Shown: positions 1 through 64,000 of the stretch, in pieces
Position numbering within the stretch: position 1 is the first letter of the stretch
How the letters are laid out: every line of letters begins with the position of its first letter
Source of the DNA: Pseudovibrio axinellae
GTDB taxonomy: Bacteria > Pseudomonadota > Alphaproteobacteria > Rhizobiales > Stappiaceae
Direction of reading: 5' to 3'
DNA: 64,000 nucleotides
Assembly: GCF_900110875.1 (NCBI RefSeq)
Contig: NZ_FOFM01000011.1
Span: 1-64,000, forward strand
Notes under the pieces: generated by a model
Seen by the model: the letters and a program-made list of their open reading frames with translations, nothing else
What the model was told of the DNA's origin: nothing
Databases searched by the model: none
Made by a program: the position numbers and the translations under genes

Positions 1-58
1 ACAAAACCTTAAAAAGCCCCGTAATTCCTTCTGTTTTTTAACCGCTTGAGCCGCCCTG

Positions 59-101
59 TGTGCGCCGCCCCGTTGGTGTGGAGCGGGTTATAGGCGGCAC
101 A
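59..101. repeat. GC-rich imperfect inverted repeat
   Basis: TGTGCGCCGCC at 59-69 can pair with GGCGGCACA at 93-101, and an inner CCCG at 69-72 can pair with CGGG at 84-87, giving a nested stem with a GT-rich loop. No T-tract follows, so it is not a standard terminator. It could be a structured RNA element or a repeat family member; I cannot name it. Confidence 0.4.
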
Positions 102-335
102 TCGCTAACCGTCAACACGCAATCTCCAAAAAAACAAAACTATCTGCAAAAAACTCAACTCAAACCCAAAATCCAGATTCATATATCAACAAACACACCC
201 AAACCTGACCAAATACATACCCAAAATCCCGCAGAAAACAGCCAATTACACCCTTACACACACCCCAATCCCTAACAAATCATCAATTTACACAGACACT
301 GGGAAAACATTGACCCCACCGAAGAACACAAGAAC

Positions 336-373
336 AGAGCGTGTGGGCGAGCATAGAGCGTGTGGGCGAGCAC
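336..373. repeat. Two-copy 19-bp tandem repeat
   Basis: The 19-base unit AGAGCGTGTGGGCGAGCAT (336-354) is repeated directly at 355-373 with a single change in the last base. There are only two copies and no spacer, so it is not a CRISPR array. Its function is unknown; it may reflect local slippage in non-coding DNA. Confidence 0.75.
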
Positions 374-1017
374 AGAAGGACGTATGAGGACAAGAGAGGC
401 CGCGCCTATATAGGAGAGATCGCGATAGGGTGACGCAAACACCGCAAACCAACGTTGAGCGCTTTTGCGTGGGTTTGTGAAACTTTGCGCGGAACGCGCG
501 TATTCCAACGTGGCTATGTAACCAATCAGCCAAAACCAGCAGCACAAGCCGAAACCAGCACGCTCCATGCCCTACGCATAATGAGCAGCCTCTCAACCGA
601 ACTTATGCCCCACCAACCAAAATCTATCCCCGCATGCCCAAGACATATCCCCGCCTCACAGCATGCAGTATCAGCGCCAACCGCTGCTCACTGAACCGAG
701 CCTGCATCAAAAACAAACGCCCTCCACGCTTTGACTGAAGGATGAAAGTCTTCCCGCCTCAATCCCTCAATTTGCACCAATACCAAAAGCCAGATCAATC
801 TTAGGTATCGGGTCCTCACCACTAAAGACCCAAGGAGAACATTACGGGAATAGACCATGATCACATCCAACTTCATAGTCAGAACAGACCCAAGGTCGAC
901 TGGCCCATTAAGGCCATGCTCTTTGAAAACTAAATATCGCCCAAGCCAACACCTAGGCAGTCACCATGCCGTCCGCACCCGGTGAGCGACCTTGGTTTGA
1001 AGAGAAAGCCGTCTTTG

Positions 1018-1635
1018 CTATTGCAGAAACTGTTCAAGAAGGTATCGTCCCTCAAAGCGCCAACGAGACAAGCGACCAGTGTGCCCCATAACCAATAATC
1101 CCATGCAATGGGCAATCGCGCTAGCAGTCCACTCCATCGCTTTATCACCAACGGTTTGCTCATCTGACTTTTCAATCAAAGAAACGACTTCACCCAGCTG
1201 TCGATTTAAGACTTTATCTAAGTCATGCCCGAGACCCGTGGGCTTTAAGCCATTAAATAGATAAAGGCCCAAAGCCAGATCGTCTGGGCGTGCATGGTAA
1301 AAGTCATAAAAAGCAAGAACTGCCGAGCTTGCACGCTTTTCAGCAACCTCACACCGCTCTATCGCCGTGATCACATCTTCATGGAGCTTAATAAGTGCTG
1401 TTTGCAAAACTGCGTGGTAGAGCTCTTCCTTTCCATGAAAATAGGGGTAAATTGCTCCGGTCGTGCACCCAGCTTCACGCGCAATTGAGCGCATAGAAGC
1501 CCCCTCTAGCCCATCCTTTGCGAAGACATCGCGGGCAGCTGTTACGATCAACGAACGACGCGTCTCTCGTAATAAATGTGCCCGCTTCTGCCTTGCATCA
1601 CCTTCATGGTCTTTTTGCTTTTGGTCGTTGGGCAT
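1018..1635 (-). CDS. TetR/AcrR family transcriptional regulator
   Basis: This is a one-component repressor-type protein of 205 residues, normal length for the family. The N-terminal helix-turn-helix is clear at residues 46-67 (GASMRSIAREAG followed by TTGAIYPYF) with the typical GKEELY continuation. The C-terminal ligand-binding half is helical and diverse, so the effector cannot be predicted. The gene starts only about 11 bases after the crotonase gene stops, so the two are almost certainly one transcript and the regulator probably controls that operon. A perfect 8-bp dyad in front of the crotonase gene (2533-2551) is the likely operator. The ligand may be an acyl-CoA, by analogy with other TetR-crotonase pairs, which is inference. 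Confidence 0.9.
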   Translation of the reverse strand: MPNDQKQKDHEGDARQKRAHLLRETRRSLIVTAARDVFAKDGLEGASMRSIAREAGCTTGAIYPYFHGKEELYHAVLQTALIKLHEDVITAIERCEVAEKRASSAVLAFYDFYHARPDDLALGLYLFNGLKPTGLGHDLDKVLNRQLGEVVSLIEKSDEQTVGDKAMEWTASAIAHCMGLLVMGHTGRLSRWRFEGRYLLEQFLQ

Positions 1636-1646
1636 AGGTCCTCATA

Positions 1647-2504
1647 TTAAAGCGGTGCATTCATTGAACGATTAGCTGTCCAATCAAATGTACCTTGATC
1701 TCGCTCTCGCACTGCCTGCTTCCATGAAACGTCCTCAGCGCGTTGCTTGAAGTTCATACCCTCTGGGCTATGACGGGTTATACCATCAAAAAGCGTCGCG
1801 ATCATTTGTGTCTGATGAAGCCCCATTGACTCAATCGCCTGGTTGATCATCAGCTTTTGCATCATCAATTGGTTCACGGGAATTCCAGCCATCCGCTCAG
1901 CAAGCCTCTCAACTTCGGCATCAAGATGCTCCGAAGGTACTGCTTTGTGAATTAAGCCAATTCGTTCTGCTTCATTGCCATCAATCTTATCACCGGTTAG
2001 CAACATACGTTTGGCCCGCTCTGCACCAAGGCGGTAAACCCACATTGCTGTGGTAGGGCACCCCCACACACGAACGGGCATATAGCCAATATGGGCATCC
2101 TCAGCCATGACAATTAGATCTGAGCACAAGGCTATATCTGAACCACCAGCAACTGCATGCCCATGTACTTTCGCAATCACAGGCCTGTAACTGCGCCACA
2201 GGGACATAAACAAATCGGTATTCTGCTTCATGAAGGCATAGTCCTTCATAGGATCCCAAGGCATCTCCTGAACCCCAGGATTACTCCCTTCAGTTTCAGC
2301 ATAAGCCATCAGATCGTAGCCAGCGCAAAACGCAGGTCCGTTGCCACCTAATACAATAACATGAACACCTTCATCAGAATTGGCCTTTGCAACACACGCA
2401 GCCAGTTCATGCGGAATATCCATATCAATCGCATTCATCACGTCTGGTCTGTTCAGCGTAATGCGCGCAATCCGACCATCTTTCTCATAAAGTACCTTTG
2501 ACAT
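1647..2504 (-). CDS. Crotonase-fold enoyl-CoA hydratase/isomerase family protein
   Basis: This crotonase-superfamily protein of 285 residues carries the CoA-binding and oxyanion-hole signatures (FCAGYDL and HGHAVAGGSDIAL). In true enoyl-CoA hydratases the two catalytic glutamates lie in a P-E-x-x-x-G stretch and in the following helix. Here the first place reads MPVRVWG (Val for Glu) and the second AERAKRM (no Glu), so classical hydration is doubtful and another crotonase activity, such as a thioesterase, isomerase or decarboxylase type, is possible. The ATG at 2504 is preferred over an upstream TTG at 2516 because GGGAGGGG sits just before it. The gene is followed by a TetR gene in the same operon and preceded by a palindromic operator candidate. 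The substrate is unknown. Confidence 0.85.
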   Translation of the reverse strand: MSKVLYEKDGRIARITLNRPDVMNAIDMDIPHELAACVAKANSDEGVHVIVLGGNGPAFCAGYDLMAYAETEGSNPGVQEMPWDPMKDYAFMKQNTDLFMSLWRSYRPVIAKVHGHAVAGGSDIALCSDLIVMAEDAHIGYMPVRVWGCPTTAMWVYRLGAERAKRMLLTGDKIDGNEAERIGLIHKAVPSEHLDAEVERLAERMAGIPVNQLMMQKLMINQAIESMGLHQTQMIATLFDGITRHSPEGMNFKQRAEDVSWKQAVRERDQGTFDWTANRSMNAPL

Positions 2505-2532
2505 AACCCCTCCCAAATAACAGCGAGCTATA

Positions 2533-2551
2533 AATATAACAATGTTATATT
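2533..2551. promoter_or_regulatory. Palindromic operator candidate for the crotonase-tetR operon
   Basis: AATATAAC, a 3-base spacer AAT, then GTTATATT: perfect 8-bp arms, about 30 bp upstream of the crotonase ATG. Position and symmetry fit a TetR-type operator bound by the product of the second gene of the same operon. The binding protein is inferred. Confidence 0.6.
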
Positions 2552-2649
2552 AAAGAGAAACTAGCCATTAGGTTCAACTTCCAATGTGCATTTTTTTAAT
2601 CCAGCGAAAAGCGCTGCCCTCTGGAGCACCAAAAATCTCGCACTTTTAA

Positions 2650-5600
2650 CTATAATTCCAGAAGGAGCTTGGCCCCTTCCTCCTTTGCGCGCGAGCAACA
2701 CAAGACCATAGTGTTTTCCTTCTCAACACCGCTCAGCACAAAATCACGATGCTCTACCTCCGCCCCCTGATACTTAGCAGTACAAACACCGCAAATACCA
2801 TCAGAGCATTTGGTCGGAACAAAGATACCGTTGTTACTCAGCACATCCACAACGCTCTTATCCTCAGGCACTTCCAAGCAGGTGCCAGTGGAGGCGAGTT
2901 TCACAAAGAAACTGGTGTTAACGTAGTCTCCTTGATCAGGAATTGAGAAATACTCTTTGTGCAGGCTCTCATTGACCCAGCCATTTGCTGTTGCAGCTGC
3001 CAACACCCCATCCATAAAAGCATCAGGGCCGCAGGTGTATACCTGACAGCCAACTTCATACTCCATCAAGATCGATTTCAAGTCCGCTCGAGAGCCCTCG
3101 CTTGAACAATGGATGAATGCATTTTCCGCCCAAGGAGCGCCAAGAATTTCATCGATGAACCCCGCTTTATTACGGTGACGGAAGCAATAATGCAGTTCAA
3201 ATGGTTTCGCGAGCGCATGCAGCCTGTGCGCCATGGCAAGCATAGGCGTCACACCAATCCCTCCACCAAAAAGGAGAGTTTTTTTTGCCTCTTCTATTAA
3301 AGGGAAATGATTGAGCGGCTTAGATATGAAAACGCGGCGCCCTTCATGAAAAATTCGATGCATCAGGGCTGAGCCACCCTTACCTTCTGTTTCTTCCAGC
3401 ACACCAATAACATACTTGCTATCGTCAGCAGGATTGCCCGCAAGTGAATACTGCCGCAAGAATTCAGGCGCAATCACCACATCTATGTGCGCACCAGCCT
3501 CAAACACAGGCAACGGGGCCCCATCGTCTCGTACAAATTCATAGCGCGTCACCCCTTCAGCCTCTATTTTTACCTTAGAGAGGCGAACAGCTAAGACCGG
3601 AGAGGAGCTCGCATTAACCTCATAACGAGGCGCAAAATCATTCGACCAGGCTGCAAGCCTCGCCTTGTAGTCCTTTGCGGAAATCATTGCTTGATAGGCT
3701 TTGATACCCGCCTCTCTGTCCATCATATATGGAAAGGGCCAAGGATGAGGAGCAAGGTTGGCTGGATAGACCGCGAGCGTCTGGTTCTCATAGTTGAGAT
3801 CCAGGTCCAACTGTAACTCGCGTGCATTGGTCTGCTCGGCTTGCACATAGTTGCCATTGCCACTAGCAACCAAATCCCACCACCATTTCTTCACCGGGTT
3901 AATTGACCCGTTGCCCAACTTGTCATCAAGCTTGGCAAGAATTTTGGCGGAAGCAGGCACTTTCATCGCAGTCCAGCGGAAAGGCGCCTCGCTAAACAGA
4001 CCTTCAAGATTCCATGGGCAGGTTTTCATACAGCGGCCACACAACGAACCTGCTGGCTGGGAAACACGGTAACGGGCACACTTTTCAGAGTCCGACTTCC
4101 AGATTTCATAGCCATTAAACATACGTTTTGGCCCGGCTGTTATTGCACCGGACGGGCACTCACGTGCACATTTATTGCAGCTTTCACAAAACCTCTGCAG
4201 CCCGAAATCTATCGGCTTGTCATAGGTAAAAGGCATATCTGTTGTGATCACACCAGACTTCAGCCGCGGCCCGAGGTATGGGTTCAAAATAACCTCACCA
4301 ATCCGGCTCACTTCGCCGAGACCAGAAAGTAAAAGAAGCGGAGGCTGCAAAACTTCACCATCGACAACAGAATGGCAGCGCGCGGGATACCCAAGTCGCC
4401 TGATTTGCTCAGCAACAATACCACCAAGGATAGAGGCTCGAAGATACGCCCGCATGGACTGAGCGCCAGAGATCCAATCATCCCCACTGGCACCTTCCAT
4501 GGTCTCGTGTCCCTGATCCACAAGAATAGAGATCGCGTTTTTATGGTATGGTACTATTGGTTCCCCGCGTGCATCATGAGAATAGTAGGCATAGTCCGGG
4601 CAACGCGACAATCCAACTGCATCCGCACCAAGAAAATAAAGCGCAGACTTTATGTTTGCAGCATTTTTGTCCAAATCCATAGTACTCGAAGAAACCTTTG
4701 CCGCAGCGTCTCCATCCTGCAGCAGGATCAGCGCCGCAAGCGCACGGCGGGCGCAATACCCCATTGGGTTCTTAGCCAAATATCCGCCATTCTTGGCAGC
4801 TTCCTGCATCGGCCTGCCCATATCTCCGAACAAAGCACGCGCAAACATATCTGTCCGTTTGGGGACACGCGGAACACGTGGCTCATCAATAAAACTAGTC
4901 GTTTCCTCAACCCGCTTGATTTTCTCAAACGGAAAAGCGCCCATATGGAAATCTCGGTTCTCATATGGTTTGCGATTAAAAGCGTTTTTGAATGTCCCCA
5001 CCCCCAGTTGCCACGCCGGCCCATGTGAGCTCCAGATATCCATCAAATTGCGAGGGGCAAGTGGCTGGTCGGGTTCCAACTCAAGCGTTGTCGTGATCGC
5101 AGCCAGCGTAAAGTTCCGCCCAATATAAGGGTTTGAAACACTCACTTCGCCAGCACCATTCAAGACCTCCACCAAACCAGCAGAAACAGCAAGCCGGTTC
5201 AGGTCGATATCTGCACTACTTGCCGTGTGTGCACGCGCCTCAACACCTAACAAGCGCAAATAGTTGGCCAGAACAACCGCCACCTCAGCAGCCCGAATTG
5301 CTGAACGCTGTTCACACGTCCCTGCAATCCAATCACCACCCGGCTCTTCTTCTCTTGGCTCGCGAGGGTGCTCCATCAGCACCACAAGTGCAGAGCCATG
5401 GTGATGGATCGGGCCGGGTGTAGCCGCTGCACTATCACGCACATCTGCCATGGTCACATCAATACCGGCGGCCAAGGTCTTGGGCTGAAATACTTGCAAA
5501 TCCTCAGCCAACTTATCAAGGTCGGGATTTCGCAAAGGCTCATCAAGAAAGTGATCGGGAACGAGTTCGCATGTCCCGGCAATTGACGCATCAAAGAAGT

Positions 5601-5874
5601 ACGCCGCAGCTTTAAGGTGGTTCGCCCGCTCCTGTGGATCACTAGGAATCTCCGAGCGCTGGCTGTTATGTGCTCCGTCACGAATAGCATCCATGATGGC
5701 GCTAAACGACGCCATAGAGTTACTCAGAACCTCGGGGGTTTCTGCGTTGTAGAAGGTCGTCGGCCTGGCTCTTGGCACAGCTTCCAGCGCAACCGGCTCA
5801 TACGTGCGCTTCAAACGTTCACAGGGGTATGGCCCAAGATGCACCTCTCTGTTTTTATAGGAAAACCAACGCAT
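2650..5874 (-). CDS. Self-sufficient (reductase-fused) reductive dehalogenase
   Basis: This 1074-residue enzyme is predicted to remove halogen from an organohalide, probably aromatic, using a corrinoid, with electrons drawn from NAD(P)H by its own reductase. Residues about 1-310 form a degenerate copy of the catalytic domain; residues about 315-560 repeat it (NREVHLGPYPCERLKR versus NRDFHMGAFPFEKIKR; later GDWIAG versus DDWISG). Two 4Fe-4S motifs follow: CESCNKCARECP near 563 and CGRCMKTCP near 611. From about 765 on comes a phthalate-dioxygenase-reductase module: FMN site RQYSLAG near 807, nucleotide site GGGIGVTPM near 865, and a plant-type 2Fe-2S site KCSDGICGVC near 1025 with a last Cys near 1057. 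There is no Tat signal, so it is cytoplasmic, unlike respiratory RdhA. The layout matches the catabolic BhbA/NpRdhA group. The ATG has AGGGAGGGG before it. No membrane anchor (rdhB) gene is adjacent. Confidence 0.9.
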   Translation of the reverse strand: MRWFSYKNREVHLGPYPCERLKRTYEPVALEAVPRARPTTFYNAETPEVLSNSMASFSAIMDAIRDGAHNSQRSEIPSDPQERANHLKAAAYFFDASIAGTCELVPDHFLDEPLRNPDLDKLAEDLQVFQPKTLAAGIDVTMADVRDSAAATPGPIHHHGSALVVLMEHPREPREEEPGGDWIAGTCEQRSAIRAAEVAVVLANYLRLLGVEARAHTASSADIDLNRLAVSAGLVEVLNGAGEVSVSNPYIGRNFTLAAITTTLELEPDQPLAPRNLMDIWSSHGPAWQLGVGTFKNAFNRKPYENRDFHMGAFPFEKIKRVEETTSFIDEPRVPRVPKRTDMFARALFGDMGRPMQEAAKNGGYLAKNPMGYCARRALAALILLQDGDAAAKVSSSTMDLDKNAANIKSALYFLGADAVGLSRCPDYAYYSHDARGEPIVPYHKNAISILVDQGHETMEGASGDDWISGAQSMRAYLRASILGGIVAEQIRRLGYPARCHSVVDGEVLQPPLLLLSGLGEVSRIGEVILNPYLGPRLKSGVITTDMPFTYDKPIDFGLQRFCESCNKCARECPSGAITAGPKRMFNGYEIWKSDSEKCARYRVSQPAGSLCGRCMKTCPWNLEGLFSEAPFRWTAMKVPASAKILAKLDDKLGNGSINPVKKWWWDLVASGNGNYVQAEQTNARELQLDLDLNYENQTLAVYPANLAPHPWPFPYMMDREAGIKAYQAMISAKDYKARLAAWSNDFAPRYEVNASSSPVLAVRLSKVKIEAEGVTRYEFVRDDGAPLPVFEAGAHIDVVIAPEFLRQYSLAGNPADDSKYVIGVLEETEGKGGSALMHRIFHEGRRVFISKPLNHFPLIEEAKKTLLFGGGIGVTPMLAMAHRLHALAKPFELHYCFRHRNKAGFIDEILGAPWAENAFIHCSSEGSRADLKSILMEYEVGCQVYTCGPDAFMDGVLAAATANGWVNESLHKEYFSIPDQGDYVNTSFFVKLASTGTCLEVPEDKSVVDVLSNNGIFVPTKCSDGICGVCTAKYQGAEVEHRDFVLSGVEKENTMVLCCSRAKEEGAKLLLEL

Positions 5875-5969
5875 ATGCCCCTCCCTTAGCCGGTTAGTGC
5901 AATGACGGCATTGCCTCTTCCAGCTTTTATGCGGCGTTTACAGTAGTTAAGCCCTCCCGGCCAAATCAC

Positions 5970-5998
5970 TGCGTATTTTTGCGTATTAATTAATATGC
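5970..5998. promoter_or_regulatory. Direct repeat and AT-rich dyad upstream of the dehalogenase gene
   Basis: TGCGTATT occurs at 5970-5977 and again at 5980-5987, one helical turn apart. The second copy runs into the near-perfect dyad GCGTATTAATTAATATGC (5981-5998; inner 12 bases perfect). It lies about 100 bp upstream of the dehalogenase start, so it is a good candidate binding site for the LuxR-type regulator encoded just upstream. Binding is inferred. Confidence 0.45.
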
Positions 5999-6123
5999 AT
6001 CGCTGAACCCATGTCAACAATCCACGCTGCGTCCGCGCATGGTTGAAAGGTAGACAAGAAGGAACTCCAGCACACATACTGCGTAGTTCAGACGCACTTT
6101 GTTGGAAGAAAATAAGCTAAGAT

Positions 6124-7248
6124 TTATCGCGGTATCCTTGCCCCGAGATCGCTAGCAAGACGCACTAATTCGTTTTGAGAACCGACGGCGACTTCTTTCA
6201 CGATACGCGCCATATGATTGCGTGCTGTGTTGTAACTCATCTCCATAGCATCTGAGGTTTCAGCTACCGTCGCTCCGCGTACAAGAAACTGAACAAATTT
6301 GGCATCTCGTAAGCTAATTCCCAGGTATTTACGAAGACTATCCAGCTCTGCCAAAGGTTGGTCAGCCGGGTCCATGATGATGCAGAGGAGAGGTTGTGGG
6401 CCTCGAACAAAAGGCAGCAGATAGGCAGGCGTCTCGGCAAAAACATCGATCGGCATAACCACAAAGAAGGGATTGGGAACGGACCCACCGCTAAAAACAC
6501 GGGGCCCAAGCGGTTTGCCAGTTAACCGGCATTCACTAATGGTATCCTCTAGTAACTTGCGGCGGCAGTTATATCGCGAAGAAACCTCACCTCGCTGATC
6601 TATAAAGAAACTCTTGCTCGATTGGAAAAGAGCTTCAGCTTGCTCATTGGCGAGCGCAACGTGCAAACCTTGGTTTAAAATGAACGCTGCACTGGGCACA
6701 CGATCAAGCCAAAATGATTGGGTTGTGCTGTGATCTCGCCTTTTCTCCAAGTGTAAAGCCACGGAGAACGCGCTTTGAAAATGTGGCCGTACTGCCTCCA
6801 AAGCAGCGTCCAGTTGTTCTGTGTGAGTGCTCCCAAACTCTGCGGTGACAGCAAAGGACGCCATCGCAACCTCTACACCCTGCCGGTGCAGGATAAAGCT
6901 CCGAGCGCGATCAAAGGCCCCTTGTTTTTTAAAGACTTTTTCATAAAATGCAGTATCACGAATTTCATCAGGATTGATGTAATGCTCAGTTTGAACGACC
7001 GAGCTCAAAGGTATAAATTTTGCTAGCGGCAAGAACGGGTTAATATCTTCGGCAGCAAGCATATCTGCCTTCATGTCATCGCCTGTATTTAGCAAGGTCA
7101 GGTGGTTAGAGCCAAGCGTGTTGAGTGAGATATTTTTGTAGCAAAACATGCTTTCTTGAAACGCAGATGCCATCGGCTCAAAGGCCATGCCAATATCCTC
7201 GCCAAGCGCGATATTGGCATAGAGTCGCTTTACTATCTCGTCACGCAT
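6124..7248 (-). CDS. LuxR-type helix-turn-helix regulator next to the dehalogenase
   Basis: This 374-residue regulator has a LuxR/GerE-like DNA-binding domain in its last 60 or so residues (SLRDAKFVQFLVRGATVAE, then NTARNHMARIVKEV). The long N-terminal part has no motif I can name and is probably a sensor domain of PAS/GAF-like size. The gene is upstream of and co-directional with the dehalogenase, with about 250 bases between them that contain a dyad, so it is the natural candidate to control dehalogenase expression. I chose the ATG at 7248; an upstream TTG at 7257 is also open. Characterised catabolic dehalogenases are reported with other regulator types such as MarR, so this pairing deserves attention. 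The inducer is unknown. Confidence 0.75.
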   Translation of the reverse strand: MRDEIVKRLYANIALGEDIGMAFEPMASAFQESMFCYKNISLNTLGSNHLTLLNTGDDMKADMLAAEDINPFLPLAKFIPLSSVVQTEHYINPDEIRDTAFYEKVFKKQGAFDRARSFILHRQGVEVAMASFAVTAEFGSTHTEQLDAALEAVRPHFQSAFSVALHLEKRRDHSTTQSFWLDRVPSAAFILNQGLHVALANEQAEALFQSSKSFFIDQRGEVSSRYNCRRKLLEDTISECRLTGKPLGPRVFSGGSVPNPFFVVMPIDVFAETPAYLLPFVRGPQPLLCIIMDPADQPLAELDSLRKYLGISLRDAKFVQFLVRGATVAETSDAMEMSYNTARNHMARIVKEVAVGSQNELVRLASDLGARIPR

Positions 7249-7553
7249 GCCCTGCAATTACTCACCCGAATCAAATAAATAGACAATTATCCCTACGTAA
7301 ATTACAGAATATTCTTCTCCATAGACAATATTTCTCAACTATTTTTCGCATACAGCACAAAAATGCGCATTCCAAACAATATGACGAGTGATAGTATTCA
7401 CGTTGAATATGCCTGATCACAAGTATTGAACTAGCTGTGATGCTCTGTGTGCACCTGAGATACCTAATATTTACAAAGGACTAGAGTTAACTATATAAAA
7501 ATCGTAATAATACTCTGTTTCACAAAGTTTGCGTTGATCACTTGCCCATACAC
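7249..7553. other. Divergent intergenic region between the regulator and osmC-like gene
   Basis: This AT-rich, non-coding stretch separates two divergent genes and must hold both promoters. The 9-base word ATAGACAAT occurs at 7279-7287 and again at 7321-7329, 42 bases apart (four helical turns) and on the same face of the helix, close to the regulator start. It is a possible autoregulatory site. Nothing else stands out. Confidence 0.45.
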
Positions 7554-7955
7554 ATGAAGCCTAAAACATATGGCCCATTAAGCGTCACCTCCCAGGAGGC
7601 ACCTCAATCGCTCCAAGTATCCAATCAATTTGGACATCAATACGCTGCAGGCTACGGGGAATCCGAGGAGTTCTCGGCACCGTCAGACCTTATCATGTCT
7701 GCACTCGGTTCGTGTATGGCGGTTTCGCTGCAGTTTGTGGCCAAGCAGAAAAAGCTCTTACTTGGCCCAATCAATATCACTGTAAAGGCTGAGAAGGCGC
7801 CAACATTTCCGCATCGCTTTGGCAGCTTTAGCTTGGAAGTCAGCCTCCCGGACATCGAAGACCGTACGAAAGCTGAGGCACTGATCAAAGCCGCCAAAGA
7901 AATTTGCACGGTCTCCAATACGTTAAATGCTGAAATACACGTGAAACTCATTTAG
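7554..7955 (+). CDS. OsmC/Ohr family protein
   Basis: This 133-residue protein has the OsmC-like fold signatures: a first cysteine in SALGSCMAVSLQF and a second in EICTVSNTLN, the pair used by Ohr/OsmC thiol peroxidases to reduce organic hydroperoxides. The length is normal for the small OsmC class. The start is uncertain. The ATG at 7554 follows an in-frame TTG at 7542 and neither has a clear Shine-Dalgarno. The gene is divergent from the LuxR-type regulator and converges on phzF-like. Some OsmC-like proteins of this type have no proven peroxidase activity, so the role in peroxide defence is family-based inference. Confidence 0.8.
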   Translation: MKPKTYGPLSVTSQEAPQSLQVSNQFGHQYAAGYGESEEFSAPSDLIMSALGSCMAVSLQFVAKQKKLLLGPINITVKAEKAPTFPHRFGSFSLEVSLPDIEDRTKAEALIKAAKEICTVSNTLNAEIHVKLI

Positions 7956-7968
7956 CCAAAACACTTGC

Positions 7969-8820
7969 TCACCCCATCAAGCGAGCGCTGCCCGAAACTC
8001 TGATAGAACTGCCCTTCGCCTCAGGGATTTCAGCAGTGATACTGGACGGCATGCCCATATCCTCGCCTTGTGTTATGCGAACTACACCTTGATGCGACCA
8101 GTGAATATCGCGCAAATATCCGCCAAATGCTGCAGCGGCGGCCCCGGTGGCAGGGTCTTCAAAAACGCTGGCAGACGCAAAAGCATTTCGCACATCAAAC
8201 GCTTGAGCTCCTTGAACAAAAACCAGCATAATCGTTACAAGCCCTTGCACCTGCATAAACTGCCTTGCAACCTCAAGATCGTAAGACATGCCTGCAAGTT
8301 TTGCCCTGTCGTTCAGAGCAATAAGCATGTGGTCGGCCCCGCCATGAATACGAGCCGGTGGTATTTGCGGATTCAAATCGGCCTCACCAAAGCCAAACAA
8401 AGCAAGCAGCTGCTGCTTCACCTCTTCCTCCAGCTCCTCGCTTCTTGTTTCTGGAGACTGAAGGGCAGCCTGCAACTGTCCATTCTCTTGCCAGCTCTCC
8501 ACGGAAATCACCGCTTCATTTAGCTCAAGCAGATGCGTCTTTCGGCCATATTTTTGAGCCAGCGCCGCTCCAAGCGCGATAGTCGCATGACCGCAAAACG
8601 GAACTTCCGTTTCTGGCGAGAAATAACGCACCCGGTACCCTCTATTTTCAGCGAGTGGCGCGGCAAATACCGTCTCAGAATACCCAAGGTCTGCCGCAAT
8701 AGATTGCATTTGCACGTCAGACGGCATGGCATCCCCCACAAGGACGCCAGCGGGATTACCGCCCTCGCCTCCGTGAGAAAAAGCCGAGATATGTTGAAGT
8801 GCCGAAAGATCTACCTGCAT
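7969..8820 (-). CDS. PhzF family isomerase-like protein
   Basis: This 283-residue member of the PhzF/diaminopimelate-epimerase fold family has the two-lobe signature. The N-terminal lobe contains GNPAGV, the catalytic glutamate in LGYSETVF, and RYFSPETEVPFCGHAT. The C-terminal lobe contains the mirror motif FEDPATGAAAAAFGGYL. Family members act as isomerases or epimerases; the substrate of this one cannot be read from the sequence. It is divergent from an Lrp/AsnC regulator, and such regulators often control amino-acid-related genes next to them, so an amino-acid-derived substrate is possible. The ATG at 8820 has a GAGGTAATT-type site before it. Confidence 0.88.
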   Translation of the reverse strand: MQVDLSALQHISAFSHGGEGGNPAGVLVGDAMPSDVQMQSIAADLGYSETVFAAPLAENRGYRVRYFSPETEVPFCGHATIALGAALAQKYGRKTHLLELNEAVISVESWQENGQLQAALQSPETRSEELEEEVKQQLLALFGFGEADLNPQIPPARIHGGADHMLIALNDRAKLAGMSYDLEVARQFMQVQGLVTIMLVFVQGAQAFDVRNAFASASVFEDPATGAAAAAFGGYLRDIHWSHQGVVRITQGEDMGMPSSITAEIPEAKGSSIRVSGSARLMG

Positions 8821-8933
8821 AATTACCTCCAGTGGTCAGAACTGAAAGAATAGCCAGCAGCTGCACCATGCTATATATAAAAAGAAAGGTATTTTGCACA
8901 AAAAACCTCATAATATGAAGCAGGAGATATAAA

Positions 8934-9389
8934 GTGCCTAAAGATACAAAGTATCTCGATGAAACCGGCTGCAAAATCCTGTCGATTCTGGATCGCGATG
9001 GCCGCATCTCCATCAGCGAACTCGCCAGCCGCATCGGTCTTTCCGCACCCAGCACGGCAGAACGCGTCCGAAAACTGGAACAAGACGACATCATCACGGG
9101 CTTCACAGTCGAGATAAGCCCAAAAGCACTGGGCTATATTTTGGAGGCAATCGTACGCGTCAAACCAAGCCCCGGAAATCTACATGTGGTTGAGCAGCTC
9201 ATTTTAAACGAACCTCGCTTCACCTCTTGCGATAAAGTCACCGGTGAAGACTGCTTTGTCACGCGCATCTATTTAAGAGACGTCAGCGAGCTTGATGACC
9301 TGCTAGACCCCCTCCACGAAAAAGCAATGACCAACACCTCCGTAGTGAAGGCTTCCCCGATCAGGAACCGGATGGTTCCACTGGGGTAA
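8934..9389 (+). CDS. Lrp/AsnC family transcriptional regulator
   Basis: This 151-residue protein has an N-terminal winged helix-turn-helix (DRDGRISISELASRIGLSAPST, residues about 20-42) followed by the RAM/AsnC_trans_reg domain with GYILEAIVRVKP and the ligand-face segment VTGEDCFVTRI. It starts with GTG at 8934, supported by AGGAG eight bases upstream. It is divergent from phzF-like with 113 bases between them, so it probably regulates that gene and itself in response to an amino acid. The specific ligand is unknown. Confidence 0.92.
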   Translation: MPKDTKYLDETGCKILSILDRDGRISISELASRIGLSAPSTAERVRKLEQDDIITGFTVEISPKALGYILEAIVRVKPSPGNLHVVEQLILNEPRFTSCDKVTGEDCFVTRIYLRDVSELDDLLDPLHEKAMTNTSVVKASPIRNRMVPLG

Positions 9390-9395
9390 AGCTAA

Positions 9396-9758
9396 CTATT
9401 TTCTTCGCGCCTTCGCTTCTAACTTCTGGTTAAACAGAAAACCAAATATAAAGGTCAGGAAACCAGATAGCACGGCCAAAACACGTTCAACAGCTTTGTC
9501 GAGTTGATCAAAAGAAGTGTTTTCTGCCGGTACTCCACTCGAATGCACCCAAATCCAAAACACACAAACAATACAGATCATGAGGACTAGAAAGCCAGCT
9601 ATTAAGATTGCGGCGTTTTTCGTTGCATGATCTTCAATATGCTCTCCATACATTGCCCGGGACACTGGTTCTCTTGATTTCTCGCGTTGAGACAGTCCCA
9701 CCAGGCCGCGGGCAAAATCATCTTCGGCATGAAACGTGTCAGCAGCAATGTCTGACAT
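9396..9758 (-). CDS. Small two-helix membrane protein, unknown function
   Basis: This is a hypothetical protein of 120 residues. A charged N-terminal region (about 45 residues) is followed by two hydrophobic segments, one near residues 48-70 (AAILIAGFLVLMICIVCVF) and one near 92-110 (VLAVLSGFLTFIFGFLF), with a basic tail KLEAKARRK. The ATG at 9758 has GGGAG six bases upstream and is preferred over an in-frame TTG. It lies a few bases after a second small gene and is probably cotranscribed with it. I do not recognise a family. Confidence 0.6.
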   Translation of the reverse strand: MSDIAADTFHAEDDFARGLVGLSQREKSREPVSRAMYGEHIEDHATKNAAILIAGFLVLMICIVCVFWIWVHSSGVPAENTSFDQLDKAVERVLAVLSGFLTFIFGFLFNQKLEAKARRK

Positions 9759-9772
9759 GAGCAACTCCCAAG

Positions 9773-10066
9773 CTAAAGCCCTGCTTCTTTCCGAATTTTT
9801 AAGACGAGATCATAGGCACGGTCTTCATCATACCCAGCCCTTATAAGGTGAGATATTGCAACTTCATCCGCATATCCCGCCCCAGACAACACAAGCTGAA
9901 CAGCATCTTTAATGACATCCGCCTTACGTCTTTCAATGCCATGCTTTTTAGCCAACTCAGCAACTTGAAAGCGATCGAATATCCCCCCTCGCCTAGGTTG
10001 CCGTGGAAAGTCGGGCTCATTAAGCAGATCCCCATGCTCAATGTACTCTCTTACCAGAGTAGCCAT
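9773..10066 (-). CDS. Small soluble protein, unknown function
   Basis: This 97-residue protein has no signal peptide or membrane segment and a mixed charged, helical composition. AAGGGG six bases before the ATG supports the start. The segment ISHLIRAGYDEDRAYDLVLKIRKEAG looks like a short helical bundle. It is followed after 14 bases by the small membrane protein gene, so the two probably form a two-gene operon whose function I cannot assign. Confidence 0.6.
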   Translation of the reverse strand: MATLVREYIEHGDLLNEPDFPRQPRRGGIFDRFQVAELAKKHGIERRKADVIKDAVQLVLSGAGYADEVAISHLIRAGYDEDRAYDLVLKIRKEAGL

Positions 10067-10181
10067 CTCATCCCCTTCTCACATCAGGAACTCATCAATC
10101 ATGCTTTGCGCATCACACTCCTAGCGCAAAGCTTGCAGCACTATGAAAAGTCCCGCAACCGCATGATATAAGGAGGAATAT

Positions 10182-10217
10182 ATGAGAGATCGAAACCTTT
10201 TAAATTGTCGGCATTGA
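10182..10217 (+). CDS. Possible 11-codon leader peptide
   Basis: A very strong ribosome binding site (AAGGAGG at 10170-10176) sits five bases before an ATG that opens only 11 codons (MRDRNLLNCRH, then TGA). A second short frame (ATG at 10232, 22 codons) follows. Such a strong site on a tiny frame may mark a leader peptide or the remnant of a decayed gene. There is no plus-strand gene downstream that it could obviously regulate, because the next gene is convergent. Confidence 0.25.
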   Translation: MRDRNLLNCRH

Positions 10218-10295
10218 CATCCAGTCAACCATGGACTGGTCCATTAACCTCTGGGGCGTTTTAGATGCGACCCCAATGGGCGCTACTCTTTGGCT

Positions 10296-10919
10296 TTAAA
10301 AGCTCAGCTTATTCTCAGTACCACAAAGCAGTCTGCCGATATTGGTGCGGTGTTTGGAAACCACGATGAACGCCATAACCAGCGCAAAAATTTGGAAGTA
10401 CAGTGTGTGCCCAAATACCGGTATGAAGGACAGGCCAACAAACAGCAGGGCGGCGCAGATTGAGCCCAGAGAAACAAAACTGGTCGCTGCAACAATGAGG
10501 ACAAAAGACCCAAAACAGCTTAGTGCGATAATCGGGTCCAGCATAAACAGCACTGCAGCAGAGGTTAAATCACCCTTACCACCCCTAAACCCGAAAAAGA
10601 CCGGCCAGTTGTGACCAACAATTGCTCCTGCCCCAGCTGCAAGCATACTCACACTATCTACCGCAGCACCTGAACTGGCATAAACGCCGAGATACAAGCC
10701 GATCAAACAAGCAACGACGCCTTTCAGGATATCACCGACAAGCACAAACAACGCCGCAGATTTGCCAAGCACACGCAATGTGTTGGTCAGCCCAGCAGAT
10801 TTACTACCAAACTCTCGTATGTCCTTGCCATAGGCTTTCCCCACCAGTATCGCGCTACTGATACTGCCCAGCAGGTAACCTGCGCCGAGAGCCGCAAATA
10901 CCTTAATCAGATCAATCAC
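10296..10919 (-). CDS. PlsY-like glycerol-3-phosphate acyltransferase, variant motifs
   Basis: This 207-residue, multi-pass inner-membrane protein of the PlsY family would transfer acyl from acyl-phosphate to glycerol-3-phosphate. GSISSAILV and GHNWPVFFGFRGGKG, two of the family's conserved loops, are intact. The third, usually GSGNPGATN, reads GSKSAGLTN here, so the conserved Asn and Gly-Ala are changed. That suggests a paralogue with altered activity rather than the housekeeping enzyme. It starts with GTG at 10919, with GGGAG about eight bases before it. A TetR gene lies 12 bases upstream in the same orientation, so the two may be cotranscribed. Confidence 0.8.
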   Translation of the reverse strand: MIDLIKVFAALGAGYLLGSISSAILVGKAYGKDIREFGSKSAGLTNTLRVLGKSAALFVLVGDILKGVVACLIGLYLGVYASSGAAVDSVSMLAAGAGAIVGHNWPVFFGFRGGKGDLTSAAVLFMLDPIIALSCFGSFVLIVAATSFVSLGSICAALLFVGLSFIPVFGHTLYFQIFALVMAFIVVSKHRTNIGRLLCGTENKLSF

Positions 10920-10931
10920 AAAAACGCTCCC

Positions 10932-11540
10932 TCACCCTACAACGCCCTGCAGCACCAGTTTCTGGTGCACTTCGATAATTTCATCGATACTAAGGCGTCC
11001 ATCAGAGCGATACCAGAAGCAAACACCAGTCAACATTGCGATGATGGCATATGCGGCAACCTCAAGGTCCACTTGCGGAAATACACCAGCCTTGACCCCT
11101 TCCGCTAAAATCGCACGTAAGTTGGCTTCGTAATGGCTACGCTTGGTCACCACATCTGCACGATAGTCATCGCCCAGAGCACGAAGCTCAAGGTTTGCAA
11201 TAATAACATCGGCTCGGCGCTCAATATGGTAGCGAATGTGGAAGGCAACAAATGCGCGGAGGCGCGAAACAGGGTCTTCGTCTTCGTCTTCGTCTTCGCC
11301 TTTGCCCTCTACCTTGTTCCAGCTTTCAAGCAGGCTCAACATATGCTGGTTCATCAGCGCCTGAAGCAAAGCATCCTTGCTCTCAAAATAGCGATAGATG
11401 GAACCTGGCTGCAATCCAACCTCGGCCGCCAATTGGCGCAGGGTCATCGCGCTAAATCCCTTTGTTTCAATCAGGCTTTTAGCAGCTTCAAAGATTGCTT
11501 TTTGCGTATCCGCGCCCACCGATCCTTTGGTTCGTGCCAC
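10932..11540 (-). CDS. TetR family regulator of the liu operon
   Basis: This 202-residue TetR protein has a helix-turn-helix near residues 28-52 (MTLRQLAAEVGLQPGSIYRYF). It is divergent from the leucine/isovalerate catabolic operon, and the region between holds a perfect 16-bp palindrome, so it most likely represses that operon and responds to an acyl-CoA intermediate. A run of acidic residues (EDEDEDED, about 82-89) comes from four copies of GTCTTC on the plus strand and is unusual inside a TetR ligand domain. It starts with GTG; no strong ribosome binding site is visible nearby. Confidence 0.88.
   Translation of the reverse strand: MARTKGSVGADTQKAIFEAAKSLIETKGFSAMTLRQLAAEVGLQPGSIYRYFESKDALLQALMNQHMLSLLESWNKVEGKGEDEDEDEDPVSRLRAFVAFHIRYHIERRADVIIANLELRALGDDYRADVVTKRSHYEANLRAILAEGVKAGVFPQVDLEVAAYAIIAMLTGVCFWYRSDGRLSIDEIIEVHQKLVLQGVVG
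11274..11297. repeat. Hexanucleotide repeat (GTCTTC)x4 inside tetR
   Basis: Four exact copies of GTCTTC encode alternating Glu-Asp on the minus strand. Copy-number change by slippage would stay in frame and only change the length of the acidic loop. The region is therefore potentially variable between strains. Confidence 0.85.
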
Positions 11541-11623
11541 TTTTTTTTAACAACCTCGTCACTTTGCAGGGCTTCGTAAGCCCTAAGGGTTATTGCATAC
11601 TAAGGGAGCGCCTGCTATTAATC

Positions 11624-11639
11624 AAACGAACGTTCGTTT
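11624..11639. promoter_or_regulatory. Palindromic TetR operator upstream of the liu operon
   Basis: AAACGAACGTTCGTTT is a perfect 16-bp palindrome lying between the divergent tetR gene (start 11540) and the first liu gene (start 11713). It resembles the CGAACG-type operators used by many TetR-family repressors. Binding by the adjacent TetR is inferred. Confidence 0.75.
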
Positions 11640-11712
11640 AATTATCTCATTGATCCACTGGGAAGCCAGAACTGGCGTGGACCAATGAGACCCGGTAGCA
11701 GGAGGAAGCACC

Positions 11713-12876
11713 GTGTTTAATGCCGTGATGAGTTTTGGTCTTGGTGAAGATATTGATGCCCTTCGCGAAACAATCAGCCGTTGGGCACAAGACAAGCTAG
11801 CGCCCCGCGCCGCTGAGATCGACGAGAAGAATGAGTTCCCCAACGAGCTTTGGAAAGAGATGGGTGAACTCGGCCTACTCGGCATGACAGCAGACCCGGA
11901 ATACGGCGGAACCGGCATGGGCTACCTCGCCCACGTTGTTGCGGTTGAGGAAATCTCCCGTGCATCTGCCTCCGTTGGCCTGTCTTACGGCGCGCACTCC
12001 AATTTATGTGTGAACCAGATCAACCGTCACGGCACACCAGAACAGAAAACAAAATACCTGCCAAAGCTGTGCTCTGGCGAGCATGTCGGCTCCCTTGCCA
12101 TGTCCGAGCCGGGCGCAGGATCTGACGTTGTTTCCATGAAACTGCGCGCTGAAAAGCGCAATGACTGCTATGTACTCAACGGCAACAAAATGTGGATCAC
12201 AAACGGTCCGGATGCCAACACACTGGTCGTTTACGCAAAAACAGACCCTGAGGCCGGGCCAAAAGGCATGACAGCCTTTATCATCGAAAAAGGCATGAAT
12301 GGCTTCTCAACTGCACAAAAGCTCGACAAGCTTGGCATGCGCGGCTCCAATACCTGTGAGCTGGTTTTTGAAGACTGTGAAGTCCCTTACGAGAATATTC
12401 TGGGCGAAGAAGGCCGCGGCGTAAACGTGCTGATGTCCGGCTTGGATTACGAGCGTGTTGTCCTCTCCGGCGGTCCTTTGGGCATCATGGCAGCAGCTAT
12501 GGATGTCGTTGTGCCTTACATCCACGAGCGCAAACAGTTTGGCAAAGCCATCGGCGAGTTTCAGCTGATGCAGGGCAAAATCGCAGACATGTACACCCTC
12601 ATGAACGCGTCGCGCTCTTATGTGTATGCTGTTGCAGCAGCATGTGACAGAGGCGAAACCACTCGTAAAGATTCCGCTGGCTGTATTTTGTACTCTGCAG
12701 AAAACGCAACCAAACTTGCGCTGGAAGCAATTCAGTCTCTGGGTGGCAATGGTTATATCAACGATTACCCGACAGGCCGCCTCCTTCGCGATGCAAAGCT
12801 CTATGAAATTGGTGCAGGCACCTCAGAAATCCGCCGTATGCTCATTGGTCGTGAACTCTTCGTGGAAACAGCATAA
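11713..12876 (+). CDS. liuA: Isovaleryl-CoA dehydrogenase
   Basis: This FAD flavoenzyme of 387 residues oxidises isovaleryl-CoA to 3-methylcrotonyl-CoA in leucine breakdown. The acyl-CoA dehydrogenase signature [11 protein letters not shown] and the flavin-binding C-terminal block [35 protein letters not shown] (here in pieces) are present. The catalytic base is in the isovaleryl-type position, [12 protein letters not shown] (near residue 246), which separates it from most short-chain enzymes. GTG start at 11713 with GGAGGAAG in front. It is the first gene of the liu operon and overlaps the next by one base. Electrons would go to electron-transfer flavoprotein. Confidence 0.93.
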
Positions 12877-14483
12877 TGGCTACCTTAAAGTCACAGATCC
12901 CAACCGGATCTGAAAGCTTCAAGCACAACCGCGAGCAGCACCTGCAAGCGATGGGTTTGGTGCGTGATGCCAGCGAGCTTGCCTTGATGGGCGGCGGCGA
13001 AGGCCCACGCGAACGCCATATAGCGCGCGGTAAAATTCTGCCGCGCGAGCGTGTTGCACGCCTTATTGATCCAGGCTCCCCGTTCCTTGAGGTTGGCCAG
13101 TTCGCAGCACACTCCATGTATGACGGTGCGTCTCCATCCGCCGGTATTGTCACCGGTGTTGGGCGCGTCAACGGCATTGAATGCATGATCGTCGCCAACG
13201 ACGCCACGGTAAAAGGCGGCACCTACTACCCGCTCACCGTGAAAAAGCATCTGCGCGCCCAAGAAATCGCAATGGAGAACAATCTCCCTTGCATCTATCT
13301 CGTGGATTCTGGCGGGGCCAACCTGCCGCAGCAAGATGAAGTATTCCCAGATCGCGACCACTTTGGCCGCATCTTCTTTAACCAGGCCAACATGTCTGCA
13401 CGCGGCATTCCGCAAATCGCGGTTGTCATGGGCTCTTGTACCGCAGGCGGTGCATACGTTCCTGCCATGTGCGATGAAACCATCATCGTGAAAGAGCAAG
13501 GCACAATTTTCCTCGCCGGTCCTCCACTGGTGAAAGCCGCCACGGGCGAAGTTGTTTCTGCTGAAGATCTGGGTGGAGGGGATGTTCATACCCGCCTCTC
13601 AGGTGTAGCAGACCACTTGGCCCGTGATGACGCCCATGCACTGGCATTGGCGCGTCAGGCCGTGTCCAACCTCAACCGCCGCAAGCCAGATCAGGTCAAA
13701 CTGCAAACACCGGAAGATCCGCTGTATGATCCTGAGGAAATCCTCGGCGTTGTCCCTACGGACCTCAAAACACCATATGACGTGCGCGAAGTCATTGCCC
13801 GCGTGGTGGATGGCTCCCGCTTTGATGAATTCAAGGCACGTTACGGAACGACACTTGTCACCGGCTTCGCCCATATCCACGGTATGCCAGTGGGCATCAT
13901 CGCCAATAACGGCATTTTGTTCTCAGAAGCAGCCCTCAAAGGCGCGCATTTTGTCGAGCTGTGCTGTCAGCGTAAGATACCGCTGGTCTTCCTGCAAAAC
14001 ATCACCGGCTTCATGGTCGGTCAGAAGTACGAAGCAGGCGGCATCGCCAAAGACGGCGCAAAACTCGTCACCGCAGTGGCATGTGCAAAGGTTCCCAAAA
14101 TCACCATGCTCATCGGCGGCAGCTTCGGTGCAGGCAACTATGGCATGTGTGGCCGCGCCTACTCTCCCCGCATGCTCTGGACCTGGCCAAACTCCCGCAT
14201 CTCCGTAATGGGTGGCCCGCAGGCTGCTGGCGTTCTGGCAACTGTACGCCGTGATGGAATCGAGCGTAAAGGCGGTGAGTGGTCAACACAGGATGAGGCA
14301 GCCTTTAAACAACCGATCATTGATCAGTTTGAAGAACAAGGGCACCCACTCTACGCCTCTGCACGCCTTTGGGATGATGGCATTGTCGACCCACGTAAAA
14401 CCCGCGATGTTCTGGGCCTCTCCCTCGCAGCAACCCTCAACGCACCAATCGAAGACACGCCGTTCGGCGTCTTCCGCATGTAA
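12876..14483 (+). CDS. liuB: Methylcrotonyl-CoA carboxylase, carboxyltransferase (beta) subunit
   Basis: This 535-residue biotin-dependent carboxyltransferase has the two crotonase-like halves of the family. The N half contains GMGRVNG-type and [24 protein letters not shown] segments, and the C half contains [19 protein letters not shown] and [16 protein letters not shown]. These match methylcrotonyl-CoA rather than propionyl-CoA carboxylase. With the alpha subunit it converts 3-methylcrotonyl-CoA to 3-methylglutaconyl-CoA. Its ATG overlaps the stop of the dehydrogenase gene (TAATG), indicating translational coupling, and the alpha subunit follows directly. Confidence 0.93.
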
Positions 14484-14494
14484 GGGGATTGGAT

Positions 14495-16483
14495 ATGTTT
14501 AGAAAAATCCTCATTGCAAACCGCGGTGAAATCGCGTGCCGCATTGCCAAGTCAGCCAAAGCGTTGGGCATAAAGGTTGTTGCTGTCTACTCAGACGCCG
14601 ACCGCGATGCCCGCCACGTACAAATGGCTGACGAAGCCTACCGCCTTGGCCCGCCACCTGTTGCTGAAAGTTACCTCAACGTGGATGCCCTGCTGAAAGC
14701 TGCAAAACACAGCGGTGCAGACGCAATTCACCCTGGCTATGGCTTTCTCTCAGAGAACCCTGAGTTTGTGGAAGCTGTCGAAGCTGCTGGCCTTGTCTTC
14801 ATCGGCCCTCCAGCAGACGCAATCCGCGCTATGGGTCTGAAAGATGCTGCCAAAGCCCTGATGGAAAAGTCAGGCGTTCCTGTTGTTCCAGGTTATCACG
14901 GCGCAAATCAGGACGCTGAGTTCCTTAAAGCAGAATCCGATAAGATCGGCTACCCGGTTCTCATCAAAGCCCGTGCAGGCGGCGGTGGTAAAGGCATGCG
15001 CCGTGTTGATGCCCCGGCTGACTTCGTCGAAGCGCTGGAAGGTGCCCAGCGTGAGGGCCAGTCCAGCTTTGGCGACCCACGCGTTCTCATCGAAAAATAC
15101 ATCCTGTCACCACGTCATATCGAAGTGCAGGTCTTCTGCGATGGTCATGGCAATGCCGTGCACCTGTTCGAGCGAGACTGTTCCTTGCAGCGCCGTCACC
15201 AGAAAGTCATCGAGGAAGCTCCTGCCCCTGGCATGACTGAGGAAATGCGCGCTGCCATGGGCAACGCCGCAGTCAAAGCCGCGCAAGCAGTTGGTTATGA
15301 AGGTGCAGGCACGGTTGAGTTCATCGTCGATGGCTCTGATGGCCTTCGCGCTGATCGGTTCTGGTTCATGGAAATGAACACGCGCCTACAGGTGGAACAC
15401 CCGGTCACCGAGGCCATCACGGGGCAAGATCTCGTTAACTGGCAGTTTTCTGTTGCAGCAGGTGGAAGCTTGCCCAAAGCGCAAAGCGATCTGTCCATCA
15501 ACGGTCACTCTTTTGAAGCCCGCATTTATGCAGAGGATGCAGAAGCAGGCTTCCTGCCAGCAACCGGAACGCTGAAGGAACTCAAACTCCCTTCCCGCTT
15601 TGCTCGGGTCGATAGTGGGATACGCGCTGGCGACACCATCACCCCGTTCTATGACCCGATGATCGCAAAGGTCATCACCCATGGTGAAACCCGCGAGGCT
15701 GCATTGGCCAAGCTGGCCCTTGCCTTGGAAAAGTCTCAGGCTGTCGGCTGCACCACCAACATCACTTTCCTGCATAAGCTGGCAACACATGCCGGGTTCA
15801 TGAAAGGGGAGATGGACACAGGGCTGATCGACCGCGAACTGGAAAAGCTGACGACAGCCCCAACACCCACAAACCATGCGCTTGCTTTGGCAGCTCTCAT
15901 CGAGCTCGGCTTTGCCGATGCTCCAGCAGAAACGGCTAGTCCCTGGGATACACTCACTGGCTGGCGTCAATGGAGTGCAGCAAAGCAATTTGCCCATCTC
16001 AGCTGGCGTGGAGAGCCCACAGAAGTGTCTGCTGGCCGTCATCACGATGGTAGCCTTACGGTCTCCATTGAAGGCACCTCCTTTGATCTTCGCATTCTGA
16101 GCAACAAAGGTCAGCATTTGCGAATCGATATTGACGGAACCGTAATCACAACTGACTTTTTCCAGAGCGACACCTCCCTCACCCTGTTTATGGGCGAGAA
16201 CACATGGCACTTTGATCTGCCTGATCATTTGGCGGAGGAAAGTCACGAAGGTGTAAGCGGAAATGCGATTAGCTCTCCAATGCCGGGTCAGGTACGCGCC
16301 GTAAACTGCGCGGCCGGTGATACAGTAAAAGAAGGTGAAACCCTCATCGTAACCGAAGCGATGAAAATGGAGCACTCTCTCACTGCACCGCGCGACGGTA
16401 TCGTGGCAGAAGTGATGGCAAAAGCCGGTGATCAGGTGGAAGAAGGTGCTATCTTGCTGACTCTGGAAGAAGAGGACGCCTAA
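14495..16483 (+). CDS. liuD: Methylcrotonyl-CoA carboxylase, biotin carboxylase/carrier (alpha) subunit
   Basis: This 662-residue protein has the biotin carboxylase domain first (KILIANRGEIACRI at the start; ATP-grasp loop KARAGGGGKGMR; catalytic EMNTRLQVEHPVTE), then a linker domain. A C-terminal biotinyl carrier domain ends the protein, whose lysine in TEAMKMEHS receives biotin. It carboxylates biotin with bicarbonate and ATP for the LiuB reaction. The ATG at 14495 follows AAGGGG with good spacing and is preferred over the in-frame TTG at 14489. It lies between liuB and an acyl-CoA synthetase gene in one operon. Confidence 0.94.
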   Translation: MFRKILIANRGEIACRIAKSAKALGIKVVAVYSDADRDARHVQMADEAYRLGPPPVAESYLNVDALLKAAKHSGADAIHPGYGFLSENPEFVEAVEAAGLVFIGPPADAIRAMGLKDAAKALMEKSGVPVVPGYHGANQDAEFLKAESDKIGYPVLIKARAGGGGKGMRRVDAPADFVEALEGAQREGQSSFGDPRVLIEKYILSPRHIEVQVFCDGHGNAVHLFERDCSLQRRHQKVIEEAPAPGMTEEMRAAMGNAAVKAAQAVGYEGAGTVEFIVDGSDGLRADRFWFMEMNTRLQVEHPVTEAITGQDLVNWQFSVAAGGSLPKAQSDLSINGHSFEARIYAEDAEAGFLPATGTLKELKLPSRFARVDSGIRAGDTITPFYDPMIAKVITHGETREAALAKLALALEKSQAVGCTTNITFLHKLATHAGFMKGEMDTGLIDRELEKLTTAPTPTNHALALAALIELGFADAPAETASPWDTLTGWRQWSAAKQFAHLSWRGEPTEVSAGRHHDGSLTVSIEGTSFDLRILSNKGQHLRIDIDGTVITTDFFQSDTSLTLFMGENTWHFDLPDHLAEESHEGVSGNAISSPMPGQVRAVNCAAGDTVKEGETLIVTEAMKMEHSLTAPRDGIVAEVMAKAGDQVEEGAILLTLEEEDA

Positions 16484-16486
16484 CCC

Positions 16487-18118
16487 ATGTTACCTTCAGC
16501 AAACACCTACGAAGAACTTTGCGCGAAGTTTCAGTGGGATGTGCCTGAGTATTACAATATTGGCGTCGATGTCTGCGATAAGTGGGCGGACCGTGACCCC
16601 GACCGTGAAGCGCTGATCTTTGCTGAAGAAGGCGGGGATACCACCTCCTACTCCTTTCAGGATTTAAAGGACCTCTCCAATAAATTAGCAAACCTTCTCA
16701 GCTCCCACGGCGTTGAGAAGGGCGACCGCGTTGGCATCTTGTTACCACAAGCGCCGGAAACAGCGTATTCCCACATCGCAATTCATAAACTGGGTGCAAT
16801 CTCTATTCCCCTCTTCACATTATTCGGTGAGGAAGCTCTGGAGTATCGGCTGGAAAACTCCGGCGCAAAAGTTCTTATCACAAACACCGCTGGTGCCGCC
16901 AAGATCGCACAGATCAAACCTGCACTGCCAGAGCTGGAACTGATCCTGAATATCGATGGAACAGACCACAATTCCATCGATCTCCATGCAGCGATGCAAG
17001 CTCACAGCACTTCTTTTGCGCCGTTAAAGACCAAAGCAGATGATCCGGCAATTATCATCTACACCTCCGGAACCACAGGTCAGCCGAAAGGGGCGCTGCA
17101 CGCACACCGTACCTTACTAGGCCATCTACCCGGTGTTGAATTGCCCCATAACTTCTTCCCGCAAGAGGGCGACCGTTTCTGGACGCCAGCGGACTGGGCA
17201 TGGATTGGTGGCCTGATTGATGTCCTCTTGCCCTCGCTCCACCACGGAGTGCCGGTCGTCGCATGCCGCTTTAAGAAGTTCACTGGCGAGGCCGCATTCC
17301 AACTGCTTCAAGACCAACAGATCCGAAACGCTTTCATCCCGCCAACAGCTCTAAAGATGATGCGGCAGGTGGAGAATCCGAGAGCCCGCTGGAACTACAA
17401 ACTCCGTAGCTTAGGAAGCGGTGGCGAGGCACTGGGCGCTGAACTCATTCAATGGGGCCGCAATACGTTTGATCTCACAATCAGCGAGTTCTATGGCCAA
17501 ACAGAGTGCAACCTTGTTGTTTGCACCTGCGCTGAGATTATGGAGGTTCGCCCCGGTGTAACTGGGAAACCAACACCCGGCTTTGACGTGCAGATCATCG
17601 ACGACGCAGGCATCCCTCAAAAAGCTGGAGTGATGGGCAACATAGGCATTCGCGCGCCTGCACCTGTCATGTTCTTAGAATACTGGAAGAATCCGCAAGC
17701 CACCAAAAACAAGTTTACCGGCGAATTTCTTCTCACCGGTGACAAGGGTGTGAAAGACGAAGATGGATGGATCCAGTTTGTTGGCCGTGATGATGACGTT
17801 ATAACATCATCTGGCTACCGCATTGGCCCCGGCGAGATTGAAGACTGCCTGCTGAAACACGAAGCTGTCGGCATGGCAGGCGTGGTCGGCAAACCAGATA
17901 AACTGCGTACTGAAATCGTAAAAGCATATGTGGTTCTGCGGGATGGCGCAAAACCATCGCAGCAGCTTGCAAAAGAGCTGGCTGATTTTGTAAAGCAGCG
18001 CCTTGCGGCACACGAATATCCACGCGAAGTGGAGTTTGTTGAAGCCCTGCCAATGACAACAACCGGAAAGGTGATCCGCAGAGAACTTCGTGCCCGCGCT
18101 GTCGACGAGGAGGTTTGA
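16487..18118 (+). CDS. AMP-forming acyl-CoA synthetase in the liu operon
   Basis: This 543-residue ANL-family ligase activates a carboxylic acid to its CoA thioester through an acyl-AMP. Seen: P-loop IIYTSGTTGQPKGAL, SEFYGQTE, the hinge region LTGDKGVKDEDGWIQFVGRDDD, and the C-terminal catalytic lysine in MTTTGKVIRREL. The length and the WTPADWAWIGGL segment resemble acetyl/medium-chain synthetases (ACSM-like). Its place between liuD and liuE suggests it primes isovalerate, acetoacetate or a related branched acid for this pathway, which is inference. It starts three bases after the liuD stop. Confidence 0.88.
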   Translation: MLPSANTYEELCAKFQWDVPEYYNIGVDVCDKWADRDPDREALIFAEEGGDTTSYSFQDLKDLSNKLANLLSSHGVEKGDRVGILLPQAPETAYSHIAIHKLGAISIPLFTLFGEEALEYRLENSGAKVLITNTAGAAKIAQIKPALPELELILNIDGTDHNSIDLHAAMQAHSTSFAPLKTKADDPAIIIYTSGTTGQPKGALHAHRTLLGHLPGVELPHNFFPQEGDRFWTPADWAWIGGLIDVLLPSLHHGVPVVACRFKKFTGEAAFQLLQDQQIRNAFIPPTALKMMRQVENPRARWNYKLRSLGSGGEALGAELIQWGRNTFDLTISEFYGQTECNLVVCTCAEIMEVRPGVTGKPTPGFDVQIIDDAGIPQKAGVMGNIGIRAPAPVMFLEYWKNPQATKNKFTGEFLLTGDKGVKDEDGWIQFVGRDDDVITSSGYRIGPGEIEDCLLKHEAVGMAGVVGKPDKLRTEIVKAYVVLRDGAKPSQQLAKELADFVKQRLAAHEYPREVEFVEALPMTTTGKVIRRELRARAVDEEV

Positions 18119-18124
18119 TTAGCG

Positions 18125-18988
18125 ATGAGCAAGAGACTGACTATTTTTGAAATGGGCCCACGCGACGGCCTACAGAATGAAAAAACGCTTATTCCAACAG
18201 CTCAGAAAATCGAACTGATCAACCGATTATCCGAGTGTGGGTTCAAGAAGATAGAAACATCAAGTTTTGTTTCTCCCAAATGGGTGCCTCAAATGGCTGA
18301 TGCATCGCAAGTCTTTGAGGGCATAACCCGCAAGGCTGGTATCCGCTACACAGCCTTGACCCCAAATATCAAAGGCTACGAACGCGCAAAGCAGGCCGGC
18401 GCTGATGAAGTTGCAATCTTCGCATCGGCATCAGAAGGCTTTTCTCAAAAGAACATCAACTGCTCAATTGAAGAGAGCTTTGAGCGGTTCGCGCCCATTC
18501 TGGAAACCGCAAAAGCAGACAGCATTCCAGTTCGCGGCTATGTCTCCTGTGTGGTGGAGTGCCCATATGATGGCCCGACACCAGTTCAAAACACGGCAAA
18601 AGTCTCCGAGCGCTTGTTGCAAATGGGCTGCTATGAAGTCTCACTGGGCGATACGATTGGCGCAGCAATACCAGAGACCACAGAAGCAATGTTGGACGCA
18701 CTCCTCAAAGTAGTACCTGCAGAAAAACTGGCTGGCCACTTTCATGACACCCATGACTTTGCTCTGGCAAACATCATGTCCAGCATCAAAATGGGCCTTC
18801 GCACGTTTGATACAGCAATTGGCGGCTTAGGCGGCTGCCCTTACGCTCCGGGAGCAAAGGGCAATGTGAGTACACTTTCTGTTGCGAAAATGGCAAAACT
18901 TTTGGATTACGATACCAACCTCGACATTGAAAAACTGGAGCAAACACAAGACTTCATACTCTCCATCAAAGAGGCCGCCTCCCTATGA
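18125..18988 (+). CDS. liuE: Hydroxymethylglutaryl-CoA lyase
   Basis: This 287-residue TIM-barrel lyase splits HMG-CoA to acetyl-CoA and acetoacetate, the last step of leucine breakdown. The metal and substrate sites are visible: MGPRDGLQNE at the N-terminus, HFHDTHD (metal histidines), SLGDTIG, and the catalytic cysteine in GGLGGCPYAPGAKGN. It follows the synthetase gene by six bases and its end overlaps the start of liuC by four bases (ATGA), so the two are translationally coupled. Confidence 0.95.
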   Translation: MSKRLTIFEMGPRDGLQNEKTLIPTAQKIELINRLSECGFKKIETSSFVSPKWVPQMADASQVFEGITRKAGIRYTALTPNIKGYERAKQAGADEVAIFASASEGFSQKNINCSIEESFERFAPILETAKADSIPVRGYVSCVVECPYDGPTPVQNTAKVSERLLQMGCYEVSLGDTIGAAIPETTEAMLDALLKVVPAEKLAGHFHDTHDFALANIMSSIKMGLRTFDTAIGGLGGCPYAPGAKGNVSTLSVAKMAKLLDYDTNLDIEKLEQTQDFILSIKEAASL

Positions 18989-19770
18989 CCTATCAAAGTA
19001 TTCGCATCGAAAAAGCTGAAAACGGCATCACCACGCTCTGGTTGGCCCGCTCTGAAAAGCACAATGCCATTTGCGCCCAGATGATGGACGAGCTGGTAGA
19101 AGTAGCGGTTCACCTAGACCAGTGCGAGCAAACCCGCGCCATCATTTTAGCAGCAGATGGAGCCACCTTCTGCGCTGGGGGTGACCTCAAGTGGATGCAA
19201 GAACAAGCCGAAAAAGACCGTATCGGCAAAATGCAAGAAGCCAACCGTCTTGCAGGAATGTTGAAGCGCCTCGACAATCTGAAAAAACCTCTGATTGCTC
19301 GTGTTCACGGTCCAGCTTATGGCGGCGGCGTGGGTATATTGAGTGTATGTGACCTGGTCGTTGCAGCCAATGACACCAAGTTCGCTTTGACAGAAACCCG
19401 CCTCGGTCTGATCCCGGCAACCATCGGCCCTTATGTTGTGCGCCGTCTTGGCGAAGGTCATGCGCGCCAGGTCTTTATGAATGCCCGAGCTTTTGGCGCA
19501 GAACGAGCACAGCAACTAGGTCTGGTCTCCATCGTCACTACACCGGAAGACTTGCACAAGGTCGCGCAGAAAGAAGCCGAAGCCTATCTCAACTGCGCAC
19601 CCGGCGCTGTTGCAGATGCAAAAGCGCTTTGTCAGAATTTGGCACGCATGCCTATAGACGGCCAGATTGACCATTCTGCAAATGCCTTAGCGGATCGCTG
19701 GGAAACCTCTGAAGCGCAGGCCGGCATTTCCGCGTTCTTTTCTAAGAAAACACCACCATGGCGTGAATGA
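18985..19770 (+). CDS. liuC: Methylglutaconyl-CoA hydratase
   Basis: This 261-residue crotonase-fold enzyme is predicted to hydrate 3-methylglutaconyl-CoA to HMG-CoA. The oxyanion-hole segments ATFCAGGDLKWM and HGPAYGGGVGIL are present, and a catalytic glutamate is seen in ALTETRLGLIP. The call rests on the family resemblance plus its place as the last gene of a liu operon, where every other step of the route from isovaleryl-CoA to acetoacetate is encoded. The ATGA overlap with liuE supports coupling. No clear terminator is visible after it. Confidence 0.9.
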   Translation: MTYQSIRIEKAENGITTLWLARSEKHNAICAQMMDELVEVAVHLDQCEQTRAIILAADGATFCAGGDLKWMQEQAEKDRIGKMQEANRLAGMLKRLDNLKKPLIARVHGPAYGGGVGILSVCDLVVAANDTKFALTETRLGLIPATIGPYVVRRLGEGHARQVFMNARAFGAERAQQLGLVSIVTTPEDLHKVAQKEAEAYLNCAPGAVADAKALCQNLARMPIDGQIDHSANALADRWETSEAQAGISAFFSKKTPPWRE

Positions 19771-19877
19771 ACTGACCTACGGCCTGTTTGACCTGCGGCA
19801 TATGCACAAATGCGGAGTTTTTTCTTTACTTGCTGGATCTCTTTGTTACATAGCCTCTAGCGAATAACGAGAAAAGA

Positions 19878-21122
19878 ATGCCGCCTGCACTGCAACACCT
19901 CAGGTCAAAACAGGATTTTCATAGCCTTGTCTTCATTGCAGGGACAGTCCTGCTAAATGCAATTGGGGCAGGTCTTATCATTCCGGTGACCCCGGATCTC
20001 GTTGCGCAGCTCAGCCAGACAACCATTTCCAACGCCGCGCTTTGGGGCGGGTATATTGCTGCCAGCTATGCAGCAATGCAGTTTTTGTTCGGCCCGGCAA
20101 TTGGCGCTATCTCTGACCGTTTTGGCAGACGTCCCATCCTACTCATTTCCCTGGCAGTTCTCACGCTTGATTATCTGGTGATGACCTTTGCAGCAGAGCT
20201 TTGGGTCTTGTTTGTTGGGCGCTTGCTTGCAGGCATTGCCAGCGCCACCTACGCCACAGCATATGCTGCGATCTCCGACATTTCTCAAAACGGCAAGCGC
20301 GCAACCCGCTTTGGCATGGTTGGGGCTGCAATCGGTTTTGGCTTTGTAATCGGGCCTGTCCTCGGCGGCGCACTTGCACTCCTGGGTATTCGCGTACCCT
20401 TCTACATCGCGGCCGTTCTCATTGCTGTCACGTTTGTCTACGGCCTGTTTTACATGCCAGAAACACTCCCAAAGACTGCCAGAAAGCCGATCAAATGGCG
20501 CAGAGCAAACCCCGTTGGCGCAGCTTTGGACATTGCCCAAACACCGGTGCTTATGTGGTTCTTTGTAGCTCTGTTCCTGTTTGAGCTGGCAAACTTCGTC
20601 TACCCGGCCATCTGGCCCTACTACACAATAGAAGCCTTTCACTGGACAACAGCTCAGGTTGGGCTTTCGCTCGCGGTCGTGGGCATCGGCTTTTCAAGCG
20701 TCAAAGGCGGGCTCATCCGCTGGATCATTCCGCGTAAGGGAGAAGTTCATACGGTTCTATATGGCTTCTTCTTCGCCGTCGTTGCACTGCTTGGCTTTGC
20801 CTTCGCCCCTAACACGCTCTCTGTAATTTTACTCTTGCCCCTTGCAGCACTGGGCGCACTGATCCCACCTGCGATGATTGCCTTGATGAGCAGCCACGTA
20901 GCACAAGACCAACAAGGCCGCCTTCAAGGCGCACTGACGAGCGTGATTGGATTAACCCTTGTGCTCTCCACGCTGGTCATGACCCAGCTCTTCACGCAGT
21001 TCACCGCAGATGACGCAGCACTCTACTACCCGGGCGCACCATTTCTTCTCGCAGCCACATTTATGTTGCTGGCCATTGTGCCGTTCTGGGTTGGCATGAA
21101 GAAGGTCAAGATTACAAACTGA
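19878..21122 (+). CDS. MFS drug efflux transporter, TetA-like
   Basis: This 414-residue protein has about twelve hydrophobic segments and the MFS motif A loop GAISDRFGRRPILL between helices 2 and 3. The N-terminal half also carries LLAGIASATYATAYAAISD, the pattern of the DHA1/TetA-type drug:proton antiporters. Export of a toxic compound across the inner membrane is likely, but the substrate is unknown and tetracycline should not be assumed. It stands alone, about 107 bases after liuC, and converges with an isochorismatase-type gene. The ribosome binding site is weak. Confidence 0.85.
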   Translation: MPPALQHLRSKQDFHSLVFIAGTVLLNAIGAGLIIPVTPDLVAQLSQTTISNAALWGGYIAASYAAMQFLFGPAIGAISDRFGRRPILLISLAVLTLDYLVMTFAAELWVLFVGRLLAGIASATYATAYAAISDISQNGKRATRFGMVGAAIGFGFVIGPVLGGALALLGIRVPFYIAAVLIAVTFVYGLFYMPETLPKTARKPIKWRRANPVGAALDIAQTPVLMWFFVALFLFELANFVYPAIWPYYTIEAFHWTTAQVGLSLAVVGIGFSSVKGGLIRWIIPRKGEVHTVLYGFFFAVVALLGFAFAPNTLSVILLLPLAALGALIPPAMIALMSSHVAQDQQGRLQGALTSVIGLTLVLSTLVMTQLFTQFTADDAALYYPGAPFLLAATFMLLAIVPFWVGMKKVKITN

Positions 21123-21154
21123 TTGGTCTGCGCTGCAAACAAATCCGGCAACCG

Positions 21155-21715
21155 CTAACAGCCATTTACCTCATCGACAAATTCATCGGTCGAAATCACG
21201 TTGCTATGTGCAAACCTTAGCGATGCCATCATTGCAGTATGCACATGATCAGCTGGAACCGTCACTCCATTGAACTCAAGGTCCTCCGTCGCGCAGGCGT
21301 CATAGATAATTGTAAGCGGATAGCCAAGATCAAGTGTTTGGCGCGCGGTCGCGTTCACACAGTTCTGGCTCATAGAGCCACACATAACAATCTCTTCAAT
21401 CTCCGCTTCAACAAGGACCTGATGAAGGTTGGTATCCTTATACCCATTCATATAATTTTTAACGATCACAGGCTCTGCACCGATTGGCTTTGCACACGCG
21501 TTGATTTCAACGCCCGGCGTCCCCTCAACCAGATAAGGCTCCGATTTATCTTTATACATGTGCTGAAGATGGATTACGTTCTGGTCATTCGAACGAGCCA
21601 CGTCGAGAAGGCGTGAAATATTCACTCCCGCTTCGACCTGCCCAGCAAGAGGGCAGCTGCCACCCGGAAAATAATCATTTTGACAGTCGACAATAATCAG
21701 GGCCCTTCTGGGCAT
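21155..21715 (-). CDS. Isochorismatase-type cysteine hydrolase (nicotinamidase-like)
   Basis: This 186-residue cysteine hydrolase has the catalytic aspartate in LIIVDCQNDYFPGG near residue 10 and the nucleophilic cysteine in GSMSQNCVNATARQ near residue 118, with a central lysine likely in PVIVKNYMN. It acts on an amide or ester of nicotinamidase/isochorismatase type. The usual metal-binding DxHxxxH arrangement of true nicotinamidases is not obvious (IHLQHMYKDKS is the nearest), so the substrate is left open. It is convergent with the MFS gene and stands alone. Confidence 0.85.
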   Translation of the reverse strand: MPRRALIIVDCQNDYFPGGSCPLAGQVEAGVNISRLLDVARSNDQNVIHLQHMYKDKSEPYLVEGTPGVEINACAKPIGAEPVIVKNYMNGYKDTNLHQVLVEAEIEEIVMCGSMSQNCVNATARQTLDLGYPLTIIYDACATEDLEFNGVTVPADHVHTAMMASLRFAHSNVISTDEFVDEVNGC

Positions 21716-21885
21716 CGGTGCACCTCAACAGTGAGAATTTCATTACCACCAATAATAAGAGCAACACCTTTAAGGAGATCGCCTTTTAGAGCGCGTATTT
21801 TATAAAATCCCGATCTAACACATGGCACAACCGGATCATTGAGGCCGCTTTATAATGTCCCTATGAGATCTTCAAGCAAAGAGGG
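21716..21885. other. Intergenic region upstream of the hydrolase
   Basis: This AT-rich sequence contains the promoter of the minus-strand hydrolase gene and a possible plus-strand start for the short frame that follows. No palindrome or repeat stands out. Confidence 0.4.
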
Positions 21886-22029
21886 ATGCATCTGTTTTTA
21901 ACGGCCTTACCGGATGAAAATGCTTGGGATCTTAGATACGAAGACCCAACGTCGTTTCATAAGGACTTTAAGAGAACTATCGACCTCGCCTCCAGAGAGT
22001 ATCCCCGCCGATTTGGCCAACCCAAGTGA
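21886..22029 (+). CDS. Possible 47-residue small protein
   Basis: An ATG at 21886 opens 47 codons (MHLFLTALPDENAWDLRYED and on, ending RRFGQPK). The composition is ordinary for a soluble globular protein: charged, with two Trp/Tyr and no low-complexity run. AAGAGGG sits directly against the ATG, which is too close for a normal site, so translation is uncertain. No family was recognised. It could be the C-terminal remnant of a larger gene, because the frame is open about 30 bases upstream without a start. Confidence 0.3.
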   Translation: MHLFLTALPDENAWDLRYEDPTSFHKDFKRTIDLASREYPRRFGQPK

Positions 22030-22070
22030 CCGTGCCCATACGCACCAGCTGTTGCTCGGCTAAAACGGTG

Positions 22071-22415
22071 TTAAAGCGCAGTTGGGGTTCCTTGATGAAA
22101 GATTATACGCCAATTGCTGTCTTCCAGTTTCCAGATGGAGCTTCTCCGCGTACCGTTTTCAGCGATATCGTAGAAGACTTGAACCAAGTCCCCGCTTAAA
22201 CCTCGGACGCGAAAGTCCTTCAGTGTTCTCATCGGGTAGTCAGCAGCTGATCCAAGGAGTTCATTTATGATCTGCGAGCGATCATAGATCCGACCACTCG
22301 CACCGATCTCTATAAAGTCCTCATGCAACATCATCTCAAGCTGCTGAGCTGACGCTCGGGCGGCAGGGTTGAGGAGTTGCTTTTCCAACGAGAAGAGAAT
22401 TTCCAGCAAGCGCAC
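22071..22415 (-). CDS. DUF4440/NTF2-like small protein
   Basis: This 114-residue protein has the pattern of the SnoaL/DUF4440 NTF2-like fold. An N-terminal helix with LEKQLLN is followed by LHEDFIEIGASGRIYDRSQII and by beta strands ending SIWKLEDSNWRIIFHQGTP. Such domains bind small molecules or act as ketosteroid-isomerase-like enzymes, and no specific function can be given. The start may be GTG at 22415 or the TTG two codons later; GGAG lies too close to the first and well spaced for the second. A small membrane protein gene lies 13 bases upstream, so the two may form an operon. Confidence 0.75.
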   Translation of the reverse strand: MRLLEILFSLEKQLLNPAARASAQQLEMMLHEDFIEIGASGRIYDRSQIINELLGSAADYPMRTLKDFRVRGLSGDLVQVFYDIAENGTRRSSIWKLEDSNWRIIFHQGTPTAL

Positions 22416-22428
22416 TCTCCTAATTCAA

Positions 22429-22866
22429 TTAGCCCTGTTTGGCCTCTTCTTTAAGAGCCGTTTTGAAGCCAAGCCTGAACCCAAACCAAATCATCCAGAA
22501 ACTAATGAAGGCAGTAAACAGAACCATCCCGATTAAGAGACCAGCACTCTCTAAAATCCCATCAATACTTGGAAGTGCGAAATAAACACTCACGCCATCA
22601 ATCGCTGTAGCCGCCAAAAGGCATAGCGCCGTTAGCTTGAATAACGCGGCTCCTTCGATGCGCACTCCGTGCTTTTTGTAGATTGCTTGCCCAGTGAGCA
22701 TCGAGGCGACCATGCCAATAACATAAGCAGCAAATTTCAACGGGAGTTCAACATCAAAAAAAGTAAACCCAATTAAAAGAACCACAAAAAGTAAAAGCTT
22801 GCTTGCAATATAGATCGCCGTAAAACGACCTGCGTAATTCCATAAATTAATCTGCGAACGATCCAC
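22429..22866 (-). CDS. Four-helix membrane protein (ABZJ_00895-like)
   Basis: This 145-residue protein has four predicted transmembrane segments: near residues 15-37, 44-60, 77-95 and 105-130. A short cytoplasmic N-terminus and a charged Lys/Glu-rich tail (KTALKEEAKQG) flank them. The size and the YAGRFTAIYIASK start resemble a family of small conserved membrane proteins of unknown function. It precedes the NTF2-like gene in the same orientation and lies downstream of the nqr terminator, so it has its own promoter. Confidence 0.65.
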   Translation of the reverse strand: MDRSQINLWNYAGRFTAIYIASKLLLFVVLLIGFTFFDVELPLKFAAYVIGMVASMLTGQAIYKKHGVRIEGAALFKLTALCLLAATAIDGVSVYFALPSIDGILESAGLLIGMVLFTAFISFWMIWFGFRLGFKTALKEEAKQG

Positions 22867-22931
22867 TATGACTACTCAATTCAACTCAACCATCAATTGT
22901 TTCATTATTGCATGCCTCATCGAAATAACAA

Positions 22932-22960
22932 TAAAAACCCGGAGCCTCACGACACCGGGT
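22932..22960 (-). terminator. Rho-independent terminator of the nqr operon
   Basis: On the minus strand, ACCCGG, a loop, CCGGGT and then a TTTTT run follow the nqrF stop by about 30 bases. This is a standard intrinsic terminator in the right place to end nqrABCDEF. Confidence 0.85.
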
Positions 22961-22988
22961 CTCTTAATTCTTGCAGTGTTTTCAGCAC

Positions 22989-24209
22989 TTAACCGCCGAA
23001 GTCGTCCAGCATGATGTCTTCACGTTCCACGCCCAGATCAAGCAGCATGTTGATCACGGACTGGTTCATGATTGGAGGGCCACACATGTAGTACTCGCAA
23101 TCTTCTGGAGCCGCGTGATCCTTCAGGTACTCGTTGTAAAGCACGTTGTGAATGAACCCGGTGTAACCATCCCAGTTATCACCTTCCTGCGGATCAGAAA
23201 GAGCCACATGCCAGGTGAAGTTCGGGTTTTCGCGCGCCAGCATTTCGAAATCTTCCACATAGAACATTTCGCGCACTGAGCGAGCGCCATACCAGAAGGT
23301 AACCTTGCGGTCTGTTGACAGACGACGAAGCTGGTCGAAGATGTGAGAGCGCATTGGCGCCATACCAGCACCACCACCTACAAACACCATTTCCTTATCC
23401 GTATCGCGAGCAAAGAACTCACCGAATGGACCGGAGATCGTCACCTTGTCGCCTGGCTTCAGGTTAAAGATGTAGGAGGACATGATGCCCGGATTGATGC
23501 CTTCAGTGCGTGGCGGAGGCGTTGCGATACGTACGTTAAGCATGATGATACCCTTTTCTTCAGGGTAGTTCGCCATGGAATACGCACGAGTGACCTGCTC
23601 ATCGTTCTTGGTCTTAAGATCCCAGAACTTAAAGTGGTCCCAATCGCCACGGTATTCTTCGCCAATGTCAAAGTCTTTGAAGTCAATCGCGTAAGGAGGA
23701 CATTCAATCTGAATGTAACCACCTGCCTGAAAATCAACATTCTCACCGGTTGGCAGCTCAAGAACCAGCTCCTTAATAAAGGTCGCAACGTTGTCGTTGG
23801 AGCGAACAGTACACTCCCACTTTTTAACGCCAAACACTTCTTCAGGAACTTCAATCTTCATGTCCTGCTTCACAGCAACCTGACAGGAAAGACGATCACC
23901 GCAACGCGCTTCGCGTTTCGTGATGTGGCTTTCCTCGGTGGCTAGAATAGACCCGCCACCTTCGTGAATTTTCACGCGGCACTGGGCACAGGTACCACCG
24001 CCACCACAGGCAGATGGCACGAAGATCTTCTGATCAGCCAAAACACTGAGAAGCTTGCCACCCGCCGGAACGGAAACAGTCTTCTCACCGTTGATTTCAA
24101 TATTCACATCACCCGCAGCAACCAGCTTCTTGCGCGCGGCAAGAATGATAATCACAAGGGCAAAAACGATGACAGTAAAGAGGGAAATACCCGCGGCAAA
24201 CTCTTCCAT
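22989..24209 (-). CDS. nqrF: Na+-NQR subunit F (NADH dehydrogenase flavoprotein)
   Basis: This 406-residue subunit receives electrons from NADH. It has an N-terminal membrane anchor (residues about 5-27), then a plant-type 2Fe-2S domain with ligands in [12 protein letters not shown] (about 69-79) and RLSCQV (near 111). A ferredoxin-reductase module follows, with FAD site RAYSMANY, nucleotide site [14 protein letters not shown] and a C-terminal [13 protein letters not shown]. It feeds electrons to the 2Fe-2S centre and FMN sites of the other subunits. It is the last gene of the nqr operon, followed by an intrinsic terminator. Confidence 0.97.
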
Positions 24210-24222
24210 TTCCAGCCTCTCC

Positions 24223-24831
24223 TTACAGTTTCACGCCAGAGAAAGCCATGAAACCCATAGCCATCAAACCAGCGGTAATGAAAGTAATGCCAAGACCCTG
24301 TAGTCCATCAGGAACATCAGAGTATTTCAGCTTCTCGCGCACACCTGCCATTGCGGTGATCGCCAGTGCCCAACCGATACCGGAGGAAACACCATAAACA
24401 GAAGCCTCAGCGAAGTTGTAGTCGCGTTCCACCATGAACAAAGAACCACCCATGATGGCGCAGTTCACGGTAATCAGCGGCAAAAAGATACCCAAAGCGT
24501 TATAAAGAGCAGGGACGTAACGATCGAGGAACATTTCCAAAATCTGCACCACAGCCGCGATAACACCAATGTAGGAAATCAGGCCAAGGAAGCGCAGATC
24601 CACGCCTTCCAGCCCAGCCCACGCCAGTGCACCATCATTGAGCAATGTGGAATACAGCAGGTTGTTGATCGGCACAGTAATCGCCTGAACCACAACAACG
24701 GAAATACCCAGACCAAGAGCCGTTTCAACCTTCTTGGAAACCGCAAGGAATGTGCACATTCCAAGGAAGAAGGAGAGTGCAAGGTTCTCAATAAAGATCG
24801 CCTTAACAAAGAGAGAGACCAAACCTTCCAT
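24223..24831 (-). CDS. nqrE: Na+-NQR subunit E
   Basis: This 202-residue integral membrane subunit has about six hydrophobic helices. It is homologous to NqrD and RnfA/E, and the two halves of the NqrDE pair hold a buried iron centre between them. Seen: the [19 protein letters not shown] start and the mid-protein [16 protein letters not shown], which holds the conserved cysteine. It sits 13 bases upstream of nqrF and two bases after nqrD, in operon order ABCDEF. Confidence 0.96.
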
Positions 24832-24833
24832 GA

Positions 24834-25490
24834 TTAGTGCGCTCCCTCTTCAGCCATAATTTTGTAATCACGCTTTTCAACCTGTGCAGGCTTCCATGTG
24901 CGGAACGCCCAGATCAGCAAACCGATCACGAAGAACGCGGAAGGCGGCAGCAGCAGCAGTCCGTTTGGCACATACCAGCCGCCATTGTTCACGGTTTCCA
25001 GAATCTGCACACCAAACAGGGAACCAGCGCCAAACAGCTCACGAATAACACCAACAAGCAACAAGATCAGGGAGTAGCCCAAACCGTTACCGATACCGTC
25101 CAGGAAGGACGGAATTGGAGGGTTCTTCATTGCAAAGGCTTCTGCACGCCCCATCACAATACAGTTGGTGATGATCAGGCCCACAAACACAGAAAGTGTC
25201 TTGGAGATCTCGTAGAGATACGCTTTGAGAACCTGGTCCACCACGATCACAAGCGATGCAATAATCACCATCTGCACGATAATGCGGATGGAAGAAGGGA
25301 TCTGATTACGCAGCAAGGAGATAAAGAAGTTGGAAAACGCTGTAACCAGCGTTACCGCAATCGCCATCACCATGGCCACTTTCAAAGAAGAGGTCACCGC
25401 AAGAGCAGAACAGATACCAAGAACCTGAAGCGTGATCGGATTGTTATCGACCAAGGGGTCGAGAAGCATGGACTTATCGGAACCAGCCAT
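24834..25490 (-). CDS. nqrD: Na+-NQR subunit D
   Basis: This 218-residue integral membrane subunit is paired with NqrE. It carries the counterpart conserved motif [18 protein letters not shown] with its cysteine, and the N-terminal segment [13 protein letters not shown] with a second one. Together they coordinate the iron or 2Fe-2S centre in the membrane that links NqrF to NqrC. The start overlaps the end of nqrC by one base, and the gene is tightly packed in the operon. Confidence 0.96.
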
Positions 25491-26311
25491 TACGCCTCTC
25501 CTTTTTTCAGATTGTCGAGGAAGGTTTTAAAGCCCTGCTCGCCCATCCAGAACTTGACGAGGTTATCGACACCGCGAGATGTAAGCGTTGCACCAGCAAT
25601 TGCATCAATGTGATGTTTGCTTGCATCAACGCCCGCTGGTGCAGACTTGCCAACACCAATGGAAATCTCACCAGCTCCGTCATAGACCAACTTGCCAGGC
25701 CACTGCGCCATCCACTTTGGATTATCTACTTCTGCACCAAGGCCCGGAGTTTCGCCATGCTCATAAAAGCGCAGGCCGTAAACTTCGTTACCATCTGCAT
25801 TCAAAGCGATGAAACCATAAAGCGTGGACCACAAACCATAGCCATGGATCGGCAAAATGATGCGCTCAATGTCACCAGCAGCATCGCGTGTCAGGTAAAC
25901 TGAAGCCAGCTTTGCCTGACGCTTGATGCCTGCAGGGTCGTTGTCCAACACGATACTTTGAGCCGGATCTTTAGCTGCAGTACGCTGATCGTATGTTGCA
26001 GCATCCGCAGCCTGTGAAAACTTACCTGTTTCCATGTCTACAAGATGCGGCTCAAACGCGGCAAATGCCTTTTCAACGTCGATGCCATTTTCGTAAAGAC
26101 CAGCAACTTTCAAAATGTTGGTCTTCTTATCCAGCGTCTTGTTGATCTCTTGTTGAGGCTTCAGCATCACTGCCGCACCAGAAACAATCATGGAGCAGAA
26201 AAGACAAAGAACAACAGCAACTGTGATCGTACGCGGCGCAGAGTCCAAAGGCATCGCATTAAAGCGCGCCCAAAGCCCTTTAGGGGCTGAACTGTTTTGT
26301 GCGTTAAGCAT
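25490..26311 (-). CDS. nqrC: Na+-NQR subunit C
   Basis: This 273-residue subunit has one N-terminal transmembrane helix (residues about 28-52) and a large periplasmic domain that binds FMN covalently. The flavinylated threonine is in [13 protein letters not shown] near the C-terminus; the family consensus is S-G-A-T and here Ala replaces Ser, which keeps the acceptor Thr. ApbE, encoded divergently, is expected to attach the FMN. It overlaps nqrB by eight bases. Confidence 0.96.
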
Positions 26312-27512
26312 GGCGCTTCATCCTCCGTGTGATGTTCGCCTTCACAACGAAGTAGTCGATCAGAGGAGCAAAGATGTTGCCGAACAAAATGGCCAGCATC
26401 ATCCCTTCTGGGAAAGCTGGGTTGATGACGCGAATGAGAATGCACATCACACCAATCAACACACCGTAGATATAACGACCCGGATTGGTCATCGCAGCAG
26501 TGACAGGTTCAGTCACCATAAACACGAGACCAAACATGAAGCCACCGGTAACCAGATGCCAGTACCAAGGCATAGCAAACATCGGGTTTGTTGATGAGCC
26601 GACAGCATTCAAAAGAAGCGTAAACCCGATCATACCAGCCAGACAGCCGACAATCAGTCGGTAGTTAGCAATACCCGTCGCAACGAGGAAGATGCCGCCA
26701 AGCATAATCGCAATGGTAGATGTCTCACCGAAGGAACCTTGTATCGTCCCAACAAAAGAGCTCATCCATGTAATGCCATTGGTTGCAAGGCTCTGCATGC
26801 CATCAGAGGCAGCAACACCAAGCGCTGTAGCACCGGAGAACCCATCAACCGGGGTCCAGACTGCATCACCAGACATCGCAGCCGGGTAAGCAAAGTACAG
26901 GAACGCACGGCCAACAAGAGCCGGGTTGAGGAAGTTTTTACCAGTACCGCCAAAGACTTCTTTGCCGATGACAACACCAAACGCGATACCAAGGCCAACC
27001 TGCCACAAAGGTGTAGAGGCTGGGAGGATCAGTGTGTAAAGCATGGAAGAAACGAAGAAACCTTCGTTCACCTCGTGCCCACGCACAGTCGCGAAGATCA
27101 CCTCAAAGATACCGCCAACGCCAAGCGTTACGATATAAATTGGCAAAAAGTACAAGGCCCCATGGGCCACGTTGGCAAAGTAGTTGTCTGGGTTAAAACC
27201 AATACCAAGCAGAGAGAGAATAAACGCTCTCCAACCGGCAGGTTCTGTAATACCCATAGCGGCCAGTGCAGTGTTGGTCTGCAAGCCGGTGTTGTACATA
27301 CCAAACAAGATCGCAGGGATCGTCGCCAACACCACATACGTCATAACACGCTTAAGATCAGCATGGTCACGAGCGTGCGGGGCAACGCTGGTCACTGTTT
27401 TTGGTGTGTAGATAAAAGTGTCCACCATCTCATAGATGGCGTAAAACTTCTCGTATTTGCCACCCTTTTCAAAGAGCGGCGCAGCACTATCAAACTTATC
27501 GCGCAAGCTCAC
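26304..27512 (-). CDS. nqrB: Na+-NQR subunit B
   Basis: This 402-residue membrane subunit has many hydrophobic helices and is the site of sodium translocation and quinone binding. The FMN-acceptor threonine is visible in DGFSGATALGVA. Conserved membrane motifs such as GGTGKNFLNPALVGRAFLYFAYP (in pieces) and the C-terminal NPGRYIYGVLIG are present. Length and order (between nqrA and nqrC) match the family. Confidence 0.97.
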   Translation of the reverse strand: MSLRDKFDSAAPLFEKGGKYEKFYAIYEMVDTFIYTPKTVTSVAPHARDHADLKRVMTYVVLATIPAILFGMYNTGLQTNTALAAMGITEPAGWRAFILSLLGIGFNPDNYFANVAHGALYFLPIYIVTLGVGGIFEVIFATVRGHEVNEGFFVSSMLYTLILPASTPLWQVGLGIAFGVVIGKEVFGGTGKNFLNPALVGRAFLYFAYPAAMSGDAVWTPVDGFSGATALGVAASDGMQSLATNGITWMSSFVGTIQGSFGETSTIAIMLGGIFLVATGIANYRLIVGCLAGMIGFTLLLNAVGSSTNPMFAMPWYWHLVTGGFMFGLVFMVTEPVTAAMTNPGRYIYGVLIGVMCILIRVINPAFPEGMMLAILFGNIFAPLIDYFVVKANITRRMKRHA

Positions 27513-27515
27513 GGG

Positions 27516-28868
27516 TTAGCCCTCTTTCTCGATTTTTTCAAGATTTGCACGCAGCGCAGCTCCGTATTCATTCTTTGAATGGCAGATGAAAGTGCACAGC
27601 GCCAAATCTTCTTCATCCAGCTCCAGCGCGCCAAGTTTCTGCGCCATGTCTGTGTCCAGAACCATGAGCGAACGAAGCAACTGGGTTGGAAGAACGTCGA
27701 GCGGCATAACCTTCTCATAAGTACCAAGCGGAACGATTGCGCGGATGGAGCCGTTCTTGTTGGTACCAAACGGGAACTTCAACGCACTGCGGAAGAGCCC
27801 AGAAGGATGCACATTGAGGTTGGACCATTTCGTCATGAATGGGCGAACCCAACCAACGACGTCTTGCTTGCGGTCTTCTTCCATCAAGGTCACCTGCGTG
27901 TGGTAACGCCCAAGGAAAGCAAACTGATCAGCAGCGATGGTGCCAGACAGGATAGAGCCGGAAACAACACGAACCGCAACATTCTGGTTGGCTTCGCCAA
28001 CAAGAAGGTCACTTAGATCAGCGCCAACACGTGTGGTTACAAGACGTGGCTTTGTCGCCATTGGCCCTGCAATTGAAACGCAGCGATTGACATCCAGCTC
28101 ACCAGTCAGGAACAGATTACCAATGGCAATCACATCCTGATACCCGATGGTCCAGACTGTCTTGTTTTCATTAACCGGATCGAGGAAGTGAACGTGAGTG
28201 CCTGCATTGCCTGCCGGGTGCTTACCTTCAAAACTCTCCATCTGAACGCCTGCAATTGCAGCGCCCGGAAGCTGGTCTTTAGGGCTGTGACACACGAATG
28301 TCCGCCCGTCAGTCAGCTTGGAAACAACATTCAAACCAGCTTCAAAAGCGCCTGCGTTCGCATTGATGATAACACCAGCATCCGCTGCGAGCGGGTTGGT
28401 GTCCATCGCAGTTACGAAAATTGAACGCGGCTGCGTTTCAAAGACCGGAACCTTTGAGTATGGGCGGGTACGGAAGCTCGTCCAAAGACCAGACTTTGCA
28501 AGCTGCTCACGAACGAGCGATGCGTCCAGAGTTGCCAGCGCACTGTTCTCAAACTTTGAAAACGCAATCTGCTCTTCGTCACGCTCAGCCAGCTTGATGA
28601 CGACTGTTTCCAGCACGCGACGCGCACCACGATTGACAGCTTCAACAACACCCGCACCTGGAGCAACATAGTTGATTTCAGGCGAGCGCTTATCGACGAA
28701 AAGGGGTTGTCCTTTGGCGACGTGATCGCCTTCAGCAACCAACATACGCGGCTTCAACCCGTTAAAATCCCCGCCATTCACAGCAACACGACGAACCGTT
28801 TGACCCTTGTGGATCTCTTGGTTCGGAGCACCGGTGATCGGCAGATCCAATCCTTTTGTAATCTTCAT
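27516..28868 (-). CDS. nqrA: Na+-NQR subunit A
   Basis: This 450-residue peripheral subunit at the cytoplasmic side of the complex has the N-terminal barrel-sandwich-like segment (MKITKGLDLPITGAP) and the conserved stretch ALDTDMAQKLGALELDEEDLALC-like near the end. It is the first gene of the operon. An ATG at 28868 with a GGG-rich upstream site is used. The whole nqr set gives a complete six-subunit pump that makes a sodium gradient from NADH oxidation, as expected in a marine cell. Confidence 0.97.
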   Translation of the reverse strand: MKITKGLDLPITGAPNQEIHKGQTVRRVAVNGGDFNGLKPRMLVAEGDHVAKGQPLFVDKRSPEINYVAPGAGVVEAVNRGARRVLETVVIKLAERDEEQIAFSKFENSALATLDASLVREQLAKSGLWTSFRTRPYSKVPVFETQPRSIFVTAMDTNPLAADAGVIINANAGAFEAGLNVVSKLTDGRTFVCHSPKDQLPGAAIAGVQMESFEGKHPAGNAGTHVHFLDPVNENKTVWTIGYQDVIAIGNLFLTGELDVNRCVSIAGPMATKPRLVTTRVGADLSDLLVGEANQNVAVRVVSGSILSGTIAADQFAFLGRYHTQVTLMEEDRKQDVVGWVRPFMTKWSNLNVHPSGLFRSALKFPFGTNKNGSIRAIVPLGTYEKVMPLDVLPTQLLRSLMVLDTDMAQKLGALELDEEDLALCTFICHSKNEYGAALRANLEKIEKEG

Positions 28869-29397
28869 CCCTTACCCTGTCAGGCTTCTTTAGGGCAACC
28901 AATAGATGTTCGCGGGATATCTGCGGGTAAGTAATGCTAAGTCATTCTGCTAGTTACAAAATGCCGCGCATACGGATTATTGACTTTGGAAAGTCGAACC
29001 GAGATAAATCCCCCACAGATCGCAGTTTCAGCAACAAAGCCCGAGCATTGCTGAACGTTACTCATCCATGGCTCCCGTTAGGAGTAACCGTCCGCATACC
29101 ATTAAAGTACGTTGCGGTCAGCTGTTCCTACGGATTTATCCGCGCGAATACCCTGATATACCGGCAATTTCAATAGCCCTTCATTCGTCTGACGCAGCGG
29201 AAACAACGCTATTGTGCGAAAATTTTATATTTAATTAGTTTTCCCCTAACTTTTCATATGCACGTAGTAACACTTACTGGATCGTTACTCATCATCTATT
29301 GCTTTGCTTTGCGATAACAGTATCGCCCCCTATTTTACTTGACAGAAAACCAGAATAAGCCGATTACGCGGGGAAATGAATAAACTCTGAGGCAGAA
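28869..29397. other. Divergent promoter region between nqrA and apbE
   Basis: About 530 bases without a supported gene. It is AT-rich around 29220-29300 and must hold the promoters of the minus-strand nqr operon and the plus-strand apbE-nqrM pair. I saw no convincing palindrome. Short open frames here are not supported by start sites or composition. Confidence 0.55.
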
Positions 29398-30426
29398 ATG
29401 CGCTTCCTCGTCACCGCTCTTGTACTTATCTTTGTCACCGCATGTGTACCCAATGATAAAAGCCGCGAAGAAATTGTCCTTCACGGTAAAACCATGGGCA
29501 CCACATACAACATTAAGGCCATCAAAGGGTCGTCTTCTGTAACCAAGCAGGAATTGCAGAAGCAAGTTGATGATGCGCTGCTGGGCGTAAACAAGGCGAT
29601 GTCCAACTGGGACAAAAACTCAGAAATCAGCCGTTTTAATCGCTCCGAGAGCACCGCATGGACTCCCATATCCCGCGACTTCGGTATTGTGATGCAAGAG
29701 GCACTTCGTATCCATAACCTGACCGGCGGATATTTTGACGTTACCCTTGCACCGATCATCGAACTGTGGGGGTTTGGCACCAAGCAGGATACACCTCCTC
29801 AGCCAAGCCAGCGAGAAATTCGTGAGGCGCTGGAGTCTGTTGGCATGAGCACCATGATTGAGTTTGAGATTGACCCGCCAGCACTTCGCAAGGTCAACAC
29901 AGACACAACGGTTAATCTGTCAGCAATCGCAAAAGGGTTTGGCATCGATAAAGTTGCCTCTGTCCTTGAGCAAGACGGCATCAACGACTACCTCGTCGAG
30001 ATCGGCGGAGATCTGGTGACGAAGGGCAATAACTCCAAGGGCGAGCCTTGGGTTGTCGGCATCGAAAAACCAGATTCCTCAACACGCGCAGTTCAGCAAG
30101 TCGTCAGAGTCAGCAACAAGGGCTTGGCGACGTCCGGCGATTATCGCATATATAAAGAAATCAACGGCAAGCGTTTCTCGCACATTATTGATGCTGCGAC
30201 AGGCCGCCCGGTAACTCATAAGCTTGCATCGGTCACTGTTATTGCGGACAATGCAACGCGCGCTGATGGGCTGGCAACAGCACTCCTTGCGATGGGCGAC
30301 AAGCGCGGGATGGCTTTGGCAGAGCGCGAAGGGATTGCCGCATTTTTCATCGTTCGTGACAACGACCGGTTCATCACCCGTTCGTCCAGCGCGTTTCGTA
30401 AAATTGAGCAATCAGCAGAGAAATAA
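29398..30426 (+). CDS. apbE: FAD:protein FMN transferase lipoprotein
   Basis: This 342-residue flavin transferase links FMN through a phosphoester to threonines of NqrB and NqrC. A lipoprotein signal with lipobox VTAC (Cys16) sends it to the periplasmic face of the membrane. ApbE motifs are visible: HGKTMGTTYNI near residue 30, NLSAIAKGFGIDKVA, VEIGGDLVTKG, SHIIDAATGRPV and ADGLATALLAMG. It is divergent from the nqr operon and followed by nqrM, so the flavinylation and iron-delivery factors of the pump are grouped with it. Confidence 0.95.
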   Translation: MRFLVTALVLIFVTACVPNDKSREEIVLHGKTMGTTYNIKAIKGSSSVTKQELQKQVDDALLGVNKAMSNWDKNSEISRFNRSESTAWTPISRDFGIVMQEALRIHNLTGGYFDVTLAPIIELWGFGTKQDTPPQPSQREIREALESVGMSTMIEFEIDPPALRKVNTDTTVNLSAIAKGFGIDKVASVLEQDGINDYLVEIGGDLVTKGNNSKGEPWVVGIEKPDSSTRAVQQVVRVSNKGLATSGDYRIYKEINGKRFSHIIDAATGRPVTHKLASVTVIADNATRADGLATALLAMGDKRGMALAEREGIAAFFIVRDNDRFITRSSSAFRKIEQSAEK

Positions 30427-30438
30427 CGGAATATCGAA

Positions 30439-30669
30439 ATGGCAACTTTCTTCATCGCATTCGTCATGCTCATCCTGATTGTCGCTGGAATGGCTATTGG
30501 CGCGGTTTTCAGAAACAAACCCATCACCGGTAGCTGCGGTGGCCTCAACGCTATTGAAGGCGCAGACCATTGCGTAGTGTGTAAACGTGAGATTGATCCG
30601 AACAGCCCGCTGCGTGAGAAGCTACAGCCTTGCAAACGCAAGCAAGCACAGGAAGCGTCCGCCGCTTAA
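30439..30669 (+). CDS. nqrM: Na+-NQR maturation protein NqrM
   Basis: This 76-residue protein has one N-terminal transmembrane helix (residues about 4-23) and four cysteines: Cys33 in GSCGG, Cys45 and Cys48 in HCVVC, and Cys65. This is the DUF539/NqrM family, known in Vibrio to be needed for inserting the iron centre between NqrD and NqrE. It follows apbE by 12 bases and ends with a strong terminator. Confidence 0.93.
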   Translation: MATFFIAFVMLILIVAGMAIGAVFRNKPITGSCGGLNAIEGADHCVVCKREIDPNSPLREKLQPCKRKQAQEASAA

Positions 30670-30689
30670 TCAAACATTCTCAAAGTCAG

Positions 30690-30711
30690 GGGGCCGCAAG
30701 GCCCCTTTTTT
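30690..30711 (+). terminator. Terminator of the apbE-nqrM operon
   Basis: GGGGCC, loop GCAA, GGCCCC and a run of Ts, starting about 20 bases after the nqrM stop. It is a canonical intrinsic terminator. Confidence 0.92.
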
Positions 30712-30718
30712 AATGCCG

Positions 30719-31168
30719 TTATTTGTCTGCCGTGTAATCGCGAGCAACACCTGCGCCTTCACCTCCGATCAAGGTTGCGAAGAATCCGGCCACGACGCCA
30801 AAAGCAAATCCAATTACAACAAAGCCCACCCCCAGCAGCAAGCTACCAAGTGTCGGGAAAATACCCTGACCAATTGATGTCAGGCTGTCACCGCCGATAA
30901 GCCAAAGCAGCAAATTCATCCAGCCACAGATAAACCCGCCTGAAAACCAGCTGGGCAGGCTCGCCTTAAGCTGCGGGAGATAATTGATAACTCCAATCAG
31001 GGCGACTAGACCACCAAGCGTAATGCACCAAAGGATCAGACCAAACTGAACCACAAATGAAACATTCAGGTTGAGCCAGTTAATCAGGTAGATGCAAAAA
31101 AGCCCAAAAGCCAAACCAAAAATCTTGGCTGTAATGCTGCGTTTCAGCAATGAAGGTTTAGAAAACAT
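30719..31168 (-). CDS. Multi-pass membrane protein, unknown function
   Basis: This 149-residue protein is strongly hydrophobic, with about four transmembrane segments (near residues 14-32, 40-62, 74-92 and 108-134) and a short basic N-terminus (FSKPSLLKRSITAK). Glycine-rich helices near the end (GVGFVVIGFAFGVVAGFFATLIGG) suggest tight packing. No family was recognised. It converges with nqrM and precedes another small membrane gene; the two are about 100 bases apart and could be separate transcripts. Confidence 0.6.
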   Translation of the reverse strand: MFSKPSLLKRSITAKIFGLAFGLFCIYLINWLNLNVSFVVQFGLILWCITLGGLVALIGVINYLPQLKASLPSWFSGGFICGWMNLLLWLIGGDSLTSIGQGIFPTLGSLLLGVGFVVIGFAFGVVAGFFATLIGGEGAGVARDYTADK

Positions 31169-31264
31169 AGTTTGGGCTCCCAGTCGTTATGAGCAGGTGA
31201 GATCACATCGTTTCCGACAAGTGTAACCCAAGCCTATTAAAACTACTTTTCTGCCACTCGATAG

Positions 31265-31480
31265 CTACCTGCTGGCCCAACTGAAATCAAAAACACCAAA
31301 CACCATCATGGCAAAGCTCGCAAATGCGATCAAGCCAAAGACCCAGCATCTGAGTTTCCACATTGCCCCTTGGCCTTTCCAGGCATCCTTGAACAACCGG
31401 CCGCTAACAACAAACAGGATAAGTAGAATTACCCCAACCCAGGAAGGAATTGCGGCAAAGGAATTTGCAAACTGGTTCAT
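31265..31480 (-). CDS. Small two-helix membrane protein, unknown function
   Basis: This 71-residue protein starts at the ATG at 31480, which has an excellent GGAGGTGAA site just before it; a longer frame upstream is therefore not needed. Two hydrophobic segments (about residues 13-28 and 44-66) flank a basic loop RLFKDAWKGQGAMWKLR, so it probably sits in the inner membrane with the loop in the cytoplasm. No function can be assigned. Confidence 0.6.
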   Translation of the reverse strand: MNQFANSFAAIPSWVGVILLILFVVSGRLFKDAWKGQGAMWKLRCWVFGLIAFASFAMMVFGVFDFSWASR

Positions 31481-31887
31481 TTCACCTCCAAATGATCGAG
31501 GCACCTCTTTAGTTCTGCAACCACGAAAAGGCAAACAAACAAACGAACTGAGAGCTGATATTGTACCGTTCTCTAATATTTAACAGCCAACGCAAAACAA
31601 CCGCGTATATCAACCAGAATATTGCGCTGTGTTTACGTCCCCCCTTCAGCATACCTCAACTGTTATTTACGGGCTTAACTTCATCCCAGTAGCCAAATTC
31701 ACATGTACCTTTCATATCTATTTGTCATATTACGTTGACCTTTCCACCAAGGCAGACTACAAGGCCCTCGAAGAAAAGAGCTCGCTTGCCATTTGCCGCC
31801 TCATATTCCAATGAGTGAGCGGAAGCGATGGGTAGGGCAACAAAGCTCTTGCTTTATTAATAATGACCCTCCTCGAAAGAATACTAC
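31481..31887. other. Intergenic region and possible long leader of the DEAD-box gene
   Basis: About 400 bases without a supported gene upstream of the RNA helicase. Cold-inducible helicase mRNAs in other bacteria often carry long structured leaders, and this stretch could be one, but I see no specific motif. A GGAGG-like site is not obvious just before the helicase ATG. Confidence 0.4.
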
Positions 31888-33717
31888 ATGACGATACCTG
31901 AAGGGGTTGCCCCAGCGCTGTCCAAAGCTTTGGAAAAGCGCGAATACACGTCTCTCACCCCAGTCCAGACTGCGGTTCTTGATCCTGAACTTAAAGGCAA
32001 AGACCTTTTAGTATCTGCTCAGACCGGTTCTGGTAAAACCGTTGCATTCGGCATCGCCATTGCTCCGGAATTGCTGGGTGATGAAGAACGCATGGGCCGG
32101 GCAAACACACCTCTTGCTCTGTGTGTCGCACCAACGCGTGAACTCGCCCTCCAGGTGAGCCGCGAACTAGAATGGCTCTACGGCCCTGCAGGCGCACGTA
32201 TCACCACATGTGTGGGTGGTATGGATATGCGCCGCGAACGTCGTGATCTTTCTGGTGGAGCACATATCGTAGTCGGTACACCTGGCCGTCTGCGCGACCA
32301 CATTGAGCGCGGCTCTTTTGATACATCCGCACTTCGCACAGTTGTTCTGGACGAAGCTGATGAGATGCTGGATCTCGGTTTCCGCGAAGACCTTGAGTTT
32401 ATCCTCGGCGCCGCTCCGCAAGAGCGTCGTACACTGTTGTTCTCTGCAACCGTTCCTCAGCAGATTGAAAACCTGGCAAAACGCTTCCAGCGTGATGCGA
32501 AGCGTATTTCCACGGTTACTAATCGTGAGCAGCATGCTGACATCGAATACCGTGCAATGCAGGTTGCGCCAAATGACCGCGAAAACGCGATCATCAACGT
32601 CCTGCGTTACTACGAAGCCCAGAACACGATCATCTTCTGTGGCACACGTGAGATGGTGAAACACCTGTCCGCGCGTCTTGGTAACCGCGGTTTCGCAGTC
32701 GTGGCACTCTCCGGTGAGTTGAGCCAGACTGAACGTAACCATGCACTTGGCGCTATGCGTAACGGTCGTGCTCGGGTTTGTGTTGCAACCGACGTCGCAG
32801 CACGCGGCATCGATTTGCCAAACCTGGACCTCGTGATCCATGCAGACCTGCCAAACAATGCAGATACATTGCTGCACCGTTCTGGCCGTACAGGTCGTGC
32901 AGGCCGTAAAGGTGTGTGTACTCTTGTGGTACCGCATACCCGCCGTCGTTCTGCAACGCGCCTTCTCGGTTTTGCAAAGGTGAAAGCAGAATGGGGCGCA
33001 GCTCCAACTGCTCAGCAAATTCGCGATAAAGACCGCGAGCGCATCCTTGCATCCTCCGAGCTGCAGGAAGCACCAAGCGAAGAAGATTTGCCAATGGTGA
33101 AAGAACTTCTCGAGAAGTTCTCAGCTGAGCAAATCGCAGCCGCTTACATGCGTCAGATCCATCAGGGTCTTCCAGCACCTGAGGAACTTCTTGCAAGTTC
33201 CAACTACGAAAACGATCCTGAGCGCAAACCGCGTAAAGACTTCGACAATGGTGTTTGGTTCCGTCTCAATGTCGGTCGCAAGCACAACGCCGAACCTCGT
33301 TGGTTGCTGCCAATGATCTGTCGCGCAGGTCACATCACCAAGAAAGACATCGGCTCAATCCGCATCTTTGATGCAGACAGCCGCTTCGAGCTTGACGCAA
33401 AACTGGCCGAAAAGTTCTTGGAAACCGTCAAAGAAAACGGCACTGGTGAAAAATCAATCACCATCACCCGTATCGAAGGCAATCCAGAACGCGGCAGCGC
33501 CGGTCGTCCGGGCGGTCGTCGCAATAGCGGCGGCGGCGGCGGATACCGTGGCGAAGGCGGTCGTGGTGAAGGTGGCCGAGGTCGTCGTGAAGGCGGTGGT
33601 GGTCGTCGTGAAGGCGGCGGTGGTTACCGTGGTGGCGGCGAAGGTCGTGGTCGCGGTCGTGGTGACGGAAAACCAGGCGGCGGTAAGAACTTCCGCGACA
33701 ATCGCGGCGGCGAATAA
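31888..33717 (+). CDS. DEAD-box ATP-dependent RNA helicase with RGG tail
   Basis: This 609-residue RNA helicase has all core motifs: AQTGSGKT at residues 44-51, PTRELA, GTPGR, VLDEADEMLD, SAT, and HRSGRTGRAGR. After the two RecA-like domains comes a DbpA/CsdA-type RNA-binding domain (WFRLNVGRKHNAEPRWLLPMI and IGSIRIFD). A Gly/Arg-rich tail from about residue 535 to the end follows, with many RGG-like repeats. It is similar to DeaD/CsdA proteins that help ribosome assembly and RNA turnover, often at low temperature. The tail is encoded by highly repetitive GGTCGTGG-type DNA. Confidence 0.92.
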   Translation: MTIPEGVAPALSKALEKREYTSLTPVQTAVLDPELKGKDLLVSAQTGSGKTVAFGIAIAPELLGDEERMGRANTPLALCVAPTRELALQVSRELEWLYGPAGARITTCVGGMDMRRERRDLSGGAHIVVGTPGRLRDHIERGSFDTSALRTVVLDEADEMLDLGFREDLEFILGAAPQERRTLLFSATVPQQIENLAKRFQRDAKRISTVTNREQHADIEYRAMQVAPNDRENAIINVLRYYEAQNTIIFCGTREMVKHLSARLGNRGFAVVALSGELSQTERNHALGAMRNGRARVCVATDVAARGIDLPNLDLVIHADLPNNADTLLHRSGRTGRAGRKGVCTLVVPHTRRRSATRLLGFAKVKAEWGAAPTAQQIRDKDRERILASSELQEAPSEEDLPMVKELLEKFSAEQIAAAYMRQIHQGLPAPEELLASSNYENDPERKPRKDFDNGVWFRLNVGRKHNAEPRWLLPMICRAGHITKKDIGSIRIFDADSRFELDAKLAEKFLETVKENGTGEKSITITRIEGNPERGSAGRPGGRRNSGGGGGYRGEGGRGEGGRGRREGGGGRREGGGGYRGGGEGRGRGRGDGKPGGGKNFRDNRGGE

Positions 33718-33740
33718 GCCCCACACGTTTAAGATTGAAA

Positions 33741-33767
33741 AACGGGCCTTCAGGCCCGTTTTTTTTG
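33741..33767 (+). terminator. Terminator of the DEAD-box gene
   Basis: AACGGGCCT and AGGCCCGTT form a stem with a very short loop, followed by eight Ts, about 24 bases after the helicase stop. A clear intrinsic terminator. Confidence 0.93.
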
Positions 33768-34407
33768 TGCCTGAAATCAACCGTGTTTGAATTCCTTCAG
33801 CCCTGCATCACGAACGACATCACCACATGGCACGCCATGCAGTGTTAAATCGAATTTTCCCGAAAACGGGTGTGGCAAGGCGAACAGGCAATACCTGCGC
33901 TACTTATTAAATATAATTCTTCGGTATCGGCTGATCGCCTCACCTGGGTATTTTTGTATGAAACAAGGTCATCCCCGACAGGCATTGTGAGCAAATAACT
34001 GTCGATGACAGTTACCTACCAGTGCCGACACCCATCAGGTTGACCAGCTTCCGCTTGGCCTCTGCACTGTTGACTATCAAGGGGTGTTTCAACGGACCCG
34101 CCGAAAGATGCGTTACTTCTTCCAGTAGCCCTGCCCCACTCACGCCTCACCAACGGACGGTCCGTCAGCTGCCCGTTTACGTGAGCACAGATTTGAGGAT
34201 AGGATAGAACTCAACAAGGGGAATAAGTTTCTACTTAACGTCACAGGAGACGCCTCTCAGCAACTTGTCATGCTTTGGTGCTTTAGCAACCTCGCGCTGG
34301 TGGGGCCAGATACAAGCCCCAGCCCCTTTAGAAACAACAGAGAGTAAACCTAGGAATACGCATATTTTATTTGATGAACACTATTCATAATATAGGCAGT
34401 AAACTCG
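33768..34407. other. Long intergenic region with one perfect dyad
   Basis: About 640 bases with no supported gene. The only clear feature is the dyad listed at 33996-34014. Short open frames lack ribosome binding sites and have no recognisable domain. It may be decayed sequence or hold an unrecognised small RNA. Confidence 0.5.
33996..34014. promoter_or_regulatory. Perfect dyad, operator candidate
   Basis: TAACTGTC, spacer GAT, GACAGTTA: perfect 8-bp arms, isolated in a 640-base gap about 400 bases before the alpha/beta hydrolase gene. The form suggests a dimeric repressor site. No adjacent regulator gene explains it. Confidence 0.4.
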
Positions 34408-35343
34408 ATGAAAAAGATCTTTATCTATCTGTTTTCATTTCTCTTTTTACTCGTCGCCCTTGGGTTATTGGCGAACCGCTTCTGGCCTATTCAAACGGCG
34501 AAAGCGATGCTCTCCACCTATATCGCCTCAGCTGGCTTAAAAGCCAAACAGGTCGAAACCTCCATTGGCCAACTCAACTATCTGGAGGGCGGCGAAGGCG
34601 AGACCGTCGTATTGCTGCACGGCATCTTTGCACGCAAGGAACATTGGATAAAGTTTTCACGGCAACTGACCGATAAGTATCGCGTCATCATACCTGACCT
34701 TCCCGGTTTTGCTGATAATCCAATATTGGGCGACGGCCAATATCACCTTGATACACAGGCCAAAAACCTGGTTAAGCTGTTAGATGCACTTAAACTGGAT
34801 CAGTTTCATCTGGCCGCAAACTCCATGGGCGGTCAGATCTCCGGCACTTTGAGCCTGCAGATGCCAGAGAGAATTAAGAGCATTTCCTTCATTGGAAGCC
34901 CTTTGGGCGTGAGAGGACCACAAGAAAGCGACTTCGAAATCGCAGTTGCCAAGGGAGAAATGCCGCTGGTTGTCGACAGTCTGGAGGCCTATAAAAAGCG
35001 GAACACGTATCTCTTCCCTAAAAAACCCTTTGTACCGCCGCCAATTGAAAACCTATGGAGAAGTGCAGAGATTTCTCGAGGGGACGTCAATCGCCGGATC
35101 TGGCACGAGGTCCGCAACTCAATCGAACAACCGCTGCAAGAGATGGCGCCAATGATCACGCAACCAAGCCTTGTTGTCTGGTGCAAAGAAGATCGAATTT
35201 TCGACCCAAGCGGCGCTGAAGTCTTGACCGAAGCCCTGCCGAATGCAGCTCTTGTGTGGTTGGAAAAGTGCGGTCACGTGCCCATGCTTGATAAACCCAA
35301 GAGCGCCGGACTCGCACTGCGGCGGTTCCTTGAGAGTCATTGA
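34408..35343 (+). CDS. Membrane-anchored alpha/beta hydrolase
   Basis: This 311-residue protein begins with a hydrophobic signal/anchor segment (residues 4-23) and continues as an alpha/beta-hydrolase fold. Seen: oxyanion loop LLHGIFARKEHW, nucleophile elbow AANSMGGQ, acid in CKEDRIFDPSG, and histidine in KCGHVPML. The catalytic triad Ser-Asp-His is complete. It would act in the periplasm or at the outer face of the inner membrane as an esterase, lipase or similar enzyme; the substrate is unknown. It stands alone with no close partner gene. Confidence 0.87.
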   Translation: MKKIFIYLFSFLFLLVALGLLANRFWPIQTAKAMLSTYIASAGLKAKQVETSIGQLNYLEGGEGETVVLLHGIFARKEHWIKFSRQLTDKYRVIIPDLPGFADNPILGDGQYHLDTQAKNLVKLLDALKLDQFHLAANSMGGQISGTLSLQMPERIKSISFIGSPLGVRGPQESDFEIAVAKGEMPLVVDSLEAYKKRNTYLFPKKPFVPPPIENLWRSAEISRGDVNRRIWHEVRNSIEQPLQEMAPMITQPSLVVWCKEDRIFDPSGAEVLTEALPNAALVWLEKCGHVPMLDKPKSAGLALRRFLESH

Positions 35344-35423
35344 GCAATCTGTTTACACCAGAAAGATGGAGAGGCACTGTTTCATGTCTCTCCCGGCGTC
35401 CTTACATAACGCCCAGATCAGCT

Positions 35424-35900
35424 CTACACCGCAAAACCATCGCGTTTGAGCTGTTGGATAATCTGATCAATCTTTTGCAGAAACTGCGAGCGATCACGCG
35501 GAGAAAATGGACGCGGCCCAGAAGTCTGCTCTCCAAAACTGCGCAAGTCTTCCATAAGGTTACGTGTCGCCAGTGCCATCCCGATAGAGGCCTCATCAAA
35601 CACCTTTCCCTTTGGAGAGAGCGCAATAGAACCAGCCTTTACAACCCGGTCAGCCAACGGGATATCCTGAGTAACGACAATATCACCTGGCTCAACGCGC
35701 TCAGCAATCCAGTCATCAGCCACATCAGGGCCTTCAGGAACGATCACGCGCTCGATATCCATGTGCCGAGGTGTATTGATGAAACTATTAGCGACCACAA
35801 ACACCTTTAACTGGTACCTGTCCGCAACTTTGTAAATCTCGTCTTTGACGGGACAAGCATCAGCATCAATATAAATTAGTATCTTTTTAGCGCTGGTCAC
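35424..35900 (-). CDS. UPF0178 family protein (YaiI/YqxD-like)
   Basis: This 158-residue conserved protein has the family start [18 protein letters not shown] and the conserved [24 protein letters not shown] and [15 protein letters not shown] segments. It has a PIN-like fold with conserved acidic residues (D10, D12 and later Asp), so a nuclease-like activity has been proposed for such folds, but no role is established. It is in the same orientation as the amidase gene and 22 bases after it, so the two may be cotranscribed. Confidence 0.92.
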
Positions 35901-35922
35901 AGCGGTTCATCTCCTGCGTTTA

Positions 35923-37260
35923 TTAGCCTCTTAGTCGCGCAGGTGAGATCACTTTGTCAATCAGACTCGCCATCTCAAGCACATGCCAGTCCGTTCCTGC
36001 CCCGCCAATAAGCATCAAACCAGTACCAGGCTTGCCAATCGGGTTCATCGGAATGGTTGCCGCGCACCCGTCAATCCAGTTCACCGCTCTGGTATTTTGA
36101 GAAAGCAGAAACCCAAGCTTTGCTACGTTGGTGCCAACATCTTCAAACAAAGGGGCAATGATGGGCACTGTAGGTGCAATCAAAATATCAAATTTGCTCG
36201 CAATCCCTTTAAAAGCACGAATAGCCTTCACTCTGTGTGATCGCGCCTCTTCAACTTCTTTGCAGCCAACATCCGCCGCCATGAGAATGCGCTCCACCAC
36301 ATAAGGATCACCCGTTTCTTTAAGTCCCTCCAGATAACCACCAAGCAAAGCCATGATCTCATAACTATAAATTGCACCAAGGAATGGCGCAGTATGCGTC
36401 AAAGCAGGTTCTGAGACCGGGGCAATGATCGCACCAGCATCACGGATTGCCTGCAACGCCCGGTCGAAATCCAATCCCACTTGCCTGTCCAACCCCTCTG
36501 TCATAGTAGCAGCAACAAGCCCCACATATAGCCCATCAAGCGTGTCGATTTTCCGAGGAGCCGGGCACTGCCCACTGAGCACTGCATGCAAACGTGAGCA
36601 CATATCGATTGAGCGAGCAATCGGACCAACGCTGTCAAACGAAGGACACACCACAAACAGCCCCTTCCCCGAAACACTTGCTCGTGTTGGCTTGAAGCCG
36701 TAAAGCCCATTAAGCGCAGCAGGAATGCGCACAGACCCACCCGCATCCGTGCCAAGACCAGCATCACACAAACCAAGACCAACACTCACCGCAGCACCGC
36801 AAGAAGACCCGCCCGGGAGACGCAATGGGTCACTTGTATTGGGCGGCGTTCCGTAGTGGGGGTTCAGGCCCAAACCAGAACACCCCATCTCGCTCATATT
36901 GGTGCGGCCAAAGGGAACTGCGCCAGCTGCCCGCAGTTGAGAGACAATCTTTGCATCCTCACATGCCGGAGCCCGTGAACGCAGAAAGGCAGAACCGGCA
37001 CTCGTGACGATGCCTTTTTCATCGATCAAATCCTTGATGGAAACAGTAAGGCCGTGAAGGGGCAAATCACGATGAAACGCCTTGGCCGCCTCATCTGCCA
37101 TCCGTGCCTGACGGGCAATCCGTGCAGCGTCAAATTCAACAAAAATGCTCTCTGCGATACCATCAGGAAGATCCATGACCAGATCAACACAGCGACGAGC
37201 CTTATCTTCTGCCAGAAAGAAGATGCGCTTGCGTTGCGGTGATCTGGAAAAACTGCTCAT
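35923..37260 (-). CDS. Amidase signature family protein
   Basis: This 445-residue amidase has the Ser-cisSer-Lys triad visible as Lys76 (VSIKDLIDEKG), Ser152 (PGGSSCGAA) and Ser176 (GTDAGGSVRIPA), the 24-residue Ser spacing typical of the family. The usual GSSGGS is changed to GSSCGA but the catalytic serine is kept. Substrates of the family range from amides and carbamates to Glu-tRNA; with no gatB/gatC beside it, GatA is unlikely. The UPF0178 gene follows it closely. Confidence 0.9.
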   Translation of the reverse strand: MSSFSRSPQRKRIFFLAEDKARRCVDLVMDLPDGIAESIFVEFDAARIARQARMADEAAKAFHRDLPLHGLTVSIKDLIDEKGIVTSAGSAFLRSRAPACEDAKIVSQLRAAGAVPFGRTNMSEMGCSGLGLNPHYGTPPNTSDPLRLPGGSSCGAAVSVGLGLCDAGLGTDAGGSVRIPAALNGLYGFKPTRASVSGKGLFVVCPSFDSVGPIARSIDMCSRLHAVLSGQCPAPRKIDTLDGLYVGLVAATMTEGLDRQVGLDFDRALQAIRDAGAIIAPVSEPALTHTAPFLGAIYSYEIMALLGGYLEGLKETGDPYVVERILMAADVGCKEVEEARSHRVKAIRAFKGIASKFDILIAPTVPIIAPLFEDVGTNVAKLGFLLSQNTRAVNWIDGCAATIPMNPIGKPGTGLMLIGGAGTDWHVLEMASLIDKVISPARLRG

Positions 37261-37373
37261 CTATCGCGCCCTACAAAGAACCCAATTCAGTTTGTTTTTG
37301 GCCAGTTTTGCCGCAAAACACAATCAGATGTATCCATGAGACCTACCAGTCTCTTAAGATGGGTACGGAAAAC

Positions 37374-37408
37374 AAAAAAGCCCGCAGGCGGCACCAGCGA
37401 GCTTTTTG
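37374..37408 (-). terminator. Terminator of the tex gene
   Basis: On the minus strand, AAAAAGCTCGC pairs with GCGGGCTTTTTT around an 11-base loop, about 25 bases after the tex stop. The stem has one mismatch and ends in a T run: an intrinsic terminator. Confidence 0.8.
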
Positions 37409-37429
37409 AATGTCTGCCAGGAAACAGAA

Positions 37430-39898
37430 CTAGCGTTTTGGCTTGTTAAACGCCGCAGCCAAAGCCGCAGCCATAGCATTGGTATCACTGCTATCGGCAG
37501 GCTTGGACCCGCCCCCATGGCTTCCCTTTTTTTGACTTCCGTTGCCATGCGGCGCTCCACCACGGGCTCCACCACCTGGGCGAGGATTACCAGCACGCCC
37601 GTTTCCCTGGCCACGGTGACCGCCACGTTCTGCCTGACGTTCACGCGCGTTTTCGCGAGCTTCTGCACTGTCCTTGCGCATCGTTAGGCCAATACGCTTG
37701 CGCGCAACATCCACCTCAACAACGCGCACATTGACAATATCGCCTGCTTTCACAACCGTATGAGGGTCATCAACAAACCGGTCAGCAATTTGTGAAACAT
37801 GAACCAGACCATCCTGATGCACGCCAATATCAACGAAGGCGCCAAAGTTGGTTACATTGGTCACGGTGCCTTCCAGCATCATACCAGGTTTCAAATCTTT
37901 GATGGTCTCAACGCCTTCCTGGAAGGAGGCTGTTTTGAACTCAGGCCGTGGATCACGACCCGGCTTTTCAAGCTCTGAGAAGATGTCTTTTACTGTTGGC
38001 AGACCAAACTTTTCGTCCGTGAACTCTTTCGGGTCCAGATTTGCCAACGCATTAGACCCCATGATGTCGCGAATATCGCGCCCACATGCCTTGATGATCT
38101 TCTTGGCCAGCGGGTAAGCTTCCGGGTGAACCGAAGACGCATCCAGCGGGTTGGTTCCATCAGAAATACGCAGGAAGCCAGCACACTGCTCATAGGCCTT
38201 AGGGCCCAACCGGGCAACTTTCAGCAGTTCCCTGCGGTTTTTAAAGGCTCCGACCGTATTGCGGTAGTCAACAACTGCATTTGCAAGACTGTCGGACAAG
38301 CCAGAGATATGTGCAAGCAATGGCGCTGAGGCTGTGTTGAGGTCAACACCAACAGCATTCACAGCATCCTCAACCACACCGTCTAGCGAACGCGCCAGCT
38401 TGGTTTGGTTCACGTCATGCTGATACTGCCCGACACCGATGGATTTCGGCTCGATCTTCACAAGCTCTGCCAGCGGATCTTGCAAGCGCCGACCAATCGA
38501 CGCGGCCCCGCGCAATGATACATCCACATCCGGCATTTCTTTTGCTGCAAGGGCAGAGGCTGAATAGACCGAAGCACCAGCCTCGTTCACCATCACCTTG
38601 GTTGGACGGTGCTCACTGGGAATGTCCTTCAGCAAGTCCGCTGCCAATCGATCCGTCTCACGGCTTGCCGTCCCATTCCCAATAGCAATCAGGCTTACCT
38701 GATGCTTGGCAACAAGAACTTTTAACGTTGCCAAAGAGCCCTGAATATCGTTGCGTGGCTGGAATGGGTAAATCGTTGCAGTGTCAATCAGCTTACCCGT
38801 GGCATCAACAACAGCAACTTTCACACCGGTTCGAATCCCCGGATCAAGGCCCAGCGTCGCACGTTGGCCTGCCGGTGCTGCAAGCAGCAGGTCCTTCAGG
38901 TTACGCGCAAAAACCTTGATGGCCTCTTCTTCAGCGCGATCACGCAGCTCGCTCATCAAATCAAGCTCAACATGTAGACCAATTTTGACCTTCCATGTCC
39001 AGCGCACCACATCAGACAACCACTTGTCTGCAGGGCGACCATTGTTCTCAATACCCGCCGCATCAGCAATCATACGCTCAACCGGTTTGACTGCGGACAC
39101 GTCGTCTTCATCAACCTTCAGATCCAGCGCCAGCACACCTTCATTGCGCCCACGCAGCAAAGCCAGCGCACGGTGGCTTGGAATGTTCTTCCAGTTCTCC
39201 GAGTACCCAAAATAGTCAGAAAACTTCGCCCCCTCCTGCTCCTTGCCAGCTACGACTTCCGACTTCACAGCGCCTTGACGCGCCACGTAGTTGCGCAGCT
39301 TACCAACCAACTGAGCGTTTTCAGAAAAGCGTTCCATGAGGATTTGCCGGGCGCCATCCAGTACGGCCTTAGTATCAGCAAACCCTTTGTCTGCATCTAC
39401 AAAATTGACCGCTTCACGTTCTGGGGTCTTGTTCGGGTCACCCAGCAGCATGTCGGAGAGTGGCTCAATCCCGGCTTCGCGAGCTATCTGCGCTTTTGTG
39501 CGGCGTTTCTTTTTGTAGGGCAGATACAAGTCTTCCAAAGAGGCCTTACTGTCAGCCTGAGTGATCTGCTTTGCCAGCTCATCGGTGAGCTTGCCCTGCT
39601 CATCAATGGATTTCACAATCGCTTTGCGCCGATCTTCCATCTCGCGCATATAGATCAGGCGCTCTTCCAGTGTCCGCAACTGACTGTCATCCAACCCGCC
39701 TGTCGCTTCTTTTCGGTAACGTGCGATAAACGGAACCGTAGAACCTTCATCCAACAATTGAACGGTAGAGTTCACCTGCCCCGGAGCACAGCCAATCTCG
39801 CTAGCGATACGCTGAGAAATACGCAGTGCAATATCGGCGGAAAGTTTCCCAGCCTTGGCAGGGGAGGAAGAAGAAGCAACAGAGGTCAGATCAGACAT
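37430..39898 (-). CDS. tex: RNA-binding transcription accessory protein Tex
   Basis: This 822-residue protein has the Tex architecture: an N-terminal helical region ([28 protein letters not shown]), then a YqgF/RNase-H-like domain ([20 protein letters not shown] near residue 350). Helix-hairpin-helix segments ([14 protein letters not shown] and [18 protein letters not shown]) follow, and a C-terminal S1 RNA-binding domain has [25 protein letters not shown] basic Gly/Arg/His-rich tail ends the protein. Tex is a conserved nucleic-acid-binding protein linked to transcription and gene expression control. The gene stands alone and has a clear terminator. Confidence 0.96.
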
Positions 39899-40162
39899 TC
39901 AAATCTCTTGGGCTTATGTAAATTGGACCCTCACAGTAAGTCGCGCAAACAGGCAAAACTAGGACAAATCCAAAATGCGCACAAAGAAAATATCACATTG
40001 AACAGGAAAACTGACCGAATACACCGACATTCAAATGCTGATTACATATGAGATCGAGCCCAATCCACAAACTCCAATACCCCACTTATTTAAAGTTGTC
40101 GCTTATAACAATTTTATATATCTTTTAGCTCTCACTAATTCATTGCATTGAGAGATTAGCCT

Positions 40163-40555
40163 ATGCGCTTTCTGATAGCTTCACTGATTTCCCTGATCGC
40201 CCTTACAGGGTCAGCAACAGCAGATACCAAAAAACAAGAGGTTCCAGCGAACAAGGGCGCAGTAGTCGACGCTATTGGCTATTTTAACCGCGCGACTTGT
40301 GGTTCCTCAGCCATGCCGAAAGTGACGATTAGAAAGCAACCCGCTCACGGTAAGCTGATAATCAAGAAAACCACCAGCCCGATTGGTCGCAAAAATACCA
40401 TTTGCAAAGGCAAGAAAATTAATGCTGTTTATGTCTTTTACAAGCCCAACAAAGGCTATCGCGGAAAAGATGAAGCCAGCATCAATTTTAAAATACTTGG
40501 TAACGGGTCCCGCAATACCCATGGCGGGCACACCTACAAGCTCACTGTGAAGTAA
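40163..40555 (+). CDS. Small secreted protein, unknown function
   Basis: This 130-residue protein has a clean Sec signal peptide (MRFLIASLISLIALTGSATA, cleavage likely after residue 20). The mature part is small, basic, with two cysteines (ATCGSS and TICKGKK) that could form a disulphide, and beta-rich segments such as PKVTIRKQPAHGKLIIKK and VYVFYKPNKGYRGKDE. The KQPAHG-type segment resembles short Ig-like surface domains. It likely acts in the periplasm or outside. No partner gene is adjacent, and a terminator follows. Confidence 0.7.
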   Translation: MRFLIASLISLIALTGSATADTKKQEVPANKGAVVDAIGYFNRATCGSSAMPKVTIRKQPAHGKLIIKKTTSPIGRKNTICKGKKINAVYVFYKPNKGYRGKDEASINFKILGNGSRNTHGGHTYKLTVK

Positions 40556-40562
40556 GAAACGC

Positions 40563-40592
40563 GAGCGCAGAGTAAGTCCTCTGCGCTCTTTC
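40563..40592 (+). terminator. Terminator after the secreted-protein gene
   Basis: GAGCGCAGAG, loop TAAGTC, CTCTGCGCTC, then TTTCT, immediately after the stop. It sits in the short gap between two convergent genes and may also serve the RecD-like gene. Confidence 0.8.
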
Positions 40593-41701
40593 TAGCGCAC
40601 CACCGTAATCTTCTTCGCCGCGCGTGTCACAGCGGTATAGAGCCAGCGGGTTTTATGCTCGCGGAAGGCCCAGCTTTCATCAAACAGGACCAGATCATCC
40701 CACTGAGAACCCTGTGATTTGTGCACGGTCAACGCATAGCCGTAATCAAACTCATCAGCTCGGCGACGGATCGCATAAGAAAGCTGGTCTCCGCCCTCTT
40801 CAAACATAGCAGGCAGGACTTTCACTTTAATCGCTGTTTTGGCTAAGTCATCTTCAGAGATAACATCAAAACGAAGTGTGTTTCCGCGAGGTGGCCGCAA
40901 GCGCTGCACATTCCAAAGCCCGCCATTCAACAAGCCTTTGGTTTTATCATTGCGCAAACAAACAAGCTTGTCGCCAACAGCCGGCATCTGGGTCGTAAAG
41001 CCTTTCAGGTCCCTAATGCGACTATTGTAAAGACGGCGTGTCTTGTTGGTTCCCACCAGCACCTGATCAGCAGATAGAATGCGTTCCTTGTCGATTTCGC
41101 GACGCGAAATAACAGAGCTTTCGCCATATTGGCCAAAATCCAACTCCGCACCATCTCGAATATCCATAGACAATCTCACGATTGGGTTGTCTTTCGCCTG
41201 ACGGTGAACTTCCGTGAGCATGATATCTGGCTCAGCCTCGGTGAAAAAGCCCCCACCGCGCACAGGGGGTAACTGGGCCGGGTCACCAAGAACGAGCACT
41301 TTCTTGCCAAATGAAAGCAGATCGCGCCCCAGCTCCTCGTCCACCATCGAACACTCATCAATAATGATCAGGTCAACTTTTGCAGCTGGGCTATCGCGGT
41401 TGATCGTGAACTGAGGACTGTCATCCTCATCATTATCGTCTTTTTTTGTGCCTTTTGGCCGGTAGATCAGGGAGTGGATGGTCGAAGCATCAGCACAGCC
41501 CTTTTGGCGCAAAACATGAGCTGCTTTACCAGTAAACGCCCCAAAGGCAACATCGCCGTCAATGCCCTCGGCCAAATGGCGGGCAAGAGTGGTTTTACCA
41601 GTTCCCGCATAGCCAAATAAACGAAACACCTGAGAGCCGCCAGAACGCAGCCACTGAGCTGTTTCTGATAGTGCTTCATCTTGTTGCGGAGACCAATCCA
41701 T
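40592..41701 (-). CDS. RecD-like superfamily 1 DNA helicase
   Basis: This 369-residue ATPase/helicase has Walker A GYAGTGKTTLARHL near residue 28, Walker B VDLIIIDECSMVDEELG, the loop LGDPAQLPPV, and the C-terminal UvrD-like motif ALTVHKSQGSQWDDLVLFDE with TAVTRAAKKI. It resembles short RecD2/ExoV-alpha-like helicases that lack the N-terminal domain. A role in DNA repair or in an uncharacterised nucleic acid transaction is possible. No recB/recC genes are near. Confidence 0.88.
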   Translation of the reverse strand: MDWSPQQDEALSETAQWLRSGGSQVFRLFGYAGTGKTTLARHLAEGIDGDVAFGAFTGKAAHVLRQKGCADASTIHSLIYRPKGTKKDDNDEDDSPQFTINRDSPAAKVDLIIIDECSMVDEELGRDLLSFGKKVLVLGDPAQLPPVRGGGFFTEAEPDIMLTEVHRQAKDNPIVRLSMDIRDGAELDFGQYGESSVISRREIDKERILSADQVLVGTNKTRRLYNSRIRDLKGFTTQMPAVGDKLVCLRNDKTKGLLNGGLWNVQRLRPPRGNTLRFDVISEDDLAKTAIKVKVLPAMFEEGGDQLSYAIRRRADEFDYGYALTVHKSQGSQWDDLVLFDESWAFREHKTRWLYTAVTRAAKKITVVR

Positions 41702-41881
41702 TCCAGACCACCTGTGATAATTTTCTCAAACGAACCTGAGTAATAAACGAAGCTGGCCTGAAACGCCCCCGTTTTTTGAAAAAGGTCAACAGGACACTCC
41801 AAATTGCACAAGCAAAACTTACGTGGAATTCAACGGCAACCGATAGGGGTAGTGTGACCACTCAGTTTTGGAGCGCTGCCA

Positions 41882-43258
41882 ATGCCATTATGGAAAATAA
41901 ATACCCGGGATAATCCAGATATCTACGCAACTGCAGGCGCAGTAGAAGGCCTGGCAAAGACCAAGATACCGGAAACCGGTGTTAGCCCCGAAGAGGCTTA
42001 TAACCTCGTGCGCGATGAGCTTTATCTCGATGGCAATGCCAGACAGAATCTTGCAACCTTTTGCACCACCTGGGTCGAAGACGAAGTCCATAAGCTTATG
42101 GCTGATTGCATCGACAAAAACATGATCGATAAGGATGAATATCCGCAAACAGCTGCAATTGAAGCGCGCTGTGTCCATATGATTGCAAGTCTGTGGCACT
42201 CGCCCGAAGCTGAAGAGACCATTGGGTGCTCAACAACTGGGTCTTCAGAGGCAGCAATGCTCGGTGGCCTTGCATTGAAGTGGGCCTGGCGCGACCGCAG
42301 GAAAAAAGAAGGCAAGCCCTGCGACAAGCCCAATATCGTATGTGGACCGGTTCAGGTGTGCTGGCACAAATTCGCCCGCTATTTTGACGTGGAACTGCGT
42401 CAGATACCTTTGAGTGAAGGCTCTTTGCATATCCAGCCAGATCAGCTCAAAGACTACGTTGATGAGAATACAATTGGTGTTGTGCCAACACTCGGCGTCA
42501 CATTTACCGGCGTATATGAGCCGGTAAAAGATATTTGTGACGAGTTGGACAAGCTACAGATTAAAACCGGACTAGATGTTCCCGTGCATGTTGATGCAGC
42601 CTCAGGCGGTTTTGTGGCCCCCTTCCTGCAACCAGAACTTCTTTGGGACTTCAGGCTGGATCGGATTAAATCCATCAACGCCTCGGGACACAAATTTGGC
42701 TTAACGCCTTTGGGCGTGGGCTGGATTGTTTGGCGTGACAGTTCAGAGCTCCCGAAGGATCTGGTGTTCAATGTAGACTACCTTGGCGGCAACATGCCCA
42801 CCTTTGCTTTGAATTTCTCGCGTCCAGGTGGACAGATTGTCATCCAGTACTACAATTTCATGCGGTTAGGATGGATCGGTTACAGAGAGATACAGTCAGC
42901 TTGTGCTGAAAATGCTCAATACCTTGCAAGCAAACTTGCAGACTTGCCCGAAATTGAAATCCTCTACAACGGCAAAGGAGCACTCCCTTGCGTGTGCTAT
43001 CGACTAAAAAAACCTAAGGCAGCCCACTATACGCTCTACGACCTTTCAGAACGTGTGCGCATGAGCGGATGGCAAATTGCTTCCTATCCCCTGCCCGCAG
43101 ATATGGAGGACACAATCGTCCAGCGTATTATGGTCCGACACGGTGTCTCCCATGATGCCGTCGATCAACTGTTCTTAGATATCCGTAAGTCGCTCAAATA
43201 CTTAAGCAAGAACAACATCAAATGGTCAGACGCAGGGCCAAGTTTCTCTCACGGCTAA
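41882..43258 (+). CDS. gadB: Glutamate decarboxylase
   Basis: This 458-residue PLP enzyme converts glutamate to GABA with consumption of a proton. The PLP lysine is Lys271 in SINASGHKFGLTPLG, and the cofactor motif HVDAASGGFVAPF and TTGSSEAAMLGG are intact. The C-terminal region ends in YLSKNNIKWSDAGPSFSHG; the auto-inhibitory histidine near the end (FSHG) matches the family. A GadC antiporter gene is not adjacent, so acid resistance by the usual pair is not shown here. A stem-loop overlaps its stop codon. Confidence 0.95.
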   Translation: MPLWKINTRDNPDIYATAGAVEGLAKTKIPETGVSPEEAYNLVRDELYLDGNARQNLATFCTTWVEDEVHKLMADCIDKNMIDKDEYPQTAAIEARCVHMIASLWHSPEAEETIGCSTTGSSEAAMLGGLALKWAWRDRRKKEGKPCDKPNIVCGPVQVCWHKFARYFDVELRQIPLSEGSLHIQPDQLKDYVDENTIGVVPTLGVTFTGVYEPVKDICDELDKLQIKTGLDVPVHVDAASGGFVAPFLQPELLWDFRLDRIKSINASGHKFGLTPLGVGWIVWRDSSELPKDLVFNVDYLGGNMPTFALNFSRPGGQIVIQYYNFMRLGWIGYREIQSACAENAQYLASKLADLPEIEILYNGKGALPCVCYRLKKPKAAHYTLYDLSERVRMSGWQIASYPLPADMEDTIVQRIMVRHGVSHDAVDQLFLDIRKSLKYLSKNNIKWSDAGPSFSHG

Positions 43259-43273
43259 TGCCCGTGAGAGAAA
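43243..43273. terminator. Strong stem-loop over the gadB stop codon
   Basis: TTTCTCTCACGG and CCGTGAGAGAAA form a perfect 12-bp stem with the TAA stop codon in the loop. It lacks a long T run, but with both genes converging here it may terminate or protect transcripts from either side. Confidence 0.65.
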
Positions 43274-43286
43274 CCAACACGATAAT

Positions 43287-44240
43287 CTAGGCGAGCTGCT
43301 GCAGCAGCTCTGCCAGATACTCAGGCTCATCCAGGTGGTTGTTCACCATCAGCTCAAGTTCTTTGTAAGTGGCCACATAATGCACCGCGCCCATAAGCGC
43401 ACGGGCTTGGTCCTCGCGCAAAGCCAGTGGATGAGACGACCCTTGCAAGCCCACAAAGTAGGCATTTACAAAAGCATCACCAAGCGTGGTGTCGATTTCG
43501 CATAGGAAAGGGTACACACCCGCCACATCATAGATTGGCGCATCCCAGCGGCATTCATCCCAATCCAGAATACCAACCAGCTCACCTGTCTTTTCACTCA
43601 CAAGAGTGTTAGGTGGCCCAAAATCGCCATGCACCAGGTGCTTTGTATCGCTCATAGCACTTAACGAGGTTAAGGCAGCGGTCAACGCGGTCTCTACATC
43701 TGCCCAGAACTGAGAACCAAAGAATTTTGCATCAAGGTTTTTCGCAGATTCCATTCTTGCCAATGCAGATGAAAGCATTTGCCCGGACACTAAAGTACCT
43801 CGATCAACACTTGGACGCTCCTCCTTTGCAAACCTAAACGCATCTCGCTCCTCCCAGAGCTTAATGTGAAGGCTCGCCAAAGCAGCGCCGCTTTGTGCGC
43901 AAGTCTCAACGTTATCCAGTGCGGGTGTTTTTCCCTCAATCAATTCATAGAGAGAATAATGCGCGCCCTCAACTTCCGTCACCCGCTCCTGATTGACACC
44001 ATAAAGCGCTTTAGGCACCCGGTAGCTAATCATAGGCTGAAGCAAATCCAAGCACTTAAATTCTGATAGGATTTGCGCTTCAGTCCGGTTTGGATTGTGG
44101 CGACGAAGAACAACGGGTTCCTCACCCTCTATTTCTCCCAACCAGGTCTCATTGGCATGGCCTTCGCCAAAAGAAGACCACCTTGTATTTTCCGGCAAGG
44201 CAAAAGCTTCATCAAGGAGCTCAATTTCCTGCTTATTCAT
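43287..44240 (-). CDS. APH family phosphotransferase
   Basis: This 317-residue kinase-like protein of the aminoglycoside/choline/homoserine kinase fold has the catalytic loop LVHGDFGPPNTL near residue 195 and the metal loop GILDWDECRWD. The N-terminal half has the weak nucleotide-binding pattern of the family and a conserved VVLRRHNPNR. The substrate cannot be read; family members phosphorylate small hydroxyl compounds. It lies 12 bases after a P1-type peptidase gene in the same direction, so the two are probably cotranscribed. Confidence 0.87.
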   Translation of the reverse strand: MNKQEIELLDEAFALPENTRWSSFGEGHANETWLGEIEGEEPVVLRRHNPNRTEAQILSEFKCLDLLQPMISYRVPKALYGVNQERVTEVEGAHYSLYELIEGKTPALDNVETCAQSGAALASLHIKLWEERDAFRFAKEERPSVDRGTLVSGQMLSSALARMESAKNLDAKFFGSQFWADVETALTAALTSLSAMSDTKHLVHGDFGPPNTLVSEKTGELVGILDWDECRWDAPIYDVAGVYPFLCEIDTTLGDAFVNAYFVGLQGSSHPLALREDQARALMGAVHYVATYKELELMVNNHLDEPEYLAELLQQLA

Positions 44241-44252
44241 TTGCGTCCCCCA

Positions 44253-45275
44253 TTACTCGCCAAATTCTCTTAGCGCAAAGCGCGTATTGCCATCTCGACC
44301 TGTTACCTGTTCAGCATTCAACATCGAATTGATGATAGCTTCCTCTGTAGCTTCTGCAGCGGCTCGAAACACCCTGTCAATGCGCCGCTCATCGATTTGT
44401 TCCACCGAGTGCGTGCGCTTTCTGCTTTTCGTGTCCACTGGGTCCGCTGTTGTGAATGCTAAAGCTATATCCCCACTTCCGTGACCAAGAAATGAACCGG
44501 TTCGTGCAAGTCCTACACAAGCTCTTCGCGCAACCCGGTTCAGCTGCCGTTCACTCAGCGGCATATCCGTGCCCAGGATTATGATAATAGACCCTTTTTC
44601 CGGCCCACTTTCATCTGTCTCCAGCTTGGCTTCAATCTGTGGCCCAACATGCTGTCCTGCAAGAGTAAAATCAGGCAGCCGTCCCATATTGGAAAGCACA
44701 ACCGCCCCAAGATAATATGCAGCGTTCCCAAGCTCCAACCTTCGCGAAGCACTACCGATCCCTCCCTTGAGCCCAAAACAGGACATACCGCGCCCTGCTC
44801 CCACAGCCCCTTGCTCAAAGTCTTGCGAAACAGCCCCCAAAGCCGTTTGTACATGGTGCGGCCGCACTTTAAGCGCACTAATTTTGTTTAGAAAAGCATC
44901 ATTACATTCAAAAACAACAGGGTTGATTGTCGCTTTCATCAAATCAATGTCAGGTGTTTGGGCAAGTGTATGCTCAATCAACCCCTCACTCACAGCCCCA
45001 ACGCTAAGCGTATTTGTCAGCAAGATTGGTGTTTCAAGCTCGCCTAACTCCTCAACTTGCACCAAGCCAACACTCTTGCCAAACCCATTAAAAACATGAG
45101 CTGCCGCACGAGTTCTAAGCTCAAATGCATTGCCGTCATGAGTGGTGATAGCAGTCACGCCAGTCTGGCACTCACCATCTGCCAGCGTAACATGCCCAAC
45201 TTTAACACCTGGCACGTCGCAAATCGTATTCCGTTGGCCCCTTGGCAAAGATCCAATATTCTTAATCTGAAACAT
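44253..45275 (-). CDS. P1 family self-processing peptidase (DmpA-like)
   Basis: This 340-residue Ntn-like hydrolase of the DmpA/BapA family releases N-terminal amino acids or beta-peptides. Seen: NTICDVPGVKVGHVTL, TNTLSVGAVSEGL and AGRGMSCFGLKGGIGSASR. The presumed self-cleavage site is before the serine in EKGSIIIILGTDMPLSERQLNRVARR (in pieces), which becomes the N-terminal nucleophile. The ATG at 45275 has AGAGG before it and is preferred over an upstream TTG. It is followed by the APH-type kinase gene, and a GntR regulator gene lies upstream in the same orientation. Confidence 0.9.
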   Translation of the reverse strand: MFQIKNIGSLPRGQRNTICDVPGVKVGHVTLADGECQTGVTAITTHDGNAFELRTRAAAHVFNGFGKSVGLVQVEELGELETPILLTNTLSVGAVSEGLIEHTLAQTPDIDLMKATINPVVFECNDAFLNKISALKVRPHHVQTALGAVSQDFEQGAVGAGRGMSCFGLKGGIGSASRRLELGNAAYYLGAVVLSNMGRLPDFTLAGQHVGPQIEAKLETDESGPEKGSIIIILGTDMPLSERQLNRVARRACVGLARTGSFLGHGSGDIALAFTTADPVDTKSRKRTHSVEQIDERRIDRVFRAAAEATEEAIINSMLNAEQVTGRDGNTRFALREFGE

Positions 45276-45392
45276 TCCAACCTCTAGCACAGATCCCAAT
45301 TTACCCTGCTGAGAACAAGCCTATTTGATCCTTTGAATACAAACAACTAGAGGACACCAAGATCAAACAAACACCATACATGGCGCGTGTCC

Positions 45393-46091
45393 CTATTTAA
45401 ATTGATCACCAAAAAAGCCGATGTGGTTTCGCATCTCCCGTCGCGCACTGTCTACATCACGCGCTCGAATGGCATCAAGAATGGCTTTGTGTTCCTCAAT
45501 TCCATGACGGTGGGCAAACTCTGGAAGCAGAGGGTAAAGCCCTTTGCTCATGTTCATTCCCACAAGGATCTGCGGCTTCATCAGCTCGTATACAGCCGCC
45601 GCATACTCATTCTTTGCAGCCTTCACAACAGCAGTGTGGAACCTCATATCCCCATCAATGGTGCTAGCTGAATCCAGTCCAGCACTGTGAATTTGCGCCA
45701 AAGCTGCCTCCAGCTCTTCCATTTCTTTCTTCGTCCAGCGCTCAGCAGCCAACGCCGCCATCTCGCCCTCAAACGCCATGCGGGTTTCCTGGCATTGAAT
45801 AACATCGCCTATCCCGGAAATAGCAAATTCACCAAGTGTGGGCGCAAACTGCGTTGGGGTAACAAGCTCCTTGATGACGAAACTTCCCGAACCGCGCACT
45901 GTCTTAATGTACCCGTCTTTGCGCAACCGCTCCATTGCACCACGCACAACGGGACGAGAAACACCATAACGTTCACAAAGCGCATTTTCAGTCGGAAGCT
46001 TGAGACCTTCGGGAAACTCCCCGCAATCAACAGCTTCCTTCATCTTGTCGTAAACCGCATTCGAGAGGTTTGCTGGACGGGCCACCCTCAC
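45393..46091 (-). CDS. GntR family regulator, FadR/FCD type
   Basis: This 232-residue repressor has an N-terminal winged helix-turn-helix (LPTENALCERYGVSRPVVRGAMERLRKDGYIK) and a C-terminal FCD ligand domain with the metal-binding pattern seen in DMRFHTAVVKAAKN and HKAILDAIRARD. The GTG at 46091 or the GTG two codons later (46085), which is better placed after GGAG, is the start. It lies about 100 bases upstream of the DmpA-like peptidase and kinase genes in the same orientation and may regulate them; the effector is likely a small organic acid or amino acid. Confidence 0.92.
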   Translation of the reverse strand: MRVARPANLSNAVYDKMKEAVDCGEFPEGLKLPTENALCERYGVSRPVVRGAMERLRKDGYIKTVRGSGSFVIKELVTPTQFAPTLGEFAISGIGDVIQCQETRMAFEGEMAALAAERWTKKEMEELEAALAQIHSAGLDSASTIDGDMRFHTAVVKAAKNEYAAAVYELMKPQILVGMNMSKGLYPLLPEFAHRHGIEEHKAILDAIRARDVDSARREMRNHIGFFGDQFK

Positions 46092-46721
46092 ACTCCAATT
46101 TTTCTTGTTTTGTCAGCTACTTAATACTTTGGAATGCCATTAATTTACAACACCGGGCCAAACCTAACAAGCTTGCCACTCTAACGCGACTTTTTCTTCA
46201 CCAAACAGTTTATCTTTCATAAAAATACATTACAACTCAACACCTTAAAGAGAAAACCAAGTAAACCATCTAAATAAACAACCGTGTCTGCTTATGACAC
46301 TGCGACATTATGTAGTCTATTTATTTGCCACCCACCCTCTAATATATCTGTCAGAGACGTTATGTCTCTGCAAGGTTCGGGGGGGTAATATTATGCGTCG
46401 ACTTCCTTTCAAAGCTATTCAATGTGCAGCGACCGATTTTGGCGGCACAATGATAGTAACCAGCGTTTTGGTAGGCATACTCTATCTGGTTTTCACGCTC
46501 AGTTGAGTTAAAAAGGTGTCCTAGCAAGAATATCTTATAGAATGCAGGTGCTTGTTGGATTGCTGCCTGTTGCAACTTGACCATTATCCTCGCCAAGAAA
46601 GAGCGAGCCAATAATGCTGCAAGAATGTATGCGTATCCTCCTTACTCAGCACGGCGTCGCTGTGAGGAATACGCATCAAAACAAAGCTTGATCACTTCAG
46701 ATCAAAGCCAAGCCGCCTTAC
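46092..46721. other. Long intergenic region
   Basis: About 630 bases that hold the GntR promoter, a possible small membrane protein frame (listed separately), and otherwise no supported gene. It is AT-rich up to 46380. No clear palindrome was seen. Confidence 0.45.
46393..46506 (+). CDS. Possible 37-residue single-helix membrane peptide
   Basis: An ATG at 46393 preceded by a GGGGGGG run eight bases upstream opens 37 codons. The N-terminal part is basic (MRRLPFKAIQ) and the C-terminal part is a hydrophobic helix (GGTMIVTSVLVGILYLVFTLS) of about 20 residues ending at the stop. This is the pattern of small inner-membrane peptides. Its reality is uncertain because it is short and no homologue can be named. 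Confidence 0.35.
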   Translation: MRRLPFKAIQCAATDFGGTMIVTSVLVGILYLVFTLS

Positions 46722-47687
46722 TTATACTGGGCGCGGCTCGTCCCAAAGGTTTTCCCAAGTGTAAGGGCTGCCAGACAAGAAATATCCCTCTCCAGGAACA
46801 AACCGGTGGTTCTTATCTAAGGCTGCAATACGCGACATGTCGTGTTCATCAAGCTCACATTCAAGGGCTGCAAAGTTTTGAGCTAACCTGCCTGGATCAC
46901 CTGATTTAGGCACGACAATAATCTCATTCTCGATGGCCCATTTCAGCAGCACCTGAGACGTGCTTACCCCGTGTTTTTCTGCAATTTCTTCGATCACAGG
47001 ATGAACCAGAAGAACATCTTTCTTCTGGTCTGCGCTTAGCTCAGCAGGAATGCCTCTGCCAAGCGGGGCGTATGCAGTAAGTGCAATATTATTATGCATG
47101 CAATAAGAGCGCAGCTCACCTTGCTGAAGGAAGGGATGCAGCTCAACCTGATTAACCGCGGGCACAACCCGGGCTTCCATAATCAGGTCTTCCAGCTTAT
47201 GCGCACTAAAGTTTGAGACCCCAATTGTACGGACCCGGCCTTCGTCAAAGCATTCTTCCAGAGCCCGCCACGTGCTCATCAACGGAACCTCTTCCAACGA
47301 AAGATAGTCTTCTGCACTTTGCGGTTTCTTCACGCCTGCTTTCAAAGCCACAGGCCAGTGCATCAAATAAAGGTCCAGATAGTCCAACTGTAGATCAGAG
47401 AGCGTTTTTTCAAGCGCAACAGGCACATCCTCAGGCCTATGAAAACTATTCCAAAGCTTAGAAGTGATGAACAGCTCATCCCTGCGAATACCGTCTTCCT
47501 GCATCGCATCAGCAAGTGCCTGCCCAATGTCGGCTTCGTTGCCATACATCATAGCGCAATCGATATGGCGGTACCCAGCCTTAAGCGCGGCCCGAATTGC
47601 AGGGTAGGTTTTACCTTCACCAAAGCTCACACTACCAAGGCCAAGCATTGGTATTTCATAACCGGTAGAAAGTGTTTTAGTTCGCAT
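46722..47687 (-). CDS. Aldo/keto reductase
   Basis: This 321-residue NAD(P)H-dependent reductase of the AKR family has the catalytic tetrad visible: Asp in RHIDCAMMYGNE, Tyr in the same block, Lys in FITSKLWN, and His in LMHWPVAL. The C-terminal cofactor motif VPKSGDPGRLAQN replaces the more usual IPKS-x-x-x-R-I pattern. Reduction of aldehydes or ketones is likely; the substrate is unknown. It lies downstream of the HEAT-repeat gene but after a strong terminator, so it is a separate transcript. Confidence 0.93.
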   Translation of the reverse strand: MRTKTLSTGYEIPMLGLGSVSFGEGKTYPAIRAALKAGYRHIDCAMMYGNEADIGQALADAMQEDGIRRDELFITSKLWNSFHRPEDVPVALEKTLSDLQLDYLDLYLMHWPVALKAGVKKPQSAEDYLSLEEVPLMSTWRALEECFDEGRVRTIGVSNFSAHKLEDLIMEARVVPAVNQVELHPFLQQGELRSYCMHNNIALTAYAPLGRGIPAELSADQKKDVLLVHPVIEEIAEKHGVSTSQVLLKWAIENEIIVVPKSGDPGRLAQNFAALECELDEHDMSRIAALDKNHRFVPGEGYFLSGSPYTWENLWDEPRPV

Positions 47688-47702
47688 GATGCAACCTCAA
47701 AA

Positions 47703-47738
47703 AAGAAAACCCGCTCACAGATGTGAGCAGGTTTTCTT
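47703..47738 (-). terminator. Terminator of the idr-HEAT operon
   Basis: AAGAAAACC with GCTCACA and the mirrored TGTGAGC with GGTTTTCTT form a long stem with a 2-base apex and one central mismatch. On the minus strand it is followed by TTTTTT, about 75 bases after the HEAT gene stop. It also isolates the aldo/keto reductase gene. Confidence 0.88.
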
Positions 47739-47813
47739 ACTACTAATTCAACGCCAGATAAACACCGATGCCTGTTCTGCGGCACGGTTTCCTAGCATTC
47801 ACCCGAGGCGATC

Positions 47814-50180
47814 TCAGGCAATGTATTTGTTAAGTACCTCTAGAGCAGCGAGTTTTCGAGAGATCCCGCCATCGAGCCATCCAGCAGCAGCTCCAATGAC
47901 ACTTTGAGAAGAATAGCAGCGCAAGCAAGTTGCAGCCCCAGAAATAAGGACACCATTTTCCATTTGAGCTGCTTCAAATATGTCATCTAAAGCGCCCGTA
48001 TCGACCTGAGCGCTTACAAGCTCCAAAGCTGTTACGCGCAAACGTCTGCGCGGGCTCTGCAAATAACCGCGCACATCGATATCGACTCCAGGTCTGTCTG
48101 AAAGAACCTTCAAAGCAGATGCAGCAACGGCGTCAGTCCTATCTTTCAGGCTGGCTTCTACAAACGCAGCCGCCTTGGGGTTGGTGGAATGCCCCAGCAA
48201 CTGAACACGCATTGCACGCACAGCAACGTCGTTTTCCGGTGGCAACGCAAGAATCTGCTCAACAGCCTCTTCAGAGAGCAGGACCCCGTTACCAGCCAAG
48301 TGAACAAGGCTTTGGCTAGCTGCAAAACGAACCTGCATTTTACGGTCTGCCAATGCAATTACCAATGCATCGATCAGCTCACGACGTTTCGCATCTCCGC
48401 AAATGCGCAAAGCCAGCAGGCGAATATCCAACGCCGGGTCGTCTGGACGGCCCGGAACGACGCGCTTTTTCTCGATTGTCTCGTTCGCAAGCTCAAGAAA
48501 ATGCATGTCTTTCTTACCAAGCTCAACCGGCTCTTCCGCCAATTTCTCCAGCTCGTCGTCCGTGTTTAGAATTGAACCAAGGGTAGAGCCAGGGAACGCA
48601 ACAACATTTTCAGGAAGGTCTTCAGCGCTTTCAATCGCCCCTTCAGGCACGTTGTCAGGCACACCTTCAGAAACCAAATCGGCAGCACCGGATGTCACTT
48701 TGGCAACGAGATCTTTCGCCGCAACAGCTTCATCTGCAAGCTCCTCCTCGTCAGCCGCCGCAGGCTCAATCACATTGCCTTCACGGTCGATCTGAATACG
48801 AGGCTTCTTGCGCTCACCCTTCCCGTTAATGCCAAGTTCAGAAGGATCTTTCTCTTTCGCGCTATCTAAAATGTCTTGCTCATGCGCTTCAGGCAGGAGT
48901 TTGCCGCAAGCAGCCCATACAAGTTGCACCGCCGCATTGTCAGCGAAATCTCCTTCGCCCTCTGCAAGCTTGGCAAGAGAGTTTAAAGCAGCAAGCCGAA
49001 TTTCCTGAACTGCACTTGTCACCTGCTCTTGAAGGACACCAAAGCCTTCAGTACTTGGCACTTTTCCATGAAGCACTATGAATGCTTTAAGCACCGCCTC
49101 TTCTTTACGATGCGCAAAAATCTCTGCCAGCATCGTCGCAGCTTCCTCACCTTCCAACCTGGCAATAACCGGTATCAAGGCAGCAACAAACACCTCACTT
49201 GCACCACGCAGGGAGCATTCGATACGCTCTTTCAGGGCGTCAGGCTTGGCAATATCACAGTCAGCCAGCTGCTCCAGCGCCATGACACGCAAGGTCTCTT
49301 CGTCATCTTCGAAAGCAACTTTCTCAAGCTTGGCGTAGGAGAGGTTTCCCGGCGCTTTAAGGGCCAGCCGGCGCATTTGCGGCTCACTATCAGCCAGAAG
49401 CACAGCAAGGTCAGCTTCATCACCGCGTGCCATCATCACTTCAGCCGCGGCCACACGCACATCTGGATCAGCATCAGCGAATAAAACCTGAAGGATCTCA
49501 CTCACGCGCTCATCTTGTGCTGTCGAAAGCGCACGCGCCGTATGTTCACGAACACGAGCTGAAGAATCTGTCGCTAGCACTGCCAGTTCGAGCAGACCAG
49601 CAACTCCCATGTCGGAGAGCGCCATCGTCACTTCTGGCCAGATTTCCTGACCAAATGGATCGCGCGCAGCCTCTAGTAACGTAGGGGCAGATCCGTCACA
49701 TTTCAGCGTCCCAAGTGCCAAGATCGATTTACGCTGAACATCCAGCCAATCATCCCACTCAGCTCCATAGCCGTCCCAAGCTACGTCTTCTTCGCAACGT
49801 TCTTTAGCAAGCTTTGTTAGCCACTCTTCCGCAACTGGACCGCCAACAATCGCAAGCCCTTCAATGGCTGCAAGCTTGACCTCAAGAACTGGATCATTTT
49901 GCAAGCTCCAAAGCAGGACTTCAGCATCCAACCCTGTTCCTGCCGAAATAAGAGCGGCGATCACATCGCTACGGACGTCCTCATCCTCATCGCGCAGTGC
50001 ATCAGCAAGCGCGCTGTGTGCAGCAGAACCACCAAACTTTCCAAGCACCTGAGCGGAAAAACATTTTTCACGCTCCTCACCATTCGCAAGCAACTCACAC
50101 AGGATTTTTACAAGTTTTTCGGTCGCTTCTGTTTGCTCAATAGCAAAACCTTGATCCATACGGATGGTTGAAACCGTCAT
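47814..50180 (-). CDS. HEAT-repeat protein encoded downstream of idrA
   Basis: This 788-residue protein consists mainly of HEAT-type helical repeats (for example HSALADALRDEDEDVRSDVIAALI, and SARVREHTARALSTAQDERV). Roughly residues 20-450 form one array, then an acidic, low-complexity linker (about 455-555, DEEELADEAVAAKDL) leads to a second array (about 580-788). There is no signal peptide and no membrane segment, so it is cytoplasmic. It has no cysteines arranged for a cofactor. It is the last gene of the operon after the putative iodate reductase subunits, about 108 bases after idrA, and is followed by a terminator. A scaffold or maturation chaperone for the molybdenum enzyme is the best guess; no function is shown. 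Confidence 0.75.
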   Translation of the reverse strand: MTVSTIRMDQGFAIEQTEATEKLVKILCELLANGEEREKCFSAQVLGKFGGSAAHSALADALRDEDEDVRSDVIAALISAGTGLDAEVLLWSLQNDPVLEVKLAAIEGLAIVGGPVAEEWLTKLAKERCEEDVAWDGYGAEWDDWLDVQRKSILALGTLKCDGSAPTLLEAARDPFGQEIWPEVTMALSDMGVAGLLELAVLATDSSARVREHTARALSTAQDERVSEILQVLFADADPDVRVAAAEVMMARGDEADLAVLLADSEPQMRRLALKAPGNLSYAKLEKVAFEDDEETLRVMALEQLADCDIAKPDALKERIECSLRGASEVFVAALIPVIARLEGEEAATMLAEIFAHRKEEAVLKAFIVLHGKVPSTEGFGVLQEQVTSAVQEIRLAALNSLAKLAEGEGDFADNAAVQLVWAACGKLLPEAHEQDILDSAKEKDPSELGINGKGERKKPRIQIDREGNVIEPAAADEEELADEAVAAKDLVAKVTSGAADLVSEGVPDNVPEGAIESAEDLPENVVAFPGSTLGSILNTDDELEKLAEEPVELGKKDMHFLELANETIEKKRVVPGRPDDPALDIRLLALRICGDAKRRELIDALVIALADRKMQVRFAASQSLVHLAGNGVLLSEEAVEQILALPPENDVAVRAMRVQLLGHSTNPKAAAFVEASLKDRTDAVAASALKVLSDRPGVDIDVRGYLQSPRRRLRVTALELVSAQVDTGALDDIFEAAQMENGVLISGAATCLRCYSSQSVIGAAAGWLDGGISRKLAALEVLNKYIA

Positions 50181-50288
50181 GACTGGCTCTTCTCCTCAAG
50201 TCCACTTCTGCAAAAGGGAACACATTCGCCTACCCCTTTGCACAAACGGAAAAGAACTGGCGGGAAGTCCCCGCCAGCTCCAGTTGTT

Positions 50289-52964
50289 TTATGCAATATC
50301 GCGTCGTGCGAAAGACATAGAACGGAAGCTATCCTTGTATGGGGATGTGCCGATCTTTTTGATCCGGCCAACGCCCATCTTGTAGTTGTAGTTTCCGCTG
50401 ATCCAGTCGACTACACGGCCAGAAAGCGCATTGGCTGGCTGGGCTGTGTGCAGGAAGTCCATGTAAAGCATGCCCTTTTTCAGCGCTGGGGTAACAATTG
50501 CTACCGCAGTAATTGCGCCTTCGGTCAGTTCAATATGGCCTTCATCCATCAACTTGGTAAAGGTGAAGTCATCGCCTTCAACGCCAACTGTGGTGTCTGT
50601 CTGAACCGGAATACGGTCAGAGTAGAGCATCACGTAGTCACCGTTTTCGATGCCACGCTCGGCAGCATCCTCTGGGTGGAGTTCTACCCAGTTTTCAGGC
50701 CAGCGCTGTACGATGTAAGGACGACGACGGTCATCATAACCAGACTGCCAACGCTCGTTAATACGACCGGAGGTAATCCAAAGCTCGTCTTCTTTCGGCT
50801 TCATCCATGCCCAGTAATCGGAGAACAGGCTCCAAGGGCTTTTCTGGATGTTACACTTACCCGTTTGGGAGTTGAAGTGAGTGAGCTTCTTGTTGAAGCG
50901 GTTTGCTCCAGCAGGTCCGGTTTCTGGCAGCTCACGAGTGGTGTCATGCAGGCGCTTGGTACCCTGAAGGGTGCCATCTTCCAACATAACCACCGGACCC
51001 TGAATGCCGTCAGTTCCAAATTCTGCAAATTTCTCGTGAAGAGTCTTGCCTTCTTTCTGCGCAGCAACCTTCAGCATAAAGAAGTCTTTACGGCTGCCAC
51101 GGGAGAAGCGGGCTGCTTCTTCAAGGACTTGGTTGGAGTCTTTCCAATCGTACCCTTTGAAGCCCATTTTCTTCGCAAGATTTGCAACAATCCACCAGTC
51201 TGGCTTAGCTTCGCCCGGTGCATCGTAGAATTTTGGATACAGACGCAGACGACGCTCACCGTTTGCACGGGTGAAGTTTTCTTCGCCCCAACCAGAAGCT
51301 GGGAAGACGATGTCTGCAAAGCGTGCACCAATCGGATCTACAAGGTAGATGTCCTGGTTCACGACAACCATGCCGCCACTATCAACACGTGCTTTCAGTG
51401 TGTCGATAATTGTCTGCTTGTCGTAGGAACGGATCTGATGCGGATTTTGCACAGTCAGTTCTTCAAATTTTGCAGACAAAGACTGGGAGCCACACATGGA
51501 CTGAATCCAGGTGTTACCAATCACGTGCGCAAAGCGGGTGTGGCCGCTCATGAGATATCGGTCAGTATCCATCGCACGACGACGACGACCCGGAAGCTTC
51601 TCAGGAGACTTGTTGCGTGGGTAAGAACCACCCTTCAAGCCACCACGCTGGTGACCACCTGCACGGCCAATAACCTGACCTGGGCGACCGCCACAACCGG
51701 TGATAATACCAAGAGAAGAAATCGCATTGGTGTTACCGGTGTTGTTGGACCAGTAGAAGCCTTTCTCGATCATGATGGATGTCTTAGGACGGGAGCCATC
51801 ATCACGAGGTTTTGCCATCCACTCAGCAGCCTTGTAGATCTTCTCTACATCAATTTGAGCAGTTTCAGCAGCCGCTGTTGGTTCGAACTCATCCTGAGCC
51901 ATCAGCCACTTGACGAAGTCATCGTAGCCATTGGTCTGGAATTTGCCCCAAGTGGTACGCCACTGCCAAGGAGTGTTACGAGTACCCTGACCGAAGCCTG
52001 AAGAGCTTTCCCACTTATTGTTAACCCAGTCGCGGATCCATTCAGCATCCTGCCAACCGTTTTCGATGATCACACGAGCAATCGCATTCACAACGAGAAG
52101 GTCAGTACCTGGCTGGATATCAAGCCACAAACCACCATTCTTCTCCGCATAAGCCACACCCGCAGTACGGCGTGGGATCATGAAGATAGCCTTCTGACCG
52201 TTCTGAATGGCTGGCATAATCCAGTCAGTGAACAAAATGGTCTTGGACTCGTAAGGGTCAGTGCCACAGATCAGCAGTGTCTCTGCATCTTTCCAATCCT
52301 GATAGGATGGGCCGAAGTTATCGAAACCTGCATCACGGAAGCCTGGGGTGGACGTCACATCAGACGGAGTGTCATGGAATGTGAAGTTCGCAGTACCAAC
52401 AGAGCGCAGCGCGTACTTGGAGATTGCGTAGGTGTTCTCCATGTAGCCGTAGGAGAATGTTTTCACGCAAAAAGCGTTCTCACCGTGCTTCTTGATAGTG
52501 TGCTTACCAACTTCCGCAGCAACTTCCAGAGCCAGATCCCAGGTGACCGGCATCAAAGTGCCGAACATGCGGATCATTGGTGACTTCAAACGATCGCGAG
52601 TTGGTGTCTGAGGGTTGTAAACCTTCTTCGCCAGCGCACCACCACGGATGGAGGAGTTACCGTTGACGTTGACGTGCTTGGTGTCCTTATCAGGAATGAT
52701 AATGACGTGGTGTGGTTCGCCCTTATGCAGTACAATATTGTACTGGTTAGGAGCAACCCACGGACCAAGCGGATCAACCGGGAAGTCTGCACCAAAGGCA
52801 TTTTCAGCAGCCATCTGGCCACCTACTTTGCCGCCTTTAACAGGCCAGCGGTAGATTTTGTAACCACATGCAACGATGCAGTAATCGCAAGCGGTGGTCA
52901 AAACATCAGCATCTACCGGTGGCAGCGGGATGTTTGTATCGGGAATATAGTAGGGAGTTGACAT
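50289..52964 (-). CDS. idrA: Molybdopterin subunit of putative iodate reductase (arsenite-oxidase family)
   Basis: This 891-residue catalytic subunit belongs to the DMSO-reductase superfamily, close to AioA. Cys26, Cys29 and Cys33 (CDYCIVACGY) with a serine rather than cysteine in NSSIRGG near 105 form a 3Fe-4S site as in AioA. The conserved GRAGGHQRGG keeps the Arg and His of the AioA active site, but the arsenite-binding Glu region (N-S-E-C-H in AioA as I recall it) reads TSTPGF, so arsenite is an unlikely substrate. Two diheme peroxidases and a Rieske subunit are encoded with it, the signature of IdrABP1P2 iodate reductase. It has no signal peptide and would be exported folded together with IdrB by the Tat route. 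AGGAGGGG precedes the ATG. Confidence 0.83.
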   Translation of the reverse strand: MSTPYYIPDTNIPLPPVDADVLTTACDYCIVACGYKIYRWPVKGGKVGGQMAAENAFGADFPVDPLGPWVAPNQYNIVLHKGEPHHVIIIPDKDTKHVNVNGNSSIRGGALAKKVYNPQTPTRDRLKSPMIRMFGTLMPVTWDLALEVAAEVGKHTIKKHGENAFCVKTFSYGYMENTYAISKYALRSVGTANFTFHDTPSDVTSTPGFRDAGFDNFGPSYQDWKDAETLLICGTDPYESKTILFTDWIMPAIQNGQKAIFMIPRRTAGVAYAEKNGGLWLDIQPGTDLLVVNAIARVIIENGWQDAEWIRDWVNNKWESSSGFGQGTRNTPWQWRTTWGKFQTNGYDDFVKWLMAQDEFEPTAAAETAQIDVEKIYKAAEWMAKPRDDGSRPKTSIMIEKGFYWSNNTGNTNAISSLGIITGCGGRPGQVIGRAGGHQRGGLKGGSYPRNKSPEKLPGRRRRAMDTDRYLMSGHTRFAHVIGNTWIQSMCGSQSLSAKFEELTVQNPHQIRSYDKQTIIDTLKARVDSGGMVVVNQDIYLVDPIGARFADIVFPASGWGEENFTRANGERRLRLYPKFYDAPGEAKPDWWIVANLAKKMGFKGYDWKDSNQVLEEAARFSRGSRKDFFMLKVAAQKEGKTLHEKFAEFGTDGIQGPVVMLEDGTLQGTKRLHDTTRELPETGPAGANRFNKKLTHFNSQTGKCNIQKSPWSLFSDYWAWMKPKEDELWITSGRINERWQSGYDDRRRPYIVQRWPENWVELHPEDAAERGIENGDYVMLYSDRIPVQTDTTVGVEGDDFTFTKLMDEGHIELTEGAITAVAIVTPALKKGMLYMDFLHTAQPANALSGRVVDWISGNYNYKMGVGRIKKIGTSPYKDSFRSMSFARRDIA

Positions 52965-52978
52965 GGTATTTCCCCTCC

Positions 52979-53575
52979 TCAGCCCTTGAGATTGTCATAG
53001 CGGCCATAGATCAGCCCGAACATGCCAACGGCGTAAACATCATCGCCATCAACTTCGAGAAGGACCTGTGGCAGACTCTGGTAAGCCTGACCGGAAATGA
53101 AGATACCGTGACGGGTCAGATCAAATGTGGTCAAATGCAATGGGCATGGGCCCAGCGCCTTGTCACCTTTTTGATAAGTACCCTGCAACGGGCCACCCTG
53201 GTGCGTACAAGTGTAGTTGAACGCTACAATGTCCTTTTCCGCACCAATGCCACCACCAGCTTCTTTACCCAGCTTCACGATCATGGATTCAGCGTAAGCG
53301 CCTTCATCCGGGTATGTGAAATCGAGTGGCTCATCTTCTTTCAAATCGGAAAGCTTACAGATGAACTTGCGCTCATACGTGGAGACCATAGCCGGCACCT
53401 TCGCAGAGGAAGGCCCAGACTTAAGGGCTACCATAACCGTGAAGGTAGAAATACCGGAAGTCAGCAGGAACTGACGGCGTGTCATTACACAACGCTTACC
53501 AGTCTTCGCAATTTCCTCAGGGCCGTTCACGACCTCGATCATCTCAGGAGAGACGGACTTAGGTTGATGTGTCAT
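52979..53575 (-). CDS. idrB: Rieske subunit of putative iodate reductase
   Basis: This 198-residue subunit carries a Tat signal (TRRQFLLTSG, twin Arg at 33-34), followed by a hydrophobic stretch and a Rieske domain. The 2Fe-2S ligands are Cys123 and His125 (CTHQGG) and Cys144 and His147 (CPLH). The extra cysteine pair that forms a disulphide in cytochrome bc1 Rieske proteins is absent. The ATG at 53575 has AGGAGG well spaced before it; an upstream GTG is less likely. It passes electrons between periplasmic cytochromes and IdrA and brings IdrA through the Tat system. It lies 12 bases after idrP1 and 14 before idrA. Confidence 0.87.
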   Translation of the reverse strand: MTHQPKSVSPEMIEVVNGPEEIAKTGKRCVMTRRQFLLTSGISTFTVMVALKSGPSSAKVPAMVSTYERKFICKLSDLKEDEPLDFTYPDEGAYAESMIVKLGKEAGGGIGAEKDIVAFNYTCTHQGGPLQGTYQKGDKALGPCPLHLTTFDLTRHGIFISGQAYQSLPQVLLEVDGDDVYAVGMFGLIYGRYDNLKG

Positions 53576-53587
53576 CTCCACCTCCTC

Positions 53588-54733
53588 TTAGTTCGTTACA
53601 GCCGGAAGCGGTGCATATTCAGGAAGCTCAGGAGTTTCCATCAAAAGCCGCTCACCAGTGAAACTCTCAACAAACGCAACCAGATCAGCTTTCTCTTTCT
53701 TGGACAGGCCGAGAGGCTTAAGCAGCTTCGTTTTGTTTTTTGAGAACTCGTTGGTACCACCACCCTGGTTGTAGAATTCTACGACGTCTTCCAGAGTTTC
53801 CAACATGCCATTATGCATGTAAGGAGCTGTGTACTTGGTGTAGCGCAGAGAAGGCACCCGGAATTTACCCAAATCAGCCTTTTCCTTCGTTACAAAGTAA
53901 AGACCCGGATCATCTTTCCATTTCCGGTATTTTTCTTCCGTAGAGCCTTTTGCAAGAAGCTCAAAGCGGAAGGTGATCTGCGCTAATTCGTCAGTTTCCC
54001 AACCATCATAACCAGGAACGCCCAGATTGTAGTATTTCTGGTCAGTCACAAGCGCACCGTTATGGCAGGTAGAACATTCCGCCTTACCGGTGAACAGCTC
54101 CATGCCGCGCTTCTGCTGTTTGGTCAGAGCTTTGTCATCACCAAGCATGTACTTGTCGAATGGAGTGTCTCTCTGCACGAGGGAACGCTCAAACGCAGCA
54201 ATCGCCATGTAAGCATCGCGGATGCTCGGGTATTCGGTTCCAAACACCTCGTTAAAGCGCTTACGATACTCAGGAATGAACGCCAAACGCGCTTCCATCA
54301 TGTCGTCTTCACCATTACCGGCGACACCACCACGAGCAGCTGTACGAGCCTCAGCTTCCAAAGATTTGGAAACACCGGTCCAGAAGTAGTTGCCGTAATA
54401 AGCAGTGTTTACGATAGTTGGCGAGTTACGCCAGTGTGTTGTTCCCGGGTAGCCCAGAGAAATCTTGTCTGGGAAATCCCAGCCAAGCTCAGGTAGATGA
54501 CATGCTGAACACGGCATCGCACTGTTACCGGACAGGCGCGGATCAAAGAACAACAGCTTACCCAACTCAACCTTTTCAGGAGTTGTTGGATTATCTGGTG
54601 GAGCAGGTGGTTCACCCAAAGGAGCAAGTTCAGTTGGACGTTTCTCGGCCGCTTGAACACCAGCCGCAACTGCAACAATGGAAACACCAGCAAGTGCAAT
54701 CGCACCAATGGTTTTTTTGAATGTTGTCATCAT
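53588..54733 (-). CDS. idrP1: Diheme cytochrome c peroxidase/MauG-like protein, first copy
   Basis: This 381-residue protein has a Sec signal (about residues 1-29) and two heme c motifs, CSACH at 75-79 and CSTCH at 220-224. The family motifs LGKLLFFDPRLSGN and RYTKYTAPYMHNGMLETLEDVVEFYNQGG (in pieces) are present. Such proteins reduce hydrogen peroxide in the periplasm. In iodate reductase clusters two of them are thought to remove the peroxide or reactive iodine species made during iodate reduction. It follows idrP2 by nine bases. Which copy matches P1 or P2 of described clusters is not decided here. Confidence 0.85.
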   Translation of the reverse strand: MMTTFKKTIGAIALAGVSIVAVAAGVQAAEKRPTELAPLGEPPAPPDNPTTPEKVELGKLLFFDPRLSGNSAMPCSACHLPELGWDFPDKISLGYPGTTHWRNSPTIVNTAYYGNYFWTGVSKSLEAEARTAARGGVAGNGEDDMMEARLAFIPEYRKRFNEVFGTEYPSIRDAYMAIAAFERSLVQRDTPFDKYMLGDDKALTKQQKRGMELFTGKAECSTCHNGALVTDQKYYNLGVPGYDGWETDELAQITFRFELLAKGSTEEKYRKWKDDPGLYFVTKEKADLGKFRVPSLRYTKYTAPYMHNGMLETLEDVVEFYNQGGGTNEFSKNKTKLLKPLGLSKKEKADLVAFVESFTGERLLMETPELPEYAPLPAVTN

Positions 54734-54742
54734 AGCAGCCCC

Positions 54743-55816
54743 CTAGTTATGCTTGTTTTTCCAGTCTTCGATCAACTCATAAGAGTAATCGTCGGCTGTC
54801 CAAACGTATTCAGGAGTGTCGAAGCTGTTGCCAGACAATGACTTCAGGAATGCAACCAAATTGGCTTTTTCGTTGTCTTTAAGGCGCAATGGCTTAAGAC
54901 GCGCATCTTTGTTGACATCATCACCACCGCCCTGATTGTAAAATTCTACAACTTCTTCAAGGGAGGCCAGCATGCCGTTATGCATGTAAGGCGCGGTGTA
55001 GGTCAGCTCACGAAGAGAAGGGGTCATAAAGGAACGCTTGTTCTCTTCTTTATGATCCAGAATGTATGCGCCCTGATCTTCACGAAGGTTCATGTAGTTG
55101 TTAACGCCCATGAATTTCGCGTAGGTCACATAAGTGATGTGACGCATCGGGTCAGACCAGATATCAGGGTTGTTTGGAACACCGATATTGTGTGGCTGAT
55201 CGTCTGTGAAGCGATTGCCAGAGTGACAGGAAGAACACCCTGCTTTGCCTTTGAAGAGCTCATAACCGCGCTTCTCAGCAAGAGAGAGCTTACCCTCATC
55301 GAAAGCAGAGCCTGTCGACGTAATCGACTTCAAAAATGCTTCTAAAGCACCGCGTGCGCCACCATTAGACGGCTCGCCCTTGCCCGCAGCTTTAAACATT
55401 TCAACGTAGACAGGGTCCTGTTTCAGGCGCTCCTGCATCACGCGCATATCCATGTTCATGATGTATGTCTCTGTGATCATTCCACGAGACACATCATTCA
55501 GGTTTGTACCCAAACGACTATCATGCATCCAGGCTGCCCGGTGTCCGACGTTCGCCAATGTTGGCGTGTTACGGAAACCCTCTGAACCAGTATATGCAGT
55601 AGAAAGCTTTTCGCCATCCGTGAAGCCCTTTGCAGGGTCATGACACGTCGAACAGCTAAAGTTCGTATCACCAGACAAACGGCTATCATAAAATAAGCGT
55701 TTTCCTAGTTCTACTAGAGCAGGATTCTGCTCTATTTTTGCAACAGGCCCTAAATCTGTTGCGAATGCCGCAGTGCTTGTCATTAAAGCAATCGACATAC
55801 CGACGAGAAGGCGCAT
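54743..55816 (-). CDS. idrP2: Diheme cytochrome c peroxidase/MauG-like protein, second copy
   Basis: This 357-residue protein is the first gene of the operon. The ATG at 55816 is preferred over a frame start 48 bases upstream because GGGGGT lies before it and it starts a clean Sec signal (MRLLVGMSIALMTSTAAFA). Heme c motifs are CSTCH at 55-59 and CSSCH at 194-198. It shares the fold and the APYMHNGML region with its neighbour but is clearly diverged, so the duplication is old. FNR boxes upstream suggest induction at low oxygen. Confidence 0.85.
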   Translation of the reverse strand: MRLLVGMSIALMTSTAAFATDLGPVAKIEQNPALVELGKRLFYDSRLSGDTNFSCSTCHDPAKGFTDGEKLSTAYTGSEGFRNTPTLANVGHRAAWMHDSRLGTNLNDVSRGMITETYIMNMDMRVMQERLKQDPVYVEMFKAAGKGEPSNGGARGALEAFLKSITSTGSAFDEGKLSLAEKRGYELFKGKAGCSSCHSGNRFTDDQPHNIGVPNNPDIWSDPMRHITYVTYAKFMGVNNYMNLREDQGAYILDHKEENKRSFMTPSLRELTYTAPYMHNGMLASLEEVVEFYNQGGGDDVNKDARLKPLRLKDNEKANLVAFLKSLSGNSFDTPEYVWTADDYSYELIEDWKNKHN

Positions 55817-55919
55817 TGTTACCCCCAATTTGCCTGGGATGACACCTCCAAGCATTAAGCTCAAACAGCATCTATCCCGGAATACTCAGCATTTCTGCAT
55901 CGTGCACTGAGGCCTTTCA

Positions 55920-55933
55920 TTGATTGCAATCAC
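55920..55933. promoter_or_regulatory. Near-perfect FNR box upstream of the idr operon
   Basis: TTGATTGCAATCAC matches the FNR/ANR consensus TTGAT-N4-ATCAA at nine of ten defined bases. It lies about 104 bases upstream of the idrP2 ATG, in the range for activation of the minus-strand operon. Confidence 0.75.
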
Positions 55934-56018
55934 GCTTCGAATGTAGGGGTTCTAATGAATGATATTTTTCGCTGTTAATCCGGTAACAAAATATTGATTA
56001 AAACTAATCCCTGGAATA

Positions 56019-56032
56019 TTGATTTATATCAA
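56019..56032. promoter_or_regulatory. Perfect FNR box between idr operon and regulator gene
   Basis: TTGATTTATATCAA is an exact TTGAT-N4-ATCAA palindrome, about 58 bases before the Crp/Fnr gene start and about 200 from idrP2. A further half-site, TTGATTAAAACTAA, lies at 55994-56007. It probably serves autoregulation and/or cooperates in idr control. Confidence 0.85.
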
Positions 56033-56089
56033 TGTCCTTTTTGACAGTGTCACTAGGCCAAATCACTTAAGAAGCGGGGAACTTTACGC

Positions 56090-56857
56090 ATGACGGGGAC
56101 AACCCCTCCAAAGATAGTGTCACCGGCTGACAATCTTTCTTTTGAATGCGCTCAGGAATCCTGTGGCTTCCGGGGAGATGAATGCATATGTCGCCCGATG
56201 CACAATCATTTCGACAAAGCCCAGTTACGCGCCGCAAGAACTCTTGAGTTAAACGAGGGTGACCAGCTTGCTCCTGAGGACTTTCCAGAGCCTGTCGTAT
56301 TTGCAGTTTTAACTGGTGTCATCGCCGTTGAAAGCCATCTGAGTGACGGGCGTCGTTCCCTGCTTACGCTCCGACTGCCCGGCGAATACCTCGACATGAA
56401 TAGGGCGGACCGGCACGCTTCAGGCGAAGTGGTCGCCTTGGCCCCAACGTCAGTCAAGCTACTTCCGCGAACTGTGTTTGAAGAACTCCTGCTGCTGGAC
56501 GCAAACCTACGCCGAATCTATTGGCGCAGGGCAACCGATATTATGCACCAGCAGTTTGACCATTCCTCAGACTTGGGCAAGAAAACACCAACAGAGCGAA
56601 TGGCCTCCTTTATCTTTGAGCTTAGAAATCGCCTGAACATTCCTCGTTTTGTAGAAGAATTCGCCCTTCCGATTTCCAGACAGTCCATCGCAGACTACCT
56701 TGGGCTGCGCGCGGAAACCGTGAGTCGGGTGTTTAAGGGGCTGGAAAAAGAAGGCCTTATCAAGCTTGTCAGTAAACACCAACTGGCAATCATCGATTTT
56801 AAAGGCCTGCGAAAGATCGCCAACGGCTCTCGCCCGCGCCTTTCCAACCATCGCTGA
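56090..56857 (+). CDS. Crp/Fnr family regulator with unusual N-terminal cysteines
   Basis: This 255-residue regulator has a cyclic-nucleotide-binding-like sensor domain and a C-terminal HTH with ISRQSIADYLGLRAETVSRVF. The E-x-x-S-R recognition signature matches proteins that bind TTGAT half-sites, which is what the adjacent DNA contains. All four cysteines are in the first 35 residues: Cys20, Cys25, Cys32 and Cys34 (C-X4-C-X6-C-X-C). Classical FNR uses three N-terminal cysteines plus one in the middle of the protein; none exists later here. An oxygen-sensing 4Fe-4S cluster held entirely by the N-terminus is possible but unproven. Divergent from the idr operon. Confidence 0.88.
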   Translation: MTGTTPPKIVSPADNLSFECAQESCGFRGDECICRPMHNHFDKAQLRAARTLELNEGDQLAPEDFPEPVVFAVLTGVIAVESHLSDGRRSLLTLRLPGEYLDMNRADRHASGEVVALAPTSVKLLPRTVFEELLLLDANLRRIYWRRATDIMHQQFDHSSDLGKKTPTERMASFIFELRNRLNIPRFVEEFALPISRQSIADYLGLRAETVSRVFKGLEKEGLIKLVSKHQLAIIDFKGLRKIANGSRPRLSNHR

Positions 56858-56874
56858 CCTATCAGGATTAGGTG

Positions 56875-56901
56875 AAGAGCTGTTCAAGATGAGCAGCTCT
56901 T
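56875..56901. terminator. Hairpin between the Crp/Fnr and alkC genes
   Basis: AAGAGCTG and CAGCTCTT form a perfect 8-bp stem with an 11-base loop, lying between two convergent genes. There is no T run, so it is a weak or rho-assisted terminator candidate. Confidence 0.5.
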
Positions 56902-56915
56902 GATACCCCCGCGAC

Positions 56916-58064
56916 CTAACCGACTAACTCTTCAACGCCGACCAGCTCAAACGAGCCGATAGGGGTTTCAACCCCATTCAGCAGCACTGCGAGGTGGTGT
57001 TCCCCCTCATAATACCGGCGTGTAGTTATTGACCTGATGCGGTGTTGTCCTGAAACACTTAGCTTTTGACCGGCATTCAAGTTTCCACGCTTCCACTTAA
57101 ACACCTTGGGTGCGAGCTTTCCGTTCGCTTTGCGATGGTACACGACAAAGTCCAGCATGAACGGAACAGCTTTCTCAGACAGGTTTTCAACCACGGCCGA
57201 AAATAACAGCGCAGACCCAAATTCTAAGCGAGCTGTCTCCAACTCCCCATGCACAACCCTCACATGCTCACCCTCGTAACCCAGAACAGCAAGGCTGGGC
57301 AGGTGCGCTGCTTTCACATTGCTGCGCAGCGCATGTCGCACGAGGCGCTCTCTTTGCTTTGTAGGGTGTGCAAGCCACTTGCCACAAACCTGCGCCGCGA
57401 TATCAGCGTGGTCCTTGGAGATATCATTAAGGTGATTAGCAACAGAGCGGCGGACATACTCGGTTTCATCATCCTTAAGCTTCTCCAAAAGAGGTAAACA
57501 CTTTTCTGGTGCCTCCATGAAGCCCTTAAGTTGCGGAGCCCAAGGCAATCTTGGCCGTGTTCCCTCAGAAACAAGCCGGCGCACATACGCACACTCGTCC
57601 TCAGCCCACTCATTCAAAAGCGCAAGTGTTTCTCGCTCATACCGCTCAATAAAAGGCCGGATCGCAAACTCAGCCGAGAACCTGCTTGTCAGCTCTTTCA
57701 TGGCCGCCATCGAAAGCTCAAACTGCTCCAAACCATAGAGCAACACATAATCTGTAAATGGCATGGTAATGAGGCCCGCAAGCCCACTGTTTTCTGTTCG
57801 GCGTTCTGGCTCATCATGAACGGGCGTCGGCTCAGCAAGTGTAACCACCATCACCTGCAGGGCGTCCTCATAGTTTTCAGGGAGAAATCGCCGCAAGCAC
57901 CGTGCAATATGGAATGATCGCTCCTTGAGCTCCATGGCCGCCAGCCCAGCCACCGCCTCACGAAAAAAACCAGCACCGTCGAACGCAGGATAAGCCCGTG
58001 CCAAAGCACGAGCCATCCCATCAATCGAAGCGCGATTAAAAACCTCTTTAAAAGGCTCAGCCAT
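56916..58064 (-). CDS. alkC: AlkC-type DNA glycosylase
   Basis: This 382-residue DNA repair enzyme has HEAT-like helical repeats (YVRRLVSEGTRPRLPW, TEYVRRSVANHLNDIS). A C-terminal Ig-like domain (about residues 280-382, ARLEFGSALLFSAVVENLS to EHHLAVLLNG) is the arrangement of the AlkC branch that removes N3-methylcytosine and related lesions. The ATG at 58064 (MAEPFKEVFN) is the family start; the frame runs upstream without a ribosome binding site. It overlaps the end of a small partner gene by eight bases, so the two are coupled. Confidence 0.87.
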   Translation of the reverse strand: MAEPFKEVFNRASIDGMARALARAYPAFDGAGFFREAVAGLAAMELKERSFHIARCLRRFLPENYEDALQVMVVTLAEPTPVHDEPERRTENSGLAGLITMPFTDYVLLYGLEQFELSMAAMKELTSRFSAEFAIRPFIERYERETLALLNEWAEDECAYVRRLVSEGTRPRLPWAPQLKGFMEAPEKCLPLLEKLKDDETEYVRRSVANHLNDISKDHADIAAQVCGKWLAHPTKQRERLVRHALRSNVKAAHLPSLAVLGYEGEHVRVVHGELETARLEFGSALLFSAVVENLSEKAVPFMLDFVVYHRKANGKLAPKVFKWKRGNLNAGQKLSVSGQHRIRSITTRRYYEGEHHLAVLLNGVETPIGSFELVGVEELVG

Positions 58065-58386
58065 ACGTTCCCACCACGCTAAAGAACTCCATTGCACCTG
58101 CTTTACGTGGAGCATGTTCCTTCGAGACATCCAGAAGAGAGAAATACGCCTGGCCAGCTGCGTGTTTGCCAGCTGCTGCGACAGCTGCTTTGCTGGCAGC
58201 ACCAGTTGCCCATGTCACAATATCTGCATAAGCCCCATCTTCGTGCTTCACCAAACTACGTCGCACGAAGCCATCAAACTCCTCCAGAAACTCTTTCTGA
58301 AACCGTTCGGAGGCTTCTAAAAGCTCACTCTCACTCCTGTCAGGCGAAAGGTGAAACGGTGCAATTTCAATAACTTGGTCGGTCAT
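58057..58386 (-). CDS. Small dimeric alpha/beta-barrel-like protein
   Basis: This 109-residue protein has a pattern like the ABM/dimeric alpha-beta barrel fold: VIEIAPFHL, a helix FQKEFLEEFDGFVRRSL, then YADIVTWATGAASKAAVAAAGK. It is not close enough to name an enzyme. It overlaps alkC by eight bases and is divergent from a WYL regulator across a palindromic operator, so the three genes form one unit. Confidence 0.7.
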   Translation of the reverse strand: MTDQVIEIAPFHLSPDRSESELLEASERFQKEFLEEFDGFVRRSLVKHEDGAYADIVTWATGAASKAAVAAAGKHAAGQAYFSLLDVSKEHAPRKAGAMEFFSVVGTYG

Positions 58387-58426
58387 ATCTTTTCCTTCAA
58401 AAATAGCGATGTGTTCTGTTTATGGA

Positions 58427-58453
58427 CAAATATGCCATTTAACGGCATATTTG
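58427..58453. promoter_or_regulatory. Palindromic operator for the WYL regulator
   Basis: CAAATATGCC, 7-base spacer ATTTAAC, GGCATATTTG: perfect 10-bp arms between the divergent alkC-partner gene (start 58386) and the WYL regulator (start 58458), ending four bases before its ATG. Very probably an autoregulatory site. Confidence 0.8.
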
Positions 58454-58457
58454 TTGC

Positions 58458-59216
58458 ATGACTGGTAAAAACCCTGGAACAACCAGAGCAACCGCGCTGG
58501 AACGCCTTTCGAGGCTTGAGCAAATTGAGGCTCTGCTGAAATCCGGCGAGTGTCCAACGACTCAAGACCTGGCAAATGAGCTTGGAATTTCACAAAGAAC
58601 GCTGTTTCGTGATTTGGATCTTTTGCGCAAGCGCGGCCTGCCCGTTGAGGCCGATAAAGGGCGTGGCGGAGGGGTTCGCCTGCAAGCCAGATGGGGGATA
58701 GGCCGCCTCAAACTGGAATATAGAGAGGCAATTGACCTGCTTATCAGCCTCGCAATTGCGGAGAAGATGAACTCCCCTCTCCTGCTGGCGAATCTGAAAC
58801 CCATACGCCGTAAGCTCATCGCGTCGTTCTCGCCAGAACTGCGTTCCCGCGTCGACACTCTTAAGTCCCGCTTGTGGATTGGCGAAACAGCCTCTATCAC
58901 CGTGTATGGTTCTTTTGAGGACATCGACAGCCAAGCCATGAGCCCCATTAACGAGGCGTTCCTCATGAGCAAATGCGTAGAAATTTCCTACAGCGACCAA
59001 CACGGCAAAACATCAAAGCGCACCATAGAGCCACATTACCTCTTTCTCAGCTATCCAATATGGTACGTGATGGCATGGGATCACTTACGTAACGCAGTTC
59101 GCACTTTCCGCTGCGACCGCATCAAGCACTCCAGGCTTACCGAGACCGGGTTCACCCTAAAACCCAAACAGCCCTTCATAGACGCAATTGACGGTATAGA
59201 GCCTTCAACGCCATAG
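58458..59216 (+). CDS. YafY-like HTH/WYL transcriptional regulator
   Basis: This 252-residue regulator has an N-terminal winged helix (CPTTQDLANELGISQRTLFRDL) and a C-terminal WYL domain (KCVEISYSDQHGKTSKRTIEPHYLFLSYPIWYVMAW). WYL proteins sense a ligand, often linked to nucleic acids or damage, and many lie beside repair or defence genes. Here the regulator faces an alkC operon across a palindrome, so control of alkylation repair is likely. The start at 58458 lies inside the short divergent gap; no strong ribosome binding site is visible because the operator occupies that space. Confidence 0.9.
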   Translation: MTGKNPGTTRATALERLSRLEQIEALLKSGECPTTQDLANELGISQRTLFRDLDLLRKRGLPVEADKGRGGGVRLQARWGIGRLKLEYREAIDLLISLAIAEKMNSPLLLANLKPIRRKLIASFSPELRSRVDTLKSRLWIGETASITVYGSFEDIDSQAMSPINEAFLMSKCVEISYSDQHGKTSKRTIEPHYLFLSYPIWYVMAWDHLRNAVRTFRCDRIKHSRLTETGFTLKPKQPFIDAIDGIEPSTP

Positions 59217-59367
59217 CCCACGGAGCGAGTAGCATCACGAGCAATGCCAGATCGCCCTCTTCCTACTCCTGTCATCAAACCTTCAAAAATCATTCATCGG
59301 AACGCCACGCATGCCCACTACCTAACAAGCATCCAATTCGCGAAACTTTTCTGACGGGGATTTTTAC

Positions 59368-61590
59368 ATGCGCGTAGTTCGCACGTCACTCATGAGCGGT
59401 ATCTCTGTTGCCTTGCTTGCAACTGGTATCAATGCTTCAATTGCATCAGAAGCCAAGTTCTTCAAGCGTATCGCAACAATGCCGGTCTACGAAACGCTGG
59501 CTGAGGGTATCGACCAGTCAACTGAAACAGTTGCTGAGATCATTGCAGCTTCTGAAGACGGCAACACGCTTGCTTTCACAGATGGCCCACAAGAAGCGAT
59601 CGTCTTCCTGGATATAACCGATGCTGCAGCACCGAAAACTCTGGGCCGCACAGCTCTTGGCGGCGAACCAACATCTGTTGCGATCGCTGGGAAAATGGCA
59701 TTTGCCGGTGTGAACACCTCTGAAAGCTACACCAAGCCATCTGGATATCTGGCAGTCATCAACCTTGAAACCATGCAGATAGATGCAAGGTGCGACGTAA
59801 TGGGCCAGCCAGATTCAGTCGCGGTTTCCAAAGACGGCAAGTATGTCGCCATCGCAATCGAGAACGAGCGCGATGAGGACCTCAACGATGGCGCGCTACC
59901 TCAACTTCCAGCAGGCTACCTCTCTATTTTTGACCTGAACAAAACCGGCATACCAAAAAACTGCGAGGCAGTTCGCAATGTAGCCATGACGGGCTTGGCG
60001 GAAATTGGCAGCACGGACCCCGAGCCGGAATACGTTTCTATCAACAGCAACAATGAAGCTGTTGTAACCCTTCAGGAAAACAACCACCTGGCTATTGTGG
60101 AGCTGAGCACAGGCAAGGTCATCAATCACTTTTCTGCAGGCAAAGCTACCGCTGAAAACGTTCCGGTCAAAAAAGCCCACCTTTCTGACGCATCCGGCAC
60201 GAAAAGAGACGTTGCGCGCGAGCCTGATGCTGTTGCATGGATGGACGACACTCGTTTTGTCACCGCCAACGAAGGTGATTACAAAGGCGGCTCTCGCGGT
60301 TTCACCATCTGGAACAAAAACGGCACTGTAGAATTTGACAGCGGTAACCAGGTGGAACACTTGGGCATGGCACACGGCCACTACCCAGCCAAACGTGCGC
60401 ACAAAAAAGGCACAGAGCCTGAAGGCGTAACCATCGGCACGTATGGCGATGAAACGCTCATTTTCGTAAACTCAGAGCGCGGCAACTTCGTTGCGGTGTA
60501 CCGTGATACCGGTGCAGCGCCTGAGTTCCTCCAGTTCCTGCCCACGCATATCGGGCCAGAAGGCTTGCTGACGATCCCCTCTCGCAATCTGTTCGTTGTC
60601 GCCAACGAAAAAGATGACGTTAAGGAAAATGTTCGCTCCGCAGTTGGCCTTTATCAGTACGGTGCAATCTCTGCGGAATACCCGCAGCTGATCTCTGAAA
60701 CAGATCCGGAAACCCGTGCACCAATCGGTTGGGGTGCAATCTCTGGCATGGTGGCAGATAAAGACGATGCCAACAAACTCTATGCCGTTTCAGATAGCTT
60801 CTACGACAACGCCCGCATCTTCACACTGGATGTATCAGCACAGCCTGCAAAGATCACAGCGCATATAGACCTGACAGGCGGATCAGCCTCCAAATATGAT
60901 CTTGAAGGTATTGCACTTCGCAAAGACGGCGGCTTCTGGCTCGCGTCAGAAGGCAATCCTGATAAGAAGATGGATCATTACCTGCTTCGCGCTTCTGAAA
61001 CAGGCGTCGTCGAGCAGGAGATAAAACTCCCGCAAAGCCTTGTCAGTCATGCAAAACGCTTCTCTCTGGAGGGTGTAGCTGAGTTTGAGATGAACGGAGA
61101 AACCTTGGTTGCCGTTGCCGTGCAGCGCGAATGGAACGACGATCCAAAGGGCATGACCAAGCTTGGCATCTATAACCCGGCAGACAATTCATGGGGCTTT
61201 GTTCACTACCCACTGGAAACACCGCGCAGTTTAGCTGGTGGCTGGGTCGGTCTTTCCGAAATCACATCCTTGGGCAACGGGGAGTTTGCACTTCTGGAAC
61301 GTGACAATCAAGGCGGCCCGAATGCAGCAATCAAACAGGTTACAGTCGTCTCATTGCAAGGCATCACGCCAGCAGCACACGGCGCGCCCCTGCCCGTATT
61401 GAAGAAAAAGGTTGTTCTAGACCTGTTGCCAACCATGTCAGCAACAAACGGCTGGACCCCTGATAAAGTAGAGGGCCTTGCAATCACAAAAGACGGCCGC
61501 ATCCTCATTTCCACTGACAATGATGGCGTTGACGATGCAAATGGCGAAACCCTGTTCTTCTCAATGGGCGATGCATCGCAGCTCAACTAG
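59368..61590 (+). CDS. Large secreted beta-propeller, esterase-like/phytase-like protein
   Basis: This 740-residue exported protein has a Sec signal (residues about 1-27) and two beta-propeller-like halves. The N-terminal half has choice-of-anchor-I-type repeats (QPDSVAVSKDGKYVAIAIENE, EPDAVAWMDDTRFVTANEGDY). The C-terminal half resembles esterase-like phytase-family proteins (YDLEGIALRKDGGFWLASEGNPDKK, and DGRILISTDNDGVDDANGET at the end). It could bind or release phosphate or act as a periplasmic binding scaffold; the activity is unproven. It stands alone and is followed by a stem-loop. Confidence 0.85.
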   Translation: MRVVRTSLMSGISVALLATGINASIASEAKFFKRIATMPVYETLAEGIDQSTETVAEIIAASEDGNTLAFTDGPQEAIVFLDITDAAAPKTLGRTALGGEPTSVAIAGKMAFAGVNTSESYTKPSGYLAVINLETMQIDARCDVMGQPDSVAVSKDGKYVAIAIENERDEDLNDGALPQLPAGYLSIFDLNKTGIPKNCEAVRNVAMTGLAEIGSTDPEPEYVSINSNNEAVVTLQENNHLAIVELSTGKVINHFSAGKATAENVPVKKAHLSDASGTKRDVAREPDAVAWMDDTRFVTANEGDYKGGSRGFTIWNKNGTVEFDSGNQVEHLGMAHGHYPAKRAHKKGTEPEGVTIGTYGDETLIFVNSERGNFVAVYRDTGAAPEFLQFLPTHIGPEGLLTIPSRNLFVVANEKDDVKENVRSAVGLYQYGAISAEYPQLISETDPETRAPIGWGAISGMVADKDDANKLYAVSDSFYDNARIFTLDVSAQPAKITAHIDLTGGSASKYDLEGIALRKDGGFWLASEGNPDKKMDHYLLRASETGVVEQEIKLPQSLVSHAKRFSLEGVAEFEMNGETLVAVAVQREWNDDPKGMTKLGIYNPADNSWGFVHYPLETPRSLAGGWVGLSEITSLGNGEFALLERDNQGGPNAAIKQVTVVSLQGITPAAHGAPLPVLKKKVVLDLLPTMSATNGWTPDKVEGLAITKDGRILISTDNDGVDDANGETLFFSMGDASQLN

Positions 61591-61642
61591 GACTCCTCCC
61601 AAAATGCTGCCGAAGCTTTCGGGTGGCAAAACGCACAAACAA

Positions 61643-61668
61643 AAGCCCGCAGTCTTTTCTGCGGGCTT
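61643..61668. terminator. Bidirectional terminator hairpin
   Basis: AAGCCCGCAG, loop TCTTTT, CTGCGGGCTT between convergent genes. The T run is short on the plus strand and better on the minus strand (TTTTGTTTG), so it may serve both the propeller gene and the small membrane gene. Confidence 0.75.
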
Positions 61669-61702
61669 ATTGGCTGGCCAAGTGCTCTAACACACTCCTG
61701 GG

Positions 61703-61912
61703 CTAACGTTTTTTGCTCTCATAGTAGTAGGTGATCTTTGGTTTTTTTCTTCCAAGAAGCACCCTCAAAATCACAAGAGGAATTGTTATGGCGATGATGG
61801 TCAACATCAGACCGGAGGCAATTCCGATCACAAGCAAGACAAAGGCCAGCACGGCGACTGCAAAGAGCAACGCAATGACGCGTCCTGTTATGTATTCCAA
61901 ATAATTCATCAT
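61703..61912 (-). CDS. Small two-helix membrane protein, unknown function
   Basis: This 69-residue protein has a short N-terminus, two hydrophobic segments (about residues 10-32 and 33-50, LFAVAVLAFVLLVIGIASG and LTIIAITIPLVILRVL) and a basic, Tyr-rich tail (GRKKPKITYYYESKKR). Of several closely spaced ATG codons the one at 61912 is best placed after GGAG. No family was recognised. Confidence 0.6.
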   Translation of the reverse strand: MMNYLEYITGRVIALLFAVAVLAFVLLVIGIASGLMLTIIAITIPLVILRVLLGRKKPKITYYYESKKR

Positions 61913-61976
61913 CACCATCTCCATCAGGCCAGCGCAAAACTACACCATATGGAGATGGCTGTTCAACTGAAGAAAA

Positions 61977-64000
61977 TCAAGCGTTCTCGCGTGTTTTCGT
62001 TGCAGACTGGCTGCCCTTCCCAGCATTCAGATCTGCGAAGGTCCGGCCAGACTCAACCAGCTCTTCAAGCAGTTTCGCTGGCTGCCAGAAATAGTCATCT
62101 TCCCGCGCATACTCTCTGATATTATTGAGTATTTTCTCAAGCCCCACTTCATCAGCATACTGCATAGGACCACCACGCCAGCGTGGGAAGCCGTAGCCGT
62201 AAATCAGCGTCATATCCACATCCAGCGGACGAAGGGCGATCCCTTCTTCAACCACCTTAGCTGCCTCATTCACCATAGCTGCCATGTACCGTTCAAGGAT
62301 CTGCTCCTTGGAGAGGTTTTGCTCGGTGATTTTCTTTTGTTTGCGCTCTTCGGCAAGCACTTCAAAAACCGTCGGGTTTGGAACCCCCTTGCGTGCGCCA
62401 TTTTCGTAGATGTAAAAACCCTTGCCGGTCTTCTGGCCAAACCAGCCTTGCTCGCACAAGCGGTCAGGGAATGTGAAAAAGCGCTCGTTTGGAGCAAGTG
62501 TTGGCGCTTTACGTTTCCGGGTTGCCCAGCCAATATCCAGGCCAGCCAGATCAGCGACGGCATAAGGCCCCATCGCAAAACCAAATTCCAGCATCACCTC
62601 ATCAACATCAAACGGAGTGGAGCCGTCCATAACGATAGCATCAGCTGCTGTCCGATAGCTTGCAAGGATGCGGTTGCCGATAAAGCCGTCACACACACCT
62701 GCACGAACCGCGACTTTACGCATGATCTTGCCAAGCTGGAAACCAGTCGCAATGACATCTGGCGCGGTTTTTTCAGCCACAACAACTTCCAGCAGCTTCA
62801 TAATGTGCGCTGGTGAGAAGAAGTGTAGACCAATGACATCCTCAGGCCGCTCGGTCACAGCAGCAATGGCGTCCACATCCAGATAAGAAGTATTGGTGGC
62901 CAGCACCGCCCCTGCTTTACAAACTGCGTCCAGCTGCTTGAAGACCTGCTTTTTCACTTCAATGTCTTCAAACACCGCTTCGATCACCAGATCCGCATTA
63001 GAGAGCGAACCATAATCTGTGCTGAGTTTGAGTGCCTCTTCAAAGATGCGTACTTCCTGATCTGCGCTAAGCTTACCTTTTTTAACCGCTCCGCCGATAT
63101 TTGCTGCAATCGTTGCCTTGGCGCGACCCAGCGCCTCTTCATCGCGCTCAATCAGGGTCACAGAAAGACCGTTCATCAAAGCACTGGTTGCAATTCCTGC
63201 GCCCATCGTACCGCCGCCAATGACACCAATCGCCTTGAGCTGACGAGGAGCAACCCCCTCAATCTCAGGCAGTTTGCCAAGCGCACGATCCGAAAAGAAG
63301 GCATGAGAAAGGGCACGGTGCTGAGCAGAGTTCTTCAGCGCCATAAACATCTCACGCTCTTTTTCCATCCCCTCAGCAAAACTGGTTTGACTGGCGACCT
63401 CAACAGCCTCCACACCAACAACCGGCGACATCTGCCCGCGAGCCCGCTTGGCAACCGCAAGTTTTGCGGCTTCAAACATTTTAGCATCAACAGCAGCAGG
63501 TACCAGCTGCGAACAGCGACGCATTGGTGTGCCCTCATCAATCACAGAGCGTGCGAAAGCCAAACCAGCAGCAACTGCATCTGATTCTTCACTTACGTGA
63601 TCAAGTATACCTGCCGCTTTTGCATCCGAAGTTCCAATCGGCGCTCCACTAGGAATCATCTCCAGCGCTTTTTCATAGCCCGCCAAACGTGGTAAGCGCT
63701 GCGTTCCCCCTGCTCCCGGAATAATGCCCAAATGCACTTCTGGAAGCCCAACCTTTGCTCCCTTCACCCCAACGCGGAAGTGACAGCCCAGTGCAACCTC
63801 AAGCCCGCCGCCCAGCGCAACGCCGTGGATCGCAGCGATAACAGGCTTCGTGCACTCTTCAATTCTATCAATCACATCAGGTAGGTGCGGCTCAATCGCA
63901 GGCAATTTGAACTCGCGGATGTCAGCGCCAGCAATAAACACTTTCCCAGCGCCAACAATGACTGCTGCCTTGGCAGAAGCGTCACTATCGAACCGCTCAA
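61977..64000 (-). CDS. FadJ/FadB-type enoyl-CoA hydratase/3-hydroxyacyl-CoA dehydrogenase (partial)
   Basis: This bifunctional beta-oxidation protein is cut at its N-terminus by the window end: the frame is open to base 64000, so an apparent start at 63941 is not real. The crotonase domain (FIAGADIREF, HGVALGGGLEVALGCH, LPEVHLGIIPGAGGTQRLPR with the catalytic Glu) is followed by a dehydrogenase domain (GVIGGGTMGAGIATSAL, HFFSPAHIMKLLEVV). A second dehydrogenase repeat ends with GYGFPRWRGGPMQYAD. It hydrates enoyl-CoA and oxidises 3-hydroxyacyl-CoA with NAD. A thiolase gene would be expected just outside the window. Confidence 0.93.
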   Translation of the reverse strand, partial: ERFDSDASAKAAVIVGAGKVFIAGADIREFKLPAIEPHLPDVIDRIEECTKPVIAAIHGVALGGGLEVALGCHFRVGVKGAKVGLPEVHLGIIPGAGGTQRLPRLAGYEKALEMIPSGAPIGTSDAKAAGILDHVSEESDAVAAGLAFARSVIDEGTPMRRCSQLVPAAVDAKMFEAAKLAVAKRARGQMSPVVGVEAVEVASQTSFAEGMEKEREMFMALKNSAQHRALSHAFFSDRALGKLPEIEGVAPRQLKAIGVIGGGTMGAGIATSALMNGLSVTLIERDEEALGRAKATIAANIGGAVKKGKLSADQEVRIFEEALKLSTDYGSLSNADLVIEAVFEDIEVKKQVFKQLDAVCKAGAVLATNTSYLDVDAIAAVTERPEDVIGLHFFSPAHIMKLLEVVVAEKTAPDVIATGFQLGKIMRKVAVRAGVCDGFIGNRILASYRTAADAIVMDGSTPFDVDEVMLEFGFAMGPYAVADLAGLDIGWATRKRKAPTLAPNERFFTFPDRLCEQGWFGQKTGKGFYIYENGARKGVPNPTVFEVLAEERKQKKITEQNLSKEQILERYMAAMVNEAAKVVEEGIALRPLDVDMTLIYGYGFPRWRGGPMQYADEVGLEKILNNIREYAREDDYFWQPAKLLEELVESGRTFADLNAGKGSQSATKTRENA

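Follow-up and report, generated by a model that had tools for sequence, protein, structure and literature searches.

A putative marine-type iodate reductase operon in Pseudovibrio, with a HEAT-repeat companion gene and predicted FNR boxes

The window, by which we mean the whole 64-kb stretch of Pseudovibrio DNA that was analysed, carries on its minus strand a tightly packed putative iodate reductase operon, idrP2-idrP1-idrB-idrA (50289–55816). To judge by its genes, this operon is an additional member of the known iodate reductase (Idr) system, reportedly first described in a 2020 paper, and its enzyme probably reduces iodate to iodide. The explanation that we favour, and hold with considerable confidence, is that of a marine-type iodate reductase operon whose enzyme would work in the periplasm under low oxygen, with an FNR switch, a dihaem pair and a HEAT-repeat component; the parts of it that are based on sequence are the operon, the family memberships, the motifs, the regulator gene and the boxes. 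Beyond the four published genes, the locus adds a HEAT companion, a Crp/FNR regulator with its boxes, and a Tyr in both of the so-called peroxidases.

The earlier note had described an AioA-family molybdopterin subunit, a Tat-targeted Rieske subunit and two dihaem genes encoded together, and we found all four there on the minus strand: idrA (50289–52964), for a catalytic Mo-bisPGD/[3Fe-4S] subunit of 891 aa with no evident signal peptide; idrB (52979–53581), for the Rieske [2Fe-2S] subunit; and idrP1 (53588–54733) and idrP2 (54743–55816), both for dihaem proteins of the CCP/MauG family. The gaps between them, from idrP2 to idrA, are 9, 6 and 14 nt. For idrB, the ATG at 53575, which is preceded by GGAGG, is a likelier start than the GTG at 53581; for idrP2, the reading frame is open to a TTG at 55864, and the ATG at 55816 is kept in all of the 11 Pseudovibrio upstream regions that were aligned, of which the window's is one. 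Of 80 related loci, 72 have the four genes complete and in this order, and contig ends truncate the remaining eight. A moaA gene was found as well, and napA lies on the same contig as the operon. A marine aerobe as host, which the earlier note had raised as a condition, is half right: the genus is marine, but napA and the facultatively anaerobic habit of Pseudovibrio speak against the second half. Three features flanking the operon were absent from the earlier note: a co-directional HEAT gene downstream, a divergent Crp/FNR gene upstream, and FNR boxes between the latter and idrP2.

The HEAT-repeat protein gene (47814–50180, minus strand), which begins a gap of 108 bp after idrA and encodes 788 aa, is a conserved companion of idr. 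Within the genus its family is present in 13/13 idr-positive genomes and 0/3 idr-negative ones; across the class it occurs in 10/11 idr-positive genomes against 3/374 (Fisher p 1.8e-16). Three of these 10 HEAT-positive genomes contributed profile rows; removal of four of the 10 leaves 6/7 and p 1.4e-10. The gene adjoins idr in 59/80 loci, among them an Aliiroseovarius locus (L042) whose IdrA is 80% identical to the window's. It is not obligatory: 8/80 loci lack it although their sequence extends 7 kb or more upstream and 4 kb or more downstream of idrA. Three Vibrio HEAT proteins (L093, L098, L111) are weak matches lacking the W motif, and none was seen at the plasmid-borne loci of Azonexus and Thiothrix, the latter cut upstream. 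The protein bears two signatures, WDDWxDxQ and STLxAI, the second in a disordered linker. Its model (pLDDT 80.1) retrieved 1267 fold matches, the best 50 of which are mostly large eukaryotic solenoids with a few designed repeat proteins, at a query-side TM of 0.37 or less; such matches are generic, and we draw no function from them. The family also matches NblB/CpcE models, the window protein scoring 37 bits against a cut-off of 300.

We propose that the HEAT protein is a fifth Idr component. Its likeliest job, given tentatively and with low certainty, would be to mature IdrA in the cytosol, or to escort it, ahead of export by Tat, because no TorD/NarJ-type chaperone occurs among the neighbouring genes scanned. 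It has only a little less than an even chance, in our judgment, of being instead a passenger, or a regulator acting as a scaffold for signalling proteins. HEAT solenoids are general scaffolds, in keeping with the generic solenoids among the listed fold matches; the gene is absent from the eight well-flanked loci and was not seen at Azonexus; and a terminator-like hairpin (50253–50281, minus strand; 13 pairs and a T-rich tail) lies in the gap between idrA and the HEAT gene. That hairpin comes from a consensus scan only, and is the one item we used, as a caution, from promoter and terminator scans that were not enriched over shuffled sequence (9 vs 6.8 and 9 vs 11.1, respectively). Against this stand the co-occurrence in genus and class, in a genus that holds two idr lineages in the IdrA tree, and the retention of the gene with idr in most HEAT-bearing Gammaproteobacteria despite a changed, divergent upstream position; together they make a mere passenger unlikely and bear less on a regulator. 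Literature searches for iodate with HEAT repeat returned only two eye-disease papers (supplements lay outside the search), and "HEAT-like," "PBS lyase" and "HEAT domain" did not occur in idr papers among the matches listed (12 of 62), though the neighbourhood figure of PMC8692401 may show the gene unnamed.

The divergent Crp/FNR-family regulator (56090–56857, plus strand; 255 aa) has a Crp HTH with ETVSR in its recognition helix and N-terminal Cys at 20, 25, 32 and 34, candidate ligands of an oxygen-labile Fe-S cluster in a C-x4-C-x6-C-x-C spacing that differs from that of E. coli FNR. Recognition helices of the form E-x2-S-R go with TTGATN4ATCAA sites, and the regulator is predicted to bind such a site close by: box 1 (56019–56032, minus strand, TTGATATAAATCAA), a predicted site reading towards idrP2, is the only perfect FNR box within the 64 kb. 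A predicted FNR-like box 2 (55920–55933, minus strand, GTGATTGCAATCAA), with one mismatch, lies 99 bp from it. When up to one mismatch is allowed, FNR boxes precede idrP2 in 25/69 loci, against a mean of 1.5 and a maximum of 4 in 60 shuffles; the other 44/69 loci have none at this threshold. The regulator itself occurs in 11/13 idr-positive and 0/3 idr-negative Pseudovibrio genomes, in all 11 divergent from idrP2. Matches were found in 6/385 genomes of the class, four of which (92–100 bits) are without IdrA, so at class level it is not exclusive to idr. It is possible, if rather doubtful, that this protein serves other genes and that a general FnrL/FixK switches idr through the same boxes: perfect boxes precede idr at loci where no regulator homologue was found (L062, L077, L091 and L102, for example), and the N-terminal Cys are missing from two homologues (L036, L066). 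Within the genus, however, the regulator is found only beside idr. We retain the divergent protein as the probable switch, and the boxes here are consistent with the low-oxygen induction described for marine Alphaproteobacteria in PMC11445184, where idr of Roseovarius azorensis is induced by iodate and by static growth.

The two dihaem proteins had been called different from each other, and they are: about 38% identical, with two CxxCH motifs each (residues 75 and 220 in IdrP1). Both match the CCP_MauG domain (4e-42 for IdrP1, 9e-38 for IdrP2), and both have hydrophobic N termini that, judged by eye, are candidate Sec signals. The position that holds the Met haem ligand of CcpA is taken by Tyr in 76/76 IdrP1 and 73/74 IdrP2 sequences (149/150 together; Tyr321 and, counted from the TTG, Tyr309 in the window), so that neither protein has the Met-ligated six-coordinate haem of a canonical CcpA; Tyr is also found at the six-coordinate haem of MauG and BthA (PMC6405878). 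We take both for dihaem proteins of the MauG/MbnH kind, probably with Tyr as a haem ligand. At the position of CcpA Glu114, IdrP1 has Ala138 and IdrP2, aligned to CcpA itself, has Ile135. IdrP1 has apparently lost the acid-base Glu and may be mainly an electron carrier; IdrP2 has a candidate for that residue.

A principal substrate other than iodate, such as bromate, chlorate, selenate or a similar oxyanion, is improbable for this Idr-family enzyme. In its favour, marine-branch IdrA is only about half identical to that of the Azonexus and Thiothrix branch (about 51% for the window's), where the active-site loop also differs (HDKC...D); against it, iodate is reduced by cultured marine members that have idr, and idrA of R. 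azorensis is induced by iodate at 0.1 uM (PMC11445184). Our literature search returned no iodate activity data for any Pseudovibrio, the single match for iodate with Pseudovibrio being a conference abstract book, and no match for Pseudovibrio with arsenite oxidase. The survey of PMC8692401, in which likely iodate reducers were inferred from the same gene set and synteny, covers 145 genomes and may include Pseudovibrio in its supplements, which lay outside our search.

That the enzyme is an iodate reductase of the Idr family, and not an arsenite oxidase, is indicated by clade, loop and synteny. IdrA carries Molybdopterin (4.5e-38) and Rieske_3 (4.4e-32) domains and the [3Fe-4S] motif CX2CX3CX70S, and IdrB matches Rieske (2.2e-06) and TIGR02694 (7e-33) and bears a Tat motif (TRRQFL) and a Rieske motif (CxHx18CxxH), each kept in 94/94 IdrB sequences; these features, with two CX2CH per IdrP, are those described for Idr in PMC10149662. 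In a quick tree with long-branch warnings, which did not include the IdrA of proven reducers (SCT, IR-12, DN11, R. azorensis), IdrA separates from AioA on a single branch (SH-aLRT 100; 52 vs 9 rows) and so falls outside the AioA clade, contrary to the placement that the earlier note had named as refuting its reading. The replacement of the arsenite-binding Glu, on which the earlier note had relied, was borne out by alignment: the AioA loop HNRPAYNSE reads HDTPSDVTS in the window, with Ser205 in place of a Glu present in 9/9 AioA, and across 96 IdrA rows the position is Ser in 91, Ala in 3, Asp in 2 and Glu in 0. H197, K401, R434 and H438 are each conserved in all 96. Ser201 had been considered as a Mo ligand and was dropped (Ala in 6/96 IdrA, Ser in 1/9 AioA); IdrA is described as having no amino acid ligand to Mo in PMC10100899. 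The AlphaFold check gave a model from seven near rows, unusable at pLDDT 34.9. The reading of the gene set as an Idr signature also stood, in agreement with the synteny in PMC8692401: no peroxidase match occurs in nine AioA loci, with flanks of 3–4 kb in five and 1.5 kb in four, and none of the 20 further window genes put through the Pfam scan is an arsenic gene. That this is an AioAB with two peroxidases adjoining by chance is thus hardly credible, even though AioA proteins are the best solved-structure relatives and the NCBIfam arsenite oxidase models score above cut-off (TIGR02693, 420 vs 359 bits; TIGR02694, 113 vs 96 bits), since these models fail to separate IdrA/IdrB from AioAB and the peroxidases accompany IdrA at 72/80 loci.

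In the mechanism that we propose, the divergent Crp/FNR protein would bind both boxes and turn the operon on at low oxygen. IdrA, matured or escorted in the cytosol by the HEAT protein (a step of low certainty), would be carried along without a signal of its own when IdrB is exported by Tat. Electrons from the quinol pool would reach the Rieske centre of IdrB by way of a cytochrome c and move on to the [3Fe-4S] cluster of IdrA and the Mo site, where iodate would become hypoiodous acid, ending as iodide. IdrP1 and IdrP2 would dispose of H2O2 or reactive iodine, the first mainly carrying electrons and the second keeping the candidate acid-base Glu. A bolder version, which we think unlikely, is a five-gene marine island in which the HEAT protein (provisionally IdrH) would be a dedicated HEAT-solenoid molybdoenzyme chaperone, maturing or proofreading IdrA through its WDDW surface and disordered STLxAI linker; IdrP1 and IdrP2, rather than ordinary peroxidases, would form a MauG-like pair of a catalytic protein and an electron carrier, acting on hypoiodous acid or H2O2 via high-valent haem; and the regulatory versions would be exchangeable, FNR-type here.

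Pseudovibrio is frequently isolated from sponges, corals and ascidians; as an iodate reducer it would be one that lives with hosts and can be cultured. If the HEAT gene belongs, many marine bacteria would have an Idr system of five genes instead of four. For the accessory steps of Idr, that gene offers a concrete target, as do the two putatively Tyr-ligated dihaem proteins. The reduction of iodate supplies iodide to the sea surface, where the reaction of iodide with ozone is a main sink for ozone (PMC11445184). The FNR boxes upstream of idr make an oxygen threshold testable. In PMC8692401 it is suggested that the habitat of iodate reducers is one in which oxygen still blocks fnr-dependent nitrate reductase expression, a picture that would become less simple if idr too were under FNR control.

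Among known systems, AioAB (NT-26, Thermus HB8 and others) shares the fold family, the Rieske small subunit and the [3Fe-4S] motif Cys, but lacks the peroxidases, has Glu in its active-site loop and has other neighbours. The likeness of IdrP1 and IdrP2 to CcpA and MauG/MbnH/BthA, with Tyr, at the position aligned to the CcpA Met, as in MauG and BthA, is one of family, and IdrP1 lacks the aligned Glu. E-Z type HEAT proteins (CpcE/F, NblB, designed alphaReps) share the solenoid and the NblB/CpcE matches, whereas the idr protein has its own signatures and is tied to idr. The idrABP1P2 of Pseudomonas sp. SCT, Denitromonas sp. IR-12, Azoarcus sp. DN11 and Aromatoleum TC-10 comprise the same four genes, peroxidases before idrAB (PMC8801600), with cofactor, Tat and haem motifs as in Pseudovibrio (PMC10149662). 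That SCT-type clade often has a two-component system (lacking in 2 of 10 genomes), cytochrome c551 (lacking in 5) and moaA (lacking in 5; PMC8801600), accessory genes resembled by those of the Azonexus and Thiothrix loci; compared by description, not sequence, Pseudovibrio has the Crp/FNR regulator and HEAT protein instead. Alike in class and gene set, again by description, are the idr loci of Roseovarius azorensis, Notoacmeibacter marinus and Aliiroseovarius sediminilitoris, for which the introduction, results and discussion of PMC11445184 mention neither a HEAT protein nor a regulator; these three marine Alphaproteobacteria reduce iodate, and one of them belongs to the genus Aliiroseovarius, as does L042.

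The putative iodate reductase operon of the window (idrP2-idrP1-idrB-idrA, - strand) consists of four ORFs separated by gaps of 9, 6 and 14 nt and encoding two CCP_MauG dihaem proteins, one Rieske protein and one molybdopterin protein, the last (IdrA) with a Rieske_3/[3Fe-4S] domain at its N terminus; both the gene set claimed in the earlier note and its coordinates (50289-55816) hold, 55816 being the conserved idrP2 ATG. Of 567 confirmed relatives, the best 80 were kept as named loci, and to these were added three Idr and five arsenite oxidase (AioA) loci from plasmids and four AioA loci from relatives. The P2-P1-B-A order was complete in 72 of those best 80, and the remaining eight are cut off by a contig end no more than 1.8 kb upstream of idrA. 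The absence of peroxidases that the same note ascribed to arsenite oxidase was borne out at the nine AioA loci, none of which matched P1 or P2 (four, L017-L020, having flanks of only 1.5 kb).

The proposed placement of IdrA in a tree gave the same answer. Duplicates (L001, L003, L010, L021), other molybdenum enzymes (L022-L028) and rows below 85% length were left out of the alignment, and 52 IdrA-like and 9 AioA rows were hand-picked from the 105 aligned and joined by one NapA. In this 62-row tree the window IdrA falls on the IdrA side of a split from AioA with an SH-aLRT of 100, the program giving a long-branch warning for NapA, Thermus AioA and the meeting of Azonexus/Thiothrix IdrA with AioA. 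His197, Arg434, His438 and Lys401 are invariant in 96 IdrA rows (not independent, since several near-identical Pseudovibrio rows were kept), as are the aligned residues in nine AioA. The substitution suspected at the arsenite-binding Glu is also real: Glu in 9/9 AioA is replaced by Ser (91), Ala (3) or Asp (2) in the 96 IdrA, and in the HNR of AioA, Asn becomes Asp in 96/96 and Arg becomes Thr in 94/96. We take the arsenite site of the AioA structure to be lined by the His, Glu, Arg and His in question. Overall, the window operon sits securely within the Idr family. Its IdrA and IdrB (50289-53581) nevertheless pass the NCBIfam arsenite oxidase cut-offs (TIGR02693/TIGR02694), and this would account for the label “arsenate reductase (azurin)” on the idr genes of Azonexus; among 52 solved-structure matches there was no entry named Idr.

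For both IdrP1 and IdrP2, the closest solved structure is the “di-heme enzyme” 6e1c, which we take to be MbnH, followed by CcpA peroxidases; the nearest NCBIfam models are named MbnH and MauG, and both proteins score below their cut-offs. At the position of Met275 in CcpA 1eb7 (numbered by counting on the printed alignment), a haem ligand in CcpA, Tyr stands in 76/76 IdrP1 and 73/74 IdrP2, and likewise in 6e1c. The position of His71, in CcpA a residue with a functional role like Glu114, is Tyr in 76/76 IdrP1 and 74/74 IdrP2; at that of Glu114 the 76 IdrP1 have Ala (63) or Ser (13). In IdrP2 the alignment with 1eb7 places Ile135 at Glu114, whereas that with 6e1c brings Glu132 (73/74, Asp in one) onto a 6e1c Glu. 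These replacements suggest MauG-like haem chemistry, and IdrP1 is possibly not peroxidatic. PMC6405878 describes the six-coordinate haem as Met-His ligated in canonical bCCPs and Tyr-His ligated in MauG and BthA.

The electron path and iodate-to-HIO chemistry adopted here come from published models (PMC8692401). According to PMC11445184, relatives reduce iodate in static growth and do not grow anaerobically, and idrA is induced by 0.1 uM iodate. In many uncultured marine Alpha- and Gammaproteobacteria the 8 kb around idr encode a CydA-like protein (a cluster in 21 loci), a cytochrome c (in 20) and a tri-haem c plus EB_dh protein (matched by tblastn in 25 of the 80 loci kept as the best of 567); examples are L045 10877-16519, L046 67-4882, L068 2485-4764, L097 1284-3695 and L104 2040-4445. 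This set, whose domains were scanned in a few examples, is a candidate for a dedicated quinol-to-IdrAB electron module and is absent from the window.

The host genome comprises 5.13 Mb in 93 contigs. Its contig also carries napA (L147 12869-15373, NCBIfam 1598 bits) about 24 kb from idrA, so the host has a periplasmic nitrate reductase. Thirteen of 16 Pseudovibrio genomes possess idr (G001, G007 and G011 do not), with an IdrA identity of 96% in G004. The window IdrA clusters with Labrenzia/Roseibium and G013 (support 98) and those of G010 and G012 with Cohaesibacter and Ruegeria (support 100), so that, most simply, Pseudovibrio acquired idr at least twice. Elsewhere, three replicons classed as plasmids carry idr (Vibrio pTHAF190c_a, L111; Azonexus NCP973, L112; Thiothrix DNT52, L113).

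A companion gene lies downstream of idrA (47814-50180, -) and encodes a 788-aa HEAT-repeat protein that on inspection shows no obvious signal peptide; our literature searches turned up no mention of this gene. A terminator-like hairpin ahead of it (50253..50281, -) argues for separate or reduced transcription. At 59 of the 80 loci kept as the best of 567, a homologue is found next to idr, as counted with a profile grown in three rounds from the window protein on those very loci. The gene is downstream and co-directional in all 47 loci L029-L075, and in several Gammaproteobacteria it is mostly divergent upstream of idrP2. Each locus has one HEAT ORF except L031 (Labrenzia sp. DG1229, 10769-13143), where two halves lie in different frames; its near relative L032 has one frame. 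Among the 21 of these 80 loci without the gene, 13 have <3 kb on one side or both, and eight (L079, L088, L091, L092, L097, L102, L103, L104) lack it despite at least 7 kb upstream and at least 4 kb downstream of idrA. None was found within 6 kb of Azonexus idr or at the five AioA loci flanked by 3-4 kb of sequence.

Among 385 genomes sampled evenly across the class (HEAT called at E up to 1e-15), IdrA occurred in 11, HEAT in 13 and both in 10 (Fisher p 1.8e-16), three of the ten (G000, G061, G395) having contributed profile rows; with four genomes taken away, p was 1.4e-10. The genes adjoin in eight of the ten, lying on different contigs in G341 and 13.5 kb apart in G347. The sole genome with IdrA and no HEAT (G119) holds a contig-end IdrA fragment, and HEAT occurs without IdrA in G256 (165 bits), G343 (66 bits) and G408 (80 bits). 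Within Pseudovibrio, HEAT is found in exactly the 13 idr-positive genomes, across both idr lineages. WDDWxDxQ-like and STLxAI-like signatures mark 51 and 45 of 62 family ORFs (some truncated); the first is missing from the Vibrio proteins of L093, L098 and L111, which are weak matches. The AlphaFold model has two solenoids with a mostly disordered STLxAI linker between them (mean pLDDT 80.1). Because of its apparent cytosolic location, its co-occurrence with IdrA and the fact that the genes scanned include no other chaperone, we infer that the HEAT protein may serve as an escort for IdrA.

Divergent from idrP2 lies a Crp/FNR regulator gene (56090-56857, +), whose product has FixK2 as its closest PDB relative, scores under the NCBIfam FixK and FnrL cut-offs, and bears ETVSR in the recognition helix and four N-terminal Cys. 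Beyond it, a DNA-alkylation-repair-like gene (56916-58202) has one or two in-frame stops in seven of eight matching relatives, the eighth match being partial. The regulator is present in 11/13 idr-positive Pseudovibrio genomes, always divergent to idrP2, and in 0/3 idr-negative ones; its place is taken by an OmpR-type regulator in G012 and by a transposase and KAP-like gene in G010 (both named by eye). Divergent homologues also occur in Labrenzia, Roseibium, Pelagibius and Denitrobaculum, those of the last two without the N-terminal Cys; in Pelagibius a CHASE2/adenylate cyclase gene (L036 1913-4189) adjoins it.

Between idrP2 and the regulator are two FNR boxes 99 bp apart (56019..56032 and 55920..55933, both -). 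Across the window and nine close relatives, the first is perfect in nine and the second has one mismatch in all ten; there are two with one mismatch each in G013, a single one in G012, none in G010 and two perfect ones in G395. Among the 69 loci that offer 400 bp of upstream sequence, the window being one of them (related loci are not independent), perfect boxes occur in 10 upstream regions and boxes with at most one mismatch in 25, against means of 0.07 and 1.5 and maxima of 1 and 4 in 60 shuffles; the remainder of those loci holds 4 and 65 in 1.10 million positions.

The window locus is a distinct regulatory version of Idr. At the place of its regulator, Tritonibacter and Oricola have PAS histidine kinases that include a receiver domain, strongly matched in nine more loci, while Azonexus and Thiothrix have a sigma-54 regulator and an “ATP-binding protein,” a pair that resembles the atoSC pair reported for DN11 (PMC10149662).
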